The notes under the pieces were generated by a model. That model saw only the letters and a list, made by a program, of their open reading frames with translations. It made no database searches and was not told where the DNA came from. A stretch of DNA of 64,000 nucleotides from Chlorobaculum parvum NCIB 8327 (lineage in GTDB: Bacteria > Bacteroidota > Chlorobiia > Chlorobiales > Chlorobiaceae): the NCBI RefSeq assembly GCF_000020505.1, contig NC_011027.1, positions 294,001 to 358,000 of the forward strand, read 5' to 3'. The translations under genes and the position numbers were made by a program. This document shows positions 1-64,000 of this stretch, one piece after another; within the stretch, counting starts at the first letter, position 1, and each line of letters opens with the position of its first letter.

Positions 1-324
1 CACCGACCGCTTCCGCACCTTCACGGTCACGCTCTCCAGCACGGTCAACTCTTCGATCAGCCTTATGGCCGTCCGGTATGCCAGGGTTTCGATCAGTGCC
101 GCCGGCTCTTCTGCCACCATCACCTGCTCGATAATCGAATAGGCGCGCTGGTAATTGACCGTCTTGCCGAGATCGTCGGTTTCAGCGGCCGGTACGCTGT
201 CGAAACAGAGTTCGACATCCACTTCATAGCGTCCGCCGAGGCGCCGTTCCTCCTTGTGAACGCCGTGCCGGGCGTAGAAAACGGCATTGACAAGCCGGAT
301 GCTGGAGCGGTGATGAAGCGGCAT
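1..324 (-). CDS. folB: Dihydroneopterin aldolase, partial (3' end outside the window)
   Basis: The minus strand from the ATG at 324 reads without a stop to the window edge (108 codons). It begins MPLHHRSSIRLVNAVFYARH and contains the family-typical RHGVHKEERRLGGRYEVDVE segment and, later, KTVNYQRAYSIIEQVM, both hallmarks of FolB. FolB cleaves 7,8-dihydroneopterin to 6-hydroxymethyl-dihydropterin in folate synthesis. Family members are about 120 residues, so only a short C-terminal part is missing. It is divergent from nadC. The 198-base gap between them shows no clear regulatory motif. Confidence 0.85.
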   Translation of the reverse strand, partial: MPLHHRSSIRLVNAVFYARHGVHKEERRLGGRYEVDVELCFDSVPAAETDDLGKTVNYQRAYSIIEQVMVAEEPAALIETLAYRTAIRLIEELTVLESVTVKVRKRSV

Positions 325-522
325 GGTCTGAATCGCTATTGATTGGAATGTTGCAGGAATGTAACCTATTCACGGCAGCCTTGCAACGATGGGTGATGCG
401 GCTTGGAGAAACGCCGCGGATCGGTGCTGAATACCAAAAAAACTGTTACCTTCTTTATCGACTCAATCCCGGTCGCCAAACAGGCGTCTTTTTTTCGCTA
501 ACCCCTCACTGACAGAGCAGTC

Positions 523-1416
523 ATGGCAGACAAAAGAACCAATCATGCTTTCAGGGAATTTTTCGAGACCTGCCGCTTAAAGGCTATGCAGCTTGCGCTC
601 GATGAAGACCGTTACCAGGGCGATATCACCACCCAGGCGACCGTCGACGAGAGCCAGACCGGGATCGGCCGCATCGAAGCCAAAGCCGAGGGCATCATCG
701 CCGGTATCGAGGTTGTCAAGCAGGTGTTCCAGTCGACCGATCCTGAGCTTGAGTTCACGGCGCATGTCCAGGACGGGAAGCGGGTCTATCCGGGTGAGCA
801 TATTCTCGAAGTGAGAGGGCGTATCGCTTCCATTCTGTTTGGTGAGCGCACGGCGCTGAATTTCATGCAGCGCATGTCCGGCATCGCGACGCGCACGAAC
901 ATGTATGTCGAGCGGGTCAGCCACACCAACGCGGCGATTCTCGACACCCGCAAAACTGCGCCGGGTCTGCGCTACTACGACAAGGACGCCGTGCGCATCG
1001 GTGGTGGCACCAACCACCGGTTCGGGCTGTTCGACATGATTCTGATCAAGGACAACCATATCGATGCCGCCGGCAGCGTCGATGAGGCGATCAACCGGGC
1101 CAAAGCATACTGCAAGGAGCACGGGGTGAACGTCAAGATCGAGACCGAGGTGCGGAGCATTTCCGAGCTGGTGAGGGCCTGCACCTGCCGACCGGATATC
1201 ATTCTGCTCGACAACTTCATGGTCGATGATCTGGCGGAAGCCGTGCGCTGGGTGAAAGCCAATGGCTATGGCGACATCCGGCTCGAAGCCTCAGGCAACA
1301 TTAATCTGCACAACGTCGCGGAGATCGCGCTGACCGGCGTCGATTACATCTCCATCGGCGAGCTGACGCACAGCGTCAAGGCGCTCGACCTCTCCATGAA
1401 AATCGAACGTACCTGA
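523..1416 (+). CDS. nadC: Nicotinate-nucleotide pyrophosphorylase (carboxylating)
   Basis: Quinolinate phosphoribosyltransferase of de novo NAD synthesis, 297 residues, the usual length. Recognisable family segments are the N-terminal EDRYQGDITTQATV, the central ERTALNFMQRMSGIATRT and DTRKTAPGLRYYDKDAVRIGG active-site block, and the barrel strands RIGGGTNHRFGLFDMILIKDNH and LEASGNINLHNV. The ATG at 523 was chosen because it directly precedes conserved sequence. The next gene, acpS, starts 9 bases after the stop, so the two are probably co-transcribed. Confidence 0.95.
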   Translation: MADKRTNHAFREFFETCRLKAMQLALDEDRYQGDITTQATVDESQTGIGRIEAKAEGIIAGIEVVKQVFQSTDPELEFTAHVQDGKRVYPGEHILEVRGRIASILFGERTALNFMQRMSGIATRTNMYVERVSHTNAAILDTRKTAPGLRYYDKDAVRIGGGTNHRFGLFDMILIKDNHIDAAGSVDEAINRAKAYCKEHGVNVKIETEVRSISELVRACTCRPDIILLDNFMVDDLAEAVRWVKANGYGDIRLEASGNINLHNVAEIALTGVDYISIGELTHSVKALDLSMKIERT

Positions 1417-1425
1417 CGATTCTGC

Positions 1426-1779
1426 ATGGAAATCGGGGTTGACATCGTTGAAATCGCCCGCATCCGGGCCGTGTACGAACGCTCCGGCAAGGCTTTCATG
1501 AACAAGGTGCTGACCGCTGCCGAAATCGAGCAGTGCCTTGCCAAGCCCGATCCCGCAGTAAGCCTTGCAGGACGCTTTGCCGCCAAGGAGGCGATTTCCA
1601 AAGCGCTCGGCTCCGGCATCGGTCATAAGCTTGGCTGGCATTCCATCGAAGTGCTGAACAACGAAGCGGGCAAGCCCGAGGTGACGCTTCATGCCCCGCA
1701 CCTTTCCTACCGGGTCAGCATCTCCATCTCCCACGACCGCCACTCCGCCGTGGCGATGGCGCTCGTGCAGCCGCTCTGA
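1426..1779 (+). CDS. acpS: Holo-[acyl-carrier-protein] synthase
   Basis: Transfers 4'-phosphopantetheine from CoA to acyl carrier protein in the cytoplasm. The 117-residue protein begins MEIGVDIVEIARI, where the Asp is the Mg-binding residue of the family, and has the second signature RFAAKEAISKALG at about residues 50-62. The length is typical for AcpS. It is 9 bases downstream of nadC and is followed by a strong bidirectional terminator. Confidence 0.95.
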   Translation: MEIGVDIVEIARIRAVYERSGKAFMNKVLTAAEIEQCLAKPDPAVSLAGRFAAKEAISKALGSGIGHKLGWHSIEVLNNEAGKPEVTLHAPHLSYRVSISISHDRHSAVAMALVQPL

Positions 1780-1800
1780 ATCCGGGTTACAGAGACATAA

Positions 1801-1836
1801 AAAAAGGGCTCATCGTTGTCGATGAGCCCTTTTTGC
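1801..1836. terminator. Bidirectional Rho-independent terminator between acpS and tig
   Basis: A perfect inverted repeat (left arm 1801-1815, TTGT loop, right arm 1820-1834) has A-run and T-run flanks. It can end transcription of both converging genes, acpS on the plus strand and tig on the minus strand. Confidence 0.9.
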
Positions 1837-1874
1837 AATAGCTGCGGACGAACCGCGTATCGGGTCGAGTCCGA

Positions 1875-3158
1875 TTAGCCCTGATGCTCCGGAATCGGCG
1901 TGGCCTCTTTGGTGATGGTCACCTTCGATTTGATCACGTCGTAGATTTTCTCTTTCAGGATCGTATCGATGATGTAGTCCTTGAACTCGGTGGACATGTA
2001 GGTGCTCACCAGCTGTTCGACGGTCAGTGAAGGCTCTTTCTCGGCCTCTTTTTCAGCGTAGGCTTTGATGTCCTCGTCGGTGACGTTCAGCTCGTTCTCC
2101 TTGGCGATCTTCTGGCTGACCAGAAGCCAGCGGGCATGCTTTTCAGCATTCGGCTTCAGCGTTTCGAGGAACTCGGCTTCGTTCAGGCTCTTGGGGAACT
2201 GGCCGCCCATCTGGCGCTTGGCGTTTTCGAGCAGCATGTTCTGGAACGAAGCGACCATCGCTTTCGGAGTCGGTACCGGATGCTCTTCGATCAGCTTGGC
2301 CGACATGGCTTCGAGCAGATCCTGTTCCGATTTGTCGGTGAAGTGGGCCTGGAGCTGCAGCTTGACGTCAGCCTTGAAGTCAGTGACGTTTTCGAAGCGC
2401 TGCTGGGTGATCTCCTTGACCAGCTCGTCATCGAGTTCCGGCAGTTCGAGGCGTTTGACCTCCTTGACATCAACGCGGTAGCGGATAGCTTCGCCACCCT
2501 CTTCTTTTGGCTCGACGTTCACCTCGACCGAGTCACCGGCTTTGCGGCCTTCGAGCGCCATGCGGAACGGGTTGTCAGCCGGCAGGTATTCGAGGTTGAA
2601 GTGGTGGTTCTCGTTTTTGCCGTTTTCGACGGCGTTGCCATCGGCATCGAGTTTGGTGACGTCGCCAATGAGCGTGTCGCCTTCGCCGGCAGCTTCCTCG
2701 ATGGTCACCATCGTGCCGTGGCCTTTGAGAATCAGCTTGATTTCGCGCTCGACATCTTCGTCGGTAACGCTGTATTCAGCCTGGGTGAAGCTGTAGGCGG
2801 AAAGATCCTTAAGCTCGAACTCAGGATGGATTTCGTAGGAAATTTTGATGGTCAGCTCGCCGTCGCCAAAGTTGAAGCTGTCGATCTGCGCGCGGCTGGC
2901 CGGATTGATTTTCTCCTCATCAGCGATGGCGGAAAAGTGCTTGGATGCCATTTTTTCAGCAACCTCGGCCTCAAGGGAAGGGCCGATCATCTTCTTGAGC
3001 ATGCCGACAGGAACGTGCCCCTGACGGAAGCCTTTGATCTTGATAGACCTGCGCGCCTCTTCAAGCTGCTGGTCGTATTCGGGCTGGTACTCTTCGGCAG
3101 TCAGAATGATTTCAAGTTGCTGCTCGGTGTCGCTGACATTCGTGATATTCTTTTGCAA
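1875..3158 (-). CDS. tig: Trigger factor, ribosome-associated chaperone
   Basis: 427 residues, the normal length. The N-terminal ribosome-binding signature [17 protein letters not shown] (about residues 40-56, containing the GFRxGxxP core) is clear. It is followed by an FKBP-like PPIase region (about 150-240) and a helical C-terminal chaperone domain rich in Glu and Lys. Trigger factor binds near the ribosome exit tunnel and assists folding of new chains. The upstream segment 3159-3330 has an AT-rich stretch around 3235-3260 that could hold the promoter. Confidence 0.95.
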
Positions 3159-3337
3159 GGCTCTTCGTGACCGGTTAAGTTGCGGGCATCCCGGTTGCCG
3201 TTTTGTTCTGTGCGGCCCGTGAGGATTCCCTGAAAAATTTTAAGCTTTAATTATACGATTTTTTCGATCCTTTTGAAACAGTCTCCTTTGGATGCTTCTG
3301 TTGGCAGACTCGTAGTGGCGGGCTGTTTGATGCAGGC

Positions 3338-4642
3338 TTATCGGCTCGCTTTATAGATCAGTGTCGAGAGCTGCTCGGGGCGGCTGAGCAGGGCGGCAGC
3401 TTCGGCGACGTCGGCTTCGGATACCGCTTCGATCAGGGCAGCTTTTTCAGCGGGCGACTGGTAACGGCCGTAGTAGAACACATCCTGCGCGATGCGCGAC
3501 ATGCGGCGTGTCATCTTTTCCATCCCCATGATGAGTGAACCAAGCATTTTCGATTTGGCCGCTCTGATGTCGTCCGGGTCTGGTTCTTGCAGCGCTTTGC
3601 TGTTGAGCAGCTCCGTGATGGTTTCCAGCGTTTTGGGCGCTTTGCCTTTGTCGGTTCCTGCGTAGATGTTGAACGTAGTGAGTTCGTCGAGGAAGGAGAG
3701 CGACGAGTATGCCTGATAGACCAGCCCGCGCTTTTCGCGCAGTTCGAGATTGAGCAGGCAGCTCATGCCGCTGCCGAGCATGGCGTTGAGCACCATCAGG
3801 CTCCAGAAGCGGCTATCGTCTCGCGGGATGATGGTTCCGAGCAGGAGCTGTGACTGGTAGATGCGCTTTTTTGTGGTCACCGAGAAGGGTTTGTACTCCG
3901 AAATATCGAACTGCTTTCGCATCGATTCTTTAGTCGCCGGAGGCTCTTCCATGCTGCCGAAATGCGATTCGGCGAGCTGCGCAACTTCGTCATGGCCGAT
4001 GTTGCCGACTGCCGTCACGAGCATCTTCGACGGTACGTAGTGGCGGTGCATGAAGGCGCGGAGCTTCTTGCGCGAGAAACGCTCGATGCTCTTTTCGGTG
4101 CCGAGAATCGGCGTGCCCAGCGGATGGCCGGGGAACGAGCGCAGGTCGAACTCCTCGAAAATCAGCTCTTCGGGCGTGTCGTTGACGCTGGCGATCTCTT
4201 CGAGCACCACCTCGCGCTCCTTTTCGATCTCCTCCTTCGGAAAGACCGGATCGCGCACCATGTCGGCCAGCAGGTCGAAAGCCAGCGGCAGGTGCTCGCG
4301 GAGGCATCGGACGCAGAGGCAGGTCTGCTCCTTGGTGGTCCAGGCGTCGATGTAGCCGCCTGCCTCCTCGATGCAGCGGGCGATGTCGATATAGTCCCGC
4401 TTGCGGGTGCCTTTGAAGATGGCGTGTTCGATGAAATGGGCAATTCCTTCGAGCCCTTCGGGATCTTCGCGCGAGCCGGCGTTGATCCAGATTCCCAGCG
4501 TGACGCTGTGCACGTAGGGCACCAGGTTGCTGACAATGCGCAGGCCGTTGGGCAGGGTTGCGCTTCGGATGTCACCTGAGGAAAGGCGCTGTTCAGCGTG
4601 CCGGTCAGAGCCAGGAGTTGCCGGTGAAAGACTTTTTCTCAC
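3338..4642 (-). CDS. M16 family zinc metallopeptidase (processing-protease type)
   Basis: Contains the inverted zinc motif HFIEH (HxxEH) in GIAHFIEHAIFKGTRKRD and a downstream acidic segment EREVVLEEIASVNDTPEE, as in bacterial members related to mitochondrial processing peptidase. The second M16 half-domain (from about FSVTTKKRIYQSQLLLG) follows. The frame is open up to an ATG at 4771 (477 residues). The shorter GTG start at 4642 (434 residues) is preferred because family length is about 410-430 and bases 4660-4710 are AT-rich, promoter-like sequence. An ATG at 4726 is also possible. Substrate unknown. It is divergent from the epimerase gene. Confidence 0.85.
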   Translation of the reverse strand: MRKSLSPATPGSDRHAEQRLSSGDIRSATLPNGLRIVSNLVPYVHSVTLGIWINAGSREDPEGLEGIAHFIEHAIFKGTRKRDYIDIARCIEEAGGYIDAWTTKEQTCLCVRCLREHLPLAFDLLADMVRDPVFPKEEIEKEREVVLEEIASVNDTPEELIFEEFDLRSFPGHPLGTPILGTEKSIERFSRKKLRAFMHRHYVPSKMLVTAVGNIGHDEVAQLAESHFGSMEEPPATKESMRKQFDISEYKPFSVTTKKRIYQSQLLLGTIIPRDDSRFWSLMVLNAMLGSGMSCLLNLELREKRGLVYQAYSSLSFLDELTTFNIYAGTDKGKAPKTLETITELLNSKALQEPDPDDIRAAKSKMLGSLIMGMEKMTRRMSRIAQDVFYYGRYQSPAEKAALIEAVSEADVAEAAALLSRPEQLSTLIYKASR

Positions 4643-4776
4643 GATTGCGGATGGATTTGAGTGCAATGTACGGTTTATTCGTTTTATTCTTCTTATTATT
4701 AAAAACAAATCGGCGCTGGGCCGCATCGCTTCACAGATGCCGGAGTTTTCAGAAGGGCGCCACTGCTCCATCGTTC

Positions 4777-5778
4777 ATGTCAGCAATTCCGATACTCATT
4801 ACCGGTGCAACGGGTTACATAGGTTCACGGCTTCTGCTTGATCTTATCGGCAGGTTCGGTGAAGGCGTGCGTTGCCGAGTTGCGGTCAGAGCGGGTTCGG
4901 ACGCTTCGTTCCTCAAGGGCTTTCCGGTCGAGATCGTTCGCGCGGATGTGCACGATCCAATCGCCATTGGAGAAGCGGTCAAGGGGATGGAGGTGGTGTT
5001 TCACTGCGCTGGAATGATCGCTTTTACCAGCAACTTCCGCAACCGGTTGCATGATACCAACGTGCTTGGCACTCGCCATGTGGTCGATTCGTGCCTTGAA
5101 CACGGCGTGAAGCGCATGGTGATGACCAGCTCGATTGCCGCTGTCGGTTCCGAGACCGTGGATGGCGTCGTTGTTGAATCCACCGAGCACTCCACGTTTA
5201 CCGAATGGCAGCGCCACAACGTTTATATGGAGTCCAAGCACCTGGCCGAACTCGAATGCCGGCGCGGCCTGGCTGAAGGGCTCGACGTGGTGATGGTCAA
5301 TCCCGGCGTGGTGATCGGCCGGAACCCGGAGCCGGGTATGCCCGTCAGTTCATCGAACGAAACCTTGCGCCTGATCTACGAGGGGCGCGTGCCGTTCTGT
5401 CCTGAAGGATCGACTGGCTTTGTTGACGTCAGGGATGCGGCAGACGCCCATATCGCAGCGTGGACGAAGGGGAAATCGGGCGAGCGCTACATCATTGTCG
5501 GTGAAAATCTCTCCTTCCGGGAGCTGTTCAGCCGCATCGCCGCTCTGCCTGGCAGCCGCACCGGCAAGCCGATGGTCGTCGGCAACTTGGCCGGAGCTGC
5601 AGCCGGAGCTGGCGGCGAGCTCTTTTCGATGCTGACCGGACGCCCTTCGTTCGTCAGCATCGAGAGCATTCGGCAGGCTTCGCGTTCCGCTCGGTTCAGC
5701 AACCTGCGCTCGATTCAGGAGCTTGGCATCAGCTACCGGCCGTTTGACGAAACCCTCAGGAGCGCCGTGGCGTTGTAA
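4777..5778 (+). CDS. NAD(P)-dependent epimerase/dehydratase (extended SDR)
   Basis: 333 residues starting MSAIPILITGATGYIGSRLL, with the glycine-rich GxxGxxG nucleotide-binding motif at the extreme N-terminus, which fixes the start at 4777. The extended-SDR catalytic triad is visible as MTSSIAAVG (Ser) and a YMESKHLAE (YxxxK) segment. Related proteins are sometimes called dihydroflavonol-4-reductase-like. Substrate cannot be told. recA begins 42 bases after the stop. Confidence 0.85.
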   Translation: MSAIPILITGATGYIGSRLLLDLIGRFGEGVRCRVAVRAGSDASFLKGFPVEIVRADVHDPIAIGEAVKGMEVVFHCAGMIAFTSNFRNRLHDTNVLGTRHVVDSCLEHGVKRMVMTSSIAAVGSETVDGVVVESTEHSTFTEWQRHNVYMESKHLAELECRRGLAEGLDVVMVNPGVVIGRNPEPGMPVSSSNETLRLIYEGRVPFCPEGSTGFVDVRDAADAHIAAWTKGKSGERYIIVGENLSFRELFSRIAALPGSRTGKPMVVGNLAGAAAGAGGELFSMLTGRPSFVSIESIRQASRSARFSNLRSIQELGISYRPFDETLRSAVAL

Positions 5779-5820
5779 TCCGAATAGCAAATTTTCAATT
5801 CACATACCCCTACTATTTTC

Positions 5821-6864
5821 ATGGATAAAGAGAACTCAAAGCAGACAGCACAGCCGCCGGTGGTCGATCCGGCAAGGCTCAAGCAACTCAACCTGGCAAT
5901 CGAAACGCTCGAAAAGCAGTTCGGCAAAGGTTCGATCATGCGCCTCGGCGATGATTCAGCCGTGATGCACGTCAAGGCGATTTCGACCGGCTCGATGGCG
6001 CTCGACTACGCGCTCGGCGTGGGCGGATTTCCTCGTGGCCGCGTGACCGAAATCTACGGCCCGGAGTCCTCCGGCAAGACCACGCTCGCCCTGCACGCCA
6101 TCGCCGAAGCGCAGAAAGAGGGCGGTATTGCTGCGCTGGTCGATGCGGAGCACGCCTTCGATCCCACCTACGCCCGCAAGCTCGGCGTCGATATCAATTC
6201 GCTCTTGGTCAGCCAGCCCGAGTCGGGCGAGCAGGCGCTCTCCATCGTTGAAACGCTCGTGCGCAGCGGCGCGGTGGACATCGTCGTCGTTGACTCGGTG
6301 GCTGCGCTGGTGCCGCAGGCCGAACTCGAAGGCGAGATGGGTGACAGCGTGGTCGGCCTCCAGGCGCGGCTCATGAGCCAGGCGCTGCGCAAGCTCACCG
6401 GCGCGATCTCCAAATCGAGCAGCGTCTGCATCTTCATCAACCAGCTTCGTGACAAGATCGGCGTGATGTACGGTAGCCCCGAAACCACCACCGGCGGCAA
6501 GGCGCTGAAGTTTTACTCTTCGGTGCGTCTCGACATCCGCCGGATCGCGCAGATCAAGGATGGCGAAGAGGTTGTCGGCAACCGCACCAAGGTCAAGGTG
6601 GTGAAAAACAAGGTTGCACCGCCGTTCAAAATCGCCGAGTTCGACATTCTCTATGGCGAGGGTATCTCGGTGCTGGGCGAGCTGATCGATCTGGCCGTCG
6701 AGTTCGGCATCATCAAGAAAGCGGGCGCGTGGTTCAGCTATGGCAGCGAAAAGCTCGGTCAGGGGCGCGAGAACGTCAAGCGCCTGTTGAAGGAGGACGA
6801 GACCGTGCGCAACACCATCCGCCAGCAGGTTCGCGACACGCTGACCGGAACGCCAACCGAATAA
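5821..6864 (+). CDS. recA: Recombinase RecA
   Basis: 347 residues, the canonical length. Walker A is GPESSGKTT at about residues 80-88. Loop and core segments are recognisable ([40 protein letters not shown]). RecA forms ATP-dependent filaments on single-stranded DNA for homologous recombination. No CTG-N10-CAG LexA-type box was seen in the 42-base gap upstream, so a classical SOS operator is not evident here. Confidence 0.98.
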
Positions 6865-6879
6865 GCCGGGCAGAACACC

Positions 6880-7923
6880 ATGCGTATCGGACCGATCGAC
6901 ATCGACCGCCCCATCATCCTCGCGCCCATGGAGGATGTGACCGACCGTGCCTTCCGGCAACTCTGCAAGCGGCACGGGGCGGACATCGTCTATACCGAAT
7001 TTGTCAGCGCGGAGGCGATCCGGCGCGGCGCGGAGAAGTCGATACGCAAGCTCAGAATGGATGCGCACGAGCGACCCGTGGCGGTGCAGATTTTCGGCAA
7101 CACGGTCGAATCGATGGTCGAGGCGGCCTCGATTGCCGAGAGCTTCGAGCCGGACTGCCTCGACATCAACTTCGGCTGTCCGGTCAAAAAGGTGGCCGGA
7201 CGAGGCGCGGGCGCGGCGCTGCTGAAAGAGCCGGAGAAGCTCTCCGCCATCGCCGCGGCGGTGGTTGGCGCCGTCTCGCTGCCGGTGACTGCCAAGACGC
7301 GCATCGGCTGGGATCACGACTCGATCAACATCACCGACACCGTGCGGCGGCTCGAAGACGCGGGCATCCAGGCGGTCGCGGTGCACGGTCGCACGCGCAG
7401 CGATATGTACAAAGGCCGCGCAGACTGGGGGCGCATCGCCGAAGCCAAGCGAGCCTGCTCGATTCCGGTGATCGCCAACGGCGACGTCTGGAGCGCCGAT
7501 GACGCCGTGGCGATGTTCGCTGAAACCGGCGCGGACGGCATCATGATCGGACGCGGCTCGATCGGCAACCCGTTCATTTTCGCGCAGGCTAAAAGCCTCG
7601 TCAAGACGGGCGAGCGCCTGCCGCTTCCGTCGTATCGCGACCGGATCGACGCCGCGAGGGAGCACCTGCGCCTGTCGCTGGAGTACAAGGGCGAAAAGCA
7701 TGGCGTGCTGGAGATGCGCCGCCACTACTCGACCTACCTCAAGGGGTTGCCTGGCGTGTCGAAAGTTCGTAACCTGTTGGTGCGCGAACCCGACCCGGCG
7801 GTGATCGTCGAACTGCTCCGGGAGTTCGAGGCAGCGTGCGAAGCGCTCGACCGCGAGGGGCTTCTCAAAGAGGGTGGTGAATTTTTGAACGACCACTCGC
7901 CCAAACTGATTCTGAATTACTAA
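6880..7923 (+). CDS. dus: tRNA-dihydrouridine synthase (DusB type)
   Basis: FMN-dependent enzyme that reduces uridines in tRNA. 347 residues. It begins MRIGPIDIDRPIILAPMEDV, as in DusB, and has the active-site cysteine motif DINFGCPVKKV at about residues 98-108, followed by AVHGRTRSDMYKG and DGIMIGRGSIGNPF for flavin phosphate binding. It starts 15 bases after recA and 21 bases before asd, so recA-dus-asd is probably one transcript. Confidence 0.95.
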   Translation: MRIGPIDIDRPIILAPMEDVTDRAFRQLCKRHGADIVYTEFVSAEAIRRGAEKSIRKLRMDAHERPVAVQIFGNTVESMVEAASIAESFEPDCLDINFGCPVKKVAGRGAGAALLKEPEKLSAIAAAVVGAVSLPVTAKTRIGWDHDSINITDTVRRLEDAGIQAVAVHGRTRSDMYKGRADWGRIAEAKRACSIPVIANGDVWSADDAVAMFAETGADGIMIGRGSIGNPFIFAQAKSLVKTGERLPLPSYRDRIDAAREHLRLSLEYKGEKHGVLEMRRHYSTYLKGLPGVSKVRNLLVREPDPAVIVELLREFEAACEALDREGLLKEGGEFLNDHSPKLILNY

Positions 7924-7944
7924 ACCTATCATTTATCTGATTTT

Positions 7945-8970
7945 ATGAGCAGTGATGCAGGCTATCGAGTAGCCGTTCTCGGCGCAACAGGACTTGTCGG
8001 CAGAACCATGATCAAGGTGCTCGAAGAGCGCGATTTTCCCGTCAGCGAGCTGGTGCCGCTGGCATCTCCCCGAAGCCGCGGCGAAGTGGTGACCTTCAAG
8101 GGGCGCGAGTTCGTCACCGAAGTGCCGTCGCCGGAAATTTTCGAAGGTGTCGACATCGCCCTCTTCTCCGCCGGTGGCTCGGCCAGTCTGGAGTGGGCTC
8201 CTGTGGCCGCGCAGGCGGGCGCGATCGTGATCGACAACTCCTCGGCCTTCCGCATGGAGGAGGGGGTGCCACTCGTCGTCCCGGAGGTCAATGCCGAATC
8301 GATCTTCGACCGCGAAGGCAAGGCGGCCCCGATCATCGCCAATCCCAACTGCTCGACCATCCAGATGGTGGTGGCGCTCAAGCCGCTCTACGACGCCTAC
8401 GGCATCAGTCGCATTGTGGTTTCGACCTACCAGTCGGTGACCGGTAAGGGCAAAGCGGGACGCGACGCGCTCGAAAGCGAGCTGGCGGGCAACATCCCCG
8501 AAGATCCGGAAACCTTTACCCACTTCCACCAGATCGCCTTCAACGCCGTGCCGCAGATCGACGCTTTCACGGAGAACGGCTACACCAAGGAGGAGATGAA
8601 GATGGTCAACGAGACCCGCAAGATCTTCGACGATCAGGAGATTCAGGTCTCTCCGACCACTGTGCGCATTCCGGTCTACGGAGGCCACGGCGAGTCGGTG
8701 AACGTCGAGCTGAAGCGCGACTACGACATCAAGATGGTGCGCGCGCTGCTGGCCGGCTCACCGGGCATCGTCATGCAGGACGACCCTTCCGCTCGAATCT
8801 ATCCGATGCCGATGACCTCCTACGAGCGCGACGAGGTGTTCGTTGGCCGCCTGCGCCCAGACTACTGGCATCCGCGCACGCTCAACCTCTGGGTTGTGGC
8901 CGACAACCTCCGCAAAGGCGCGGCCACCAACGCCGTGCAGATCGCCGAGTTGCTGGTGGGGAATCTGTGA
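7945..8970 (+). CDS. asd: Aspartate-semialdehyde dehydrogenase
   Basis: 341 residues. It has the N-terminal GATGLVGRTMIKVLEER nucleotide-binding motif and the catalytic cysteine in IANPNCSTIQMV at about residues 131-142. It reduces aspartyl-phosphate to aspartate semialdehyde, the branch point to lysine/diaminopimelate, threonine and methionine. It is last in the apparent recA-dus-asd group. Confidence 0.95.
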   Translation: MSSDAGYRVAVLGATGLVGRTMIKVLEERDFPVSELVPLASPRSRGEVVTFKGREFVTEVPSPEIFEGVDIALFSAGGSASLEWAPVAAQAGAIVIDNSSAFRMEEGVPLVVPEVNAESIFDREGKAAPIIANPNCSTIQMVVALKPLYDAYGISRIVVSTYQSVTGKGKAGRDALESELAGNIPEDPETFTHFHQIAFNAVPQIDAFTENGYTKEEMKMVNETRKIFDDQEIQVSPTTVRIPVYGGHGESVNVELKRDYDIKMVRALLAGSPGIVMQDDPSARIYPMPMTSYERDEVFVGRLRPDYWHPRTLNLWVVADNLRKGAATNAVQIAELLVGNL

Positions 8971-9027
8971 GGATGATTGAAATGATCCCGGTCGGCTGAT
9001 TCAGGAACGGGAATGGTATTTACGATT

Positions 9028-9280
9028 TGTAGGGGCAGACCTGTGTGTCTGCCCTTTTTTATTTGGCGGGAAAGGACGAAAAGGACGGCAAGGTCGTTGG
9101 GCGGGGCTGTCAAATTACGGAAATGTTCAGCGCCAGAATGGCCGTCGAGGTATGTGCTCATCGCCGAAGAGTTCGAGCGAGGAAAGAGGTGCGATTTACT
9201 TGTATTCATAAGTATCTCGCCGAACAGTCGTTCAGGGAATGCCTGTCACATTAGGGCGAACACGCAGGTTCGCCCCTACA
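9028..9280. repeat. Dispersed palindromic repeat, inverted pair
   Basis: The 342-base gap after asd holds two copies of a palindrome with a GGGGCRRAC/GTYYGCCCC core. One is at 9028-9056, followed by a T-run, and an oppositely oriented copy is at 9252-9280. Related copies occur near 24179-24206, 47837-47860 and 53379-53468. The flank at 9061-9095 also resembles the flank of the 24.2 kb copy in the opposite direction. This suggests a small non-autonomous element; the first hairpin could also end asd transcription. No gene was seen in the gap. Confidence 0.7.
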
Positions 9281-9312
9281 GGAAGAAATTGGAAGGGCGC
9301 AGGGGGCAATCC

Positions 9313-10182
9313 TCACCCAATCCCGTCGTTCAGTGCCATGATGGCTGTGCTGACGGCGCGGATAGTGGCGGTTGGTGATTTGCTTTTGTTGGCTCTTTTT
9401 TCTGAAGAGACCCATCTGGATAGCTCCAGTGGCTCAAGTGAGTGAGAGGTCTCCCGGCTGATGCGTTCAATCGTTTTGGGGTTGACTTCGGAGCCTGTAA
9501 CCAAAACAGTCCGCTCTCCGATCGGTGAGCCGGTCAGCTCCGTTATGGCGAAGTAGTTCCGCTCACTTTCATCTTTGACCGGCCAGTACCTGAAGTAGTC
9601 GATCTTTCCGTCAACCGACCGGGAAAGTGCGGCATAGCGTTTTTCCAGTTCCAGCACCGTCTGGGTCTTGCCGGTTCCTGCCGACAATCGGGCAAGCGGC
9701 TCGATATGCACGCCGCACGTGCTCACCTCGAAATGTCGTTCCAGCTCTTGCTCGATAAAGCGGGCTGGAGCGGACGGGTAGAACAACAGCATCCGGCGCG
9801 TCAGCTTATCGTCTTGTCCCGCGGCGGGCTCAAGCTTCATGTCGTGCCAGCGCCACGATTCGAGATTGTTGAGAAAGTAACCCGCTTCGATTCTGCACAG
9901 CTCGTCGCAGCTGCCGGAAGCGATCTGTTCGGGAAACCATGCCGGAAGGGTGCGGATTTCCGCGGGTGAGAAAGAGAGCGCCACCGGCTCGTCGCGCCAC
10001 TCCCTGAGCAACGAAACCAGCTTTTTGGCGAGCCTCATGCCTTTCGGGCCGCCAAGCTCATCCAGGCCGCCGTCGATGGTGCGGCACATGGTCATGGTGT
10101 ATGAGCCGGCACTGGTTGATTTGACTCGGGCTATGGTGGTGCTGCCGGTGTCGAAGGCACAGGCGATCTGGCTTCTGCTCAT
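9313..10182 (-). CDS. Conserved-looking hypothetical protein, possible actin-fold
   Basis: 289 residues, not recognised. It begins MSRSQIACAFDTGSTTIARV, which has the hydrophobic-D-x-G-S/T pattern of a phosphate-1 loop in actin/hexokinase-fold proteins such as PilM or FtsA. This is only a resemblance. No signal peptide or membrane segment is evident. Its ATG overlaps by one base the stop of the upstream comEA-like gene (TGATG), so the two are translationally coupled and follow alr in the same direction. Confidence 0.6.
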   Translation of the reverse strand: MSRSQIACAFDTGSTTIARVKSTSAGSYTMTMCRTIDGGLDELGGPKGMRLAKKLVSLLREWRDEPVALSFSPAEIRTLPAWFPEQIASGSCDELCRIEAGYFLNNLESWRWHDMKLEPAAGQDDKLTRRMLLFYPSAPARFIEQELERHFEVSTCGVHIEPLARLSAGTGKTQTVLELEKRYAALSRSVDGKIDYFRYWPVKDESERNYFAITELTGSPIGERTVLVTGSEVNPKTIERISRETSHSLEPLELSRWVSSEKRANKSKSPTATIRAVSTAIMALNDGIG

Positions 10183-10718
10183 CAGTCGAGGGTAAGATGC
10201 TGTTTGAGGCGTTCGAGTTTCTTTTTCCCGATCCCCTTCACTTCCAGAAAATCGTTAAAATGTTCGACTTTTCCCCCTTTTCGCTGACGGAACTCGACGA
10301 GCCGCTTGGCCATGACCGGGCCGATGCCGGAAATTCGTTGAAGCTGTGCGCTGGAAGCCGTGTTGAAGGCGATTGTGCCGGTCAGCTTTTTCTTGGACGC
10401 AGGTTTTGTCGATGCTATTGCGTCAGTCTGTTCTGGCCTTTCATTTTCAGTTGTGATGGGCAGGTTTTCAGCTACCAATCGAGCATCGCTTATTCCGCCC
10501 GACCTTTTTTCCTGCAAAGCCAGGGCGAGAAGGCTATCGACATCGGCTTCCGAAAAGCTGGCGGCTTCGGCTTGCTTGATTGCCTTGTCGGTATCCTGCA
10601 TCGCGCCGCTGTATTTCATCGTGCCTCCGAGCAGCAGGAAGAAACTGAGGAGCGTAACGGCAGTCATTTCCGATTTGGTGATGCCGAGTTTGACGGCAAG
10701 ATTGTTCAGAAAATTCAT
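10182..10718 (-). CDS. ComEA-like helix-hairpin-helix protein, membrane anchored
   Basis: 178 residues from the ATG at 10718. The frame continues further upstream but only through alr antisense sequence. A hydrophobic segment at about residues 18-34 predicts an N-terminal anchor. The C-terminal 60 residues carry two HhH motifs: IAFNTASSAQLQRISGIGPV then FNDFLEVKGIGKKKLERL. These bind DNA non-specifically in ComEA of DNA-uptake systems. The middle is Ser/Glu rich. A role in natural transformation is inferred from the family; no other com gene is nearby. Confidence 0.8.
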   Translation of the reverse strand: MNFLNNLAVKLGITKSEMTAVTLLSFFLLLGGTMKYSGAMQDTDKAIKQAEAASFSEADVDSLLALALQEKRSGGISDARLVAENLPITTENERPEQTDAIASTKPASKKKLTGTIAFNTASSAQLQRISGIGPVMAKRLVEFRQRKGGKVEHFNDFLEVKGIGKKKLERLKQHLTLD

Positions 10719-10750
10719 AGGGGTGAATTTCTGTTGCGTTGTGGAGATGG

Positions 10751-11905
10751 TCAGACGAACACGCGCTTGACCCGTTTTGAGACCGCGCAGAGCAGCTCGT
10801 AGCTGATGGTTCCGGCAGCGATGGCCTGCTCTCCGGCTGATGGGCCGTCCCAGCCGAACAGCACGGCGGTATCGCCGACCTTGACCGAGCGGTTTTGGCC
10901 GAGATCGACCATCGTCTGATCCATCGTGACTGTGCCGACCTGGTGGTAACGGTTGCCGCCGATGGAGACCGTCGCCTTGTTTGAAAGCGTGCGGTGCACG
11001 CCGTCGGCGTAACCGGCCGAGAGCGTGGCGATGTTCGTGCTTGTGGGCGCGCTCCAGGTGCGGCTGTAGCTGATCGACGTTCCTGCCGTCACCTTCTTGA
11101 CGAACATCACCTTGCACTGGAACTGCATCACCGGTTTCACCGGTACGTTCGTCGGTTCGGCGTCCATCGGGTGGCAGCCGTAGAGCAAAATGCCGGGTCG
11201 CACCATGTCGAGCCGCGCGCTGGGCGTGGAGACGATGGCGCCACTGTTGGCCGCGTGTTTGAGCACGGTTCTGCCCGTGCGCTGTTCGTATCCACCGGTT
11301 ACATCGAGGAACTGTTCGAGCTGGCGGGCGGTGAAACCACCGGCCTTGTGGCCTTCGGCGAAGTGGGTGTAGATGCCGACGAGGTCGAGGTTCGGGCAGC
11401 GGTCGATCAGCTCCAGCAGGCTGTGCGCTTCTTCGGGCGTAACGCCGAGTCGGCCCATGCCGGTATCGATTTTCGCCTGTACTCGCAGCCGTCGGCCGCT
11501 CGCAGCAGCTTTGGCTTCAGCGGTCCGAACGGTTTCGTGGTCGCAGACGGTCATCTCGACATCGTGCTCAAGGTAGTGCTCGATGTGCCCGGCAAGCGGC
11601 GAGGCGAACGCCAGAATGCGCGACTCCGGCTGCATCCGGTGGCTTTGCTTCAGCTCGATCGCTTCGTGGATATTGGCCACACCGAACTCCCTGATTCCCT
11701 CTTCTTCGAGCGTCGCGGTGACTTGAGCTGCACCGTGCCCGTAGGCGTCAGCCTTGACGATGCCCATGATGCGGCAACGCGAGCCGCTGATGGCTTGGAT
11801 GCAGGCCAGGTTGTGCCGGAGATTTCCGAGCGAGATGAGTGCTTCGGAAAGGTTGGGGGCAGCCGGGTCAGCGGTGCTGGAATTTTGTCGGGAATCGGCG
11901 CTCAA
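10751..11905 (-). CDS. alr: Alanine racemase
   Basis: 384 residues. The PLP-lysine motif is MGIVKADAYGHGAAQV at about residues 49-64. The second catalytic tyrosine region is seen in SISYSRTWSAPTSTNIATLS, and GIYTHFAEGHK and RPGILLYGCHP are also typical. It makes D-alanine for peptidoglycan. No ATG fits. TTG at 11905 gives the complete N-terminal strand and is the likely start. A perfect 18-bp palindrome lies 41 bases upstream. Confidence 0.93.
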   Translation of the reverse strand: MSADSRQNSSTADPAAPNLSEALISLGNLRHNLACIQAISGSRCRIMGIVKADAYGHGAAQVTATLEEEGIREFGVANIHEAIELKQSHRMQPESRILAFASPLAGHIEHYLEHDVEMTVCDHETVRTAEAKAAASGRRLRVQAKIDTGMGRLGVTPEEAHSLLELIDRCPNLDLVGIYTHFAEGHKAGGFTARQLEQFLDVTGGYEQRTGRTVLKHAANSGAIVSTPSARLDMVRPGILLYGCHPMDAEPTNVPVKPVMQFQCKVMFVKKVTAGTSISYSRTWSAPTSTNIATLSAGYADGVHRTLSNKATVSIGGNRYHQVGTVTMDQTMVDLGQNRSVKVGDTAVLFGWDGPSAGEQAIAAGTISYELLCAVSKRVKRVFV

Positions 11906-11945
11906 GGCGGTGATGCGGATGCGGTTTATTTGATCTGGATATGCT

Positions 11946-11963
11946 GTAAAAAACGTTTTTTAC
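11946..11963. promoter_or_regulatory. Perfect 18-bp palindrome in the alr / CBS-like divergent region
   Basis: The sequence GTAAAAAACGTTTTTTAC is an exact palindrome with no loop, so it reads as a dimeric-protein operator rather than a terminator. It lies between the divergent genes alr (start 11905) and the CBS-like gene (start 12071). Its binding protein is unknown. Confidence 0.45.
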
Positions 11964-12070
11964 GCCTGATTGTCAAAACCGTATCGATCAGGTCCTTGAC
12001 ACTTTTTAGCGGCACCGTTGTTTATGTATATTAAAAATCAGAACAACACCGACTCACATCAATCTTCGCC

Positions 12071-13441
12071 ATGACCAACGATATTTTCGACATTTCGGGC
12101 AACACTCCGCTGGTTCCCATGAAACAGCTTACCCGCCAGAAAAAAGCGCGCTTCATGGCGAAGCTTGAATACATGAATCCCTGCATGTCGCACTATTGCC
12201 GGGTGTCGACCGCCATCGTCAAGGAGGCTGAAGAAGAGGGCCTCATCCATCCCGGCATGACGCTGGTGGACTGGACCTTCGGCACGAGCGGCATCGCGCT
12301 GGCTATGGTGGCCGTGAGCAAGGGCTACAAAGTGCTGCTCGCCGCGCCGGACAGCATCTGCCGGGAGAAGCAGGATGTGCTCCGTGCGCTTGGCGCTGAA
12401 CTGGTGCTCACCCCGTCCGAAGCTACGGGCGGCAACCTGCACGGGTGCGTAGCCGTGGCTGAAAACCTTGTCCGGACGATGCCGAACGCCTGGTTCGCCA
12501 ACATGTACGAAAATCCGGTCAGCCGTCAGGTGCACCAGAGCGGCACCGGCCCGGAAATTTTCAGCCAAAGCGACGAAAAGGTGACCCACGTGTTCGTGCC
12601 GATGGCTTCCGGTGCCATGATTTCCGGCATTGGTCGCTACTTCAAATCGGTCAATCCCGACGTGCAGATTATCGGCGTGGAGCCGGTCGGCTCGATCTAT
12701 CACGACCTGCACGAAGGCCGGAGCCAGGGGGGCGTGACCTCGTTTCAGCTTGAGGATATTGGCGCCGTTCAGCCTACCTCGTTCTGGGAACCCGAGGTGA
12801 TCGACCGGATTGTGCAGGTCAGCGACGCCGACGCCTTCAACTGCGGCCGTGAGCTGCTGCGCTCCGAGGGTGTGTTTGCCGGGGGCGCTTCCGGCGCGGC
12901 AATGTGCGCTGCGCTCCGCGAGGGCGAAAGCCTCGGCAGCGATTCGCTGGTGGTGGTGATGATGACCGATTTCGGCGGCTACGACCTGTCGCGCATGTAC
13001 AACGACGAGTGGATGCGCCGTCAGGGTTTCTACCGCAAGGCCAAGACCGCGCTCGACCAGATCACTGCCGACGACATCCTCCTGCGCAAGGCGCGCAAGG
13101 ATCTGATCTTCGCCCAGCCCGAGCAGACACTCGCGGACGTGTTCGAAATGATGAAGCAGAACGACGTTTCGCAGATGCCTATCGTCTCTTTCGGCGCACC
13201 CATCGGCAGCATCAGCGAAAACAAGATTCTCTCCATCCTGATCGAGAACGATTCGGCCATGAACGCCAAGGTGGTGGCCTTTATGGAGAAGCCTTTCCCG
13301 GTCTGCCAGCCGGACGCCACCATCAGCGAACTGTCCGGAAAACTTCAGACCAATGCGGCCGGTGTGCTTATCAGCCTTAGTGACGGAAGGCTGCAACTGA
13401 TTACCAAATCTGATCTTATCGATGCGCTGACGCACAAGTGA
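12071..13441 (+). CDS. Cystathionine beta-synthase-like protein lacking the PLP lysine, with CBS domain pair
   Basis: 456 residues with the full architecture of cystathionine beta-synthase: a fold-type II PLP-enzyme domain (1-315) and two C-terminal CBS domains (about 335-455). The N-terminal GNTPLV and the surrounding LEYMNP are kept, but the usual GGSVKDR is CMSHYCR, so the Schiff-base lysine is Tyr42. The TSGNTG loop is TFGTSG and the phosphate-binding GTGGT is ASGAM. Standard PLP catalysis therefore looks impossible. The reading frame is intact and long, so it is not a simple pseudogene. A binding, regulatory or adenylate-sensing role is inference. Confidence 0.85.
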   Translation: MTNDIFDISGNTPLVPMKQLTRQKKARFMAKLEYMNPCMSHYCRVSTAIVKEAEEEGLIHPGMTLVDWTFGTSGIALAMVAVSKGYKVLLAAPDSICREKQDVLRALGAELVLTPSEATGGNLHGCVAVAENLVRTMPNAWFANMYENPVSRQVHQSGTGPEIFSQSDEKVTHVFVPMASGAMISGIGRYFKSVNPDVQIIGVEPVGSIYHDLHEGRSQGGVTSFQLEDIGAVQPTSFWEPEVIDRIVQVSDADAFNCGRELLRSEGVFAGGASGAAMCAALREGESLGSDSLVVVMMTDFGGYDLSRMYNDEWMRRQGFYRKAKTALDQITADDILLRKARKDLIFAQPEQTLADVFEMMKQNDVSQMPIVSFGAPIGSISENKILSILIENDSAMNAKVVAFMEKPFPVCQPDATISELSGKLQTNAAGVLISLSDGRLQLITKSDLIDALTHK

Positions 13442-13708
13442 ACGACTGCAGAATAATGTGGTTGTTTTTTTGGACTGATTTACTTATCTAAGCACTCCTG
13501 AACGTACAGGTTTCCGGTACTGCCGATTGGCGGTTCCTGCACTCCGGAAGCAACGCGGTTTTGTTTTCTTATGTGTTCGGCATTCAGCCGACAGCAGCAG
13601 TTAAACTCTGAAATTGTTATCGGAATCCGTTCAGGCCGGTTCCTGTTGAATTTCATGCAAGCGCATGTTCGAGGGCATGACCATGCACTCAAACCATAGC
13701 GACGTTTT

Positions 13709-14266
13709 ATGAAGGTAGAGTCCAGAAAAAGGCAGCACATACTCGAAGGCAAGATCAAGCCTGGTTACTGTGATGGTTGCGGTTGCATTACCGAGCAGAC
13801 CTTTGTCGGTGAGTGGAAGCCCAGCGACAAGCCGAAAGAGGAGGATCCTCTTTTTGGAACGCCCGAAAAAAAGTCGAAGGAGAAGAAATCAGCAACTGAG
13901 CAGAATGCGTCGGCGGCCGAGAACCAGTACTGGATCCGTTGTTCGGCATGCAATCAGGTGCATCTTCTCAAAGAGTGGCAGATTCAGATCGACAGGGAAT
14001 TGAACCCCAGCGAGCTCAAGCCGGAAGATTGTCAGGTGTACACCCCTTAAGGCATCTATGCCCAGGGGGATGCAGTGTATCACAAATCCCTCGACGAAGT
14101 GGGGGTTGTTCGTGAAAAACAGGCCACCGGAAGCGGTGCGCATGTTATCATCGTGGAATTTTGCAAAAGCGGTCGGAAGCAGCTTCTGGAGAACGTGCAG
14201 CTCAAACAGGGCAAGAAAAGCTCCGAATCGCTGACGGATATTATCAAAAACAAGTTAAGACGCTAA
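13709..14266 (+). pseudogene. Zinc-ribbon / KOW-like protein gene interrupted by an in-frame TAA
   Basis: The first part (13709-14050, 113 residues) has two CxxC knuckles (YCDGCGC and RCSACNQ) around a charged linker. After a TAA at 14048-14050 the same frame stays open to 14266 and reads GIYAQGDAVYHKSLDEVGVV, then GAHVIIVEFCKSGRKQLLEN. That is a CarD/KOW-like pattern (GDxVxHxxxxxxGVV). The same frame and the lack of a good internal start (only GTG 14075) suggest one ancestral 185-codon gene with a nonsense change. Other options are two separately translated pieces, readthrough, or a sequence error. The first part may still be a functional small protein. It precedes rpsU. Confidence 0.6.
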
Positions 14267-14299
14267 GGCGTCACATCACAGGTAAGGGGGTGAATTTCA

Positions 14300-14497
14300 T
14301 TGGTTAGTGTTCAGATGAACGAGAATGAATCGATTGACAAGCTGCTTAAGCGTTTCAAAAAGAAATACGAGAGAGCGGGTGTTCTGAAGGAGTTTCGTAA
14401 GAAAGCGTACTTCGTGAAGCCTTCGATCGACAACCGCCTGAAGCGTTCCAGATGCAAACGCCGTGCACAGCGTGCAAATGAAGAGCGTAACTCCTGA
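14300..14497 (+). CDS. rpsU: Small ribosomal subunit protein bS21
   Basis: 65 residues, basic, reading [19 protein letters not shown] then [15 protein letters not shown] and a Lys/Arg-rich tail, as in bacterial S21. The start is TTG at 14300, preceded at good distance by AGGGGG (14285-14290). An internal ATG at 14315 would remove five residues. A strong terminator follows. The protein joins the 30S subunit near the anti-Shine-Dalgarno sequence. Confidence 0.95.
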
Positions 14498-14520
14498 TCC
14501 CGCAGGCAATTAGTACTGAT

Positions 14521-14550
14521 AAGCAGCTCCTTCGGGGGCTGCTTTTTTTG
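14521..14550 (+). terminator. Rho-independent terminator of rpsU
   Basis: Stem of nine pairs (14522-14530 with 14535-14543), closed by a TTCG tetraloop and followed by seven T residues, 24 bases after the rpsU stop. Confidence 0.92.
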
Positions 14551-14651
14551 TTTAAGGAGAAATCCTTTTCTGTGAGTGGCAAAAAGAATGTCGTATTCAT
14601 TTTCAGGACAGATTCTGTCTCAAAAGCAAAAACCAGATACCTGTATTTGGT

Positions 14652-14721
14652 CATTCCCGCGCAAGCGGGAATCCATGCATTCAATCCGGTTTCTGGATTC
14701 CCGCTTGCGCGGGAATGACGG
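14652..14721. repeat. ATTCCC-type palindromic repeat pair
   Basis: Two copies of the hairpin ATTCCCGCGCAAGCGGGAAT, or its close complement, bracket about 30 bases, so the whole 70-base segment is a large inverted repeat. A sister element is at 23863-23935. The style is that of short dispersed repeats found in many bacteria (compare dRS3 repeats of Neisseria). It lies between rpsU and aroA. Confidence 0.8.
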
Positions 14722-14796
14722 ATAAAATCGAGACCTTGTTTTACTGTTGTACATTGTTTTTTAAGACAGCCTTTTTTCAACCAAAATCACGCATCC

Positions 14797-16101
14797 ATGA
14801 GCGTCTTTCAGGGCGAAGTTTCGAGCCTTCCGCCGGATAAATCGATATCGCATCGCGCAGCCATCATCGGTTCGCTTGCCGAAGGAACGACCGAAATCAC
14901 CAACTTTTCGGGCGGATTCGACAACCAATCGACCCTGTCGGTGCTGCGGGATCTCGGAATCTCTGTCCGGCAGGATGAAGTTCCCGCTGGTGACGGTCGG
15001 ATCGTCCGGCATGTCGTCATCGAATCGAACGGGCTCTGGAGCTTCCGCGAGCCGTCGGAGCCGCTGATGTGCAACAACTCCGGCAGCACGATGCGCATGA
15101 TGGCGGGCATCCTCGCCGCGCAGCCCTTCCGGAGCGAGCTGGTCGGCGACGCCTCGTTGATGAAGCGCCCGATGAAGCGCGTGGCCGATCCGCTGCGGAT
15201 GATGGGCGCGGACATTTCGCTCTCCGACGCCGGAACCGCGCCGGTGGTCATCAATGGCACGAAGGATTTGAAAACCATCGAGTACCTGCTTCCGGTTCCG
15301 TCGGCGCAGGTCAAGTCGCTCGTGGCGCTGGCCGCGCTGCACGCCGATGGCCAGTCGAAGATCATCGAGCCGATCCGCTCCCGCGACCACACCGAGCTGA
15401 TGCTGGGCCTCGAAACCATCGACCGCCCCGACGGCGTGCGCGAAATCATCATCGACGGGCGCAAGCCGATTGCGGCCAAACCGTTCAAGGTGCCCGCCGA
15501 TCCATCGGCAGCGTGCTTCATGATCGCCCTCGGCCTGCTCGGCGAGCGCTCGGAAATCGTGCTGCGCGACGTCTGCCTCAACCCGACGCGCGTGGCCTAC
15601 ATCGACGTGCTTCAGGAGGCGGGCGCGGGCCTCGGCATCGAGAACGTGCGCTCGGAGGGCGGCGAACCGGTGGGCGACATCGTCGTACGGAGCTGCTCTA
15701 GCCTCGCGCCGCTGCGCATCAGCGACCACGCGGTGGTGGCGGGCGTGATCGACGAACTGCCGATGCTCGCCGTGCTCTCGGCCTTCGCCACAGGGGAGTT
15801 CGAGCTGCACAACGCCACCGAGCTGCGCACCAAGGAGAGCGACCGCATCGAGGCGGTGGTGAGCAATCTGGAGCGCCTCGGCTTTGCGTGTGAGCAGTAC
15901 CCCGACGGTTTCGTGGTGAAGGGACGTCCGACGGTCAACCGCGAAGAAGCTGTCATCGAGTGTTTCGACGACCACCGCATCGCCATGAGCTTCGCCATCG
16001 CCGCCGAAGCCGCAGGCGCATCGCTGCGCCTCTCGGATCGCGAAGTGGCGGGCGTCTCGTTCCCGAACTTCTTCGCACTGATCGAGTCGTTGAAGCAGTA
16101 G
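14797..16101 (+). CDS. aroA: 3-Phosphoshikimate 1-carboxyvinyltransferase (EPSP synthase)
   Basis: 434 residues. Family blocks are [19 protein letters not shown] at the N-terminus, [16 protein letters not shown] (PEP and shikimate-3-phosphate binding) at about 90-105, and [17 protein letters not shown] and [15 protein letters not shown] in the C-terminal half. It catalyses the sixth shikimate-pathway step, from shikimate 3-phosphate and PEP. The start ATG 14797 leads straight into the conserved first strand. Confidence 0.96.
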
Positions 16102-16119
16102 GTTTTAGTATTCAGGAGT

Positions 16120-16230
16120 CCCGAAAGCTTTCGGGATGACGGACATTCAATGCTTACATTTTCTTCAGTTGCCCCGGAACTTTAGTCCGGGGTTGATGAA
16201 TAAGGCAAAATAATTCAGGGCTTTAGCCCA
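16120..16230. repeat. REP-like cluster of three hairpins
   Basis: Three palindromes follow aroA: 16120-16135 (CCCGAAAGCTTTCGGG), 16172-16192 (CCCCGG...CCGGGG) and 16218-16229 (GGGCTTTAGCCC). The last two, with the preceding GACGGACATTCAATGCTTACATT, match the units around the RAYT gene at 63.1 kb. This is probably a REP/BIME copy mobilised by that transposase. Confidence 0.7.
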
Positions 16231-16282
16231 ATTTCTTGTTTCGGTGACTTTTATGAGTGAATGTCGCTGGAGTGACAAGGTG

Positions 16283-16325
16283 AAACCCCAACTGGTGCAA
16301 ACCGGTTGGGGTTTTTTGCGTTTCT
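16283..16325 (+). terminator. Hairpin at the left island boundary (terminator-like, related to 21201-21245)
   Basis: Inverted repeat AACCCCAACTGG / CCGGTTGGGGTT with a six-base loop, followed by a T-run. A similar hairpin in the same orientation is at 21201-21245. It could be the terminator of aroA, but its partner 4.9 kb away suggests a duplicated insertion-site sequence. Confidence 0.6.
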
Positions 16326-16891
16326 AGGGGGAGGTCAAGAGGGAAATCCTGCGGCAAATATCCCGTATTTGTTGGCGTGTTGGTACGGGTTTTTTACATT
16401 GATAAAATGTGTTGGCTGAAGTACAAGGTAGTATCACCTTTCCCCACAGCAAATGCCTCACGCAATCTCTATCTCACGTATCACGACCCTCGAAAGCCGG
16501 GGCGAACAGTCACAACGGTTGTGCGCTCGCCGGAGCCGCTGGCGTTGGGATGTTTTGGATTTTGATGGGGGGATTGGAGCCAAAAAAAGTTTACAGCAGA
16601 TTAAAAGCCCATTCGATGATTTGTAATAACGGTAACAAGACCTCGCAGGGCAATAAAACGCTATTTTGTAGCGCTTATTCGTCCAATGCAGGATGTAAGG
16701 CGCAATAGAGTAGCGCAGATAAGCAAGTTACCTGCAAGGCTGAAAAACAAAACGAATAGAATAAAATGTTTGCCAGAATGAAAAATATAAAACCAACGAA
16801 CATTGCACACATTTGCAAATTGCACAAGCTGACGCTGAATTCAAAATTTGCAAAAGAGTGCAATTTCTTCTATCCCTCAAATTGATTGCGA
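16326..16891. other. Left non-coding part of the island
   Basis: 566 bases with no convincing gene. The first 240 bases have mixed composition; from about 16,600 the DNA is AT-rich like the island genes. The segment 16808-16868 resembles 20899-20957 just after the last island gene and is a candidate cassette boundary. The promoter for the operon should lie here, but I cannot point to one site with confidence. Confidence 0.5.
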
Positions 16892-17893
16892 ATGATAAAA
16901 CCTAAAGAAGAAATATACCAATACTACTTTTACTTTATCCAGGAAAGAATGAATATTTTCTGGAACAAGTATAATAACACTCAACCATGGACTAATGATG
17001 AAATACTTAGTGTTCATAAGTTTACGAACGTTTATCGTGCTATGGACAGAGTGAGTCAATACTTAATTCGGAATGTCATATATAACGAAAATTCGTTTTC
17101 AGATGAAGATGTATTGCTAAGGATAATTGTTTTTAAGATTTTCAACAAACCTGACACATGGGAATATTTAGAGAATAGAGTTGGAGTTATTACCGTTAAA
17201 AACTTTGATTTAAATCGGATTAATCAAGCATTATTAGAATTAAAACAAATTCAACCGATATTCAATAATGCTTATATGATGACAGGAACTCATTCTTTAT
17301 ATAATCACCTAAATTACAAGCATGAGAAATGGTTAGAGATGGTCAAGAATGAATTAATTGGAAAATCTATTTTAAAAAAAATCATCAACTCCAAGTCATT
17401 ATCAGGAGTTTATGAACTTCTGAGAAACTGTTCTTTCATTGGTGATTTTCTAGCCTATCAATATACAATTGACATGAACTATTCCTCAGTTATTGACTTT
17501 AGTGAAAATTCTTTTGTCAAGGCAGGTATTGGCGCAATTCGAGGAATAAAGAAATGTTTTGAACCTTTATCTAAGAAATACAACTTTGAAGATGCGATAA
17601 AATACACACAAAACAATTTTGAGAAATACCAAAATAAGTTTGGGTATACTGATTTTAGACCTCTTTTTGGAAGGATACCAACATTAATAGATTTACAAAA
17701 TTGTTTTTGTGAGACTGATAAATACTTGCGTGCCAAAATCCCGGAACTTCAAGTTGATAATAAACGCATTAAGCAAAAATATAAAGAAAGTCCAAAACCT
17801 CTAGAACTCTTCTTCCCTCCCAAATGGAATATTAACTCAAACATTTTGATACCATGTATACAGCCGAGTACACAGGAATCAACTCTTTTTTAG
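16892..17893 (+). CDS. Putative 5-hmdU DNA kinase-type helical-domain protein (thymine hypermodification family)
   Basis: 333 residues from ATG 16892 (an in-frame TTG at 16886 is an alternative). The segment FTNVYRAMDRVSQYLIRNVI followed by VLLRIIVFKIFNKPDTWEYL matches my memory of the helical domain of HMUDK/nucleotide-kinase proteins linked by comparative genomics to hypermodified thymine in phage DNA. No classic P-loop is visible, so whether this copy is a kinase or a glycosylase/pyrophosphorylase-like enzyme is open. First gene of a compact AT-rich operon. Its last 40 bases overlap the thymidylate-synthase-like gene. Confidence 0.65.
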   Translation: MIKPKEEIYQYYFYFIQERMNIFWNKYNNTQPWTNDEILSVHKFTNVYRAMDRVSQYLIRNVIYNENSFSDEDVLLRIIVFKIFNKPDTWEYLENRVGVITVKNFDLNRINQALLELKQIQPIFNNAYMMTGTHSLYNHLNYKHEKWLEMVKNELIGKSILKKIINSKSLSGVYELLRNCSFIGDFLAYQYTIDMNYSSVIDFSENSFVKAGIGAIRGIKKCFEPLSKKYNFEDAIKYTQNNFEKYQNKFGYTDFRPLFGRIPTLIDLQNCFCETDKYLRAKIPELQVDNKRIKQKYKESPKPLELFFPPKWNINSNILIPCIQPSTQESTLF

Positions 17894-18885
17894 TTGGTGC
17901 TTCGACTCTGCTTATAAAAGAGGGAGTCAAAAGAAAAACAAGAGGTAAGCTTTGCATTGAATTACCGAAACCTTTCATGTTTAAAATCACTAATCCAACG
18001 GCAAGACTGGTTACCGTACCTGAAAGAAGATGGAATCCTATTTTACCCTTTGCTGAATCATTGTGGTTAGCAACTGGGAAAAATGATTTAGAATTTATAG
18101 GTCATTATTTGAAAAACATGAAAAACTTCTCCGATGATGGTGAATTTTTACGAGGTGGTTACGGTCCAAGATTAAGAAAATACAATGGAATAAATGATGA
18201 TTATAAAATCAGGAATACTTATGATATAGATATTGCAAAACTAAATAAATCAGAAGTCGACCAATTTGGTTTCATTTGTAAAAGTTTTGAGAAGGATAAG
18301 TTTACAAGACAAGCAATTATTAATATCGGAGACCCGCCCAAAGATTGTTTTGACAAAAAGGGTAACTTAAAAATCACAAAGGATTTTCCTTGTACCAGAC
18401 TATTACATTTTCAGAAACAGCCAAAAGCAAACAAGCTTAATTTAACTGTTTATATGAGGTCAAATGACTTTGTATGGGGAGCAAGTGCAGTTAATATTTT
18501 CAACTTCACTTTTATGCTTGAATACTTCTCACAAATACTAGATTTAGAAATTGGGGAATACTATCATATAGCAAATAATTTCCATTATTATGAAGAATTT
18601 GAAGATTTAGTTCAGTCGATTTCTCGTACAAAAACTGTTGAAGAATCTAAATTTGAATACTCAAAATCATTTCACAATTTATCAGAGTTTGATGAGAAAA
18701 TAAATCTGCTTAAAAGTGAAGAAGAGAAGCTAAGGTCAGGCAAATATGCAGATTTAATTGATTTTAAAGACGACTTTTTTAATGATTGGTATAAAGCATT
18801 TTATGTTTTCAATACATATAAAAAAGTAACTTTTTCAAATCCAATATTAAATCAATTATTTTTAAAATATATGCCTTATGAATGA
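17854..18885 (+). CDS. Thymidylate synthase / pyrimidine hydroxymethylase-like protein
   Basis: 343 residues, longer than ThyA (about 264). Family features: YGPRLR at the YGxxxR position, the nucleophile cysteine in DFPCTRLLHFQ (about residue 184), VYMRSNDFVWGASAVNIFNF for the RSxDxxLGxPxN block, and the ending ANNFHYYEEF for DxHxY. The Asn in AVNIF corresponds to the residue that selects dUMP over dCMP in ThyA. It is likely to add methyl or hydroxymethyl to a uracil nucleotide. The operon partner upstream acts on hydroxymethyl-uracil in phage systems, which favours hydroxymethylation. Overlaps both neighbours. Confidence 0.82.
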   Translation: MYTAEYTGINSFLVGASTLLIKEGVKRKTRGKLCIELPKPFMFKITNPTARLVTVPERRWNPILPFAESLWLATGKNDLEFIGHYLKNMKNFSDDGEFLRGGYGPRLRKYNGINDDYKIRNTYDIDIAKLNKSEVDQFGFICKSFEKDKFTRQAIINIGDPPKDCFDKKGNLKITKDFPCTRLLHFQKQPKANKLNLTVYMRSNDFVWGASAVNIFNFTFMLEYFSQILDLEIGEYYHIANNFHYYEEFEDLVQSISRTKTVEESKFEYSKSFHNLSEFDEKINLLKSEEEKLRSGKYADLIDFKDDFFNDWYKAFYVFNTYKKVTFSNPILNQLFLKYMPYE

Positions 18886-19156
18886 AGAAAGTATTAAAAA
18901 AATCACAGATGATGTAATAGCTATTTTATTAAAGAAAAATGCGGATTACGGTGGTGCAAGTTTTGACTTAGGACTGAATGGGAATATGGTTCATCTTTGG
19001 GATAAAGTAAAACGTTACAAAAGTCTAATTGGCTGTGACAAAAAAGAGCCAAACTTTGAAAGTTTAGAAGATACTTTAAAAGATATTATTGGTTATGCAA
19101 TAATAGGCTTACACATTTTAGATGATGAAACTATAAAAGACAAAATCTATGGATAA
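18878..19156 (+). CDS. Nucleotide modification-associated domain 1 (DUF1599-type) protein
   Basis: 92 residues. The pattern LLKKNADYGGASFDLGLNGN, then HLWDKVKRYKSL and LEDTLKDIIGYAIIGLHIL, matches DUF1599/Nmad1, a small all-helical family related in style to MazG/dUTPase-type nucleotide pyrophosphatases and often found next to modified-base enzymes. A role in trimming or sanitising a modified nucleotide is inference. It overlaps the TS-like gene and the TIR gene by 8 bases each, so translation is coupled. Confidence 0.75.
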   Translation: MNEESIKKITDDVIAILLKKNADYGGASFDLGLNGNMVHLWDKVKRYKSLIGCDKKEPNFESLEDTLKDIIGYAIIGLHILDDETIKDKIYG

Positions 19157-19631
19157 GTCACATAATATCTTTATTAGCCATTATGGGAAAGATGATAAAC
19201 ATGTACAATCTTTAAAAGCAAGACTAAAAGGTCAAGGTTATAATATTCGGAATTTTTCTGTTGACAGCACTAAACATAAAGATGGTAGAACGCCGTCAAA
19301 ACCGGTAATTGAACGTCTCCTTCGTATGAGGATTAACTGGTCAAGTACATTTATTTGCTTGGTCGGCCCAAAAACACATACAAGAGCATGGGTTGATTAC
19401 GAAATTCAAAAAGCTGTAGAGAAAGGCAAACGAATTATTGGTGTTTATACGCATGGTAGTAAAGAAACAGCTCTGTTACCAAAGGGTTTAGAAAAAGTGG
19501 CATCAAATCTTATTGGGTGGAATTCAATCGATAAAATTGGTGAAATTATATCTGGAAAAAATTATCCAATCGAAAATCCAGATGGAAAGGTCATTACAGA
19601 CGCATTTGACAGACCAATAATAAGATGTTGA
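19149..19631 (+). CDS. TIR-domain protein, ThsB-like (DUF1863/MTH538 type)
   Basis: 160 residues. It begins with the TIR strand HNIFISHYGKDDKHVQSLKARL and continues with SSTFICLVGPKTHTRAWVDYEI, where Trp and Glu are in the place of the ThsB catalytic region, then KGKRIIGVYTHG. Such TIR proteins in Thoeris systems sense infection and make an NAD-derived signal. Here no ThsA (SIR2/SLOG) gene is adjacent, and the neighbours are nucleotide-modification genes. Whether it makes, cuts or senses a nucleotide is unknown. Confidence 0.8.
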   Translation: MDKSHNIFISHYGKDDKHVQSLKARLKGQGYNIRNFSVDSTKHKDGRTPSKPVIERLLRMRINWSSTFICLVGPKTHTRAWVDYEIQKAVEKGKRIIGVYTHGSKETALLPKGLEKVASNLIGWNSIDKIGEIISGKNYPIENPDGKVITDAFDRPIIRC

Positions 19632-19634
19632 CAA

Positions 19635-20258
19635 ATGAAGATTTATTCATATATGATTGACCACGATTTTGGGTTGGCACCAAATCCATTTGGACCATAT
19701 TGTACAATTGCTGTTTGTAAACCCAATATCAGGAAAAGCAAAAATCTTAAGATTGGTGATTGGATTATTGGAACAGGTTCAAAATCACTTGAAAAATCTT
19801 CAGGCATTAAGTGCGTTTCAAAACTTATCTATGCAATGAAGATAACTGAAATTATTAAATTAAATAAATATTTTCTAGACCCAAGATTTGAGTACAAAAA
19901 ACCAAATATGAATGGAACTTTGATGACTGTATTTGGTGATAATATCTATTTCCTTGATGAATCAGATAACTGGGCACAACTTGATTGTGCACATAGGAAT
20001 AAAGACGGAATTTATAATGCAGAGCATATAAGAAAAGATATTGGGGGTGAGAATGCCTTGATTTCAGACTTGTTCTATTATTTTGGTCAAAATGCACCTC
20101 AAATACCTGATTATTTAAGTGATGTATGTCATACTACGCAAGGCGTTAAATTTGTGAAACCTGATGAATTAGCAACACAATTTGTTGAATGGTTACAATC
20201 CAATTTTCAAAAAGGCTTGCAAGGTTTACCAATTAGTTGGACTAAATATGAAAAGTAA
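19635..20258 (+). CDS. Nucleotide modification-associated domain 2 (Nmad2-type) protein
   Basis: 207 residues. The N-terminus MKIYSYMIDHDFGLAPNPFG, with CTIAVCKPNIRK and KIGDWIIGTGSKS, matches the Nmad2 pattern as I remember it (conserved D-x-G-x-APNP, C-KP-IR, GDW-GTG). In other genomes this domain sits beside modified-base enzymes; its biochemistry is not established. It begins 3 bases after the TIR stop and overlaps the following gene by 11 bases. Confidence 0.72.
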   Translation: MKIYSYMIDHDFGLAPNPFGPYCTIAVCKPNIRKSKNLKIGDWIIGTGSKSLEKSSGIKCVSKLIYAMKITEIIKLNKYFLDPRFEYKKPNMNGTLMTVFGDNIYFLDESDNWAQLDCAHRNKDGIYNAEHIRKDIGGENALISDLFYYFGQNAPQIPDYLSDVCHTTQGVKFVKPDELATQFVEWLQSNFQKGLQGLPISWTKYEK

Positions 20259-20880
20259 AAACGATATGGATTTATTTAAACTTTACTTTGACGAAAATTT
20301 CAATCTTATTGTGCATATTTCAATATGGCTTGTTGTTTTTGTGATTGTTATATTGCTAGTTTATTTTCTAGTAATAAAAAAAACATACAGGTATAGCCTA
20401 GTAAAACTTGACATTAAGCTGGGCAATGTTGGTTCTGCAGAATTCAGACCTAATAAAACAGATTTACAAATAGCCCATAAAATTTGGACAGAATTAATTA
20501 CAAGAAAAGCGGCAATACCAATAGACAAAGAAAATGATATAATTGAAGAAATATATGATTCATGGTATGCACTTTTTCAAAAAGTTAGAGAATTTATTAG
20601 CGAAGTTCCAGCAGAGTTAATTCGTAAAAATAAAAGCACAAAAGAGATTGTTCGGATAGCAACTCAAACGCTAAATGAAGGTTTACGTCCCCATCTTACA
20701 ATGTGGCAAGCCAGATTTCGAACCTGGAGTTCTGCCAAGAAAGAAAAAGCCATGGATAAAACTCCTCAAGAATTCCAAAAAGAATATCCTCAATATAAGG
20801 ACTTAATTGATGATTTAATGAAAGTAAACACACAGTTAATACAATATGCACAAGAACTGAAGAGGATAATAGAAAAATAA
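20248..20880 (+). CDS. Single-span membrane protein of the island operon
   Basis: 210 residues, not recognised. A strongly hydrophobic segment at about residues 20-42 (ISIWLVVFVIVILLVYFLVI) is followed by basic residues. The cytoplasmic part is mostly helical and charged (IAHKIWTELITRKA; IVRIATQTLNEGLRPHLTMW; final helix to EELKRIIEK-like end). The ATG at 20248 overlaps the previous gene by 11 bases; ATG 20266 is possible. As the last gene of the operon it could be an effector or anchor at the inner membrane. That is inference. Confidence 0.7.
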   Translation: MKSKNDMDLFKLYFDENFNLIVHISIWLVVFVIVILLVYFLVIKKTYRYSLVKLDIKLGNVGSAEFRPNKTDLQIAHKIWTELITRKAAIPIDKENDIIEEIYDSWYALFQKVREFISEVPAELIRKNKSTKEIVRIATQTLNEGLRPHLTMWQARFRTWSSAKKEKAMDKTPQEFQKEYPQYKDLIDDLMKVNTQLIQYAQELKRIIEK

Positions 20881-21200
20881 GTCTCTCGCTATTGTAGGCA
20901 CATTTGTAATTCGCACAAGCCCTTACTAAGTCAAAAATTATAAAAGAGCTTACAATGCCAAAACTAAAAAAAAGTTTTGGCAAAATACGAGAAAAAGGAT
21001 TGAAATAACTAAAGCCCAGCGGGTGACAAAGTGTATAAATCATTGGGTAATGAGTGGTTAATATGAATGTAAGTACATTAAATAAACATTATGGGGGGTT
21101 GCAAGTGAAGTGCTTCGAAATGCCCAACGCATCATACACCAACCGTTATAAAAAAATTGTTTCGTGGCGTGAGATGGATTGCGGTATAGGATATGTAAAA
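20881..21200. other. Right non-coding part of the island
   Basis: 320 bases after the last island gene, AT-rich, with no convincing gene. 20899-20957 resembles 16808-16868 on the left. An inverted repeat AAAACTAAAAAAAAGTTTT lies near 20960-20981. 21117-21155 contains a GCCCAAC...CGTTATA pair that superficially resembles an integron cassette site but does not fit it well. Confidence 0.5.
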
Positions 21201-21245
21201 AGCAAACCCCTAACTAGTTCGCACCGGTTGGGGGTTTCTCGTTTT
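21201..21245 (-). terminator. Hairpin at the right island boundary
   Basis: The arms AAACCCCTAACTAGT and ACCGGTTGGGGGTTT are separated by TCGC. It sits directly after the stop of the minus-strand alpha/beta hydrolase gene and may terminate it. In sequence and orientation it resembles the left boundary hairpin at 16283-16325 (shared core CCGGTTGGGG). Confidence 0.55.
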
Positions 21246-22015
21246 TACAAACTCCGCAAATGCTCCAGCAATATGCCGTTAAACATCGCGGGTTGTTCGA
21301 GGTTCGACAAGTGTCCCGCGTCCGGGATCAGTTCGAGCTTTGAGCCGGGGATGAGGGCGTGCATTTCGGCGGCGGTTTCGGGCGGAGTGACCTTGTCGTC
21401 CATGCCGCAGACGATCAACGTCGGGCAGGTGATTTCGTTCAGCAGCTCGGTCGAGTCCTCGCGCTCGGCGATGGCTCGCATCGCTTCGCTGATCGCTTCC
21501 GGGGTCTGGCGAATGATACCCTGCCGCGTTTTTTCCACCAGCGGCTCGTTCGATTCGTAGGTCTCCGGCGCGAAGAAGTTTGGCACCATCCGCGCGGCGG
21601 CCTCTTCGGCTCCTTTTTCCATCACCACCGTCCGGAACTCCTGCCGCGCGGCCAGCGCTTCGGGTGCATCGGCGTTGGCGCGTGTGTCGCAGAACACCAG
21701 CGAATCGGTCAGTTCGGGGTAGAGGCGGTAAAACGCCATCGCCTGGTAGCCGCCCATCGAGAGGCCGACGACGGTAGCGCTGCTCCAGCCAAGCGCCCGG
21801 ATCAGCCTCGCCAGATCGTGCGCATAATCGTCCATGCTCCAGCCGGGTCTTGACGGTGAGGTGTCAAATCCATAGACGTACGGCGCAATCACCCGGTAGC
21901 CCGATTCGGCCAGCGGAGCGAGCTGGTGCTCCCACATGTCTGCTGAAACCGGGAATGCGTGCAGCAGCAAGACGTTACCGGCATCACCGCCGGTTGAGCC
22001 TGTGAAGGTCAGCAT
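21245..22015 (-). CDS. Alpha/beta-fold hydrolase
   Basis: 256 residues. The nucleophile elbow is GLSMGGY (Ser about residue 97), the oxyanion-hole region is LLLHAFPVSADMW, the acid is in CGMDDKVTPPE and the catalytic His is in IPDAGHLSNLEQP. It resembles the 3-oxoadipate enol-lactonase/arylesterase branch, but the substrate is not predictable. It is 3 bases downstream of the YtxH-type gene. Confidence 0.88.
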   Translation of the reverse strand: MLTFTGSTGGDAGNVLLLHAFPVSADMWEHQLAPLAESGYRVIAPYVYGFDTSPSRPGWSMDDYAHDLARLIRALGWSSATVVGLSMGGYQAMAFYRLYPELTDSLVFCDTRANADAPEALAARQEFRTVVMEKGAEEAAARMVPNFFAPETYESNEPLVEKTRQGIIRQTPEAISEAMRAIAEREDSTELLNEITCPTLIVCGMDDKVTPPETAAEMHALIPGSKLELIPDAGHLSNLEQPAMFNGILLEHLRSL

Positions 22016-22018
22016 GGC

Positions 22019-22342
22019 TCAGTTCTCCTGCGCTTTCGACTGGCCCCGGATGTCGCGAATGATGTCGTTGGCTTCGTCGAGAATCTTGCGGGCTTCGTCG
22101 CGCGCGCTGTCGATGATCTCCTGCGAACGGTGTTTCGCCTCGTTGCTGTAGGCCGTATCGTGCTCAGACTCTTCATACATTTCGGTCGCCCGGTCGATGG
22201 CTCGTTTGACCTTGCCGCTGATAATCATCTGCGTATCCTCGCCCTTGCGCGGAGCGAAAAGCAGCCCCATGATGGTGCCAACAGCCGCGCCGAGAGCGGC
22301 ACCGAAAAACAGCCCCTTGTAGTATTTGTCCTGATTTTCCAT
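22019..22342 (-). CDS. YtxH domain-containing protein
   Basis: 107 residues. A glycine-rich hydrophobic N-terminal helix (GLFFGAALGAAVGTIMGLLF) is followed by APRKGEDTQ, the hallmark of YtxH, then a charged helical tail rich in Glu and Arg. A small inner-membrane, possibly stress-related protein; no defined function. Confidence 0.85.
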   Translation of the reverse strand: MENQDKYYKGLFFGAALGAAVGTIMGLLFAPRKGEDTQMIISGKVKRAIDRATEMYEESEHDTAYSNEAKHRSQEIIDSARDEARKILDEANDIIRDIRGQSKAQEN

Positions 22343-22388
22343 GATCGTGGAGTTGAGTTGAAAAGCTTGATTTCTAATATAACAAAAA

Positions 22389-23801
22389 TTAAGCCCTCAG
22401 GATTTCCAGCACCTCCTCTTCGAGGCCCGCGATTGTTTCGACCAGGTCGTGTCGGCACAACACCCTGAACTTCTTGGTATAGTGCTCGAACGAGAGGATG
22501 AAGTCCGAGCGGAACACCGATTCGCGGAAGTCGTCGAACCGGACGTAGCCGTTCGAGTCCGAAGGCTGAACCATGTGCCGGTGCTCGCTTTTGGTCGGCC
22601 AGACCCGCAGTTCGCGGAAGTCGTCGTAATCGAACACATCTTTCAGCGCGGGCGCGTCGATGAGCACCTCGTGGCCTGCGAGTTTCCGCCCGATTTTTCT
22701 GCCGACCAGTTCGCAGATCTCCAGCTCTTTCTGTTTGCGGCGACGATGGTCGGTGCTGTAGGCAAACCACACGGGATCGGCTTCCATCTCAGGGTCGGTG
22801 TAGGGGCGGATGGTGATGGCGCGTTTGAAGACGCGGCGCTCCTGGATCGCGTCGAGCAGCTCGACTGACGGCAGTCCCAGCCCGCGAATCGCCCGTTCAA
22901 GCTCGTAGAGCACCCGGTCGTCGGAGTTGAAGTAGAACAGCTCGCGCAACTCGCTTGTCGGCAATGCGTTTTCGTCCGCGATGTCCTGCAACAGCCGCCT
23001 CAGCATGGCCGAAAAAATGCGGCTGGTGTGGTGCCAGTAGACGTTGCGCATCATCATGTACTTGGCGAAGAGCAGGCTTTCGAGCGGCGCAATTCCCTTT
23101 TCGGTGATGGCCAGCCGCTGCCGCTCTGGGTCGGGCACGAACGATTCGATGAGCCGCTCGATGTCGATGCTGCCGTACGGAATGTTGCAGTGGTGCGCGT
23201 CGCGCATCAGGTAGTCCATCTTGTCGGGATCGAGCGTACCGCTCACCAGCTTGCCGAGCCGGTGCGCCGTTTTGCCCGCGATGATTTCCGTCACGACGCC
23301 GGGATCGACCTGCCAGTCGTCGTGCAGGATGGCCGCGATGGAGGGCGCACCGTGGTGCTCCTCGTTCAGGAACTGGCCGGTCAGCGATTCGTGGTGCGCG
23401 AACACCGCGCCTTTGGCTCCCGCCGGGGTGATTTCCTCCAGCACGTGCGCGTGCGGGTAGTGGCCGATGTCGTGCAACAGGCAGGTCGCCAGTAGCGTAC
23501 GACAGGTCTCGTCGTCGAACTGCAACCGCTCATCCTGCAATTCAAGCGCCAGCGGGTTGCTCACCATCCGCTGCAAAATCATCTTCATCAGATGATAGAC
23601 GCCGATGGAGTGCTCGAAGCGCGTATGGTTCGCGCCGGGATAGACCTGCTGCGCGAACGAAAGCTGCCGGATGCCCTTGAGCCGCAAAAAAGAGGGATGG
23701 GCGAGAATCTTCTTGAGCGGCGCGCTCAGCGGAATGTGCCCCCAGATTGGGATGCGGATAAACCCGCCCTCGGAGCGGAACAGGAACGGCTCGGCGATCA
23801 T
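22389..23801 (-). CDS. HD-domain phosphohydrolase, dGTPase/SAMHD1-like
   Basis: 470 residues. HD metal ligands are visible in NHTRFEHSIGVYHL and LLHDIGHYPHAHVLEE, with a later DPDKMDYLMRDAHH aspartate. This arrangement is typical of the SAMHD1/YpgQ-dGTPase branch and is usually linked to dNTP hydrolysis. The N-terminal GHIPLSAPLKKILAHPSFLR is also typical. It is on the opposite strand from the island and not part of it. Confidence 0.88.
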   Translation of the reverse strand: MIAEPFLFRSEGGFIRIPIWGHIPLSAPLKKILAHPSFLRLKGIRQLSFAQQVYPGANHTRFEHSIGVYHLMKMILQRMVSNPLALELQDERLQFDDETCRTLLATCLLHDIGHYPHAHVLEEITPAGAKGAVFAHHESLTGQFLNEEHHGAPSIAAILHDDWQVDPGVVTEIIAGKTAHRLGKLVSGTLDPDKMDYLMRDAHHCNIPYGSIDIERLIESFVPDPERQRLAITEKGIAPLESLLFAKYMMMRNVYWHHTSRIFSAMLRRLLQDIADENALPTSELRELFYFNSDDRVLYELERAIRGLGLPSVELLDAIQERRVFKRAITIRPYTDPEMEADPVWFAYSTDHRRRKQKELEICELVGRKIGRKLAGHEVLIDAPALKDVFDYDDFRELRVWPTKSEHRHMVQPSDSNGYVRFDDFRESVFRSDFILSFEHYTKKFRVLCRHDLVETIAGLEEEVLEILRA

Positions 23802-23862
23802 AATGCAGGGGATAGTTATTCTGATTCCAGATCATTCAGGCATCAATAACATGTCGTTTCCT

Positions 23863-23935
23863 CGTCATTCCCGCGAAAGCGGGAATCGAGAATCTGGAAT
23901 AAGCACATAGATTCCCGCTTTCGCGGGAATGACGG
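23863..23935. repeat. ATTCCC-type palindromic repeat pair
   Basis: Two ATTCCCGCGAAAGCGGGAAT-type hairpins facing each other over about 30 bases, the same design as 14652-14721. It lies between the HD-protein gene start and lptB. Confidence 0.8.
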
Positions 23936-24178
23936 ACTGAAATACCACAAGCCCGATGGTGATGCATATTTGGAATTACTCGGTATTGTGAGGCAAGTTA
24001 AGCAGTTGCGCGTTGCGGGCAAAAGGGAAGCTGTGGGATTTTTGGTGAAATCGGGATCGTCCGTCCCTGCCTGTCGGTCTGGCTCGGTCATGTGTCGCGG
24101 TATCGGCATCGAATGTCCACTTCCACCGTCCTTTGTGTCTCTGCTGTCTTTTTCGTCCTTTTTCCGAGCAAAACAAAG

Positions 24179-24206
24179 AAGGGCGGACCCACAGGTCCGC
24201 CCCTAT
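24179..24206. repeat. Dispersed GGGC-GCCC palindromic repeat
   Basis: GGGCGGACC-CACAG-GTCCGCCCC hairpin just after the lptB stop. Together with the preceding 40 bases (around GTCTTTTTCGTCCTTTTTCC) it matches the inverted flank of the 9028 copy, so it belongs to the same interspersed family. It may serve as the lptB terminator. The rest of 23936-24178 holds no evident gene. Confidence 0.65.
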
Positions 24207-24228
24207 CAAACGAAAGCAACTCCTCCCC

Positions 24229-24963
24229 TCAATACCGATCCAGCGTGAACTTTTCACCGAGGTACATCTTGCGGGCTTCGGCGTTGTCGGCGATCTCTTC
24301 CGGGGTGCCCTGCATGAAGATGCTGCCGTCGAAGAGCAGGTAGGCATGGTCGGTGATCGAGAGCGTTTCGTGGACGTTGTGGTCGGTGATGAGCACGCCG
24401 ATGTTGCGCTTGACCAGCCCTTCGACGATCTGCTGGATGTCCTCGACGGCGATTGGGTCGACGCCCGCGAACGGTTCGTCGAGCAGGATGAACTTCGGGT
24501 CGAGCGCCAGGGCTCGGGCGATCTCCGTGCGGCGGCGTTCGCCTCCCGATAGCGCGTAGCCCATGCTGTTGCGGATGTGGGCGATGTTCAGGTCTTCGAG
24601 CATCTGCTCGGTTTTTTCCTGCCGCTCGGCTTTGGAGAGCGTGGTGAATTCGAGCACGCCGAGAATATTCTGTTCGACGGTGAGCTTGCGGAATACCGAC
24701 GCCTCCTGCGGCAGGTAGCCGATTCCTTTGCGGGCGCGCTTGTACATCGGCAGGTGGGTGATCTCCTCCTGGTCGAGCCGCACCTCGCCCGCGTCAGGCT
24801 TCACCAGGCCGACAATCATGTAAAACGTGGTCGTCTTGCCCGCGCCGTTCGGGCCCAGCAGGCCGACAATTTCGCCCTGTTTGACCTCGATGGACGAGCT
24901 TTTAACCACCTCCCGCTTGTTGTAGATCTTCTTCAGATCCTTGCAGCTCAGTATCGAACCCAT
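24229..24963 (-). CDS. lptB: Lipopolysaccharide export ABC transporter ATPase
   Basis: 244 residues. Walker A is GPNGAGKTT, the signature is [17 protein letters not shown], Walker B is [13 protein letters not shown], with DHNVHETL as the switch. The [11 protein letters not shown] segment is typical of LptB, which powers extraction of LPS from the inner membrane with LptFG. Family length is about 240. Confidence 0.93.
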
Positions 24964-24990
24964 AGCGTTCTCGTCAGAAATTGTGTTTTG

Positions 24991-25341
24991 CTACCCGTAC
25001 CGTTCGGCGAACGCCTCGTCGCTCATCACCAGCAGCAGGATTCCTTCGATGACGCCCACAATGGCAGGAATGCCCGTCCAGCAGAAAAGCAGGTAGATGA
25101 TGCCCCATCCGGTCAGCCCGAGATAGAATTTGTGAATGCCGAGCGAGCCGAGCAGAATGGCGAAGAGCGCCGCAGCAAAACGGTTCCTGCCGCTCGGAGT
25201 TACCGGGCCAAGATTGATGTTGAACGGCGGTGGGCTTTGCCGTACTCCGCACTTCGGGCAGATTTCAGCGTTGGCGCGGATGATGGCGCCGCATTCGGAA
25301 CAGTACTTTTCGTTCGGGCCTTTTTGCGTTTGTTCGTTCAT
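24991..25341 (-). CDS. Zinc-ribbon and TM2-domain membrane protein
   Basis: 116 residues. The N-terminal zinc ribbon YCSECGAIIRANAEICPKCG (two CxxC pairs) is followed by a TM2 domain: NRFAAALFAILLGSLGIHKF, then YLGLTGWGIIYLLFCWTGIP. Two membrane helices. Function unknown. It is 27 bases upstream of lptB in the same direction. Confidence 0.88.
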   Translation of the reverse strand: MNEQTQKGPNEKYCSECGAIIRANAEICPKCGVRQSPPPFNINLGPVTPSGRNRFAAALFAILLGSLGIHKFYLGLTGWGIIYLLFCWTGIPAIVGVIEGILLLVMSDEAFAERYG

Positions 25342-25583
25342 GAGCGAGTCAGCATTTCGATTGGCTCTGCCGGTTTCGGGTGGAGAGCCGATCTGATTTG
25401 AAAATCAATATAACAATCGTCACGACGTTATTGACGTCGAACCGCCGCGCTCCTTGCGATGAGGGTTCATGGGCCTCGCTTGTCGGCATTGGTTTGATGT
25501 TGCTCTGTGGCTTGATATATTTGACGTACCGTTTGTTGTGTATGTGAGAAAGGCAGCATCGAAAACAAAAAGTGGGGGAGGCA

Positions 25584-26411
25584 ATGGAGTCGTTTAATGA
25601 TCGTGCTCATACCGCTGAATCAACTCTTGACCGGCAGTTACAGGGTGAGTACAACGTTGATATTGGTGGGTTTATCCGGCAGGCCTGGGACTTGTTCAAG
25701 CAGGAGCCGGGTAAATTTATCGGCTTTACGCTGGTGCTGTTTGTCGCCAGTATGATCAGCCAGATTATCGGAACCTTGTCTGATCCGGAGGTGTTGACCA
25801 GTCTGTACGGCTACTCTCCAAACCTCTACCTGATAGCTGGTGTGGGGATTGTGCTCTCGATTGTGGTTTCATTATTGCTGGTGCCGTTGTCTGTCGGTAT
25901 GATGATCGCAGGATTCAAAATGCTGTCTGGCCAGGAGCTCAGCTTCAACGATTTTTTTCATGGTTACCGCTATTGGAAACCGTTGGTGCTTCTTTCGGTG
26001 GTCATCGGCATTATCGGGTTTCTTGCGGGTCTCCTTCTGGCGATTCCTCTGATACTGGTTGTGGAGAGTGTGTTCGAGTTGGGAAGTCCGTCAGATATGG
26101 GGATTGTCTTTGGAGGCTTGCTGGGGGTGCTGTATCTGGTTGTGCTGACATTTATTCTCACCGTTTATATCTTTGCCCAGCCATTGATCGTCGACCGTCG
26201 CATGGGGTTCTGGCAGGCGATGGAGATGAGCCGTAAAGTTGTGGTCAAACAGTGGTTCGCCATCTTTGGATTTCTGATGGTGGTCGGATTGCTCAGTATG
26301 CTTGGAGTGCTTGCTCTCCTGGTCGGATTACTGGCGACGATTCCGGTGGCCTATCTGAGCCTTGCGGTGGCCTATCGGGAGATTTTCGGCCTTGAAAGCA
26401 GCGACTGGTGA
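25584..26411 (+). CDS. Multi-span membrane protein, unknown
   Basis: 275 residues. The ATG at 25584 follows GGGGGAGG, so it is preferred to GTG 25572. About six hydrophobic helices (e.g. FIGFTLVLFVASMISQIIG, LYLIAGVGIVLSIVVSLLLV) alternate with short loops, and VDIGGFIRQAWDLFKQEPGKF precedes the first. The layout is like DUF975/YciC-type proteins. No catalytic motif. Confidence 0.75.
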   Translation: MESFNDRAHTAESTLDRQLQGEYNVDIGGFIRQAWDLFKQEPGKFIGFTLVLFVASMISQIIGTLSDPEVLTSLYGYSPNLYLIAGVGIVLSIVVSLLLVPLSVGMMIAGFKMLSGQELSFNDFFHGYRYWKPLVLLSVVIGIIGFLAGLLLAIPLILVVESVFELGSPSDMGIVFGGLLGVLYLVVLTFILTVYIFAQPLIVDRRMGFWQAMEMSRKVVVKQWFAIFGFLMVVGLLSMLGVLALLVGLLATIPVAYLSLAVAYREIFGLESSDW

Positions 26412-26549
26412 TGTGATGGTTTCATCCGCCCGCTGATGCGCTGCACAGTTTGTCGATCATTTTACACGCGTCCATTTTCAAGTCGGCGGGAAAAGCGGTA
26501 AGCTCCGAAACGTTTCTCTCGTTTTCACACACTTAACTGAGCGTTTTTC

Positions 26550-27080
26550 ATGAGAAAAGTCATGTCATATCGGGGCTTGAACCCGGAGATTCACGAGTCG
26601 GTGTTCCTTGCCGACGGTTGCCGGGTTATCGGTGACGTCAAGATCGGCGAGCATTCGAGCGTCTGGTTCAACACGGTCATCCGCGGTGACGTCTGCCCGA
26701 TCACCATCGGTGAAAAGACCAGCGTGCAGGACAACTCGACCTTGCACGTGACGCACGATACCGGCCCGCTGAAGATCGGCAGCAACGTGACCATCGGCCA
26801 TGCCGCTACGCTGCACGCCTGCACGGTCGAGGACAACGTGCTGATCGGCATGAGCGCCACGCTGCTGGATCATTGCGTGGTCGAACCCTGGTCGATCGTG
26901 GCCGCCGGATCGCTCGTCAAGCAGGGCTTCCGCGTGCCGACCGGAATGCTTGTCGCCGGAGTTCCGGCCAAGGTGATCCGCCCGATTACCGATGATGAGC
27001 GGAAGAACATTGCAGAGTCGCCCGAAAACTACGTGCGCTACGTTGCCCATTACCGTGAGGGCGGCTACGAGGGGAGGTAA
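26550..27080 (+). CDS. Gamma carbonic anhydrase-like hexapeptide-repeat protein
   Basis: 176 residues built of left-handed beta-helix hexapeptides (IGDVKIGEHSSVWFNTVIRG, VTIGHAATLHACTVEDN). Candidate zinc histidines are in HVTHD, IGHAATLHA and LLDHCVV, in line with the YrdA/PaaY/CaiE branch. Carbonic anhydrase activity is not guaranteed in this branch. Confidence 0.88.
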   Translation: MRKVMSYRGLNPEIHESVFLADGCRVIGDVKIGEHSSVWFNTVIRGDVCPITIGEKTSVQDNSTLHVTHDTGPLKIGSNVTIGHAATLHACTVEDNVLIGMSATLLDHCVVEPWSIVAAGSLVKQGFRVPTGMLVAGVPAKVIRPITDDERKNIAESPENYVRYVAHYREGGYEGR

Positions 27081-27205
27081 AGGCCGTTACGTTTTGAGGC
27101 GATCTTTCGCTACATTACCATTCATCAAATTCGGCAGTGAGCCGTGAGGATAACGAACTCGTCACGGCTCAGGCTCTCTTCATTCGAACCTTCATTTCAG
27201 TTCTC

Positions 27206-28396
27206 ATGGCAAAAGAGGTTGTGATCATCGGCGGCGGCATCAGCGGACTCAGCATGGCGTTTTACTGTTCGCAGGCCGGTATGAAAACCACGTTGATCGA
27301 AAAGGATAACAAGGTCGGCGGCTCGTTCGCCTCGCACCAGTACGCAAGCGACAACGACCGCTTCTGGCTGGAAATGGGCGCGCACACCTGCTACAGCTCC
27401 TACCAGAACCTGCTCGGCATCGTCGAGGAGTGTGGCATCATGGATACCATCATTCCGCGCGAAAAAGTGCCGTTCACGCTGCTCAAAAACGGCAAGGTGT
27501 CGTCGATCATGTCCGGCCTCAACCTGTTCGAGCTGCTTACTCACGCGCCGAAGATTTTCAGCCTCAAGAAAGAGGGCAAGACGGTGCGCTCCTACTATTC
27601 GCAGATCGTGGGCGAGAACAACTACCGCAACACGATCAGCCACTTCTTCAATGCGGTGCCGTCGCAGCCGACCGACGATTTCCCCGCTGACATGATGTTC
27701 AAGAGCCGCGAGAAGCGCAAGGATGTGCTCAAGAACTACACGTTCAAGAACGGCTTGCAGAGTGTGGCGCTCACCATCGCCGAACGCAAGGGCATCGATG
27801 TGCGCACCGGCTCCGCGGCGCAAAGCCTCGCCAATTCCGACGGCAAGTACGTCGTCAAGACCGCCGATGGCCAGGAGGTTTCCGCCGACTCGCTCGTTAT
27901 CGCAGTGCCTTCGGCTCCGGCAGCGCGGCTGCTGCAGGATATCAATCCGGCGATTGCCGACCACTTTACAAGGCTCAAGTTCGCCGATGTCGATTCAGTG
28001 GGCGTGGTGATCCGGAAGAACAACGTTTCGCTCAAGCCGGTGGCCGCGATCATCTCTCCGAACGATACCTTCTTTTCGATGGTTTCGCGCGACACCGTGC
28101 CGGACGACAACTTCCGCGGTTTCGCGTTCCACTTCCGCCCGGGGCTGAGCGAAAAGGACAAGTTCAAGCGCATCAACGAAGTGCTTGGGGTTGGCATGGA
28201 AAAGATCGAGCACACCACCACCCGCATGAACGTGGTGCCTTCGCTGCGCATCAACCACAAGGATTGGGCCGACAAAACCGACCAGATGCTCGCTGGCATG
28301 CGTGGCCTCTACATGACCGGCAACTACTACGGCGGCATGGCCATCGAGGACTGCGTGAGCCGTTCTCACGACGAGTTCAACCGCATGAACCGTTAA
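27206..28396 (+). CDS. FAD-dependent amine-oxidase/protoporphyrinogen oxidase-like protein
   Basis: 396 residues. ATG 27206 leads directly to MAKEVVIIGGGISGLSMAF, the dinucleotide-binding motif (GxGxxG), and LIEKDNKVGGSF. The C-terminal FAD motif is MTGNYYGGMAIEDCV. It belongs to the protoporphyrinogen oxidase / phytoene desaturase superfamily. A role in tetrapyrrole or carotenoid formation is plausible in a phototroph but not shown. mscS starts 7 bases downstream. Confidence 0.82.
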   Translation: MAKEVVIIGGGISGLSMAFYCSQAGMKTTLIEKDNKVGGSFASHQYASDNDRFWLEMGAHTCYSSYQNLLGIVEECGIMDTIIPREKVPFTLLKNGKVSSIMSGLNLFELLTHAPKIFSLKKEGKTVRSYYSQIVGENNYRNTISHFFNAVPSQPTDDFPADMMFKSREKRKDVLKNYTFKNGLQSVALTIAERKGIDVRTGSAAQSLANSDGKYVVKTADGQEVSADSLVIAVPSAPAARLLQDINPAIADHFTRLKFADVDSVGVVIRKNNVSLKPVAAIISPNDTFFSMVSRDTVPDDNFRGFAFHFRPGLSEKDKFKRINEVLGVGMEKIEHTTTRMNVVPSLRINHKDWADKTDQMLAGMRGLYMTGNYYGGMAIEDCVSRSHDEFNRMNR

Positions 28397-28403
28397 CCCT
28401 GGC

Positions 28404-29501
28404 ATGAACACGCTCGATTCGATTATCGGTCTGCTTCAGTCCCAGCTCGGGATATGGCTTGGCCCGATTTTGTTCGTTTTTCTTGCTGTGGTTTTGTATC
28501 TCGGGGCCAACAGCCTTTTCAAGAGAAGCGTCGCGTTTTTCCGCAAGCAGGGGCTTGTTGGTTCGCTGCCTTTCGAGCGGCTTGTCTGGCCGTTCCGGCT
28601 GATTGTCGTGCTTGCCGGTTCGGCTCTTTTTCTCGACTACGTTTCGTTGCCCGACGTTTCGCTTCGCCTGCTGAAGCATCTTTTCCTGATCCTGTCGATA
28701 GTTACGGCGGCCTGGTTCATCATGCGGATGCTTGCCGTGCTCGAACAGTTCATCCTGTCCCATTATCAGTCGCGGAGCGGGCAGAGCGAAATCGCGGCCA
28801 AAAAGGTTGCGACCAATGTGAGCCTGGCGCGCAAGATCCTCAACGCGCTCATCATTGTGCTTGCCGTCTCGGGCGTTTTGATGACCTTCGACACGGTTCG
28901 TCAGGTCGGCCTAAGCATTCTCGCCTCGGCGGGTATTGCGGGTGTGATCCTCGGTTTTGCTGCTCAGAAGAGCCTCGGCACCCTCATTGCCGGAATCCAG
29001 ATCGCCATCTCCCAGCCCATCAGCATCGACGACGTCGTGATTGTCGAAGGGGAGTGGGGGCGCATCGAAGAGATTACGCTGACCTACGTCGTCGTGCTGA
29101 TCTGGGATCAGCGCCGTATGATTGTGCCCATCACCTGGTTCCTCGACAAGCCCTTCCAGAACTGGACGCGAACCTCCACCGAACTGCTCGGTACGGTCTA
29201 CCTCTATGTCGATTACGCCATTCCGGTGGAGTCGATCCGCCAGGAGCTTGAGAGCATCGTTGCTTCCACGCCGCTCTGGGACAAGCGGGTTGTCCGGCTG
29301 CATGTTACCAAAGCCACCGACAAGACCGTCGAGCTTCGCGCCCTCATGAGCGCGGCCAACTCTTCCGACCTTTGGGAGCTTCGCTGCCTGGTGCGCGAGC
29401 GCCTTATCGATTTCATCCGCATCAACTACCCCGCCGGCCTGCCCAAGGTGCGCATGGAGGTCGAAGGCGGAGCGCCAGTCGCCGTTGCCGTGCAGGAGTA
29501 G
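28404..29501 (+). CDS. MscS-family mechanosensitive channel
   Basis: 365 residues with several N-terminal membrane helices and the MscS pore and beta domains: LASAGIAGVILGFAAQKSLG (TM3 pore helix), then QPISIDDVVIVEGEWGRIEEI and MIVPITWFLDKPFQNWTR. It releases solutes on hypo-osmotic shock. It lies 7 bases after the FAD protein gene. Confidence 0.92.
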   Translation: MNTLDSIIGLLQSQLGIWLGPILFVFLAVVLYLGANSLFKRSVAFFRKQGLVGSLPFERLVWPFRLIVVLAGSALFLDYVSLPDVSLRLLKHLFLILSIVTAAWFIMRMLAVLEQFILSHYQSRSGQSEIAAKKVATNVSLARKILNALIIVLAVSGVLMTFDTVRQVGLSILASAGIAGVILGFAAQKSLGTLIAGIQIAISQPISIDDVVIVEGEWGRIEEITLTYVVVLIWDQRRMIVPITWFLDKPFQNWTRTSTELLGTVYLYVDYAIPVESIRQELESIVASTPLWDKRVVRLHVTKATDKTVELRALMSAANSSDLWELRCLVRERLIDFIRINYPAGLPKVRMEVEGGAPVAVAVQE

Positions 29502-29669
29502 TTCTCCCATTTCCCTCATCCCCTTCATCGTTTCAGGAGCCTCCGGTAAAAAGTGTTATCTTGCGACGTAAAATTTTTTTACGTGGGCAGTCGTGGGCTT
29601 TCGGGTCTTATCGAGTTGATGGTCTTTGTGCGGATGTCCCGATTTTAAATGATTCAAGGAGAACAAGTT

Positions 29670-30098
29670 ATGGCACAGGTAAAACAGGGTGACAAGGTAA
29701 GGGTTCACTATACCGGAACCTACGATGATGGCACCGTTTTCGATAGCTCGGTGGAGCGCGATCCGCTGGAGGTCACGGTCGGCACCGGCATGGTGATTCA
29801 GGGCTTCGACCGCGCACTGGTCGATATGGAGCCGGGCCAGAAGAAAAATGTGAATATTCCGGCTGCTGAAGCCTATGGCCCGAGAGCCGAAGAGCTTGTG
29901 GCTGAAATCCCCCGTGAGCGCATCCCCGAAAACATTCAGCTTGAAGTAGGCCAGCAGCTGCAGCTCAGCCTCGCCGATGGCGGTGAAGCGATCGTGATGA
30001 TCGTCGATCTCAGTGAAAAAACCGTCACCCTTGATGCCAACCACCCGATGGCCGGCATGGATCTGAATTTCGAACTGGAACTGGTCGAGATTCTCTGA
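29670..30098 (+). CDS. FKBP-type peptidyl-prolyl isomerase, SlyD-like
   Basis: 142 residues from ATG 29670, with AAGGAG at good distance. FKBP strands VHYTGTYDDGTVFDSS and GMVIQGFDRALVDMEPGQKK are followed by an IF-domain insert (YGPRAEELVAEIPRERIPEN) and NHPMAGMDLNFELELVEI. It lacks the His-rich metal tail of E. coli SlyD. Confidence 0.93.
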   Translation: MAQVKQGDKVRVHYTGTYDDGTVFDSSVERDPLEVTVGTGMVIQGFDRALVDMEPGQKKNVNIPAAEAYGPRAEELVAEIPRERIPENIQLEVGQQLQLSLADGGEAIVMIVDLSEKTVTLDANHPMAGMDLNFELELVEIL

Positions 30099-30112
30099 TA
30101 GCTTTCGTAAGC

Positions 30113-30155
30113 ACCGTTCCGTCCGACAGCCGTTCGAGACGGAACGGTCTTTTTT
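30113..30155 (+). terminator. Rho-independent terminator after the FKBP gene
   Basis: Perfect stem ACCGTTCCGTC / GACGGAACGGT (30113-30123 and 30138-30148), followed by CTTTTTT, 15 bases after the stop. Confidence 0.9.
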
Positions 30156-30341
30156 CAGTTTTACTCTTTTTCGACAAAGCATGTTGAGTCCGGTAATCCG
30201 CTGCAATAAATGGTGAGGGGATTGGCTGCAATGCTGCATTGATTGTCACCCAGCTTCACTCCTTTCCACGTCGCAGTCGAATTGCAGACTTGCTTTTTTC
30301 GGTATCCGTTCTTCTCTGAACAAATAGCGTTTCATTCATCT

Positions 30342-31847
30342 ATGAAAAGAAGTGAGTGGGGTTCCAGGGTGGGATTCGTTCTCGCCGCCATCGGTTCTGC
30401 AATTGGTCTCGGCAACATCTGGCGCTTTCCCTATCTCTGTTATGAAAATGGAGGCGGCGCGTTTCTTATTCCCTACCTTGTCGCGTTGTTCACTGCCGGT
30501 ATTCCGTTGCTGATCCTCGAATTCGGCGTCGGTCATGAGCGTATCGGCAGTGCTCCGCTGGCGTTCCGGAAGATTGGCAAGCAGTGGGAGTGGCTTGGCT
30601 GGTGGCCGCTCTTGTTTACCATGTTCGGCATCGTGCTCTACTACTCCGTGGTGATCGCCTGGTGCATCGACTTTCTCTTTTACTCGGTCAAGCTTGCCTG
30701 GGGAGCAGATTCCGAGGCCTTCTTTTTCAAGCAATTCCTGCAAGTCAGCAGCGGCCCGACCGAGATCAGCACAATACGAACCCCGATTCTTTTTGGCTTG
30801 CTGGCGGTGTGGGCATTGACCTGGGTCATCATCATGCGCGGCGTGAGCAAGGGGGTCGAACTGGCGAACATGATTTTTATGCCGCTCTTGTTCGTTCTGA
30901 CGCTGGTGCTGGTGTTCTGGTCGCTCAACCTCGAAGGCTCTATGACTGGCATCGTCGCCTATCTCAAGCCCGATTTCTCGAAGCTGATGGATCCCAAGGT
31001 GTGGGTGAGCGCCTACGGCCAGATCTTTTTCACGCTGAGCCTCGGCTTCGGCATCATGATCACCTACGCCAGTTACATGCCCGAAAAGTCCAACATGACC
31101 GGAAGCGCCCTGATTACCGCGCTGGTGAACAGCGGCTTTTCGCTTATCTCCGGCTTTGGTGTCTTCTCCATCCTCGGCTTTATGGCCACGACCCAGAACG
31201 TTCCGGTCGATGAGGTGGTCAAAGAGAGCATCGGTCTGGCTTTCATCGTCTATCCGAAAGCGATCTCGATGATCGGTGATTTCGGCCCGATGTTCGGCAT
31301 GCTGTTCTTCCTGAGCCTCACGGTTGCCGGCGTCTCGTCGGCCATCTCGATTGTCGAGGCCTTCGCTTCCGGCCTCGAGGACAAGTTCTCCATCAACCGG
31401 AAGATGCTTGCGACGCTGCTCTGCTTTCTTGGCTTTACCGGCGGCGTGATCTTTACGACCAACGGTGGCCTTTTCTGGCTCGATATTGTCGATCACTTCA
31501 TCAACAACTACGGCCTGGTGCTCGCCGGAATCCTCGAATGCATCGTCGTCGGCTGGTTCTTCAACCTCGACCAGATTCGCAAACACCTCAACAAGGTCTC
31601 CAAAATTCAGCTCGGCCCTTGGTGGAACTGGATCATCAAGCTCTTTCTGCCGCTCTCGCTTTCAGTCATCCTCCTGAACCAGCTCATCCGTGAACTTACC
31701 ACGGCATATGGTGGCTACACCTGGGCCAGCCTCATCGGCATCGGCTGGAGCTGGATCGTCATCACCTTTCTGGTCGCCTTTATTCTTGCGGCCCAGCCTT
31801 GGCGAACGGAGAATCATCTTGAAAAAGGCCGGGGGGATGAGTTGTGA
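30342..31847 (+). CDS. Sodium-dependent transporter, NSS (SNF) family
   Basis: 501 residues and about 12 membrane helices. It begins MKRSEWGSRVGFVLAAIGSA, followed by IGLGNIWRFPYLCYENGGGA, the diagnostic NSS sodium- and substrate-binding region. ATG 30342 matches the family start; the frame upstream is fortuitous. Substrate (amino acid or other small molecule) is not predictable. Confidence 0.93.
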   Translation: MKRSEWGSRVGFVLAAIGSAIGLGNIWRFPYLCYENGGGAFLIPYLVALFTAGIPLLILEFGVGHERIGSAPLAFRKIGKQWEWLGWWPLLFTMFGIVLYYSVVIAWCIDFLFYSVKLAWGADSEAFFFKQFLQVSSGPTEISTIRTPILFGLLAVWALTWVIIMRGVSKGVELANMIFMPLLFVLTLVLVFWSLNLEGSMTGIVAYLKPDFSKLMDPKVWVSAYGQIFFTLSLGFGIMITYASYMPEKSNMTGSALITALVNSGFSLISGFGVFSILGFMATTQNVPVDEVVKESIGLAFIVYPKAISMIGDFGPMFGMLFFLSLTVAGVSSAISIVEAFASGLEDKFSINRKMLATLLCFLGFTGGVIFTTNGGLFWLDIVDHFINNYGLVLAGILECIVVGWFFNLDQIRKHLNKVSKIQLGPWWNWIIKLFLPLSLSVILLNQLIRELTTAYGGYTWASLIGIGWSWIVITFLVAFILAAQPWRTENHLEKGRGDEL

Positions 31848-31965
31848 TTGGGGGATGATTTTCAGAGACCGCGGTTTTGCGTGAAAACAAGAAGCTTGGC
31901 AGATTGACGTCTCATTCATAAGTCTTTATGAATTTCTTGAAGCAATTGTAAACGGGAGAGATGCT

Positions 31966-32973
31966 ATGGCGTTATGGAACTCAGTCACGGGGCAGCTCCG
32001 TTCGGTCATCGAGTGGAAAAACCCGGCTCCGGGTGTGCTTTTTGAGCGCTGGACGGATAACGGTGATGAGATAAAAAACGCATCGAAGCTGATCGTCGGC
32101 CCCGGTCAGGGCGTGATTTTCGTCTATGAGGGCAAGCCGCAGGCGGCCATCACCGAACCCGGCATGACCGACCTGAAAACGGCGAACATTCCGTTCTGGA
32201 CGACCATTACCAAGTTCATGCAGGCGTTCCAGAGTGAGCACAAGGTCGGCATCTATTTTTTCCGGACAGCCGAAATCCTGAACCAGGGGTGGGGAACGCC
32301 GGGGCCGATCAAGTACCTCGACCCGCAGTACAAATTTCCCGTCGGGATGAGAGGGTATGGCAACTTCTCGTTCCGGATTACCGATGCCGGAAGTTTCTTC
32401 GTCAACATCATGGGCCAGCGCGATGAGCTGACCATCGATGAACTCCGGACGGCGATCGTGGCAAGGCTGGTGCAGCCGCTGACCGATTTTCTCGCCGAGG
32501 CCAAATTTGGCTACAACGAAATCGACGCCAACCGGAACGAGATTGCTGACGGCGTCAAAGAGAAGGTCGCGCCGATTTTCGCGACGCTTGGCTTCGGGCT
32601 GACCGATTTTCGCGTCGAGAACACCGACTTCGACGATGACACGAAGCGCCGCGTGGGGCGCGTCGCGGACATGCAGGCCGAAGCGCAGGCTGCGCAGGCG
32701 GTGGGCGTCGATTTCGCCAAGCTCCAGCAGCTCGCCGCGCTCCGCGATGCTGCACAGAATGAGGGCGGCGCTGCCGGTGCGGGCGTCGGACTTGGAGCGG
32801 GCGTCGGACTGGGGCAGGCGATGGCGGGTATGATGAGCGGCATGAACACCCCACAGCCGGCTACGGAAGATCCGGTGGCCAAGCTTTCCCAGCTGAAGCA
32901 GATGCTCGACAATCAGCTGATCAGCCAGGAAGAGTACGATGCGAAAAAGCAGCAGATTCTTTCGCAACTGTAA
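31966..32973 (+). CDS. SPFH-domain (YdjI/virion-core-like) protein with SHOCT tail
   Basis: 335 residues. An N-terminal SPFH region (VIEWKNPAPGVLFERW, LIVGPGQGVIFVYEGKPQA) is followed by a glycine-rich linker and a C-terminal short SHOCT-like helix pair (DPVAKLSQLKQMLDNQLISQ, EEYDAKKQQILSQL). Homologues in Bacillus form a membrane-stress complex with PspA and zinc-ribbon proteins. The next gene here also carries zinc ribbons, which supports a similar role. Confidence 0.85.
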   Translation: MALWNSVTGQLRSVIEWKNPAPGVLFERWTDNGDEIKNASKLIVGPGQGVIFVYEGKPQAAITEPGMTDLKTANIPFWTTITKFMQAFQSEHKVGIYFFRTAEILNQGWGTPGPIKYLDPQYKFPVGMRGYGNFSFRITDAGSFFVNIMGQRDELTIDELRTAIVARLVQPLTDFLAEAKFGYNEIDANRNEIADGVKEKVAPIFATLGFGLTDFRVENTDFDDDTKRRVGRVADMQAEAQAAQAVGVDFAKLQQLAALRDAAQNEGGAAGAGVGLGAGVGLGQAMAGMMSGMNTPQPATEDPVAKLSQLKQMLDNQLISQEEYDAKKQQILSQL

Positions 32974-32989
32974 CCGGGTAACCGTTGCC

Positions 32990-34462
32990 ATGCGAACAGG
33001 CTTTTTCTCGCGATTCCTTGTTTCCGCCACCATTGCCGTGCTTGGCCTGCCATGCTTCTCCGCCGAGCTTCTTGCCCGTGCTGGTGGTGGAGGTGGCGGG
33101 GGCGGAATCGGTGATGGAGGTGGGTTTTCTGGCGGCGGTGGAAATGGTATCGATTACGCTTTCAATGGTTCTCGTGGTTATGGGGCGCCCGGCCAGTTCG
33201 ACTTTTCAGTGGTTTTCACCGTCTTTTTTATTCTCTTTATCCTCTTCGCCTTCTTCAGCGTCGTCGCGAAATTTCGCAAAAAATCGAACGAGAACGCATT
33301 CGGCGAGCCGGTGCCTGAAGCAACGCCCGACGCGCGGATCGACAACACGCCACTCTTTCCCGGAGCACCTCCTGGCTTCGATCAATCCGCCTTTCTCGCC
33401 AAAGTCCGCAAAGCCTTTCTCGAAGTGCAGCGGGCCTGGTCGGCGCAGAGCACGGACATGATGCGCCGATTTATTTCCGACGGCGTCTATCAGCGATTCA
33501 ACACCCAGTTCAAAATGATGCGCCTGCTTCAGCAGGGCAATCCGCTCAGCAACATCAACATCTCGATGGCTTGGGTTGATCGGATCGAGCAGGATGGCCG
33601 GTATGACATTGTCCATGCCGGCATCAAGGCGAGCATGACCGACCGGTTCATCTGCGCCCTGAACCATGACCTTGACGAAGAGGGGACGAACGAATTTGTC
33701 GAATACTGGTCGTTCATTCGCAAGCGCGGCGCGGCAGGCAAGGATATGTATGAGACCGAACAGTGCCCCAACTGCGGCGCGCCGCTGCCGAAGGATATGG
33801 GCGAAGTCTGCAAGTGCAACTACTGCAACGCAACGATCAACTCCGGCGAATTCGACTGGGTGCTCGCCGAAATCACCCAGCAGGACGATTACCGGAGAGA
33901 CGGTGATCGTGCAGAGAAGATGCCCGGCCTCGACGCGAAAGTGGCTGAAATGGTGACGGTCTATGGCGATTTTTCCGTGCAGCTCGTCGAAGACAAGGCC
34001 TCAAACGCCTGGATGCAGATGATGACCGCCAAGGCCATGCATAATCCCGCGATCATGCGGCGGTTCGTTGCAGACGACCTGTTCCGGCAGCTTGCGCCGA
34101 AGTACGAACAGAACCGGGAGATTTTCAACCGCATTTTCCTGAATCGTGTGACGCTCATCAAGGCCGAACAGCGAGACGGGAAAAACATTCTTACCTTCGC
34201 GCTGACCGCCTCGATCCAGCGGGCGTCGCTCACCGGCAACAGCGTTCGGCTCATCGATCCGGAGATCGTGGAGCGCGAGGAGATCATGACGCTCACGAGG
34301 GATGCTACCGCCGGAGCCGGAAAAGGCTCGATCTACCAGCACACCTGCCCAGCCTGCGGCGCGCCAGTCAAGGACACGCTCGACCTCAAATGCGCCTTCT
34401 GCGGCAGCACCCTCAACAGTACGGCGAACGACTGGGTTGTGAGTGGGTTGACAGGACGTTGA
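32990..34462 (+). CDS. Membrane-anchored protein with duplicated Tim44-like and zinc-ribbon modules
   Basis: 490 residues from ATG 32990. Signal-like N-terminus, then a Gly-rich stretch, then a membrane helix (VVFTVFFILFILFAFFSVVA). Two copies follow of a Tim44-like domain plus zinc ribbon. The first has FLAKVRKAFLEVQRAWSAQS and CPNCGAPLP...CNYC; the second has TVYGDFSVQLVEDKASNAWM and CPACGAPV...CAFC. It starts 16 bases after the SPFH gene. Probably envelope-linked; function unknown. Confidence 0.82.
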   Translation: MRTGFFSRFLVSATIAVLGLPCFSAELLARAGGGGGGGGIGDGGGFSGGGGNGIDYAFNGSRGYGAPGQFDFSVVFTVFFILFILFAFFSVVAKFRKKSNENAFGEPVPEATPDARIDNTPLFPGAPPGFDQSAFLAKVRKAFLEVQRAWSAQSTDMMRRFISDGVYQRFNTQFKMMRLLQQGNPLSNINISMAWVDRIEQDGRYDIVHAGIKASMTDRFICALNHDLDEEGTNEFVEYWSFIRKRGAAGKDMYETEQCPNCGAPLPKDMGEVCKCNYCNATINSGEFDWVLAEITQQDDYRRDGDRAEKMPGLDAKVAEMVTVYGDFSVQLVEDKASNAWMQMMTAKAMHNPAIMRRFVADDLFRQLAPKYEQNREIFNRIFLNRVTLIKAEQRDGKNILTFALTASIQRASLTGNSVRLIDPEIVEREEIMTLTRDATAGAGKGSIYQHTCPACGAPVKDTLDLKCAFCGSTLNSTANDWVVSGLTGR

Positions 34463-34503
34463 TGTGGGCTTGTGTAACTCTTAGCATTAAATCTGAGAAC
34501 CTC

Positions 34504-35358
34504 ATGAAAACCCCTGCCAGATATTTCCTCAGCCTGTTCCTCCTGCTCGCTATGATGGCTTGCAGTGGGCAGAGCAAGCGGTATGAAGCCGAAAACGCGG
34601 ACTTTCCAGCGTCCAGTTCGAGGATTGTTGCTGAATCATTCATGCCGCAGCCAGCTCCCGAGGTTGCCGGGCAGGATGGCGGTGGCCCAGCTACAGAGCA
34701 AAATCTTGTCCAGAAGATCAGCCAGCAGATCATCCGCGACGGGCAGGCCGTGTTCGAGACCAACGATCTGAAAAAGACCAAAACATGGATCGAGAGCCTT
34801 GTCCAGAAACACAAGGCGTACCTCTCTCTTGACGAGCAGAGTAAGGGTTCAGACCGCATCGAGCAGCGCATGATAGTCAGGATTCCTGCTGACCGGTTCG
34901 ATGCTTTTGTCGCCGACCTCGAAAAAGGCGTTGTCAAATTTGACAGCAAGTCGATTACCGCCACCGACGTGACCGAGGAGTTTATCGACGTATCGCAGCG
35001 CCTCAGACTCAAAAAAGAGACCGAGGAGCGTTATATCGCTCTTCTCGAAAAAGCCAAATCGGTGCAGGATGTGCTTGAAACCGAAAAGTACATCGGCCAG
35101 GTGCGGGCTGAGATCGAGTCGCTCGAAGGCCGCTTGAAATACCTGCAGAACCGCATCGGCCTCAGCACCCTCAACATCACCTTCTACCAGCTCAAGCCCG
35201 AAGTGCAGGAGTTCACATCCCGCATCGGCCTGGCGTTCAGCGAAGGGTGGAACAACTTCCTCTTTTTCCTGCTCGGCGTTATTTCGCTTTGGCCATTTCT
35301 GCTTGCCGGGGTGCTGCTTGTTGGGACGGTTCGTTTTCTATGGAAGCTGAGGAAGTGA
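34504..35358 (+). CDS. DUF4349-type lipoprotein
   Basis: 284 residues. Lipoprotein signal with LLAMMACSGQ (Cys at about residue 20). The DUF4349 pattern includes IRDGQAVFETNDLKKTKTWI, VTEEFIDVSQRLRLKKETEE, a coiled coil (EKYIGQVRAEIESLEGRLKY) and a C-terminal membrane helix. The likely location is the envelope. It belongs to the SPFH/Tim44-like cluster. Confidence 0.83.
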   Translation: MKTPARYFLSLFLLLAMMACSGQSKRYEAENADFPASSSRIVAESFMPQPAPEVAGQDGGGPATEQNLVQKISQQIIRDGQAVFETNDLKKTKTWIESLVQKHKAYLSLDEQSKGSDRIEQRMIVRIPADRFDAFVADLEKGVVKFDSKSITATDVTEEFIDVSQRLRLKKETEERYIALLEKAKSVQDVLETEKYIGQVRAEIESLEGRLKYLQNRIGLSTLNITFYQLKPEVQEFTSRIGLAFSEGWNNFLFFLLGVISLWPFLLAGVLLVGTVRFLWKLRK

Positions 35359-36161
35359 AAAAGCTGACCCTCTGCATAACCGGAAGCACTGACGGCATAG
35401 GCCTCGCGGCGGCGAAGCGGTTCGCTGCTGATGGGCATCGGGTGATTGTGCATGGGCGGGATGAATCCCGAATCAGCGATGCTTGCGCGGCAATTGTCCA
35501 GTCCACGGGCGTAGAGGCTGTTGGCTTCGTCGAGGCGGATTTTACCGATCTCGATGCGGTCTGTTCGATGGGGCGGGAGCTGGTCGAGCGCTATCCCGGT
35601 CTCGATCTGCTCATCAACAATGCGGCGGTGTACATGCCGACGCGGACGTTTGTGCAGGAAGGGTTCGAGACGACCTTCTGCGTCAACTACCTCGCGCCGG
35701 TGCTGCTGACCAGCGTCGTCAGACCGGTGCTGATTGCCAACGGCGGATCGGTGCTGAATGTGAGTTCAATGGATCATCACAGCGCTGTGTTCGATCCCGT
35801 CAACATGCAGGGCGAGCGGAGCTATTCGGGCTACGAGGCCTACGCGCGGAGCAAGCTCTTCAACATCATGTTAACCATTGACTTGGCCAGCGGCGACGAT
35901 GCCATACGTTCCAATTCGCTCGATCCCGGCGTGATCGCTACCAAGCTGCTGCACGCTGGATGGGCGCTCGCCGGTGACGACGTGTCGGTCGGAGGCGACG
36001 ATGTTTTCGAGACGGTGATGGAGATCGCGCGGAACGACTACAACGGAGAGTATTTCGAGAATGCCCGTCCCGCAATCTGCTCATCCGTTGCCCAAGAGCC
36101 TGTCGCTCGGCAGGAGTTGCGCGAGCTGACCGGGGAGATGCTGAGCCGGTTCGTACCCTGA
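35340..36161 (+). CDS. Short-chain dehydrogenase/reductase
   Basis: 273 residues. LTLCITGSTDGIGLAAAKRF is the TGxxxGIG cofactor site, LLINNAAVYM the NNAA motif, and LNVSSMDHHS with SGYEAYARSKLFN (Ser, YxxxK) the catalytic residues. It is closest in style to retinol-dehydrogenase/WW-oxidoreductase-type SDRs. ATG 35340 overlaps the previous gene by 19 bases; GTG 35355 is an alternative start. Confidence 0.85.
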   Translation: MEAEEVKKLTLCITGSTDGIGLAAAKRFAADGHRVIVHGRDESRISDACAAIVQSTGVEAVGFVEADFTDLDAVCSMGRELVERYPGLDLLINNAAVYMPTRTFVQEGFETTFCVNYLAPVLLTSVVRPVLIANGGSVLNVSSMDHHSAVFDPVNMQGERSYSGYEAYARSKLFNIMLTIDLASGDDAIRSNSLDPGVIATKLLHAGWALAGDDVSVGGDDVFETVMEIARNDYNGEYFENARPAICSSVAQEPVARQELRELTGEMLSRFVP

Positions 36162-36324
36162 CTGATCGCTGGCCGCAGTTTTGCCTCAACCTTGTGGTCG
36201 AGTACCACTCCGATCCGGTCGTCAACCATTTCGCAAGCCACCGGTCATTCCATTGCCGGTTCAAAACGATTTTTGACAAGGTCGCTTTAGCGCCTCCATA
36301 TCATTCAGTGCCATGAGCTTCGCT

Positions 36325-36655
36325 TCATCGACGGCTGCCCAGGTCGGTGAGGTTTTTGGGCGAGTCATCGCCAAAGGTGAGCATCACCTTCTGCTTCTGC
36401 AGCGTCTCGCTTGGTGCGCTATCCTCGAACAGGCCAGCTCCGTCTTTGGTGTTGAAACCGCCATAAGCTTTGTCGAAGTAGACCATCGGCTCCTGCTCGC
36501 CGTTTTGCGCGGTGGTGATGAAGGGGCAGCGGTGGAGGTAGGCGGGCAGGTAGCTTTCCGTCCGTTTGTCCTCATTCTCCACAAAAAAAGGGTTTCGGAG
36601 AAATCTGCGCCAAGCAGCACCACCGGAAGCGCCACCAGCAAAAGTTGGGGTTGAG
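36325..36655 (-). pseudogene. SapC-family protein remnant, frameshifted
   Basis: On the minus strand one frame gives ALPVVLLGADFSETLF and the next gives VENEDKRTESYLPAYLHRCP then FITTAQNGEQEPMVYFDKAY. Together they match the SapC core (pVALLGl..eNLFvd...YiPafvrrYPF). The break is at a run of seven T (on the minus strand). Five or eight T would restore the frame. The N-terminus is replaced by unrelated remnant sequence and the C-terminus is cut short. Confidence 0.6.
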
Positions 36656-36950
36656 CTGCAGCATGACCCAAGTCGGCATACCGAGTGTCGCCGAGAGGTG
36701 TGCTGCCGAGGTGCAGTTCATTACTACCAGATTCACGATGATGCACAGAGCTGCCGTGTCGGTGAAGTCTTGCAGCTCTTCGCAGAAGAAGCGAACGGGC
36801 GAGTTGTCAACAGTCTCTTTATTTTATTCTCTCATCTCCTTCCGCAGGCAGATGTATTTGAACTGTTCGGCGGAGATGCTCCGTTTGTGGTCGTCGGGGA
36901 ACTTCTTGTTGCCTTACCAGCCGATGCCGATTCTCGACTTTATTTTTTGG
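36632..36950 (-). pseudogene. TPR/GT9-type glycosyltransferase C-terminal remnant with two stops
   Basis: One minus-strand frame reads IKSRIGIGW, stop, GNKKFPDDHKRSISAEQFKY, stop, then LQDFTDTAALCIIVNLVV and HLSATLGMPTWVMLQLNP. These correspond in order to kIGivWaGN...DhkRSipl...DfaDTAALianLDlvi...AHLaGALGkPvWvLL of TPR-linked glycosyltransferases. Two TAA codons and loss of both ends make it a pseudogene. It runs straight into the SapC remnant. Confidence 0.6.
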
Positions 36951-37601
36951 AGCATACTGCGTGATGCTGTTGTGACGTTATGCTTTTGTTAACGCTTTGG
37001 CGGAAACGCATGGGATTAATTTTCTCTTTATGCTTCATGGTAAATTGTTTTTATAAGCCATATGTATTAGTTTTTAATGCTTTTATAAGCTGCGTGTATT
37101 ATATTAAGTGATTTTAAGGTAAAAAATACCCGTAAACCCCTAGGAATGACAGACTTTTTTCTGTTCTCTGCCGAAAACAGTCAAAAGCCTCTTTTTTTTG
37201 AAAGTTGCAGCCCTGATTCGGGTTGGTGGTGGTGTGACAGGTTAGAGAACGGTGATGCTGGTGAGCGGAAAGATGCGCTAACTATCAAGTGCGGTTCTGA
37301 TGCTTTGTGGTATGCCGGGAGCATTCATGTAGTTCTCTTCTAACAAAAAAGTCTGTTTTATGTCCAGAATTAACAACTTCCTGAAAGCTTCGTGCGCGCA
37401 GCCTCTGCGGCTACGAAGCACACCAGTCTGTGTCCGAAAGCCCCTCTCACAAAAAACGACGAACTTCTCACCGCGCACTCCATTCTTGCTGCCCGTGGCG
37501 TCATTGTTCTGCATTGGCCGGATTCATGTCTGACTGTTTCGTAAAAAGATCATTGTCGATCATTTGATTTCAACAACAAACAAAAAAGGAGTTTTTTGCT
37601 T
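36951..37601. other. Leader region of the adhesin gene, no clear gene
   Basis: About 650 bases. 37010-37135 is AT-rich and holds a direct repeat (37048-37070 and 37080-37103) with a shared TTTTATAAGCxxxxTGTATTA pattern, a candidate promoter/operator zone. Short open frames at 37146-37343 and about 37360-37530 resemble nothing known and are not called. Confidence 0.5.
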
Positions 37602-40304
37602 ATGAATGAGAGCAGGAAAGTACGCTTTCGCCGAAATTCGGTTGGTCGTCGTCGTTCTTACAAAAAAACCCTCGATCTGGCCATCGTTTGCGGTCTTCTC
37701 TCCATTACAGGTCTTCTGACATCTCCCAAGGACACACATGCTGCGGGCGGGGTAGTATACACGGATACCGTTTTGGGTGAAAGAACATCAACAACTACAT
37801 CTGTTGATGATACAACAGGTACGCTTACCACGGGTAATGTTTCGGCTAGCGGTACGGTGACTGGCGCTACGGGAACATTTACGAATCTGACCGGTACGAC
37901 GATAACTGGCACTACGATAACCGGTACGACGATAACCGGTACGACAGGAACGTTTACGAATCTGGCCGGCACTACGATAACCGGTACTACGGGATCGTTT
38001 GCGTCTATTTCTGGCAATCTGACTGGTAACGTGACCGGCGATGTTACGGGCAATCTGACTGGTAACGTGACTGGTAATCTAGATACTGGCGCAGGCGCAA
38101 GTATCATTGGCGATACGGTGACCGGAGTAACTATTACTGACGGAGCCGGGGCGAGCATGAGCGGCGGTGTCGTAACTGCTAATACAGTTAATACCGGAGT
38201 TCTAGATACAACCGGCAATGCATCGATTGGCGGCACCTTGGGAGTGACAGGTCAGACGTCGACGAACGGTCTGGACAACACGGGCGACATTACCAACACG
38301 GGCGATATCTCGACAGCGACGTTGCAGACTTCGGGCGATGCGACGGTCGGCGGGGCGCTTGGCGTAACGGGCCAGACGTCGACGAACGGTCTGGACAACA
38401 CGGGTGACATCACCAACACGGGCGATATCTCGACAGCGACGTTGCAGACTTCGGGCGATGCGACGGTTGGTGGCGCACTTGGCGTAACGGGTCAGACGTC
38501 GACGAACGGTCTGGACAACACGGGCGACATTACCAACACGGGCGATATCTCGACAGCGACGTTGCAGACTTCGGGCGATGCGACGGTCGGCGGGGCGCTT
38601 GGCGTAACGGGCCAGACGTCGACGAACGGTCTGGACAACACGGGTGACATCACCAACACGGGCGATATCTCGACAGCGACGTTGCAGACTTCGGGCGATG
38701 CGACGGTTGGTGGCGCACTTGGCGTAACGGGTCAGACGTCGACGAACGGTCTGGACAACACGGGCGACATCACCAATACTGGCGATATCTCGACGGCGAC
38801 GTTGCAGACTTCTGGCGATGCGACGGTTGGTGGCGCACTTGGCGTAACGGGTCAGACGTCGACGAATGGCCTTGACAACACGGGCGACATCACCAATACT
38901 GGCGATATCTCGACGGCGACGTTGCAGACTTCTGGTGATGCGACGGTCGGCGGGGCGCTTGGCGTGACGGGCCAGACGTCGACGAACGGTCTGGACAACA
39001 CGGGCGACATTACCAACACCGGCGATATCTCGACGGCGACGTTGCAGACTTCTGGCGATGCGACGGTTGGTGGCGCACTTGGCGTAACGGGTCAGACGTC
39101 GACGAATGGCCTTGACAACACGGGCGACATCACCAACACGGGCGACATCTCGACGGCGACGTTGCAGACCAGCGGATTAGCGACGCTGGATAGCGCGCAG
39201 GTAGACAACGATCTGAATGTCGATGGCGCAACGACCACAAACGGCATCACTAACACCGGCGATCTGTCATCAACGTCAACAGATGGTAGTGCTTCTCTGA
39301 ATGTTGTTGACGGAAGCGCTTCGCTTGGCGTCATCAACGCAGGCGGTCACCTAAACGGCATTACTGCTGATGCGACCAGTACAACTATTGCAGGAGGTAC
39401 GGCATCGACAACCCAGGTGCTTGACGACAACGGGGTCTCATACACCGACTCCACGAACGGCCAGACCTTTGCCGTCTCCAACAGCGCACAGGCTGACCTT
39501 GGTAATGATACAACAGTTGCCGGCTCGCTGACCATCCATGATGGAGCTGGAGACGCAACCACCGCTACGGTGACTGCAGGCGGTATGCTTGTCGATGACG
39601 GCACAAACACCGGCACCTACGGCGCTAATGGCGTTACCATTACCGGTGGGCCTGAAGATAATGTTATCCTGTCGAGCGCAGGGCTGGACAACGGTAACAA
39701 CAAAATCATCAACGTTGCTCCGGGCGAGTTGAGTGACACCTCGACCGACGCGGTTAACGGCAGCCAGCTTTACGCAACCGGCACCAGCACGGCCACCAAC
39801 TTCGGTGGTGGCTCCACCTATGACACGACCACCGGTATCGTCACCGCGCCGACCTATGTTGTTCAGGGGAATAGCTACAACAACGTCGGTTCTGCCATCG
39901 GCGCGCTCGACGACAGCGTGACCCGGCTCGATACCCGCCTCGACCGTGTGGGCGCCATGTCGGCAGCGTTGAGCGGTGTGCAGCCAATGTCGTTCAACGG
40001 CGAGAACCCGATGCAGATCGGCATTGCAGGTGGTGTGTACAATGGTGAGTATGCCGTTGCGCTTGGTCTGAACGCCTATGCGAGTGAACGCGTGCTCTTT
40101 AATCTGGGCGGAGCAATGTCAGGTGGCGAAGCGATGGGACGCGCAGGCGTTTCGATAGCGATCGGTAGCTCCAAACCCAAAGCTCCAACCGCATCAACTT
40201 CGGAGGTTGTGGCGTTGCGTAACGTTGTCAATACTCAGAACTCGCAGATCCAGGCGTTGATGCGCAGGCTTGCTGATCTTGAAAACAAGGTTTCTCAACA
40301 GTAA
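37602..40304 (+). CDS. YadA-type trimeric autotransporter adhesin
   Basis: 900 residues. ATG 37602 with an AGGAG site is preferred to TTG 37596. Long basic signal peptide (NSVGRRRSYKKTLDLAIVCG...THAAGG), then Thr/Gly-rich repeats (TITGTTITGTTITGTT, LTGNVTGDVTGNLTGNV), eight 40-residue units (TSTNGLDNTGDITNTGDIST...), and a stalk with head motifs including SDTSTDAVNGSQLYATG. The C-terminal YadA anchor contains LDTRLDRVGAMSAALSG and four beta strands. About 40 residues with a coiled coil follow the anchor. Likely outer-membrane, surface-exposed adhesion. Confidence 0.93.
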   Translation: MNESRKVRFRRNSVGRRRSYKKTLDLAIVCGLLSITGLLTSPKDTHAAGGVVYTDTVLGERTSTTTSVDDTTGTLTTGNVSASGTVTGATGTFTNLTGTTITGTTITGTTITGTTGTFTNLAGTTITGTTGSFASISGNLTGNVTGDVTGNLTGNVTGNLDTGAGASIIGDTVTGVTITDGAGASMSGGVVTANTVNTGVLDTTGNASIGGTLGVTGQTSTNGLDNTGDITNTGDISTATLQTSGDATVGGALGVTGQTSTNGLDNTGDITNTGDISTATLQTSGDATVGGALGVTGQTSTNGLDNTGDITNTGDISTATLQTSGDATVGGALGVTGQTSTNGLDNTGDITNTGDISTATLQTSGDATVGGALGVTGQTSTNGLDNTGDITNTGDISTATLQTSGDATVGGALGVTGQTSTNGLDNTGDITNTGDISTATLQTSGDATVGGALGVTGQTSTNGLDNTGDITNTGDISTATLQTSGDATVGGALGVTGQTSTNGLDNTGDITNTGDISTATLQTSGLATLDSAQVDNDLNVDGATTTNGITNTGDLSSTSTDGSASLNVVDGSASLGVINAGGHLNGITADATSTTIAGGTASTTQVLDDNGVSYTDSTNGQTFAVSNSAQADLGNDTTVAGSLTIHDGAGDATTATVTAGGMLVDDGTNTGTYGANGVTITGGPEDNVILSSAGLDNGNNKIINVAPGELSDTSTDAVNGSQLYATGTSTATNFGGGSTYDTTTGIVTAPTYVVQGNSYNNVGSAIGALDDSVTRLDTRLDRVGAMSAALSGVQPMSFNGENPMQIGIAGGVYNGEYAVALGLNAYASERVLFNLGGAMSGGEAMGRAGVSIAIGSSKPKAPTASTSEVVALRNVVNTQNSQIQALMRRLADLENKVSQQ
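38242..39181 (+). repeat. Eight tandem 120-bp coding repeats
   Basis: The CAGACGTCGACGAA mark recurs every 120 bases at 38254, 38374, 38494, 38614, 38734, 38854, 38974 and 39094. Two sequence variants alternate. 38281-38520 is repeated without change at 38521-38760, so the higher-order unit is 240 bp. The last unit diverges near 39170. All lie in frame in the adhesin stalk. Confidence 0.95.
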
Positions 40305-40341
40305 AGACGTCATCTCGGTAATGCAGTCACAAGCGTGACGC

Positions 40342-40380
40342 AACAAAGCGGCCCCGTTTTACCGGGGCCGCTTTGTTTTG
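40342..40380 (+). terminator. Rho-independent terminator of the adhesin gene
   Basis: Perfect 15-bp stem AACAAAGCGGCCCCG / CGGGGCCGCTTTGTT with loop TTTTAC, 37 bases after the stop. Confidence 0.9.
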
Positions 40381-40442
40381 GGACTATGACAGAAATAGAG
40401 GTCAGTCGTGCGGCAGTGACTTTTTCGTAGATTGAGCTGCGC

Positions 40443-40745
40443 TTGGTCAATGTTGCACGCGCCAGCTTCGAAGAGCTATTGCTTGACTACGAGGATTACC
40501 TGCGCTAAACGCCGAGGCGGTTCCAGAAAGAACGGACACATCGGGTGAATTTAATTGATCTGTCAGAGCAGGAGCCCCATAAGAGCGAGCCTCGCCGACA
40601 GCCGACGCCTGCCGGGGCGATTCCCTCGTGCCCGAAGTGCGGCAGGCCGATGGCGTTGCGAACGGCTAAAACTGGCAAAAACGCTGGCAAACAGTTCTGG
40701 GGTTGCACAGGATACCCCGACTGCAAAGAGGTGGTGCGAGTTTAA
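40443..40745 (+). pseudogene. Remnant of a four-helix-bundle-suffix / topoisomerase-zinc-finger protein
   Basis: One frame reads LVNVARASFEELLLDYEDYL R, TAA at 40506-40508, then continues to NLIDLSEQEP and a C-terminal zinc finger SCPKCGRPMALRTAKTGKNA...FWGCTGYPDCKEVV. This order matches 'four helix bundle suffix domain' proteins, but the middle section is missing and a stop interrupts it. The last 66 codons, from GTG 40545, could still be expressed as a small zinc-finger protein. Confidence 0.6.
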
Positions 40746-40781
40746 GAGCGCAGTCGGATCGGTCGGATCTGATCGATCTTT

Positions 40782-42056
40782 TTAATGCACCGAGCAGGAA
40801 ATGCAGGGGTCGTAGGAGCGCACCAGCATTTCGCAGAGCTTTTCAACCTCTTTTTCGCCTTTGCCTTGCGCCAGCGCCTGTTCGGCGAGGGCGTGGAGGT
40901 CGTAGTGGATGTTGGCGTTGTTCTGCGTCGTGGGGATGATGCAGTCGCCTTTGACCACCTTGCCGTTCTCGTCGGTTTCCATGTAGTGGTAGAGCACGCC
41001 TCGCGGGGCTTCGACAGCTCCGGTGGCGGCTCCGGCGCGGGGCTTGTAGTCAGCCTTGATGTCGCGCAGATCGTCGTCGAGCAGGCAGTCGATGATCTCT
41101 TCGGCGTCGGCGACGAGGTGGTGGCATTCGACGAGCTGGGCGACGTTGTTCATGAAGGGGTTGTGGCAGACCGGCTTGAGGCCGAACGCTTCCGCCGCCG
41201 CCTTCGCTTGCGGATGGAGCAGGTCGTAGTTGTTGTTGAATCGCGCGAGCGCTCCGGCAGCGGAGGATTCGCGGCTCACCTTCGTAAACTTGGTGGTGGC
41301 GAACTCGACCGTGTACTCGTTGGTCATCGCCAGATAGTCGTTCTCGTCGCGGCGGACGCCGTCGGTCGTGACCAGATCGCCGCCGATGTAGGGGTAGCTT
41401 TCGCCGTCGAAGAGCGAGATGAACTCGGTTTCGCGCACGAAGTCGGGGATCGTCAGTGTCTTGAAAAATTCCGTCGCTTTATCGAGCATCGGCTTGCGGT
41501 CAACGATCATCTGCTTGATTTCGGCGAGGCGCTGCTTCGACGGGGCTTTGCTGACGCCGCCGAGCACGAGGCTGACCGGGTGCGTGGCGCGGCCCGTGGT
41601 GGCGATGCTCAGTTCGTTGCCCAGCTCCTTGAGCATCAGCCCCGCCTCGACCACCTCCGGGTGCGACTGCAAGAGCGGCACGGCGCTCGGCGTGCCCGCA
41701 AAGTCCGGCGCGGCGAGGAAGAAGAGGTGTAGCGCGTGGCTTTGCAAGGTCTCGCCGTGCATGGCGAGCAGGCGGATGATCCTGGCTGTTTCGGGCGGTG
41801 TGATCTGCATGGCGCGCTCCAGCGAGCGGATGCTGGCCAGCGAGTGGCTGATCGAGCAGATGCCGCAGATGCGCGAAGTGAGGAACGGCACCCGCTCGGC
41901 GGAGAGTCCCTTCACCATCACTTCAAAAAAGCGCGGCGTTTCGACCACCGCCCATTTGGCGTCAACGAGCTTGCCGTCCCTGACTGAAATGCGAATATCG
42001 CCGTGGCCTTCGACCCTCGGCAGGTGGTGGATGTCTATGTTGAAGTCAACCTTCAT
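40782..42056 (-). CDS. hydA: [NiFe] hydrogenase large (alpha) subunit, group 3b sulfhydrogenase type
   Basis: 424 residues. N-terminal nickel ligands are in [11 protein letters not shown]-terminal ligands are in [10 protein letters not shown], after which the stop follows at once. Precursors usually carry a C-terminal peptide beyond this His that a maturation protease removes; none is encoded here. Partners are the small, flavin and iron-sulfur subunit genes upstream. Oxidises or makes H2 with NAD(P)(H) in the cytoplasm, perhaps also reducing sulfur. It overlaps the small-subunit gene by 11 bases. Confidence 0.92.
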
Positions 42057-42819
42057 GATTCAGATACTCCGCGAAACCGTTGTAAAATGCGAGCTTTTCC
42101 TTCATTTCGTCCTCGCTCAGTCCATGCTCCCTGACGAGCTGCACGAACGAGTCGTAGTTGATGTCGTCCGCCGGACCGCGGCAGCCGAGGCAGACCGTTT
42201 TGCCGGAGGGGCAGACCGCGTCGCACCCCGCGCGTGAGATCGGCCCGAGGCACACTTCACCCAAATCGAACAGGCAGGTGTTGAGCCGCTGCTTGCACTC
42301 GACGCATACCGGGTACTTCGGCAGCGAGATGGGCGAGCGGGTGGCGATGCTCACCACGATGCGCTCGACCTCCTCCTTGTTCACCGGGCAGCCGGGAATC
42401 GAGTAATCGACCTTGACGAAGTCGCTGATCTTGTGCGACTCCTGCATCGTGTCGATCTCTTTGTCGCCATAGACCGTGCGGATGCACTCTTCCTTGTCGA
42501 ACTTGTTCTTCTGCGCGTTCATGCCGCCGAAGCAGGCGCAGGTTCCGTAAGCGACGAGCACTTTTGCCTGGGCGCGGATCGCCTTCAGCCGCTCGACTTC
42601 GTCCTGGCGCGTGATGCTTCCCTCGACGAGAGCGATGTCGTAATCGTCCAGCCGCTCCGAGGAAATTTCGCGGAAGTTCCTGATGTCGAGCAGGGCAAGG
42701 AACTCCGGCAGGGTCGATTCCTTGTTGGCGAGCTGGAGCTGGCACCCTTCGCAGCAGGTGAAGTCGAAAGAGCCGATTTTCAGCTTCTCTATGTCGAATC
42801 CGAGGTGGTTCATGGTCAA
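42046..42819 (-). CDS. hydD: [NiFe] hydrogenase small (delta) subunit
   Basis: 257 residues. The proximal cluster is in [15 protein letters not shown]. Further Fe-S cysteines are in [24 protein letters not shown], and [35 protein letters not shown]. No Tat signal, as expected for a soluble group 3 enzyme. It begins 3 bases after the gamma subunit stop. Confidence 0.92.
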
Positions 42820-42822
42820 TCG

Positions 42823-43740
42823 TTAAATCGCTTCCTTGAGGTTCATGACGCTCCAGTAGTCGAACACCGGGCCGTCGAGGCAGGTGAAGGTCGAGCCGAC
42901 CATGCAGCGGCAGCACTTGCCCATGCCGCAGTGCATCCGGCGCTCCAGCGATACGAACATCCGGTTCATCGGAATGCCGAGCTTGTCGAGGTGCGTGCAG
43001 ACGAACTTGAACATCACCGGCGGGCCGCAGACAATCGCCCAGGTGTTTTTCGGATCGATGGTGATGTCGTCGAACAGCGAGGTAATCATCCCCGTGCGTC
43101 CCGTCCACTCGTCGCTTGGCTTTTCGACGATGGTGTGCAGGTCGATGTGGCTGACGGTTTTCCACTCCTCGAACTGGTAGGTGAAGAGCATCTGCGACGG
43201 CTCTTTCGCGCCATACAGAAAGCTCACGTTGCGGTAGTGGTCGCGGTGGTCGTTGATCCAGAAGAGTGGTGCGCGCAAGGGGGCGATGCCGAGGCCACCC
43301 GCGATGAGCAGCACGTCCGAGTCCTGCATTGCCTCCATCGGGAACGAGGTGCCGAACGGCCCGCGAACGGCGATAAACGCGCCTTGCTTTGCCTCGAACA
43401 GCGCCGAGGTGACGTGGCCCGCCTTGCGGATACATAGCTCTATGAACTCGCGGTTGCTCGTGGCGCTCGAAATCGAGATCGGCGCTTCGCCGTAGCCCGG
43501 CACATCGAGCATCAGGAACTGGCCGGGGCGGAAGGTGAACAGTGCCCGTTCATGGGGATCGACGATGCGGAGCTGAAAGAGCTTTTCGTGCTCCGAAAGC
43601 GGCACGATGTTGGTTATGCGGCATTTGTAGCCGTGGTCGGTCACCATGAGTTCCGACTTCTTGCCGAAGTCAGGGCTCGTGCGGGCGAACGGTTCTCGGT
43701 TCAGCTCTTCTCCGGAGATGGTAAAACGCAGGTCACGCAT
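42823..43740 (-). CDS. hydG: Hydrogenase FAD/NAD(P)-binding (gamma) subunit
   Basis: Ferredoxin-reductase-like protein: [20 protein letters not shown] (flavin), [20 protein letters not shown] and [14 protein letters not shown] (NAD(P)), and C-terminal 2Fe-2S cysteines [13 protein letters not shown]...FTCLDGP. The 305-residue form overlaps the upstream gene by 40 bases. An ATG at 43647 ([15 protein letters not shown]) gives a more usual family start and no overlap. It moves electrons between NAD(P)H and the Fe-S chain. Confidence 0.9.
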
Positions 43741-44780
43741 GATTCTTTTTCAAGTCTGAGGTCGTTGATGACGTCCTTCGGGTTGATGCCCGCCAGGCAG
43801 GCGCGTCCGCAGCGGTTGCATCCGACGCAGATCTGCTGGTTGTCGTTCACTGCAAAGCCGCGGTAATGGTGATAGTAACGGTACTTCAGCCGGTCGCCGT
43901 TTTTCGGGCGGAAATTGTGGCCGCCGGTTACTTCGGCGAAGTCGATCAGGTTGCAGGAATAAAGCCGTTTCTCCCGGCTGGAGCTTTCCAGGTCGGTGGC
44001 GAGGTGCTCCTCCATATTGTAGCAGTAGCAGGTCGGGCAGACCATCGCGCAGGTGCCACAGTTCAGGCACTTGTCGCCCCACTTCTCCCAGATCGGCGAG
44101 TCGAATTCAAGGTCGAGGAACATCGGCAGGCCGGTCACCTCGACGTTGGTCTTGAAGCTCTGCTTGATGAGCTTGCGCCGTTCGATCAGTTTGCAGTCGT
44201 CCTCGTAGGTCGGGTCGGAAGTCTCGAACTCCTTGAGGAAATTGAAGGCTTTCGAAGAGTTGATCGACAGGAAATAGTTCTCGCCGATGTCCGAGGCGAA
44301 CACGTTGAAACCGTGATCGGTCGTGTGCTTGTTCATCGAGCGGCAGAAGCAGTCCGGCAGCGGCAGATGATCCATGCCGATGATGAAGGTGTTCTTGCGG
44401 CGCGCCAGATAGTACGGCGAAGGGTACGGCCCTTTCAGCATCACCTCGTCGAGGATGTTGATGGCGTTGATGTCACACGGACGCAGGCCGAAAAGCACGA
44501 TCGGCGGCGCGTCGTACTCCACCTCCTGATCCCAGTTTTTATCCTTGAAGCTGAACTTCGACAGCTCCTCGCGGAACGGCATGAGCAGGTGCTTGGCGGA
44601 CGAGGTCGTGACGGTGTAGTCGAAAGCGATTTCGTCTGCCGAGGCGACCGGCATGAACTGGTAGATCGGTTCGCCATTGTGGTCGGTATCGACCTGGCGC
44701 GGCCCGTAAGAGGTGTTCGCCCTGACGAGGGCATCGACAAAGGCGCGGAATTCGGGTTTGGAGATGACTTTATAGATCAT
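43701..44780 (-). CDS. hydB: Hydrogenase 4Fe-4S (beta) subunit
   Basis: 359 residues. Two ferredoxin-type sets near the C-terminus: [18 protein letters not shown] and [19 protein letters not shown]. The middle has [17 protein letters not shown] and CFCRSMN, typical of this family. It is first in the order beta-gamma-delta-alpha, the same as in Pyrococcus sulfhydrogenase operons. The promoter should lie in 44781-44889, where no site is obvious. Confidence 0.92.
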
Positions 44781-44889
44781 TCGCTGTCTCCGGTTGGGGC
44801 GAGGTATCCGTTGTTGACGCTGCCTGTATGGCAGGCGCCATCATATATCAAGGTATTGAAAGAGAGGGAGACGGGAAAGCGCTAAGTTG

Positions 44890-46128
44890 TTACTTTTTCA
44901 ATAAAACATAGACTTTATCGTTTTTCCGAACGCGGTTGCATCTGACGGTGAAAACCTGGCCCTGCCCGATCCGGTTTGCGGGGTCGCCGTCGAGATGCAG
45001 CTCGGCGTCCGGCACGGTGACGAGGCCGGTCGCCGAGCCCTGAATCGAGAGCGTCACGCCGGAATCAACGCTGGGCGCGTGGACGAGGATTTCCGCCACG
45101 CCTGCTTTAGGGAAGTATTTGCGCACGACACCGACATAACTCTTGGTTTCGGTCGCCACCGATCCGGAGTGTTTTGTCCACGCATCCGCCGGTTTGCCGA
45201 AGAAGAAGCCTTCGGAGAAGCCGCGGTTGTAAACCCGCGCCAGATCGTCCTGAAGTCCGTCGGTCAGCGTTCGGTACGCCTCGTCGAAATTCTCGTCATC
45301 CCGGTGTTCGGCGATGAAGTCGATGGCCTTGCGGTAAGCGGCGGTGGTGGTGGCGACGTATTCGGGGCTGCGGTTGCGGCCTTCGATTTTGAATGCGCCG
45401 ATGCCTGCGTCGAAGAGCTTGTCGAGGAACGGCAGCGTGCAGAGGTCTTTCGGACTCATCACGTAGTCGGAGCCGAGTTCCAGCTCGAAGCCCTCCTCGA
45501 CGTCCGCGATGCGGTACGAGCGTCGGCACGGTTGTACGCACTCGCCGCGGTTGGCCGAGCGCCCGAACAGCTCCTGCGACAAAAAGCAGCGCCCGGAGAC
45601 CGCCACGCACATCGCGCCGTGCACGAAGCTTTCGACCGTCACCGGCAGCTTTTCGGCGGCGATGCATTTTGTGATGGCCGCTGTCTGCTCCAGCGTCAGT
45701 TCGCGGGCCAGCACGATCATCCTCGCGCCGAGTGAGGCGTAAAAGCGGAGCGCACTGATGTTGCTCACCGAGGCCTGCGTCGAGAGGTGGATCGGCATCG
45801 CATGGCGGCGGCACGCCTCGACGACCGCCAAGTCCCAGCAGATTACGGCGTCGAGTCCGGCGGCTTTGGCGGTGGCAACTGTGCGGTCAACCTCGCCGAG
45901 TTCGGCGTCGTAGATCACCGAGTTCAGCGCGAGGTAAGCCTTTGCGCCGTGGCTCCGGCAGAGTCGCGCGATACCTCCGAAGTCGCCCGGTGCAAAGCCC
46001 TTGCTCGCCGCCCGCATGTTGAACCCCTCCGCTCCGAAATAGACAGCGTTGGCTCCCGCGTCGAGAGCTGCACGCATCGAAGTCCAGTCGCCGGCCGGCG
46101 AGATCAGTTCTGGTTTGGTGACGGGCAT
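44890..46128 (-). CDS. U32-family peptidase-like protein (tRNA/rRNA hydroxylation type)
   Basis: 412 residues from ATG 46128. [36 protein letters not shown] and [20 protein letters not shown] with [10 protein letters not shown] are the U32 signature with its cysteines. Members (TrhP, RlhA) act in RNA C-hydroxylation rather than proteolysis. The exact target is not set here. The C-terminal domain is short and beta-rich. Confidence 0.9.
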
Positions 46129-46197
46129 GGGCAGCAAGGATGAAAAGCGAATTATTCGTTACTTTAAAGTCCAAAATATACCATCTGATTTGAAGAT

Positions 46198-47007
46198 ATG
46201 AACCAACGTCTTGTTGCCGGAGTTCTCGCCGGCTTATCCCTCGCCTTTATCGCGGCCGAACTTCTGGTCGCCACGCTTGGCGGTTTCGATACCGGATGGA
46301 TGGTGCTGCTGCTTTCGTTCTATGCCGGGTTGGTCGGGCTGTTGTTCGGAGTGCGTACGCTGTCGGAAGGCAGGCGGGAGGTGGTCGAGAGCGTCTCGGA
46401 GCGGCGGGCGCGGGCCAAGCGCGACGGGCTGGTGGGCGATCTGCTCGACGACTACGAGATCGACGAAGAGTTCATCGGGCGCGGCAAGCGCAAATTCTCA
46501 GCTTCAAAACCGGCCACGTCGCAACCATCAGCTTCGCCATCATCCGGAGCGTCAGGCGACCGGCCTCTCGATGACGATGAACTGAAGTCAGCCATTACGG
46601 CTCATGCCGACATGATGGGCGGACTCGGGAACCTGCGCACAAGGATCGAGGCGATGGACGATCTTGATTTCTATTCGATGGCCCGCAAGGTCGGTATGGC
46701 GGGGGTGAGCCGCACGCGCGCGCTTGCCGTGGTGACTGAGCTGGTGTCAGCATCCGGTGGCGCGATGCTTGACGAAGCTTCTCCGCTGTCGCTTTCCATT
46801 GACAAGGGTTCGTTCGACGATTACATCAAACGCTGCATGAACAATCCCGATACCCGCGTCGATGATGAGGCCAACGACAGCGAGAGCTTTTCGGTAGGTC
46901 TCGATGCGGGCGATCTTTCGTCGCAGCCGGGTACGCCGCCGACCGAGTTTTCCCACGATCCGAAAGCGGTCATTGAGCGCTTCAAACGGTCGGCAGGCAA
47001 GCGATGA
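46198..47007 (+). CDS. Two-helix membrane protein with helical domain, unknown
   Basis: 269 residues. Two N-terminal hydrophobic helices (VAGVLAGLSLAFIAAELLVA; WMVLLLSFYAGLVGLLFGVR) are followed by a basic/acidic coiled stretch and a Ser/Pro linker. A C-terminal domain has a compact segment (GLGNLRTRIEAMDDLDFYSM). No known family recognised. Its stop overlaps the next start by 4 bases. Confidence 0.75.
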   Translation: MNQRLVAGVLAGLSLAFIAAELLVATLGGFDTGWMVLLLSFYAGLVGLLFGVRTLSEGRREVVESVSERRARAKRDGLVGDLLDDYEIDEEFIGRGKRKFSASKPATSQPSASPSSGASGDRPLDDDELKSAITAHADMMGGLGNLRTRIEAMDDLDFYSMARKVGMAGVSRTRALAVVTELVSASGGAMLDEASPLSLSIDKGSFDDYIKRCMNNPDTRVDDEANDSESFSVGLDAGDLSSQPGTPPTEFSHDPKAVIERFKRSAGKR

Positions 47008-47810
47008 GGCGAGAAACGTATCCACCGCTGAGCAAGACGATGCTGGGACGGCTGGCCAAGTTGTCGCGCAAGAAGTATCGCGACAGCGAAGGGCTTTTTC
47101 TGGCCGAGGGGCTGCGCACGGTGAGCGAGCTGCTCGACAGCCTGCCCGACCTGTCGATGCTGCACGCGCTCGTGCTCGACGAAGCGGCCGCCGGTCAGCT
47201 CGATGGCCTGAAGCGTTTTGCTGGAAAGGTGTGGCTCGGCGATGCGGATGCGTTCAAACGCCTCGCCCAGACCGCTTCGCCGCAGGGCGTGTGCGCGGCG
47301 TTTCGCAAGCCGGAGATGGGCGAATTCCGTCCCGCCGAACGCTCATTCGTCGTGGCGCTCGACGACGTGCAGGATCCGGGCAACGTCGGCACGATTATCC
47401 GCACAGCGGCCTGGTTCGGCGCGGAAGCGGTTATCTGCGGGCCAGGTACGGCTGATCCCTGGAACGCCAAAACGGTCAGATCGACCGCCGGAAGCATTTT
47501 CGCGCTTCGCATCATCGACGTCCCCGACCTCGCCGCCGAGCTGAAACGCCTGCAAGCCGCAGGCTTCACGGTAGCCGCCGCTGCGCTCGACGGGCAGGAT
47601 TACCGCTCCTTCGGCGAGTGGCCCGACCGCCGCGCGCTCGTCATCGGTAACGAAGCCAACGGCATAAGCGAAAAAGTGCTCGCCCTCGCCGACAGCCGTC
47701 TCCTCATTCCTCACGCTGGAACCCACCCCGCCGTCGAATCTCTCAACGCTTCGGTGTCTGCGGGGATTCTGATGGCAAGAATTGCGCTTCGCGCGAATTA
47801 TGAATGTTGA
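47004..47810 (+). CDS. TrmH/SpoU-family RNA 2'-O-methyltransferase
   Basis: 268 residues. SPOUT motifs are VALDDVQDPGNVGTIIRTAAWFG, LVIGNEANGIS and LLIPHAGTHPAVESLNASVS. An N-terminal substrate-binding domain (SRKKYRDSEGLFLAEGLRTV) is as in RlmB/TsnR-like rRNA methylases. The target nucleotide cannot be told. Confidence 0.92.
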   Translation: MRRETYPPLSKTMLGRLAKLSRKKYRDSEGLFLAEGLRTVSELLDSLPDLSMLHALVLDEAAAGQLDGLKRFAGKVWLGDADAFKRLAQTASPQGVCAAFRKPEMGEFRPAERSFVVALDDVQDPGNVGTIIRTAAWFGAEAVICGPGTADPWNAKTVRSTAGSIFALRIIDVPDLAAELKRLQAAGFTVAAAALDGQDYRSFGEWPDRRALVIGNEANGISEKVLALADSRLLIPHAGTHPAVESLNASVSAGILMARIALRANYEC

Positions 47811-47834
47811 ATTATGAATTGAAGAGTGGGTGGG

Positions 47835-47915
47835 TTGTAGGGGCAATCCCTTGCGGTTGCCATTGTCGTCTTTGAAGTCCTTGTTGTCTTTTTGCCGAGC
47901 TGGAGCTCGGTGTTC
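47835..47915. repeat. Diverged copy of the dispersed palindromic repeat
   Basis: GTAGGGGCAATCCCTTGCGG with TTGCC and a GTCCTTGTTGTCTTTTTGCC flank, similar to the flanks at 9061 and 24150. A short hairpin (AGCTGGAGCTCGG) follows. Confidence 0.5.
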
Positions 47916-47926
47916 CCAAGGTTCAA

Positions 47927-48994
47927 TTGATAACTCTTTTCACCGTGCTGCGATCTGTCGAACAGTTTATTTTCAGGCATCTGACGCCGTTGTCGATCCG
48001 ATGGCTTCCGGCTCCTGACATCGAGCGTGCTTCCGGGCTGGCGGCAGAGGTGTATCGACAGCTCGATGAAGAGTTCATGACGGTGCCTCCGGTCACGTTG
48101 CACCATCTGAATTCGCAGCTCATGGCGGGGGTTTGGAGCGCGTGCCGTGAGTCGCTGGTTGCCGGGCCGGATCGTGCGTTGAAGGAGCTGATCGCGGTTG
48201 CGGTGTCGCAATCCAACCGCTGCCCATACTGCGTGCAGGCGCACTCCTCGATGCTTCAGGACGCGAATGACCGTCCGGCGCTCGACGCTGTTTCGTCCGG
48301 TGAGCGCGCGAACGACGATCTCTCGAATCTTGCAGCGTGGGCTTCGGCGACCGGACGAAAAGCCGCGCTCGCGTCCGTTCCTCCGCCCTTCACGAAACCT
48401 CAGGCACCGGCGTTCATGGCTACGGCAGTGCTGTTCCACTACATCAACCGGATGGTCAATATCTTTCTCGATGATACGATGATGCCAGTCGTCGGCAAGG
48501 TACCGGTGATCGGCGATCAGGCATTCAGGCTGTTCAGTAGCGTGACGTCGGGACGCATCGTCAGGATCGACGCCAAACCGGGGGTGTTTCTGACCGGGAG
48601 TCCGGCGATGAAGCTGCCGGAGGAGTTTGGCTGGGCTGGGGATGACCCGGCGGTGGCAGGGGGTTTGCTGCGCTTTGCCGATGCCGTTCGTGCCATCGCT
48701 GATTCAGTCGATTCGGGAGTGCAGTCGCTGGTGAAGCGTCATGTGGTTGCATGGCAGGGCGAGCCACCGGGTATCGACAAGGGATGGCTCGAAGATGCTG
48801 TGCGGACTTTGCCGGAAAAGCTGAAGCCCCAAGCCCGCCTCGCGCTGCTTGCCGCTATGGCATCGTGGGCGGTTGACAGCGGTGAGATAGCGTCATGCAG
48901 GCGAGCAGGTCTCGACGACCGCGCCCTGCTTGAAACCTCCGCCTGGGGAGCGTATCTGGCAACTGAGCGGATCGCATCCTGGTTGAGCAGGTAG
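47927..48994 (+). CDS. Carboxymuconolactone decarboxylase/AhpD-like protein
   Basis: 355 residues. The redox motif CPYCVQAHSSML (CxxC...H) is at about residues 97-108, in an AhpD-type helical domain. A second, less clear helical half follows. No ATG suits; TTG 47927 or GTG 47945 is the probable start. Members remove peroxides or act as oxidoreductases; the substrate is unknown. Confidence 0.8.
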   Translation: MITLFTVLRSVEQFIFRHLTPLSIRWLPAPDIERASGLAAEVYRQLDEEFMTVPPVTLHHLNSQLMAGVWSACRESLVAGPDRALKELIAVAVSQSNRCPYCVQAHSSMLQDANDRPALDAVSSGERANDDLSNLAAWASATGRKAALASVPPPFTKPQAPAFMATAVLFHYINRMVNIFLDDTMMPVVGKVPVIGDQAFRLFSSVTSGRIVRIDAKPGVFLTGSPAMKLPEEFGWAGDDPAVAGGLLRFADAVRAIADSVDSGVQSLVKRHVVAWQGEPPGIDKGWLEDAVRTLPEKLKPQARLALLAAMASWAVDSGEIASCRRAGLDDRALLETSAWGAYLATERIASWLSR

Positions 48995-49022
48995 ATTATA
49001 TTCATAATTTTCTTCATTCACC

Positions 49023-49856
49023 TCACCTCACCACCAGCACCGGGTAGTCGATGGTGTCGATCAGTTCCCGGACGGTCTCTTCCGGTAGATTCATACCTTT
49101 GCCGATGATGAGCAGTCCGGAATCGATCATGCGGATGAAGCTGACGAGCTGGCGGCTGTCGGTGAAAGGTAGATGATAGTATTCGGTTTCAAGGCCTTTT
49201 TCGCGAACGACAGCATCCGTTTCCTGCTTGCAACGTTCCATGGCTTCCGGGGCTGGATCGGTAATGAGCAGGTTCAGCGTGCTTGTCGGCCCGGCGATTT
49301 CAAGCGCGGTGGCGAGGGCGCGTTTCGAAGCATCCGAGCCATCGTAGAGCACCAGCAGCGGCCCTTCGGCGGCGGTAACGCCGGGGCGCATCAGCATCAC
49401 GTTCACCGAGCCTTTGTCAAGTGCGGAACGGGCCGTCGATCCAAGTCCCTTGCGGCATGACGGGGAACGTCCGCTGCGGCCGAGCACCAGCATGTCCGCT
49501 TCGAGGGCGGCTTGCATGACCTGCTCCGGCACCAGGCCGCGCAGTACCCTGAAGGTATGACGCAGTGTTCGGGGCTGGGCGATATGCTCCAGCATCTCAC
49601 GGGCCTGTTGCGCCTGATGCCGGAGCAGCCGTTCGAGCTGTGCGGTATCGAGCTTTTCGGTGGTCGCTGTGTAGAGGCGAATCTCTTCGGCGAAGGGCAG
49701 ACCGGCCATGTGCAGCAGGTTGATGTCTTCGACGAAGATGCCGATCAGTTCGGCTTTCAGCCGGGAGGCCATTTCGGCGGCGGCTTCGAGCGAGGCCTTG
49801 CTGTGCGGCGAGCAGTCGATGGCTACGGCGATTGAATGGATGATGCGGTGTGTCAT
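49023..49856 (-). CDS. Tandem universal stress protein (UspA family)
   Basis: 277 residues from ATG 49856, which follows a GGAGAG site. Two Usp halves: IAVAIDCSPHSKASLEAAAE with DMLVLGRSGRSPSCRKGLGS, and LLVLYDGSDASKRALATALE with GLLIIGKGMNLPE. The longer frame upstream is antisense to the Lon-like gene and not used. It is 16 bases from the Lon-type gene. Confidence 0.9.
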   Translation of the reverse strand: MTHRIIHSIAVAIDCSPHSKASLEAAAEMASRLKAELIGIFVEDINLLHMAGLPFAEEIRLYTATTEKLDTAQLERLLRHQAQQAREMLEHIAQPRTLRHTFRVLRGLVPEQVMQAALEADMLVLGRSGRSPSCRKGLGSTARSALDKGSVNVMLMRPGVTAAEGPLLVLYDGSDASKRALATALEIAGPTSTLNLLITDPAPEAMERCKQETDAVVREKGLETEYYHLPFTDSRQLVSFIRMIDSGLLIIGKGMNLPEETVRELIDTIDYPVLVVR

Positions 49857-49872
49857 CGTTGAGGTCTCTCCT

Positions 49873-52299
49873 TTATTTGTCCGGTTCATCGCCCTGTTTT
49901 TTGCCGAACGACTTCTGCTTTTCGGCCATCGTTTTGAGCCGCTCATACACTTTGGCGTTGACGGTGCCTTCAGGCCACGCGCCGGTTTCATCCATCTCTC
50001 CAGCCGGAATGCCGGTCAGGAGTTCGATGCCTTCGTCGATGTGCGAGACGGGCCAGATCGAGAACAGTCCTGATTCGACCGCCTTGACGATGTCCTGCCT
50101 GAGCATCAGGTGTTTGACGTTCGACGCGGGGATCAGCACGCCGTGGCGTCCGTCAAGGCCCCGCTCGTTGCAAAGATCGAAAAATCCTTCGATTTTTTCA
50201 TTTACTCCGCCGATGGCCTGCACCTCGCCGTGCTGGTTGACCGAGCCGGTGACGGCGAGCCACTGCCGGATCGGAATTCCCGAAATCGCCGAGAGCAGGG
50301 CGTAGAGTTCCGCCGATGATGCGCTGTCGCCCTCGACGCCACCATAGGACTGCTCGAACACCAGCGTGGCGGACAGCGAGAGCGGCTGCTCGGCGGCGTA
50401 GCGCGAACCGAGGAATCCGGACAGAATCATCACGCCTTTCGAGTGGATGGGGCCGCCCATCTCGACCTCGCGTTCGATGTCAATCACCACTCCCTTGCCG
50501 AGCCTCACCCGCGCCGTGATGCGGCTTGGACTGCCGAAGCTCTGGTCGCCCAGCGAATAGACCGACAGGCCGTTGATCTGTCCCGTTTTTTCCGAATCGG
50601 TGTCGATCAGAATCGTGCCCTGCATCATGTTATCCCGCAGGCGCTCCTGGATCCGTGAGGCGCGGTATCGCTGCGCTTCGAGCATCGCCTCCACATCTTC
50701 GGCGACCACCTCTTTGCGGCCGTTTTGCGCGGCGTGGTGGTCTGCCTCGTGCGCCAGATCGCGGATGTTCTGAAGGTTCGAGGTCAGCCGTGTGGCGTCG
50801 CCTGCCATGCGGGACCCGTGTTCGATGATGCGGGCAACGGCCGTGCGGTCGAAGGGTAGGAGCTTGTCGAGCTCGGCCATCGAGCCTATAAGACGTGCGT
50901 AGGCCAGCTGGGTTTCGTCGTTGCGCGGCATGTCGTTCTCGAAATCGGCGGCGATCTTGAACAGCTCATTGAAGTCGGGATCGTAGCTGCTCAAAAGGTA
51001 GTAGAGACTCCGCTCGCCGAGCAGAATCACCTTGATTTCGAGTGGAATGGGCTCCGGTTCGAGCGAAATGGTGCTGACCAGGCTGTAGAGCTGTGCGAGC
51101 GATTCGATGCGGATCTGGCGTGTGCGGATCGCTTTTTTGAGCGCTTCCCAGGCGAAGGGTTCGAGCAGCAGGCGACGTGCGTCGAGGATGAGGTAGCCGC
51201 CGTTGGCCCGGTGCAGCGCGCCCGGTTTGATCAACGTGAAGTCGGTAACCAGCGTGCCCATCTGGGCGGAATGTTCGATGTCGCCGATGAGGTTCTGGCT
51301 TGCGGGTTTGTCTTCGAGGATGACCGGAGCGCCGTTCAGTTCGCTGTTGTCGATCATCACGTTGACCCGGTAACGGATCATGGTTTGTCTTTGCCCGGCG
51401 GTTCTGAGCGAGGCCAGCATCGTCATCGCCCCCTGTTCGGAGGACTCCTTCTCAAGAAACTGGATGAAATTTTCGATTATGTCGTTCTGGACATCGTCGA
51501 GATACTTCAGCACCTCATCGAGATCTTTGTATTTGGCCCTGATTTCATCCATGAGCGGTTTCAGGGCGAATGCCGAAACTTCGCGGTTCAGCTCCTTGAT
51601 CTTTTCAGCGGTTTCGCGCTGCCATTTGGGGAACTGAGCCATGATGGATTGCAGCACGTCCCGCAGGCGGTCGATCTGCTCTTCGATTTTGGCGCGCTCA
51701 GCCTCTTTGAGGCGCATGTAATCGTCCGGTTTGATTACTTCGCCTTTCTTGAGCGGCGCGAATGCGAAGCCGCCGGGCGTGCGGATGAGGGAGATGCTGT
51801 GCTCCTTGGCGTCCTGTTCGAGCGCTTCGATGGCGCTGGCCTGTTGCTCGTGGATCGACTCTTCAATCTCCTTTTCCCTTGTCTGGTACTCTTCGCTGCT
51901 GAATGCGGACGGCATGACGCTGAAGAGCGTTTCGACCAGATGAGCCATGTCGTCGCTCAGTTTGCAGGCGCGGCCGGGCGGCAGGCGGAGCGCTTTCGGG
52001 TTACGCGGTTTGTCGAAGTTGTAGACGTAGCACCAGTCGTCGGGCCGGGCTTCTCCGGGGGCGAGGTTGTTCAGGAATTGCAGGACGGTCGATTGCTTGC
52101 CGGTGCCGGCCGGACCGAGGGCGAAGAGGTTGAAGCCGTCACGCCGGATGCCCATGCCGAGCCGGATGGCTTCAAGGGCTCTCTCTTGGCCGGCAATTTC
52201 GGCTGTGCCGTCGAGGTCAGCCGTGGTGTTGAATTCAAATGCGTCGGGATCGCAACGGTTGAAGAGTTGCTCGGGGCGGAGTTTTTCAGGAACGGGCAT
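49873..52299 (-). CDS. Lon-type AAA+ protease (AAA_32/LonB-like)
   Basis: 808 residues. The N-terminal AAA module contains [17 protein letters not shown] (Walker A). The central region is coiled and helical. The C-terminal Lon protease domain has the catalytic Ser in [19 protein letters not shown] and Lys in [15 protein letters not shown]. Family position is close to E. coli YcbZ/LonH-type proteins. Quality-control proteolysis is likely. Confidence 0.9.
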
Positions 52300-52458
52300 G
52301 CTGTATGCTCCTTTTTCCGGTCGGCAAGAGGCAATTGCCTTGAAGCGTCATTCCGCCGGAATCGGAATGACGCCCTAAGGGAGATGCTGCCGGGGCCGCT
52401 TTATCTCCCTTTTTTACACAACTTTCGACGGTTCAGAAATGGTTCCCTTCAGTTGTTC

Positions 52459-53211
52459 TCAGGCAGCCTCTTCCTCTTCGATGGCCTTGCGCAGATGCAC
52501 CGGTTCGGCCTCACGTTTGCGCAGCCGCAGGTTGAGCATCTCCACCGAAACAGAGAAGGCCATTGCGAAATAGACGTAGCCGCGCGGGAACTCGAATCCG
52601 GCGCCTTCGGCCACCAGCGTCGCGCCGACCAGAATCAAAAAGCTCAGCGCCAGCATCTTGATGGTCGGGTGGCGTTCGACGAACTCGCCGATGGTTTGCG
52701 CGGCCACCATCATGATGCCCACGGCTATCATGATGGCCAGAATCATGACCGGAATATCTTTGGCAAGGCCGACAGCGGTAATGACCGAGTCGAGCGAGAA
52801 GACGATGTCGATAAGGGCGATCTGGATGAGCGTCATGACGAAGTTCGAAGCGGAGCGCTCCTTGATGACCTCTTCAGTGCCTTCGAGGCTCTGGTGGATC
52901 TCGTGGGTGCTTTTTGCGAGCAGGAACAGGCCGCCGCCGAGGAGGATGAGGTCTCGGCCCGTGACGGCGTGGCCGAAAGCGGTAAACAGTTCATTGGTCA
53001 GGCTCATGACCCAGGTGATCGACAGCAGCAGCGCGATTCTGCTGAGCATGGCCAGCCCGAGTCCGAGCACTCGCCCCGATTTCTGCTGTTCGGCGGGCAT
53101 TCGGCTGACGATGATCGTCAGAAAAATGATGTTATCGATGCCGAGGACGATTTCAAGCGTCGTCAGCGTCAACAGCGCGATCCACGCTTCGGGGCTGGTG
53201 ATCCATTCCAT
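52459..53211 (-). CDS. TerC-family membrane protein
   Basis: 250 residues from ATG 53211. About seven membrane helices. LEIVLGIDNIIFLTIIVSRM and IDIVFSLDSVITAVGLAKDI carry the acidic membrane residues of TerC. C-terminal RKREAEPVHLRKAIEEEEA. TerC proteins are now linked to metal (Mn2+) efflux as well as tellurite resistance; the substrate here is unknown. The gap 52300-52458 holds no gene. Confidence 0.9.
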   Translation of the reverse strand: MEWITSPEAWIALLTLTTLEIVLGIDNIIFLTIIVSRMPAEQQKSGRVLGLGLAMLSRIALLLSITWVMSLTNELFTAFGHAVTGRDLILLGGGLFLLAKSTHEIHQSLEGTEEVIKERSASNFVMTLIQIALIDIVFSLDSVITAVGLAKDIPVMILAIMIAVGIMMVAAQTIGEFVERHPTIKMLALSFLILVGATLVAEGAGFEFPRGYVYFAMAFSVSVEMLNLRLRKREAEPVHLRKAIEEEEAA

Positions 53212-53378
53212 GGGGTTCGGTTGGGATAAATGGTTGTGGTTCTGAAGATGAAAGTACGTTGGAAGAGGCTGAGTGGCAAAATCGGGAATCATTTGTGGCG
53301 AATATTTCTACATTTATTGAGAGCCTCTCTGTTTCTTTTTGTCGAGAGAGTGAAGAGCGAAAGATCAACGGCATTATT

Positions 53379-53468
53379 GTAGGGGCGAACCTGTGTGTTC
53401 GCCTTTCTTCAGTGGACGACCAATCCTGCACATCGTAAAAAGGGCAGACACGCAGGTCTGCCCCTACG
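53379..53468. repeat. Dispersed palindromic repeat, tight inverted pair
   Basis: GTAGGGGCGAACCTGTGTGT and TCGCC at 53379-53405 face AGGGCAGACACGCAGGTCTG with CCCCTAC at 53450-53466 over about 45 bases. Same family as 9028-9280. The remaining part of 53212-53507 shows no gene. Confidence 0.75.
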
Positions 53469-53507
53469 GAAAGACAGGTCGCGTTTCTCATCAATCGAAC
53501 CGAACCC

Positions 53508-54896
53508 ATGCCCGACTTCTACGACGCAACCACCCATGCCGGACTGCAACGCTATTTCGATAGCGGCGCGACCCGTTCGTTCGAGTGGCGGCGTGAGCAG
53601 CTTCGCGGGCTGGACGCGTTTCTTCACGAGCGCGAGGCGGCGATTGCCGAGGCGGTGCACGCCGATCTTGGCAAACCGGTGGCTGAAACCTGGCTGACTG
53701 AGACCGGGTATTTGTGCACGGAAATTCGGTATGCACTGCGTAATCTTCGCCGCTGGATGCGTCCGAAAAGGGTCGGCGTACCGCTGCACTACCAGTTCGC
53801 ACGTGCGTTCGTGGAGCGCGAGCCGGTGGGGGTGGCGCTCATCATCGGCGCGTGGAACTACCCGTTGCAGCTCTGCCTCGCGCCGCTCATCGGAGCGCTG
53901 GCGGGCGGCAACTGCGCGCTGCTGAAGCCCTCCGAGCTGGCTCCGGCCACCTCGGCACTGCTGGCTTCGGAGTTGGGTCGCTATGTCGATCCGCAGGCGA
54001 TCAGAATTGTCGAGGGGGACGGAGAGCTTTCGGCCCGGCTGCTGGAACACCGCTTCGACCATATTTTCTTTACAGGCAGTCGCCGGACGGGTCAGGCCGT
54101 GATGCAAGCTGCGGCTCGTCACCTTACGCCGGTCACGCTTGAACTCGGCGGTAAGTGCCCTGTCATCGTAACCGAGCAGGCCGATCTTCGCGTGGCCGCC
54201 CGGCGGATCGTCTGGGCGAAGTTTCTCAACGCGGGTCAGACCTGTGTTTCGCCCGATTATCTGCTCGTCCATCACGCCGTCGAGGAGCGTTTACTGGCGC
54301 TGATGAAGGAGGCGTTGGCGACCTTTTACGGCCCCGATCCCAAGTTGAGTCCCCATTACGGGCGGATTGTCGATGAGCGGAATTTCCACAGAGTCAAGGC
54401 TTTGCAACATGAGGGCTCGCTTGTCACCGGCGGGGGAGCAGAGCTGTCGTCGTGCTGCATCGAGCCGACGATCGTGCGGAATGTTCCTGCAGATTCCGAT
54501 CTCATGAGCGAGGAGGTGTTCGGGCCGGTGTTGCCGGTGCGCGCCTTCTCCTCGTTCGATGAGGTCGCCGGACTGGTCGCGTCGATGCCCGATCCGCTCG
54601 CGCTCTATCTCTTTTCCCGCGACCGCAGTGAACGACGGGAGCTGATGCGGCGGATTCGGAGTGGGACGGTGTGCTGCAACGACCTGCTTTTTCAGGCCTC
54701 GATCCCCGGCCTCCCCTTCGGCGGGCGCGGCATGAGCGGCATGGGGCGCTATCATGGCAAGGCGGGTTTTGATACTTTCACTTCGGAACGGAGCGTGCTG
54801 TGCCGGAGCGGTTTTCCCGATCCCGATCTGCGCTATCCCCCTTACACTGCCTGCCGGTTCGGGCTGCTTAAACGAATCGTCACTTTTTTTTCATAG
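53508..54896 (+). CDS. Aldehyde dehydrogenase (fatty-aldehyde type)
   Basis: 462 residues. IIGAWNYPLQLCLAPLIGAL, FFTGSRRTGQAVMQ (NAD site), LELGGKCPVIV (catalytic Glu) and AKFLNAGQTCVSPDYLLVHH (catalytic Cys) are clear. The short length and C-terminal FGLLKRIVTFFS-like membrane tail resemble class 3 fatty-aldehyde dehydrogenases. A patatin-like lipase gene follows 4 bases later. Confidence 0.9.
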   Translation: MPDFYDATTHAGLQRYFDSGATRSFEWRREQLRGLDAFLHEREAAIAEAVHADLGKPVAETWLTETGYLCTEIRYALRNLRRWMRPKRVGVPLHYQFARAFVEREPVGVALIIGAWNYPLQLCLAPLIGALAGGNCALLKPSELAPATSALLASELGRYVDPQAIRIVEGDGELSARLLEHRFDHIFFTGSRRTGQAVMQAAARHLTPVTLELGGKCPVIVTEQADLRVAARRIVWAKFLNAGQTCVSPDYLLVHHAVEERLLALMKEALATFYGPDPKLSPHYGRIVDERNFHRVKALQHEGSLVTGGGAELSSCCIEPTIVRNVPADSDLMSEEVFGPVLPVRAFSSFDEVAGLVASMPDPLALYLFSRDRSERRELMRRIRSGTVCCNDLLFQASIPGLPFGGRGMSGMGRYHGKAGFDTFTSERSVLCRSGFPDPDLRYPPYTACRFGLLKRIVTFFS

Positions 54897-54900
54897 CATC

Positions 54901-55680
54901 ATGGACAAGGCAAACAGCGAATCGAATCTCACGGGACTGGCATTTGGCGGCGGCGCGGTGCTTGGCGCGGCGCACATCGGTGTGCTCAAGGCGATGCACG
55001 AAACCGGCTTTCGCGCAGACTGCGTTGCGGGCACCAGCATCGGCTCGTTCGTGGCGGCCCTGCACGCTTTCGGCAAGAGCTGGGAGGAGATCGAACAGAT
55101 TGCGGTGGATCTGGACTGGTTCGATCTTTCGGGGCTTGCTCTCTCCAGCTACGGTTTGCTGTCGAACCGGAAGTTCGGGAGGCTCGTACTGAAGAAGCTC
55201 GGGCGGAAACGCATCGAGGATGCGCCGATTCCGCTGGCCATTGTCGCCACCGACATCTGTACTGGCGAGAAGGTGGTGATGCGCAAGGGGAGCGTGGCCA
55301 CGGCGGTGATGGCTAGCTCCTCCATTCCCGGAATCTTCAACCCGGTCAAGCAGAAGCAGATGCTGCTTGTCGATGGCCTGCTTACCGAGAACGTGCCCGT
55401 TTCTCCACTCAAGGAGATGGGGGCGAGCCGCATTGTCTGCATCGACCTGCTTGGTCGCCACTCCTATCGTAAGCCTGAGCATCTGGCAATGCTGCTCATG
55501 AACGCTTTTTACAGCGCCATGCGCACCATGTCCGAGATTCAGATGGAGGCAGCCGATCTGGTGATTCGTCCCAATCTTTCCGATTTCAGCCTTGTCGATA
55601 TTTCTGCCGTGCCGGAGATTTTCGAAGCCGGGTACCGCGAAGCGCTGCCGCTGCTCGAAACGTGGATGGCGAAGGCGTGA
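54901..55680 (+). CDS. Patatin-like phospholipase
   Basis: 259 residues. Oxyanion loop LAFGGGAVLGAAHIGVLKAM, nucleophile CVAGTSIGSFVAALHAF (GxSxG) and acid LLVDGLLTENVP (DG). It follows the aldehyde dehydrogenase by 4 bases. Hydrolysis of lipid acyl groups is inferred from the family; a joint lipid-aldehyde job with the preceding gene is only a guess. Confidence 0.9.
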   Translation: MDKANSESNLTGLAFGGGAVLGAAHIGVLKAMHETGFRADCVAGTSIGSFVAALHAFGKSWEEIEQIAVDLDWFDLSGLALSSYGLLSNRKFGRLVLKKLGRKRIEDAPIPLAIVATDICTGEKVVMRKGSVATAVMASSSIPGIFNPVKQKQMLLVDGLLTENVPVSPLKEMGASRIVCIDLLGRHSYRKPEHLAMLLMNAFYSAMRTMSEIQMEAADLVIRPNLSDFSLVDISAVPEIFEAGYREALPLLETWMAKA

Positions 55681-55915
55681 TGCGGTTCTGCTTCCGGAGC
55701 TGAGGCTCTTGCTGCGGCCTGTGCTTTTTCGTACAATGAAAGAATTCCTCTTGTTTGAAGCCTGACCGCCCAGCCTGCGGTTCCTGGCCTGCAATTTCGT
55801 CTGATTGTTGAGTTGTTACCCTGTCCGGCCTCTCTTTACCGGATTCGAGCCGTTGCCGCCAATCGAGCGGATTCGATATAAACGAAAGCCAAACACTGAA
55901 TCAAAGGAGGAGACG

Positions 55916-56383
55916 ATGCCCATCAGAAAGTTGCGGGAGTTTCTCGACAGTCACCACATCAAGTATTTCGTCTTCAGCCATTCACCGGCTTACACCGCGC
56001 AGGAGATTGCCGAGTCGGCCCACGTGTCGGGCAAAGAGATGGTTAAGACCGTGATGGTCAACATCGACGGACGTATGGCGATGGCTTTGCTGCCTGCTTC
56101 GCGCCAGCTCGATTTCGACAAACTGCGGATGCTGTGCGGCACGCGCGACGTCAAGCTTGCCGAAGAGGAGGAGTTCAGCGATCTCTTTCCGGAGTGCGAG
56201 ATCGGGGCGATGCCGCCGTTCGGCAATCTCTACGCCATGGAGGTTTACGCCGACGAAGCGCTCGACGAGGATGTCGATATCGCCTTCAACGCCGGGGCTC
56301 ACACCGAACTGCTCAGGATGGGCTGGGAAGATTACAAGCGCTTGGCCGCTCCCGTTATCGCCCCTATCTCCGTCGGGTTGTAA
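55916..56383 (+). CDS. YbaK/ProX-type aminoacyl-tRNA deacylase
   Basis: 155 residues from ATG 55916, which follows AAAGGAGGAG closely. YTAQEIAESAHVSGKEMVKT (with the conserved Lys) and GAMPPFGNLYAMEVYADEAL are YbaK-domain signatures. Such proteins hydrolyse mischarged tRNAs. The upstream frame from 55805 is not needed. Confidence 0.9.
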   Translation: MPIRKLREFLDSHHIKYFVFSHSPAYTAQEIAESAHVSGKEMVKTVMVNIDGRMAMALLPASRQLDFDKLRMLCGTRDVKLAEEEEFSDLFPECEIGAMPPFGNLYAMEVYADEALDEDVDIAFNAGAHTELLRMGWEDYKRLAAPVIAPISVGL

Positions 56384-56533
56384 CCTTGCAGCCGCTCAGC
56401 GCCGCACCGCACAGGCGGTAGGACGCAACCGGCAATGCGGCTTTTTGGACGGGAAGTATTACCTTTGACAGAGCTTTCCCGATTCCCGGAAACGGGATGC
56501 CGCAACGATTATCAGTTTTTTGCCTCTGCCGAT

Positions 56534-57664
56534 ATGAAGGTCGCCCTGTACGCCGGAACCTATGTCAAAGACAAGGACGGAGCTGTCCGCTCGATTTACC
56601 AGCTTGTGGCCTCGATGGTCAAAAGCGGGCATACGGTCGTTGTCTGGACGCCCGATTTTACGCCGGGCGAGGATGGGATGGTTCCGGTCAACAAGGTGCC
56701 TTCCGTGCCGATTCCGCTCTATCCTGACTACAAGCTCGGCTTTTTCAATGCCGTCGTCGAACGGCAGCTCGATGCCTTCGCGCCCGATATCATCCACATT
56801 TCGACGCCCGACATCGTGGGTCGCAAGTTCCTGCAGTACGCCCGGAACAGGGGCATTCCAGTCGGTTCGGCCTACCACACCGATTTTCCCTCCTACCTCT
56901 CCTACTATCGCCTCGGTTTTGCCGAACCGGCGGTCTGGAAGTTTCTCCGGAAATTCTATAACGCTTGCGACGTGACGCTCGCGCCCAACGAGATCGTGCG
57001 GCAGCGGTTGACGGGCAAGGGGATCGAGCGGGTGGAGCTGTGGTCGCGCGGCATCGACAAGGAGCTGTTTGACCCGTCGCGCCGCTCCGAAGCGATGCGT
57101 CGCCAATGGAATGCCGAGGGGCGCACGGTGATTGTCTACGCCGGGCGATTCGTGCTCTACAAGGACATCGAGGTGGTGATGAGCCTCTACCAGCGCTTCG
57201 CTGATGAGGAGCTGGGCGACAAGGTGCGATTCGTGATGATTGGCTCCGGCCCGGAGGAGGAGCAGATGCGCGCGCGGATGCCTGAGGCGGTCTTTACCGG
57301 CTACCTGACCGGCACGGCGCTGCCCGAAGCTTACGCAAGCGGCGACGTGTTCCTGTTCCCATCGACCACCGAAGCCTTCTGCAACGTGGTGCTCGAAGCG
57401 CTTGCTTCAGGTCTGCCTGCCGTGGTCTCGGACATCGGCGGCTGCATGGAGCTGGTCAAACGCTCCGACGGCGGGATCGTCGCCAAAGCGGGTGACATCG
57501 ACGAATTCTTTGCCGCCTGCCGCAAGCTGATCGACGATCGCGACACCTACGAAGCGATGAAAGCGCGCGGCATCGCCTTCGCCGAAGATAAATCCTGGGC
57601 CGCGGTCAACGGCGCGCTGATCGACCGCTATCGCGGGATGATCGCGGCAAAGGCTTTGGGGTGA
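56534..57664 (+). CDS. GT4-family glycosyltransferase
   Basis: 376 residues from ATG 56534 (MKVALYAGTYVKDKDGAVRS). GSAYHTDFPSYLSYYRLG, VELWSRGIDKELFDP, VIVYAGRFVLYKDIEVVMS and FLFPSTTEAFCNVVLEALAS place it near the SqdX/PimB-type lipid glycosyltransferases. Sulfolipid or other glycolipid synthesis is possible. Confidence 0.87.
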   Translation: MKVALYAGTYVKDKDGAVRSIYQLVASMVKSGHTVVVWTPDFTPGEDGMVPVNKVPSVPIPLYPDYKLGFFNAVVERQLDAFAPDIIHISTPDIVGRKFLQYARNRGIPVGSAYHTDFPSYLSYYRLGFAEPAVWKFLRKFYNACDVTLAPNEIVRQRLTGKGIERVELWSRGIDKELFDPSRRSEAMRRQWNAEGRTVIVYAGRFVLYKDIEVVMSLYQRFADEELGDKVRFVMIGSGPEEEQMRARMPEAVFTGYLTGTALPEAYASGDVFLFPSTTEAFCNVVLEALASGLPAVVSDIGGCMELVKRSDGGIVAKAGDIDEFFAACRKLIDDRDTYEAMKARGIAFAEDKSWAAVNGALIDRYRGMIAAKALG

Positions 57665-57752
57665 ATTTTCAGGAGGGAAAATCTACATCCAGTTTTCTTC
57701 CGCAAGGGCAGCCCCTACAACACAAAGCGTTTCTCGATCCGTTCGATCTGTT

Positions 57753-58823
57753 CTATCCTTCCGATCCGCTCGAAATTTCATTTTTCCCCCGATACGTTTC
57801 CATCACGTAGCCCAGGCAGTCGTCCATGATGATTTTTGTGTCGAGCGTGAACATCGACGGGATGACCGGCACCCTGGTCAGAATGCGTCCATCCGTGAAC
57901 GAGAGGTAGCGTTCGGTGACGTCGCGGTTCCGGTTGTCGATGACCCGGAGCGCTGTCGCCTCTCCGTTGAATTTGCCAAGCTCCGTTCCTGCAGGCACCG
58001 GCTCGAAATTGAGCAACTCCAGATCTTTCCGGAAACAGATATCCAGCCCATCCGTGCACTCGCCAAATCCGACGTCAAGACCTTCGGGCACGATGATGCG
58101 CGCCGTGGTGTGATAAATCTCGTTCAGGTGGTTCGGGGGGGGCGTGAAGAGCGTCTCTTCCGGCAGTTCGAGGCAGTGGCGCAGGTAGTTCTCGACGTGG
58201 TTCGTACCGGCCTCGTCACCCGAAACCCCGCATTCGAGCGTGACGGTCGGGCAGATTTGCGAAAAGGCGAGTGAGAGCACCTCGTGCGGTTCGGTGAAGT
58301 AGACGATGATTTTGCTGAACCGTCGTGCCAGGCTCAGCGAGGCGCAATCGAGCCGGTTGACGCAGCCGTAGTGCGGGTTTTTACCGGTGTTGTTGTGCAG
58401 GTCGATGCCCGCCAGCGGTTCGGCTTTCCGAACCTCCTCCATCACTTTTTCTGCCAGCCGGTGTTCGGGGTGGTGATTCCCCTGCCAGATGCGGTTGTAG
58501 TCCGCCTGTCCGTCGAGCTTCCGCAACCCTTTTTCCGCCGCGGCCACGTTGCCGACGAAGAGCAGCACGGGTCGGGGGAGTGGCTTCTCCGGTGCTCCGT
58601 ATGCCGAGATGATGCGCTGCATGGCATAGAATCCGGTGGTTTCGTTGCCGTGCAGGAGCACCGAGACGAAGAGCGGGGGCCCCTCCTCGCCCGCAATCCG
58701 GATGAGCGACGGACCGGGCAGAACCGAGCCGAGCCGCTCAAGCGGCACATCGGCAAAGCCATCGGGCAGTCGGTCGAAAAGGTGGAGTTCGGGAGGGGCG
58801 TAGTGCTCGTTCACAATTTCCAT
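57753..58823 (-). CDS. Succinylglutamate desuccinylase/aspartoacylase-family (M14) hydrolase
   Basis: 356 residues. Zinc ligands are in SVLLHGNETTGFYAMQ (HGNE) and AGIDLHNNTGKNPHYG (His); the candidate Glu is in TVTLECGVSGDEAGTNH. The start overlaps the end of the upstream glutamate-cysteine ligase-like gene by 13 bases, so the two act together. The substrate is likely an N-acyl or gamma-glutamyl-type amide. Confidence 0.85.
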   Translation of the reverse strand: MEIVNEHYAPPELHLFDRLPDGFADVPLERLGSVLPGPSLIRIAGEEGPPLFVSVLLHGNETTGFYAMQRIISAYGAPEKPLPRPVLLFVGNVAAAEKGLRKLDGQADYNRIWQGNHHPEHRLAEKVMEEVRKAEPLAGIDLHNNTGKNPHYGCVNRLDCASLSLARRFSKIIVYFTEPHEVLSLAFSQICPTVTLECGVSGDEAGTNHVENYLRHCLELPEETLFTPPPNHLNEIYHTTARIIVPEGLDVGFGECTDGLDICFRKDLELLNFEPVPAGTELGKFNGEATALRVIDNRNRDVTERYLSFTDGRILTRVPVIPSMFTLDTKIIMDDCLGYVMETYRGKNEISSGSEG

Positions 58824-60244
58824 TGGTGGACGGGAATGTTTTGGCTCTGGTTTTCGAGGCAGACCTGGGTCATCGCCCTGAAATCGGGGCCATAGTTTGC
58901 GATGAAGGCTTTTTGCCAGGCCGCGCCGTTCCGGCCGCTCGCCACCCGCTTGGCAAGAATATCGATCAGGTAATGGCGCAGCTCGCTGCTGTCGAGGCCC
59001 ATTGCCGCCAGCGACAGAACCGCTCCGGGAATCAGGTGCTGAAGCAGCACATCCCTGACGGGCAGGCGCTTGCCGTTCGTCCAGGTGATTTCGGCGTCGA
59101 GTCCGAAGCGGGCTGCTGCATAAAAATTCGCGCGAGCCTGTTCGAAGCTGATCGCCGCCTGCGGAACTTCGGGTTGCAGGTTGAGCATCGACCCGTAGAA
59201 AAAGAGGATGTTGGCCACCATGTCGGGAATCGACGGCCCGGCCGGAGGTACGCGGTGCTCGATGCGCAGGTGCGGTTTGCCGTCTGGCCCGAACCCGATC
59301 AGCGGACGGTTCCAGCGCCAGATGGTGCCGTTGTGCAGCCGCAAGTGCTCCAGCATCTGCGGGTCTGCGTCAAAGTTGACCGGCAGCAGTGCCGGGTAGC
59401 CGTCGAGGTTTTCGAGAAAGACCTCCAGCAGCGAGTTGCGCACGTAGTCGTGGCCGAAAGTGACGCGCGAAACCGGACGTCCCTCCCTGTCCACGAACGA
59501 CGGAGTATTGACCGCCTGCTCGAACAGTGGAATGCGGGTTTCATGCCACAGCTCCTTGCCGAAAAGGAACGGGGAGTTGGCCGTCAGGGCGGCCATCGGC
59601 GCAGAGAGCACGTGGGCCACGTTGTAAAAGGCCGCCGCCTTGCTGAGCGGCACCTGGAAGTGGATCTGCAACGACGTTGTGGCAGCTTCGGCCATGACGT
59701 CGTGATGCAACACGTCGAGCTTGTCGTTTGCCCCTTCAATGTGAATCTTGAGCGGATGGCGAGACCGGGATTTCAGAATCTCGCGGTTCAGCGCGTGGAA
59801 CCGTTGCAGCTGCGAGATGTTCTCCAAGGTCAGCATCCGGTCCTGCAAGGTGGGCAGAATGCCGGTCATGAGGGTCTGGCAGCCCATGTCGCGGGCATGG
59901 GTCGAACAGGTGTCCCAAAGCGTCCGGAGCTGTTGGCAGAGGAACGATGCGAGGTTGCGATTCAGGGGATGCGGCGCGACGTTGATCTCGAAATTGTACT
60001 TCGACAGCTCGGCCACCACCAGCGGGTTGTTGACCCGTTGGAGGAACTCCTCGTTTTTCGGCACCGGCGCGAATGCTTCATCAATAAGCCACGCTTCAAC
60101 CTCAAGGCCGCACAGGACACCTTCGGTTTCGAACCCGGAGGAGGTGAACCAGTCCATCAACAGTTTGGTTTCCTTTCTCAGGTTCTGGCGAAACTGCTGA
60201 AAATCAGCCTCGCTGAACTCGGTTTTTTCTATCTCTCTGCCCAT
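58811..60244 (-). CDS. Glutamate-cysteine ligase-like (GCS2-family) protein
   Basis: 477 residues. GLEVEAWLIDEAF begins the ATP-grasp-like glutamine-synthetase-fold core. YNFEINVAPHPL, SLQIHFQVPLSKAAAFYNVA and PHLRIEHRVPPAGPSIPDMV (metal ligands Glu/His) are typical of GCS2. The product need not be gamma-glutamylcysteine: many such proteins make other amides. Paired with the M14 hydrolase. Confidence 0.85.
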   Translation of the reverse strand: MGREIEKTEFSEADFQQFRQNLRKETKLLMDWFTSSGFETEGVLCGLEVEAWLIDEAFAPVPKNEEFLQRVNNPLVVAELSKYNFEINVAPHPLNRNLASFLCQQLRTLWDTCSTHARDMGCQTLMTGILPTLQDRMLTLENISQLQRFHALNREILKSRSRHPLKIHIEGANDKLDVLHHDVMAEAATTSLQIHFQVPLSKAAAFYNVAHVLSAPMAALTANSPFLFGKELWHETRIPLFEQAVNTPSFVDREGRPVSRVTFGHDYVRNSLLEVFLENLDGYPALLPVNFDADPQMLEHLRLHNGTIWRWNRPLIGFGPDGKPHLRIEHRVPPAGPSIPDMVANILFFYGSMLNLQPEVPQAAISFEQARANFYAAARFGLDAEITWTNGKRLPVRDVLLQHLIPGAVLSLAAMGLDSSELRHYLIDILAKRVASGRNGAAWQKAFIANYGPDFRAMTQVCLENQSQNIPVHQWKL

Positions 60245-60501
60245 CGATCAATCGTTGCTAACGTACAGTGACATCCTTAACACAGTTTACACAATCTGGG
60301 TAATCGGCCTGTCAGTTGCAAATATTTTAGGGTACTGTCTTCTCAAACTTGCTCATTGGAAGAAATAACTACATTGACAGAAGGTCAGAAAATCAGTACA
60401 CCTGTTCCGGCGATTGTCACGAAATCGTTTCAGAGCGTTTATCGAACGTCGGAACCAATAACGCAACACAGGCGTAAACACTGCCAAAAAGGAGATTTCA
60501 T

Positions 60502-61419
60502 ATGAAGATAGGATTTATCGGTCTCGGGAAAATGGGATTCAACATGGTCGAGCACTTGCTGGAGCTGGGCCACGAGGTGACGGCGTTCGATCTTTCTGCG
60601 GAAGCGGTCGCGGCGATTGCTGAAAAAGGGGCGACGGCGGCAAGTTCATTGCAGCACGTTGTCGGTGATTTGCCGAAACCTCGCGTGGTCTGGATGATGG
60701 TTCCGGCGGGCAAGGCGGTCGATGCGGTGCTCGACGGGTTGCTGCCGTTCCTCGACAAGGGCGACATCGTCATCGACGGCGGGAACTCTCGGTATACCGA
60801 TTCGGTCGCCCGTGCGGAAAAGCTCCGTCAGCAAGGCGTCCGGATGCTCGACATCGGTACCAGCGGCGGGCTGGACGGCGCTCGCCACGGTGCGTGCATG
60901 ATGGCCGGCGGCGAGCGTGAGGCGTACGACGTCGTCGAGCCGATGCTGCGCGACCTTTGCGTCGAGAACGGCTACGGCTACATGGGCGCGTCGGGCGCGG
61001 GCCACTTCGTCAAAATGGTGCATAACGGCATCGAATACGGCATGATGCAGGCGATCGGTGAGGGGTTCGATCTGCTTCGCGCCAGCGGCTTCGACCTTGA
61101 CAACCAGAACGTTGCGCGGGTCTGGTCGAACGGCTCGGTGATTCGCGGCTGGCTCATGGACTTGGCGGGCAAGGCATTCGCGCAGGACAACGATCTCGGC
61201 TGGCTCGGCAGCAAGGTTGCCGATTCGGGCGAAGGGCGCTGGACGGTCGAGGCGGCTATCGATCTCGGCGTGGCGGTGCCGATCATCTCCGGCTCTTTGT
61301 TCCGGCGCTTCCGGTCGCAGAGCGAGGAGAATTTTTCGGACAAGGTGGTCGCCGCGTTGCGCCACGAGTTCGGCGGGCACGCCTATGAGAAACCCGGCGA
61401 TGGGGAGGGGAAGGCATGA
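60502..61419 (+). CDS. gnd: 6-Phosphogluconate dehydrogenase, decarboxylating (short, GndA/YqeC type)
   Basis: 305 residues, the short bacterial form. [20 protein letters not shown] (NAD(P) site), [32 protein letters not shown] and [20 protein letters not shown] with the catalytic Lys. It makes ribulose 5-phosphate, CO2 and NAD(P)H. The stop overlaps zwf by 4 bases (ATGA). An SD (AAGGAG) lies just before ATG 60502. Confidence 0.95.
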
Positions 61420-62837
61420 ACGGCAAACCGGGCAACTTGACGATCGTCATCTTCGGCGCGGACGGCGATCTTGCGTCGCGCAAGCTCTTTCCCTCGATCT
61501 TCCAGCTCGACCGCTGGGGCCACATGCCGGAGCATTTCCGGGTGATCGGCGTCGGGCGGCGCGACCTGACCCACGGAGTGTTCCGCGATTTCGTGCGCGA
61601 CCGCCTGCTCGAACACTCGCCCGAAGCTGCCGGGGACGATGAGCAGCTGAAAGCGTTCTGCGACCTTTTTTTCTACGTGAACGTCGATCTGCGCAAACCG
61701 GAAGCGTATCAGGAGTTGCGCGAAAAAATCATGGAGGACGAGACCTCGAGCAACCTGCTCTTTTACCTCTCGATTCCCCCGAGCCTCGCCCCGCCGGTGG
61801 TGCGCAACCTTGCGGAAGCCGGACTCGGCGGACGCGAGCCGAACGTGCCCGGCTGGCGCAAGCTCGTTGCCGAAAAGCCCTACGGCCACGACCTCGAAAG
61901 CGCCCACGAACTGAACCGAGTCATCGACGAGGCGTTCGACGAAAGCCAGGTCTATCGCATCGACCACTACCTCGGCAAGGAGCCGGTGCAGAACATCATG
62001 GTGTTCCGTTTCTCCAACGGTATCTTCGAGCCGCTCTGGAACCGGCAGTACATCGCGCAGGTGCAGATCACCATCGCCGAGGATTTCGGCATCCGGGATC
62101 GCGGCGGCTACTACGAGGAGGCGGGATTGCTGCGCGACATCATCCAGAACCACGGCTTGCAGCTTCTGGCGGCTATCGCGATGGAGCCGCCGGTCGATCT
62201 CAGCGCTGATGGCATCCGCGACGAAAAGTCCAAAATCCTGCGTTCGATTCGCCATTTTTCTCCCGATACGATTAGCGATACGGCGGTGGTGGGTCAGTAC
62301 GAAGGGTATCACAGCGAAAAGGGCGTTGCGCCCGATTCACGGGTCGAGACCTTTGCCGCTGTCAAATTCCACATCGACAACTGGCGCTGGTCGGGCGTGC
62401 CGTTCTACATGAAGGCCGGGAAGAATCTCGCCAAGCACGTGACCGAAATCATCATTACCTTCAAATGCCCGCCGCAGAACTACTACGGTGCCTCCGCAGC
62501 AGCGTGCAGCACGCCGAACCAGGTGGTGCTCGGCATCCAGCCCGACGAAACCGTCGCCATTCGCTTCGGCACCAAGCGCCCCGGCGAGCAGATGGTCACC
62601 GACCCGGTTTTCATGAAATTCGATTACCGCGAAACCTTCCCCGGCGAGCAGTTGACCCCGTATCACCGATTGTTGCTCGACGCTATCGAAGGCAACCAGA
62701 TGAACTTCATCCGCAAAGACAGCGTCGAAACCTCCTGGCAAATCATCGACAGCCTGCGCGACTCGCTCGACGGCATCACGCCCGAGCGCTATCCACCCCA
62801 CTCCTGGGGGCCTGATGCGTCGCATTTGTATGGGTGA
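61416..62837 (+). CDS. zwf: Glucose-6-phosphate 1-dehydrogenase
   Basis: 473 residues. [20 protein letters not shown] (cofactor), [15 protein letters not shown] and the active-site [19 protein letters not shown]. First oxidative pentose phosphate step. It is translationally coupled to gnd; pgl, for the middle step, is 0.9 kb further on in the opposite direction. Confidence 0.96.
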
Positions 62838-62879
62838 GATGAATTTTGAGGAGGGTTGAAAATTCTGTCATGGACACTC

Positions 62880-63115
62880 AATCTTACATTGCCATGTTCA
62901 ATTGTCCCGGTTTCTTTCACTCAGGAGGGTTTCAACCCGACGGACATTCGACTCTTACATTGCCGTTCAGTTGCCCCGGCTTCTTATACTCAGGAGAGTT
63001 TTAACCCGACGGATATTCGACTCTTACATTGCCAGTTTAATTGCCCCGGCTTTTAAGCCGGGGACTACATGACAAAAAAAATACTGGGCTTCAGCCCAAT
63101 TTTTTCCTGCCTCGC
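62880..63115. repeat. Tandem ~70-bp repeats ending in REP hairpins
   Basis: Units beginning TCTTACATTGCC occur at about 62883, 62954 and 63023; the first two are 71 and 69 bases and include TTTxAACCCGACGGAxATTCG. The third runs into hairpins CCCCGGCTTTTAAGCCGGGG and TGGGCTTCAGCCCA, which border the RAYT gene on its 3' side. Confidence 0.8.
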
Positions 63116-63120
63116 AAACA

Positions 63121-63552
63121 TCAGAGCCTGTCGGCAAATCCAAACTTCTCAATGAACTCCTGATACTCGTCGGCAAAGGTTTTCACTCTGTGATGTTCGA
63201 TCTGACCATCGATATAGGCACGAACCGTGTCGAGCTGTGATTCACTAACGGAAACGGCGAAATAGTCATCCTGCCAACCGAACCGGAAAGGCAGCATACC
63301 ACTTTTGTTCATCCAGCAAGACGATTCTCCCTTGAGAGTCTGAATGACTCTGGCAATATTCTGATTGGAACCAAGAGAGATCAGGAGATGGACATGGTCA
63401 TTGCCTCCGTTAATCCGATCGATAAAAATGCCCTGATTCCCGGCATAGTTCGCGATGTGGCTGAAGAGGTTTGTGCGAACGCTATGATCCATCATTGCCG
63501 AGCGGTTTTTTGTCGCCCAGACACAATGAATCCAGATTTTGATAAATGGCAT
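63121..63552 (-). CDS. REP-associated tyrosine transposase (RAYT, IS200/Y1-Tnp family)
   Basis: 143 residues from ATG 63552 (MPFIKIWIHCVWATKNR), the usual start of Y1 transposases; 63597 gives 15 extra residues. The HUH motif is NGGNDHVHLLISLG. The probable catalytic Tyr is in VRAYIDGQIEHHRV. It is a single-strand DNA transposase gene flanked on both sides by inverted REP hairpins. The frame is intact. Confidence 0.88.
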   Translation of the reverse strand: MPFIKIWIHCVWATKNRSAMMDHSVRTNLFSHIANYAGNQGIFIDRINGGNDHVHLLISLGSNQNIARVIQTLKGESSCWMNKSGMLPFRFGWQDDYFAVSVSESQLDTVRAYIDGQIEHHRVKTFADEYQEFIEKFGFADRL

Positions 63553-63602
63553 TCCGGGAAGAGATTGCAGGGGTTGAAGTCTTCCAATTATGTTCAAATA
63601 TA

Positions 63603-63720
63603 AGAAATTGGGCTGAAGCCCATATGGGGGGCTCTTCCCCGGACTGAAGTCCGGGGCAACATGAATGTCAGAGATTTGAATGTCCGGCGGGATGAATCCC
63701 GCCTGAATATGGGAACAGAA
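63603..63720. repeat. REP hairpins on the 5' side of the RAYT gene
   Basis: TTGGGCTGAAGCCCA, then CCCCGGACTGAAGTCCGGGG, and a further GGCGGGATGAATCCCGCC. The first two mirror the hairpins at 63038-63106, so the gene is bracketed by an inverted REP pair. Confidence 0.82.
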
Positions 63721-63738
63721 GTCTAAAAAGAACTAACA

Positions 63739-64000
63739 CTATAACATTTCTTGATTTTGCTTCTGAGACTCCTCCACAAACCACCACACATCCCCGCTTC
63801 TCGGCCTCACCATCCCCGACGGCAGTTCCGGCCTTTCTCCGTTGCTGATCGAGCGGGCGAAGTCTTTGCGCGATGGCGGGACGAGGAAGAGCACGTTCTT
63901 GGCTTCGTTGATGACTGGTAACGTCAGTGTCAGCCTTGTGCCGGGTGGTTTGCCGTTGGGGGCTTCTACGGCGATGACCCAGCGCTCTTTTTCATTGAGC
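63739..64000 (-). CDS. pgl: 6-Phosphogluconolactonase, partial (5' end outside the window)
   Basis: The minus strand from the window edge reads LNEKERWVIAVEAPNGKPPG then TRLTLTLPVINEAKNVLFLV and ends at TAG 63739. This matches the C-terminal part of Pgl (DevB type), including the typical R-x-T-T-x-P-x-N block. It completes the oxidative pentose phosphate set with zwf and gnd. Confidence 0.85.
   Translation of the reverse strand, partial: LNEKERWVIAVEAPNGKPPGTRLTLTLPVINEAKNVLFLVPPSRKDFARSISNGERPELPSGMVRPRSGDVWWFVEESQKQNQEML

Follow-up and report, generated by a model that had tools for sequence, protein, structure and literature searches.

A homologue of cystathionine beta-synthase (CBS) in Chlorobaculum parvum NCIB 8327 and its relatives in the family Chlorobiaceae has lost its PLP site throughout the family, has since been kept under strong purifying selection, and, to judge from its pattern of sequence conservation, probably gave up catalysis for a regulatory role. 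The best explanation overall, which is held here with moderate confidence, is that a CBS was turned into a PLP-free pseudoenzyme that acts via a ligand-gated Bateman module. The gene lies in the window, by which is meant the whole 64,000-nucleotide stretch of DNA that was analysed, from a genome that consists of a single contig of 2,289,249 bases. Its features are as follows:

12071-13441, + strand: lysine-less CBS homologue, open reading frame (ORF) from ATG to TGA, 456 aa
12071-13030, + strand: PALP (former catalytic) domain, residues 1-320, Pfam PF00291
12176-12202, + strand: NPCMSHYCR (residues 36-44), PLP-lysine motif; Tyr42 codon TAT at 12194-12196; Lys in 0 of 63 orthologues
12275-12292, + strand: TFGTSG (residues 69-74), substrate/Asn loop; TSGNTG or TAGNTG in the enzyme
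12605-12619, + strand: ASGAM (residues 179-183), former PLP-phosphate loop GTGGT
12887-12889, + strand: Ala273, where human CBS has Ser349 in contact with the PLP ring nitrogen; Ser kept in 2 of 63
13076-13438, + strand: Bateman module, CBS1 (residues 336-393) plus CBS2 (residues 394-456), the most constrained part of the protein
13172-13174, + strand: Gln368, matched by eye with SAM-site Gln445 of human CBS; present in 63 of 63
13403-13414, + strand: T445-K-S-D448, CBS-motif nucleotide signature (human Thr535/Asp538)

The PALP fold and the C-terminal Bateman module are both recognized by Pfam, by the predicted fold and by structure alignment. Within the 456-aa protein the Pfam PALP match (206.7 bits) spans residues 7-300 and the CBS match scores 49.6 bits; two tandem CBS motifs are present, and the second, although it scores 21.1 bits alone against a Pfam cut-off of 24, can be aligned over its full length with solved CBS structures. 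Among proteins of known structure the best relatives are full-length cystathionine beta-synthases, M. tuberculosis Rv1077 foremost. An AlphaFold2 model built from 51 Chlorobiaceae sequences (mean pLDDT 75, pTM 0.68) resembles CBS structures throughout, the Bateman half being of low confidence and this part of the resemblance uncertain, and the predicted PALP half superimposes on Legionella CBS 6vju with a TM score of 0.93 by target length and an rmsd of 2.4. The description given by the sequence-only reading, of a full-length CBS homologue with its frame, fold motifs and both CBS domains intact, is thus confirmed by the ORF, by Pfam and by the alignment to solved structures. The protein scores 335 bits against the cystathionine beta-synthase model TIGR01137, under the cut-off of 510, but the cut-off is uninformative as a discriminator because an intact CBS of the sister families also falls below it (470 bits). 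Identity as CysK was rejected, as the match to TIGR01139 is only 237 bits versus a cut-off of 351 and the Schiff-base lysine is absent. Scans for promoters, terminators and inverted repeats upstream of the ORF gave nothing above expectation.

Loss of the PLP site

The residues that hold PLP in human CBS are Lys119, Asn149, Ser349 and those of the loop Gly256-Thr260 (PMC7277093). In the C. parvum protein, Tyr42 stands in place of Lys119, Thr72 of Asn149 and Ala273 of Ser349, and the loop reads Ala-Ser-Gly-Ala-Met (residues 179-183); the Schiff-base lysine, the GTGGT phosphate loop and the ring-nitrogen Ser are all missing. The sequence-only reading had reported three changed cofactor motifs (NPGGSVKDR to NPCMSHYCR, TSGNTG to TFGTSG, and GTGGT to ASGAM) and the replacement of the PLP lysine by tyrosine; both observations stand, and Ala273 is a fourth changed site beyond those three. 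The same losses are fixed throughout the family: among 63 distinct full-length Chlorobiaceae orthologues the former lysine position holds Tyr in 62, Asp in one (L057, assembly A14_bin-2382) and Lys in none, which disposes of a recent lesion or sequence error confined to this genome. The lysine is present in all 27 comparison orthologues, drawn from sister families and other Bacteroidota, a contrast far beyond chance, and all eight PLP-contact positions are invariant in that set. In the 63 Chlorobiaceae sequences the contacts are retained as follows: Thr180 in none, Gly182 in one, Ser273 in two, Thr183 in three, Gly179 in five, Asn72 in 42 and Gly181 in 56, such that six of the eight published contacts are replaced in nearly all; Thr73 is Ser in every one. 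At 131 PALP sites conserved among the enzymes, changes affect six of eight PLP contacts versus 35 of 123 others (one-sided Fisher p = 0.012). Judged by the contacts replaced, PLP anchoring is abolished. A wider set of pocket positions is bulkier and more hydrophobic, a tendency that is illustrative only, the positions having been picked with the changes in view; the former PLP cavity may be filled by Tyr42, Phe70, Met145, Met183 and Phe301.

That the protein is still a PLP enzyme by way of a different lysine is highly improbable. Lys31, Lys87 and Lys100 are each conserved in at least 95% of the Chlorobiaceae orthologues, but active homologues also have lysine at these positions (Lys/Arg at 87), where it is not the Schiff-base residue, and no lysine occurs within residues 36-46 in any of the 63 sequences. 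Lys192 is present in 59 of 63. The prospect of PLP binding through another lysine, which the sequence-only reading had named as a ground for abandoning its claim, fails at the level of sequence, as the PALP domain has acquired no new conserved lysine. The protein is very probably both non-catalytic and PLP-free; binding of some small molecule in the old pocket is possible, as the substrate loop has partly retained its Asn72 and Thr/Ser.

Origin of the gene and the cysteine pathway

The neighbours of the gene that serve to trace its origin are:

10751-11905, - strand: alanine racemase, divergent neighbour, in Chlorobiaceae only
13709-14050, + strand: 113-aa protein with CxxCxC and CxxC, marker of the shared locus
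14797-16101, + strand: aroA (EPSP synthase), second synteny marker

The 113-aa protein has no Pfam match, and its gene is found conserved across the order's four families, in most cases adjoining aroA. An intact orthologue of the lysine-less protein, 42-45% identical to it, is found in 10 genomes of two other families of the order (L097-L106), with all of its motifs (GGSIKDR, TAGNTG, GTGGT and GGSSGA) unimpaired, and in most of these genomes it adjoins the same 113-aa gene and aroA. In the tree the lysine-less proteins and the intact sister-family CBS are sister groups (100% bootstrap), and the stem of the lysine-less clade, at 0.83 substitutions per site, is longer than any other internal branch of the ingroup. 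Because the sister families keep a full-length positional orthologue with intact motifs, and because of this tree, the active site is concluded to have been lost once, on the Chlorobiaceae stem, from a vertically inherited gene. With clear orthology to an enzyme and its essential residues lost, the protein would be a CBS-derived pseudoenzyme, the activity of the sister proteins being predicted from their motifs. The CBS gene is absent from two genomes of one family of the order, which appears to be Chloroherpeton-like, and the 113-aa neighbour is kept there; a functional pairing of the two genes was rejected on this ground. One Chlorobiaceae assembly with 4% contamination contains a second, lysine-containing CBS (L107, G065 contig 44) that is only 31% identical and is directly followed by a PF01053 gene; it is either a contaminant or a transferred CBS/CGL pair.

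A true CysK is encoded elsewhere in the window's genome (448 bits versus the TIGR01139 cut-off of 351). CysK-type genes are present in all Chlorobiaceae except two incomplete assemblies, CysE is strongly matched in nearly all assemblies of the family, and both Chloroherpeton-like genomes have CysK-type genes as well as strong CysE matches. In 8 of the 10 sister genomes the only CysK-type match is the CBS gene itself, and a clear CysE match occurs in one sister genome only; a CysK-like protein accompanies an intact CBS in two sister genomes, so that the CysK rule is not strict. The sister families probably rely on CBS for cysteine, as far as gene content indicates. Because CysE and CysK are present in the Chlorobiaceae and mostly absent from the sisters with active CBS, the enzyme is considered to have become dispensable in the Chlorobiaceae. 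The order of events may have been a gain of CysE/CysK in the Chlorobiaceae and Chloroherpeton-like bacteria, of which the latter deleted CBS and the former kept it in emptied form. Loss of cystathionine gamma-lyase-type enzymes was rejected as a cause, since PF01053 is found in 98 of 98 genomes of the class. CysK directly adjoins a PF01053 gene in the window's genome (contig 1, 718743-720818, - strand).

Shift of constraint to the Bateman module

The gene was found in 78 of 86 Chlorobiaceae assemblies, and the eight without a match offer a point in favour of a decaying gene or a sequencing error, an explanation that nevertheless has almost no chance of being correct. All eight also lack the adjacent 113-aa gene, and because this small gene is missing too the locus is considered to be unassembled in them; all five single-contig Chlorobiaceae genomes carry the CBS gene. 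The ORF is open in all full-length orthologues, and the median omega over 84 close pairs, obtained by a simple Nei-Gojobori count of codon changes, is 0.068 for the whole gene, 0.085 for PALP and 0.025 for Bateman. A lesion, decay or sequencing error is ruled out by these observations together with the 0 of 63 lysines, and the codon changes indicate that the gene is under long-term strong purifying selection after loss of its active site.

The distribution of constraint between the domains is inverted relative to the enzymes. Identity between two Chlorobiaceae genera is 0.63 for PALP versus 0.82 for Bateman, whereas the relation is reversed within the sisters (0.77 versus 0.65) and the corresponding values among other Bacteroidota are 0.64 and 0.36; in Chlorobiaceae, 64% of Bateman columns and 32% of PALP columns are conserved at 97% or more. 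On a fixed tree the PALP stem length is 0.97 for Chlorobiaceae versus 0.07 for the sister clade, and the crown depths of PALP and Bateman are 0.45 and 0.15 in Chlorobiaceae and 0.30 and 0.52 in the sisters, with the burst on the stem mainly confined to PALP. By these measures of sequence change the Bateman module is the most conserved part and the former catalytic domain evolves faster, the functional centre now being the sensor and no longer the active site. The selection for a non-catalytic role that had been proposed from the sequence alone is strongly supported by the family-wide fixation of the losses, by an omega of about 0.07 and by this displacement of constraint. An altered enzyme, in which the pocket holds PLP non-covalently or holds another ligand and a different reaction is catalysed, could draw on the kept loop T/S-x-G-x-S-G-I, on Asn72 in 42 of 63 and on the PALP omega, which still denotes purifying selection; it is quite improbable, as the lysine, the phosphate loop and the ring-nitrogen Ser are all gone, the pocket positions (chosen with the changes in view) are bulkier and more hydrophobic, and PALP is the least conserved part of the protein.

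The nucleotide signature in CBS2 is conserved in Chlorobiaceae orthologues (Thr445 in 57 of 63 and Asp448 in 63 of 63) and is absent from CBS1, where its Asp is lacking. Gln368, Thr445 and Asp448 are presumed to correspond to human Gln445, Thr535 and Asp538, from a match made by eye to the known human sequence. The SAM site of human CBS includes Gln445, Thr535 and Asp538, and the Bateman module of M. tuberculosis CBS binds SAM and links dimers into tetramers (PMC9232105). The earlier suggestion of adenylate sensing through the CBS pair thereby gains indirect support from the retained ligand-site residues and the high conservation of the module. As a counterpoint, the Bateman module could be conserved purely for tetramer packing. 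In one alternative, the protein is a structural or heteromeric subunit: its pseudo-PALP domain forms a pair with CysK or another PALP enzyme, or caps it, and the Bateman module serves assembly with no ligand sensing. The intact predicted fold, the tetramer of M. tuberculosis CBS built by Bateman pairs (PMC9232105) and the presence of CysK in nearly all Chlorobiaceae genomes searched are in keeping with it, but Gln368, Thr445 and Asp448 of the nucleotide signature are kept, and not an interface alone, there is no genomic linkage to CysK, and the readable CysE tails lack the terminal Ile that docks into CysK; this alternative is considered unlikely. The CysE C-termini were read at 30 loci, most of them plausibly, several of the picked frames being clearly not CysE; since no plausible CysE read ends in Ile, docking of the CysE tail as in CysK was rejected. 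Action through the Bateman module is reasonably likely, and a ligand of the adenosyl type is an evenly balanced proposition.

Proposed function and related systems

In the preferred reading, a vertically inherited CBS would have become a pseudoenzyme on the Chlorobiaceae stem with its fold kept; the Bateman pair would bind SAM or AMP/ATP as an adenosyl ligand and, through its conformation or its state of oligomerization, would gate the binding of a partner or the protein's own assembly, and the PLP-free PALP dimer would serve as a scaffold or docking part. A PALP scaffold with a ligand-gated Bateman module is proposed because the SAM-site residues are kept, the M. tuberculosis module binds SAM, and adaptors of the AcuB type are known. 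The likely setting would be control of sulfur amino-acid metabolism, with cysteine synthesis taken over by CysE and CysK, although a target in cysteine or methionine metabolism is suggested with considerable doubt. The fuller proposition, that CBS became a dedicated signal-gated regulator with a PLP-emptied catalytic half and the allosteric half as its functional core, tying SAM or energy state to sulfide assimilation, is tentative and has somewhat less than an even chance of being correct.

The protein is like Rv1077 (PDB 7xnz), human CBS and the TIGR01137 family in domain order, fold, length and most SAM-site residues, but unlike Rv1077 and human CBS it is without the PLP lysine, phosphate loop and ring-nitrogen Ser; the intact sister-family CBS is orthologous and shares its neighbours, but keeps all catalytic motifs and conserves PALP more than Bateman. 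AcuB of B. subtilis, a stand-alone CBS-domain adaptor, is an Ap4A-gated inhibitor of AcuC (PMC13039410). Control of a partner via a ligand-binding CBS pair, shown for AcuB, is what is proposed here, but AcuB docks by an ACT domain, whereas the attached domain here is a dead PALP enzyme. In C. elegans the cysteine-synthase homologue CYSL-1 binds EGL-9 and thereby acts in signalling (Ma et al. 2012, as cited in PMC7142082). It is likewise a PALP-family protein engaged in signalling in a sulfide context, but is an animal protein of unrelated origin. CYSL-1 is not known to have a Bateman module. Rv3778c, a lysine-less relative of PLP enzymes, has lost its PLP lysine and was judged non-catalytic (PMC12910592); it differs in being kin to cysteine desulfurases and in having no CBS domains. 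A search of the open-access literature, with subscription journals outside its scope, found no paper on the Chlorobiaceae protein or on such a fold-type-II pseudoenzyme.

Pseudoenzymes are usually recognized from single lost residues. Here one bacterial order displays the intact positional orthologue, the emptied one, the CysE/CysK pathway that likely displaced it and the reversal of domain constraint, and because all of this is visible within one order the step from enzyme to regulator is directly testable. Automatic labels of CBS or cysteine synthase for the Chlorobiaceae gene would mislead on its function, with consequences for metabolic models of how green sulfur bacteria make their sulfur amino acids.

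Elsewhere in the window, an ORF at 14355-14780 (- strand) bears a repeat peptide that includes WIPACAGMT, as in dispersed intergenic repeats. Downstream of aroA is an AT-rich island (16886-20880, + strand; approximately 31% GC versus 58%) that contains a 5-hydroxymethyl-dU DNA kinase helical domain, a thymidylate-synthase homologue, a ThsB-like TIR protein and an Nmad2 protein, and these predicted products suggest a cluster for DNA base modification and defence. Among the relatives, many of the Chlorobium type and some of the Chlorobaculum type have aroA directly followed by the gene found here at 21245-22015.
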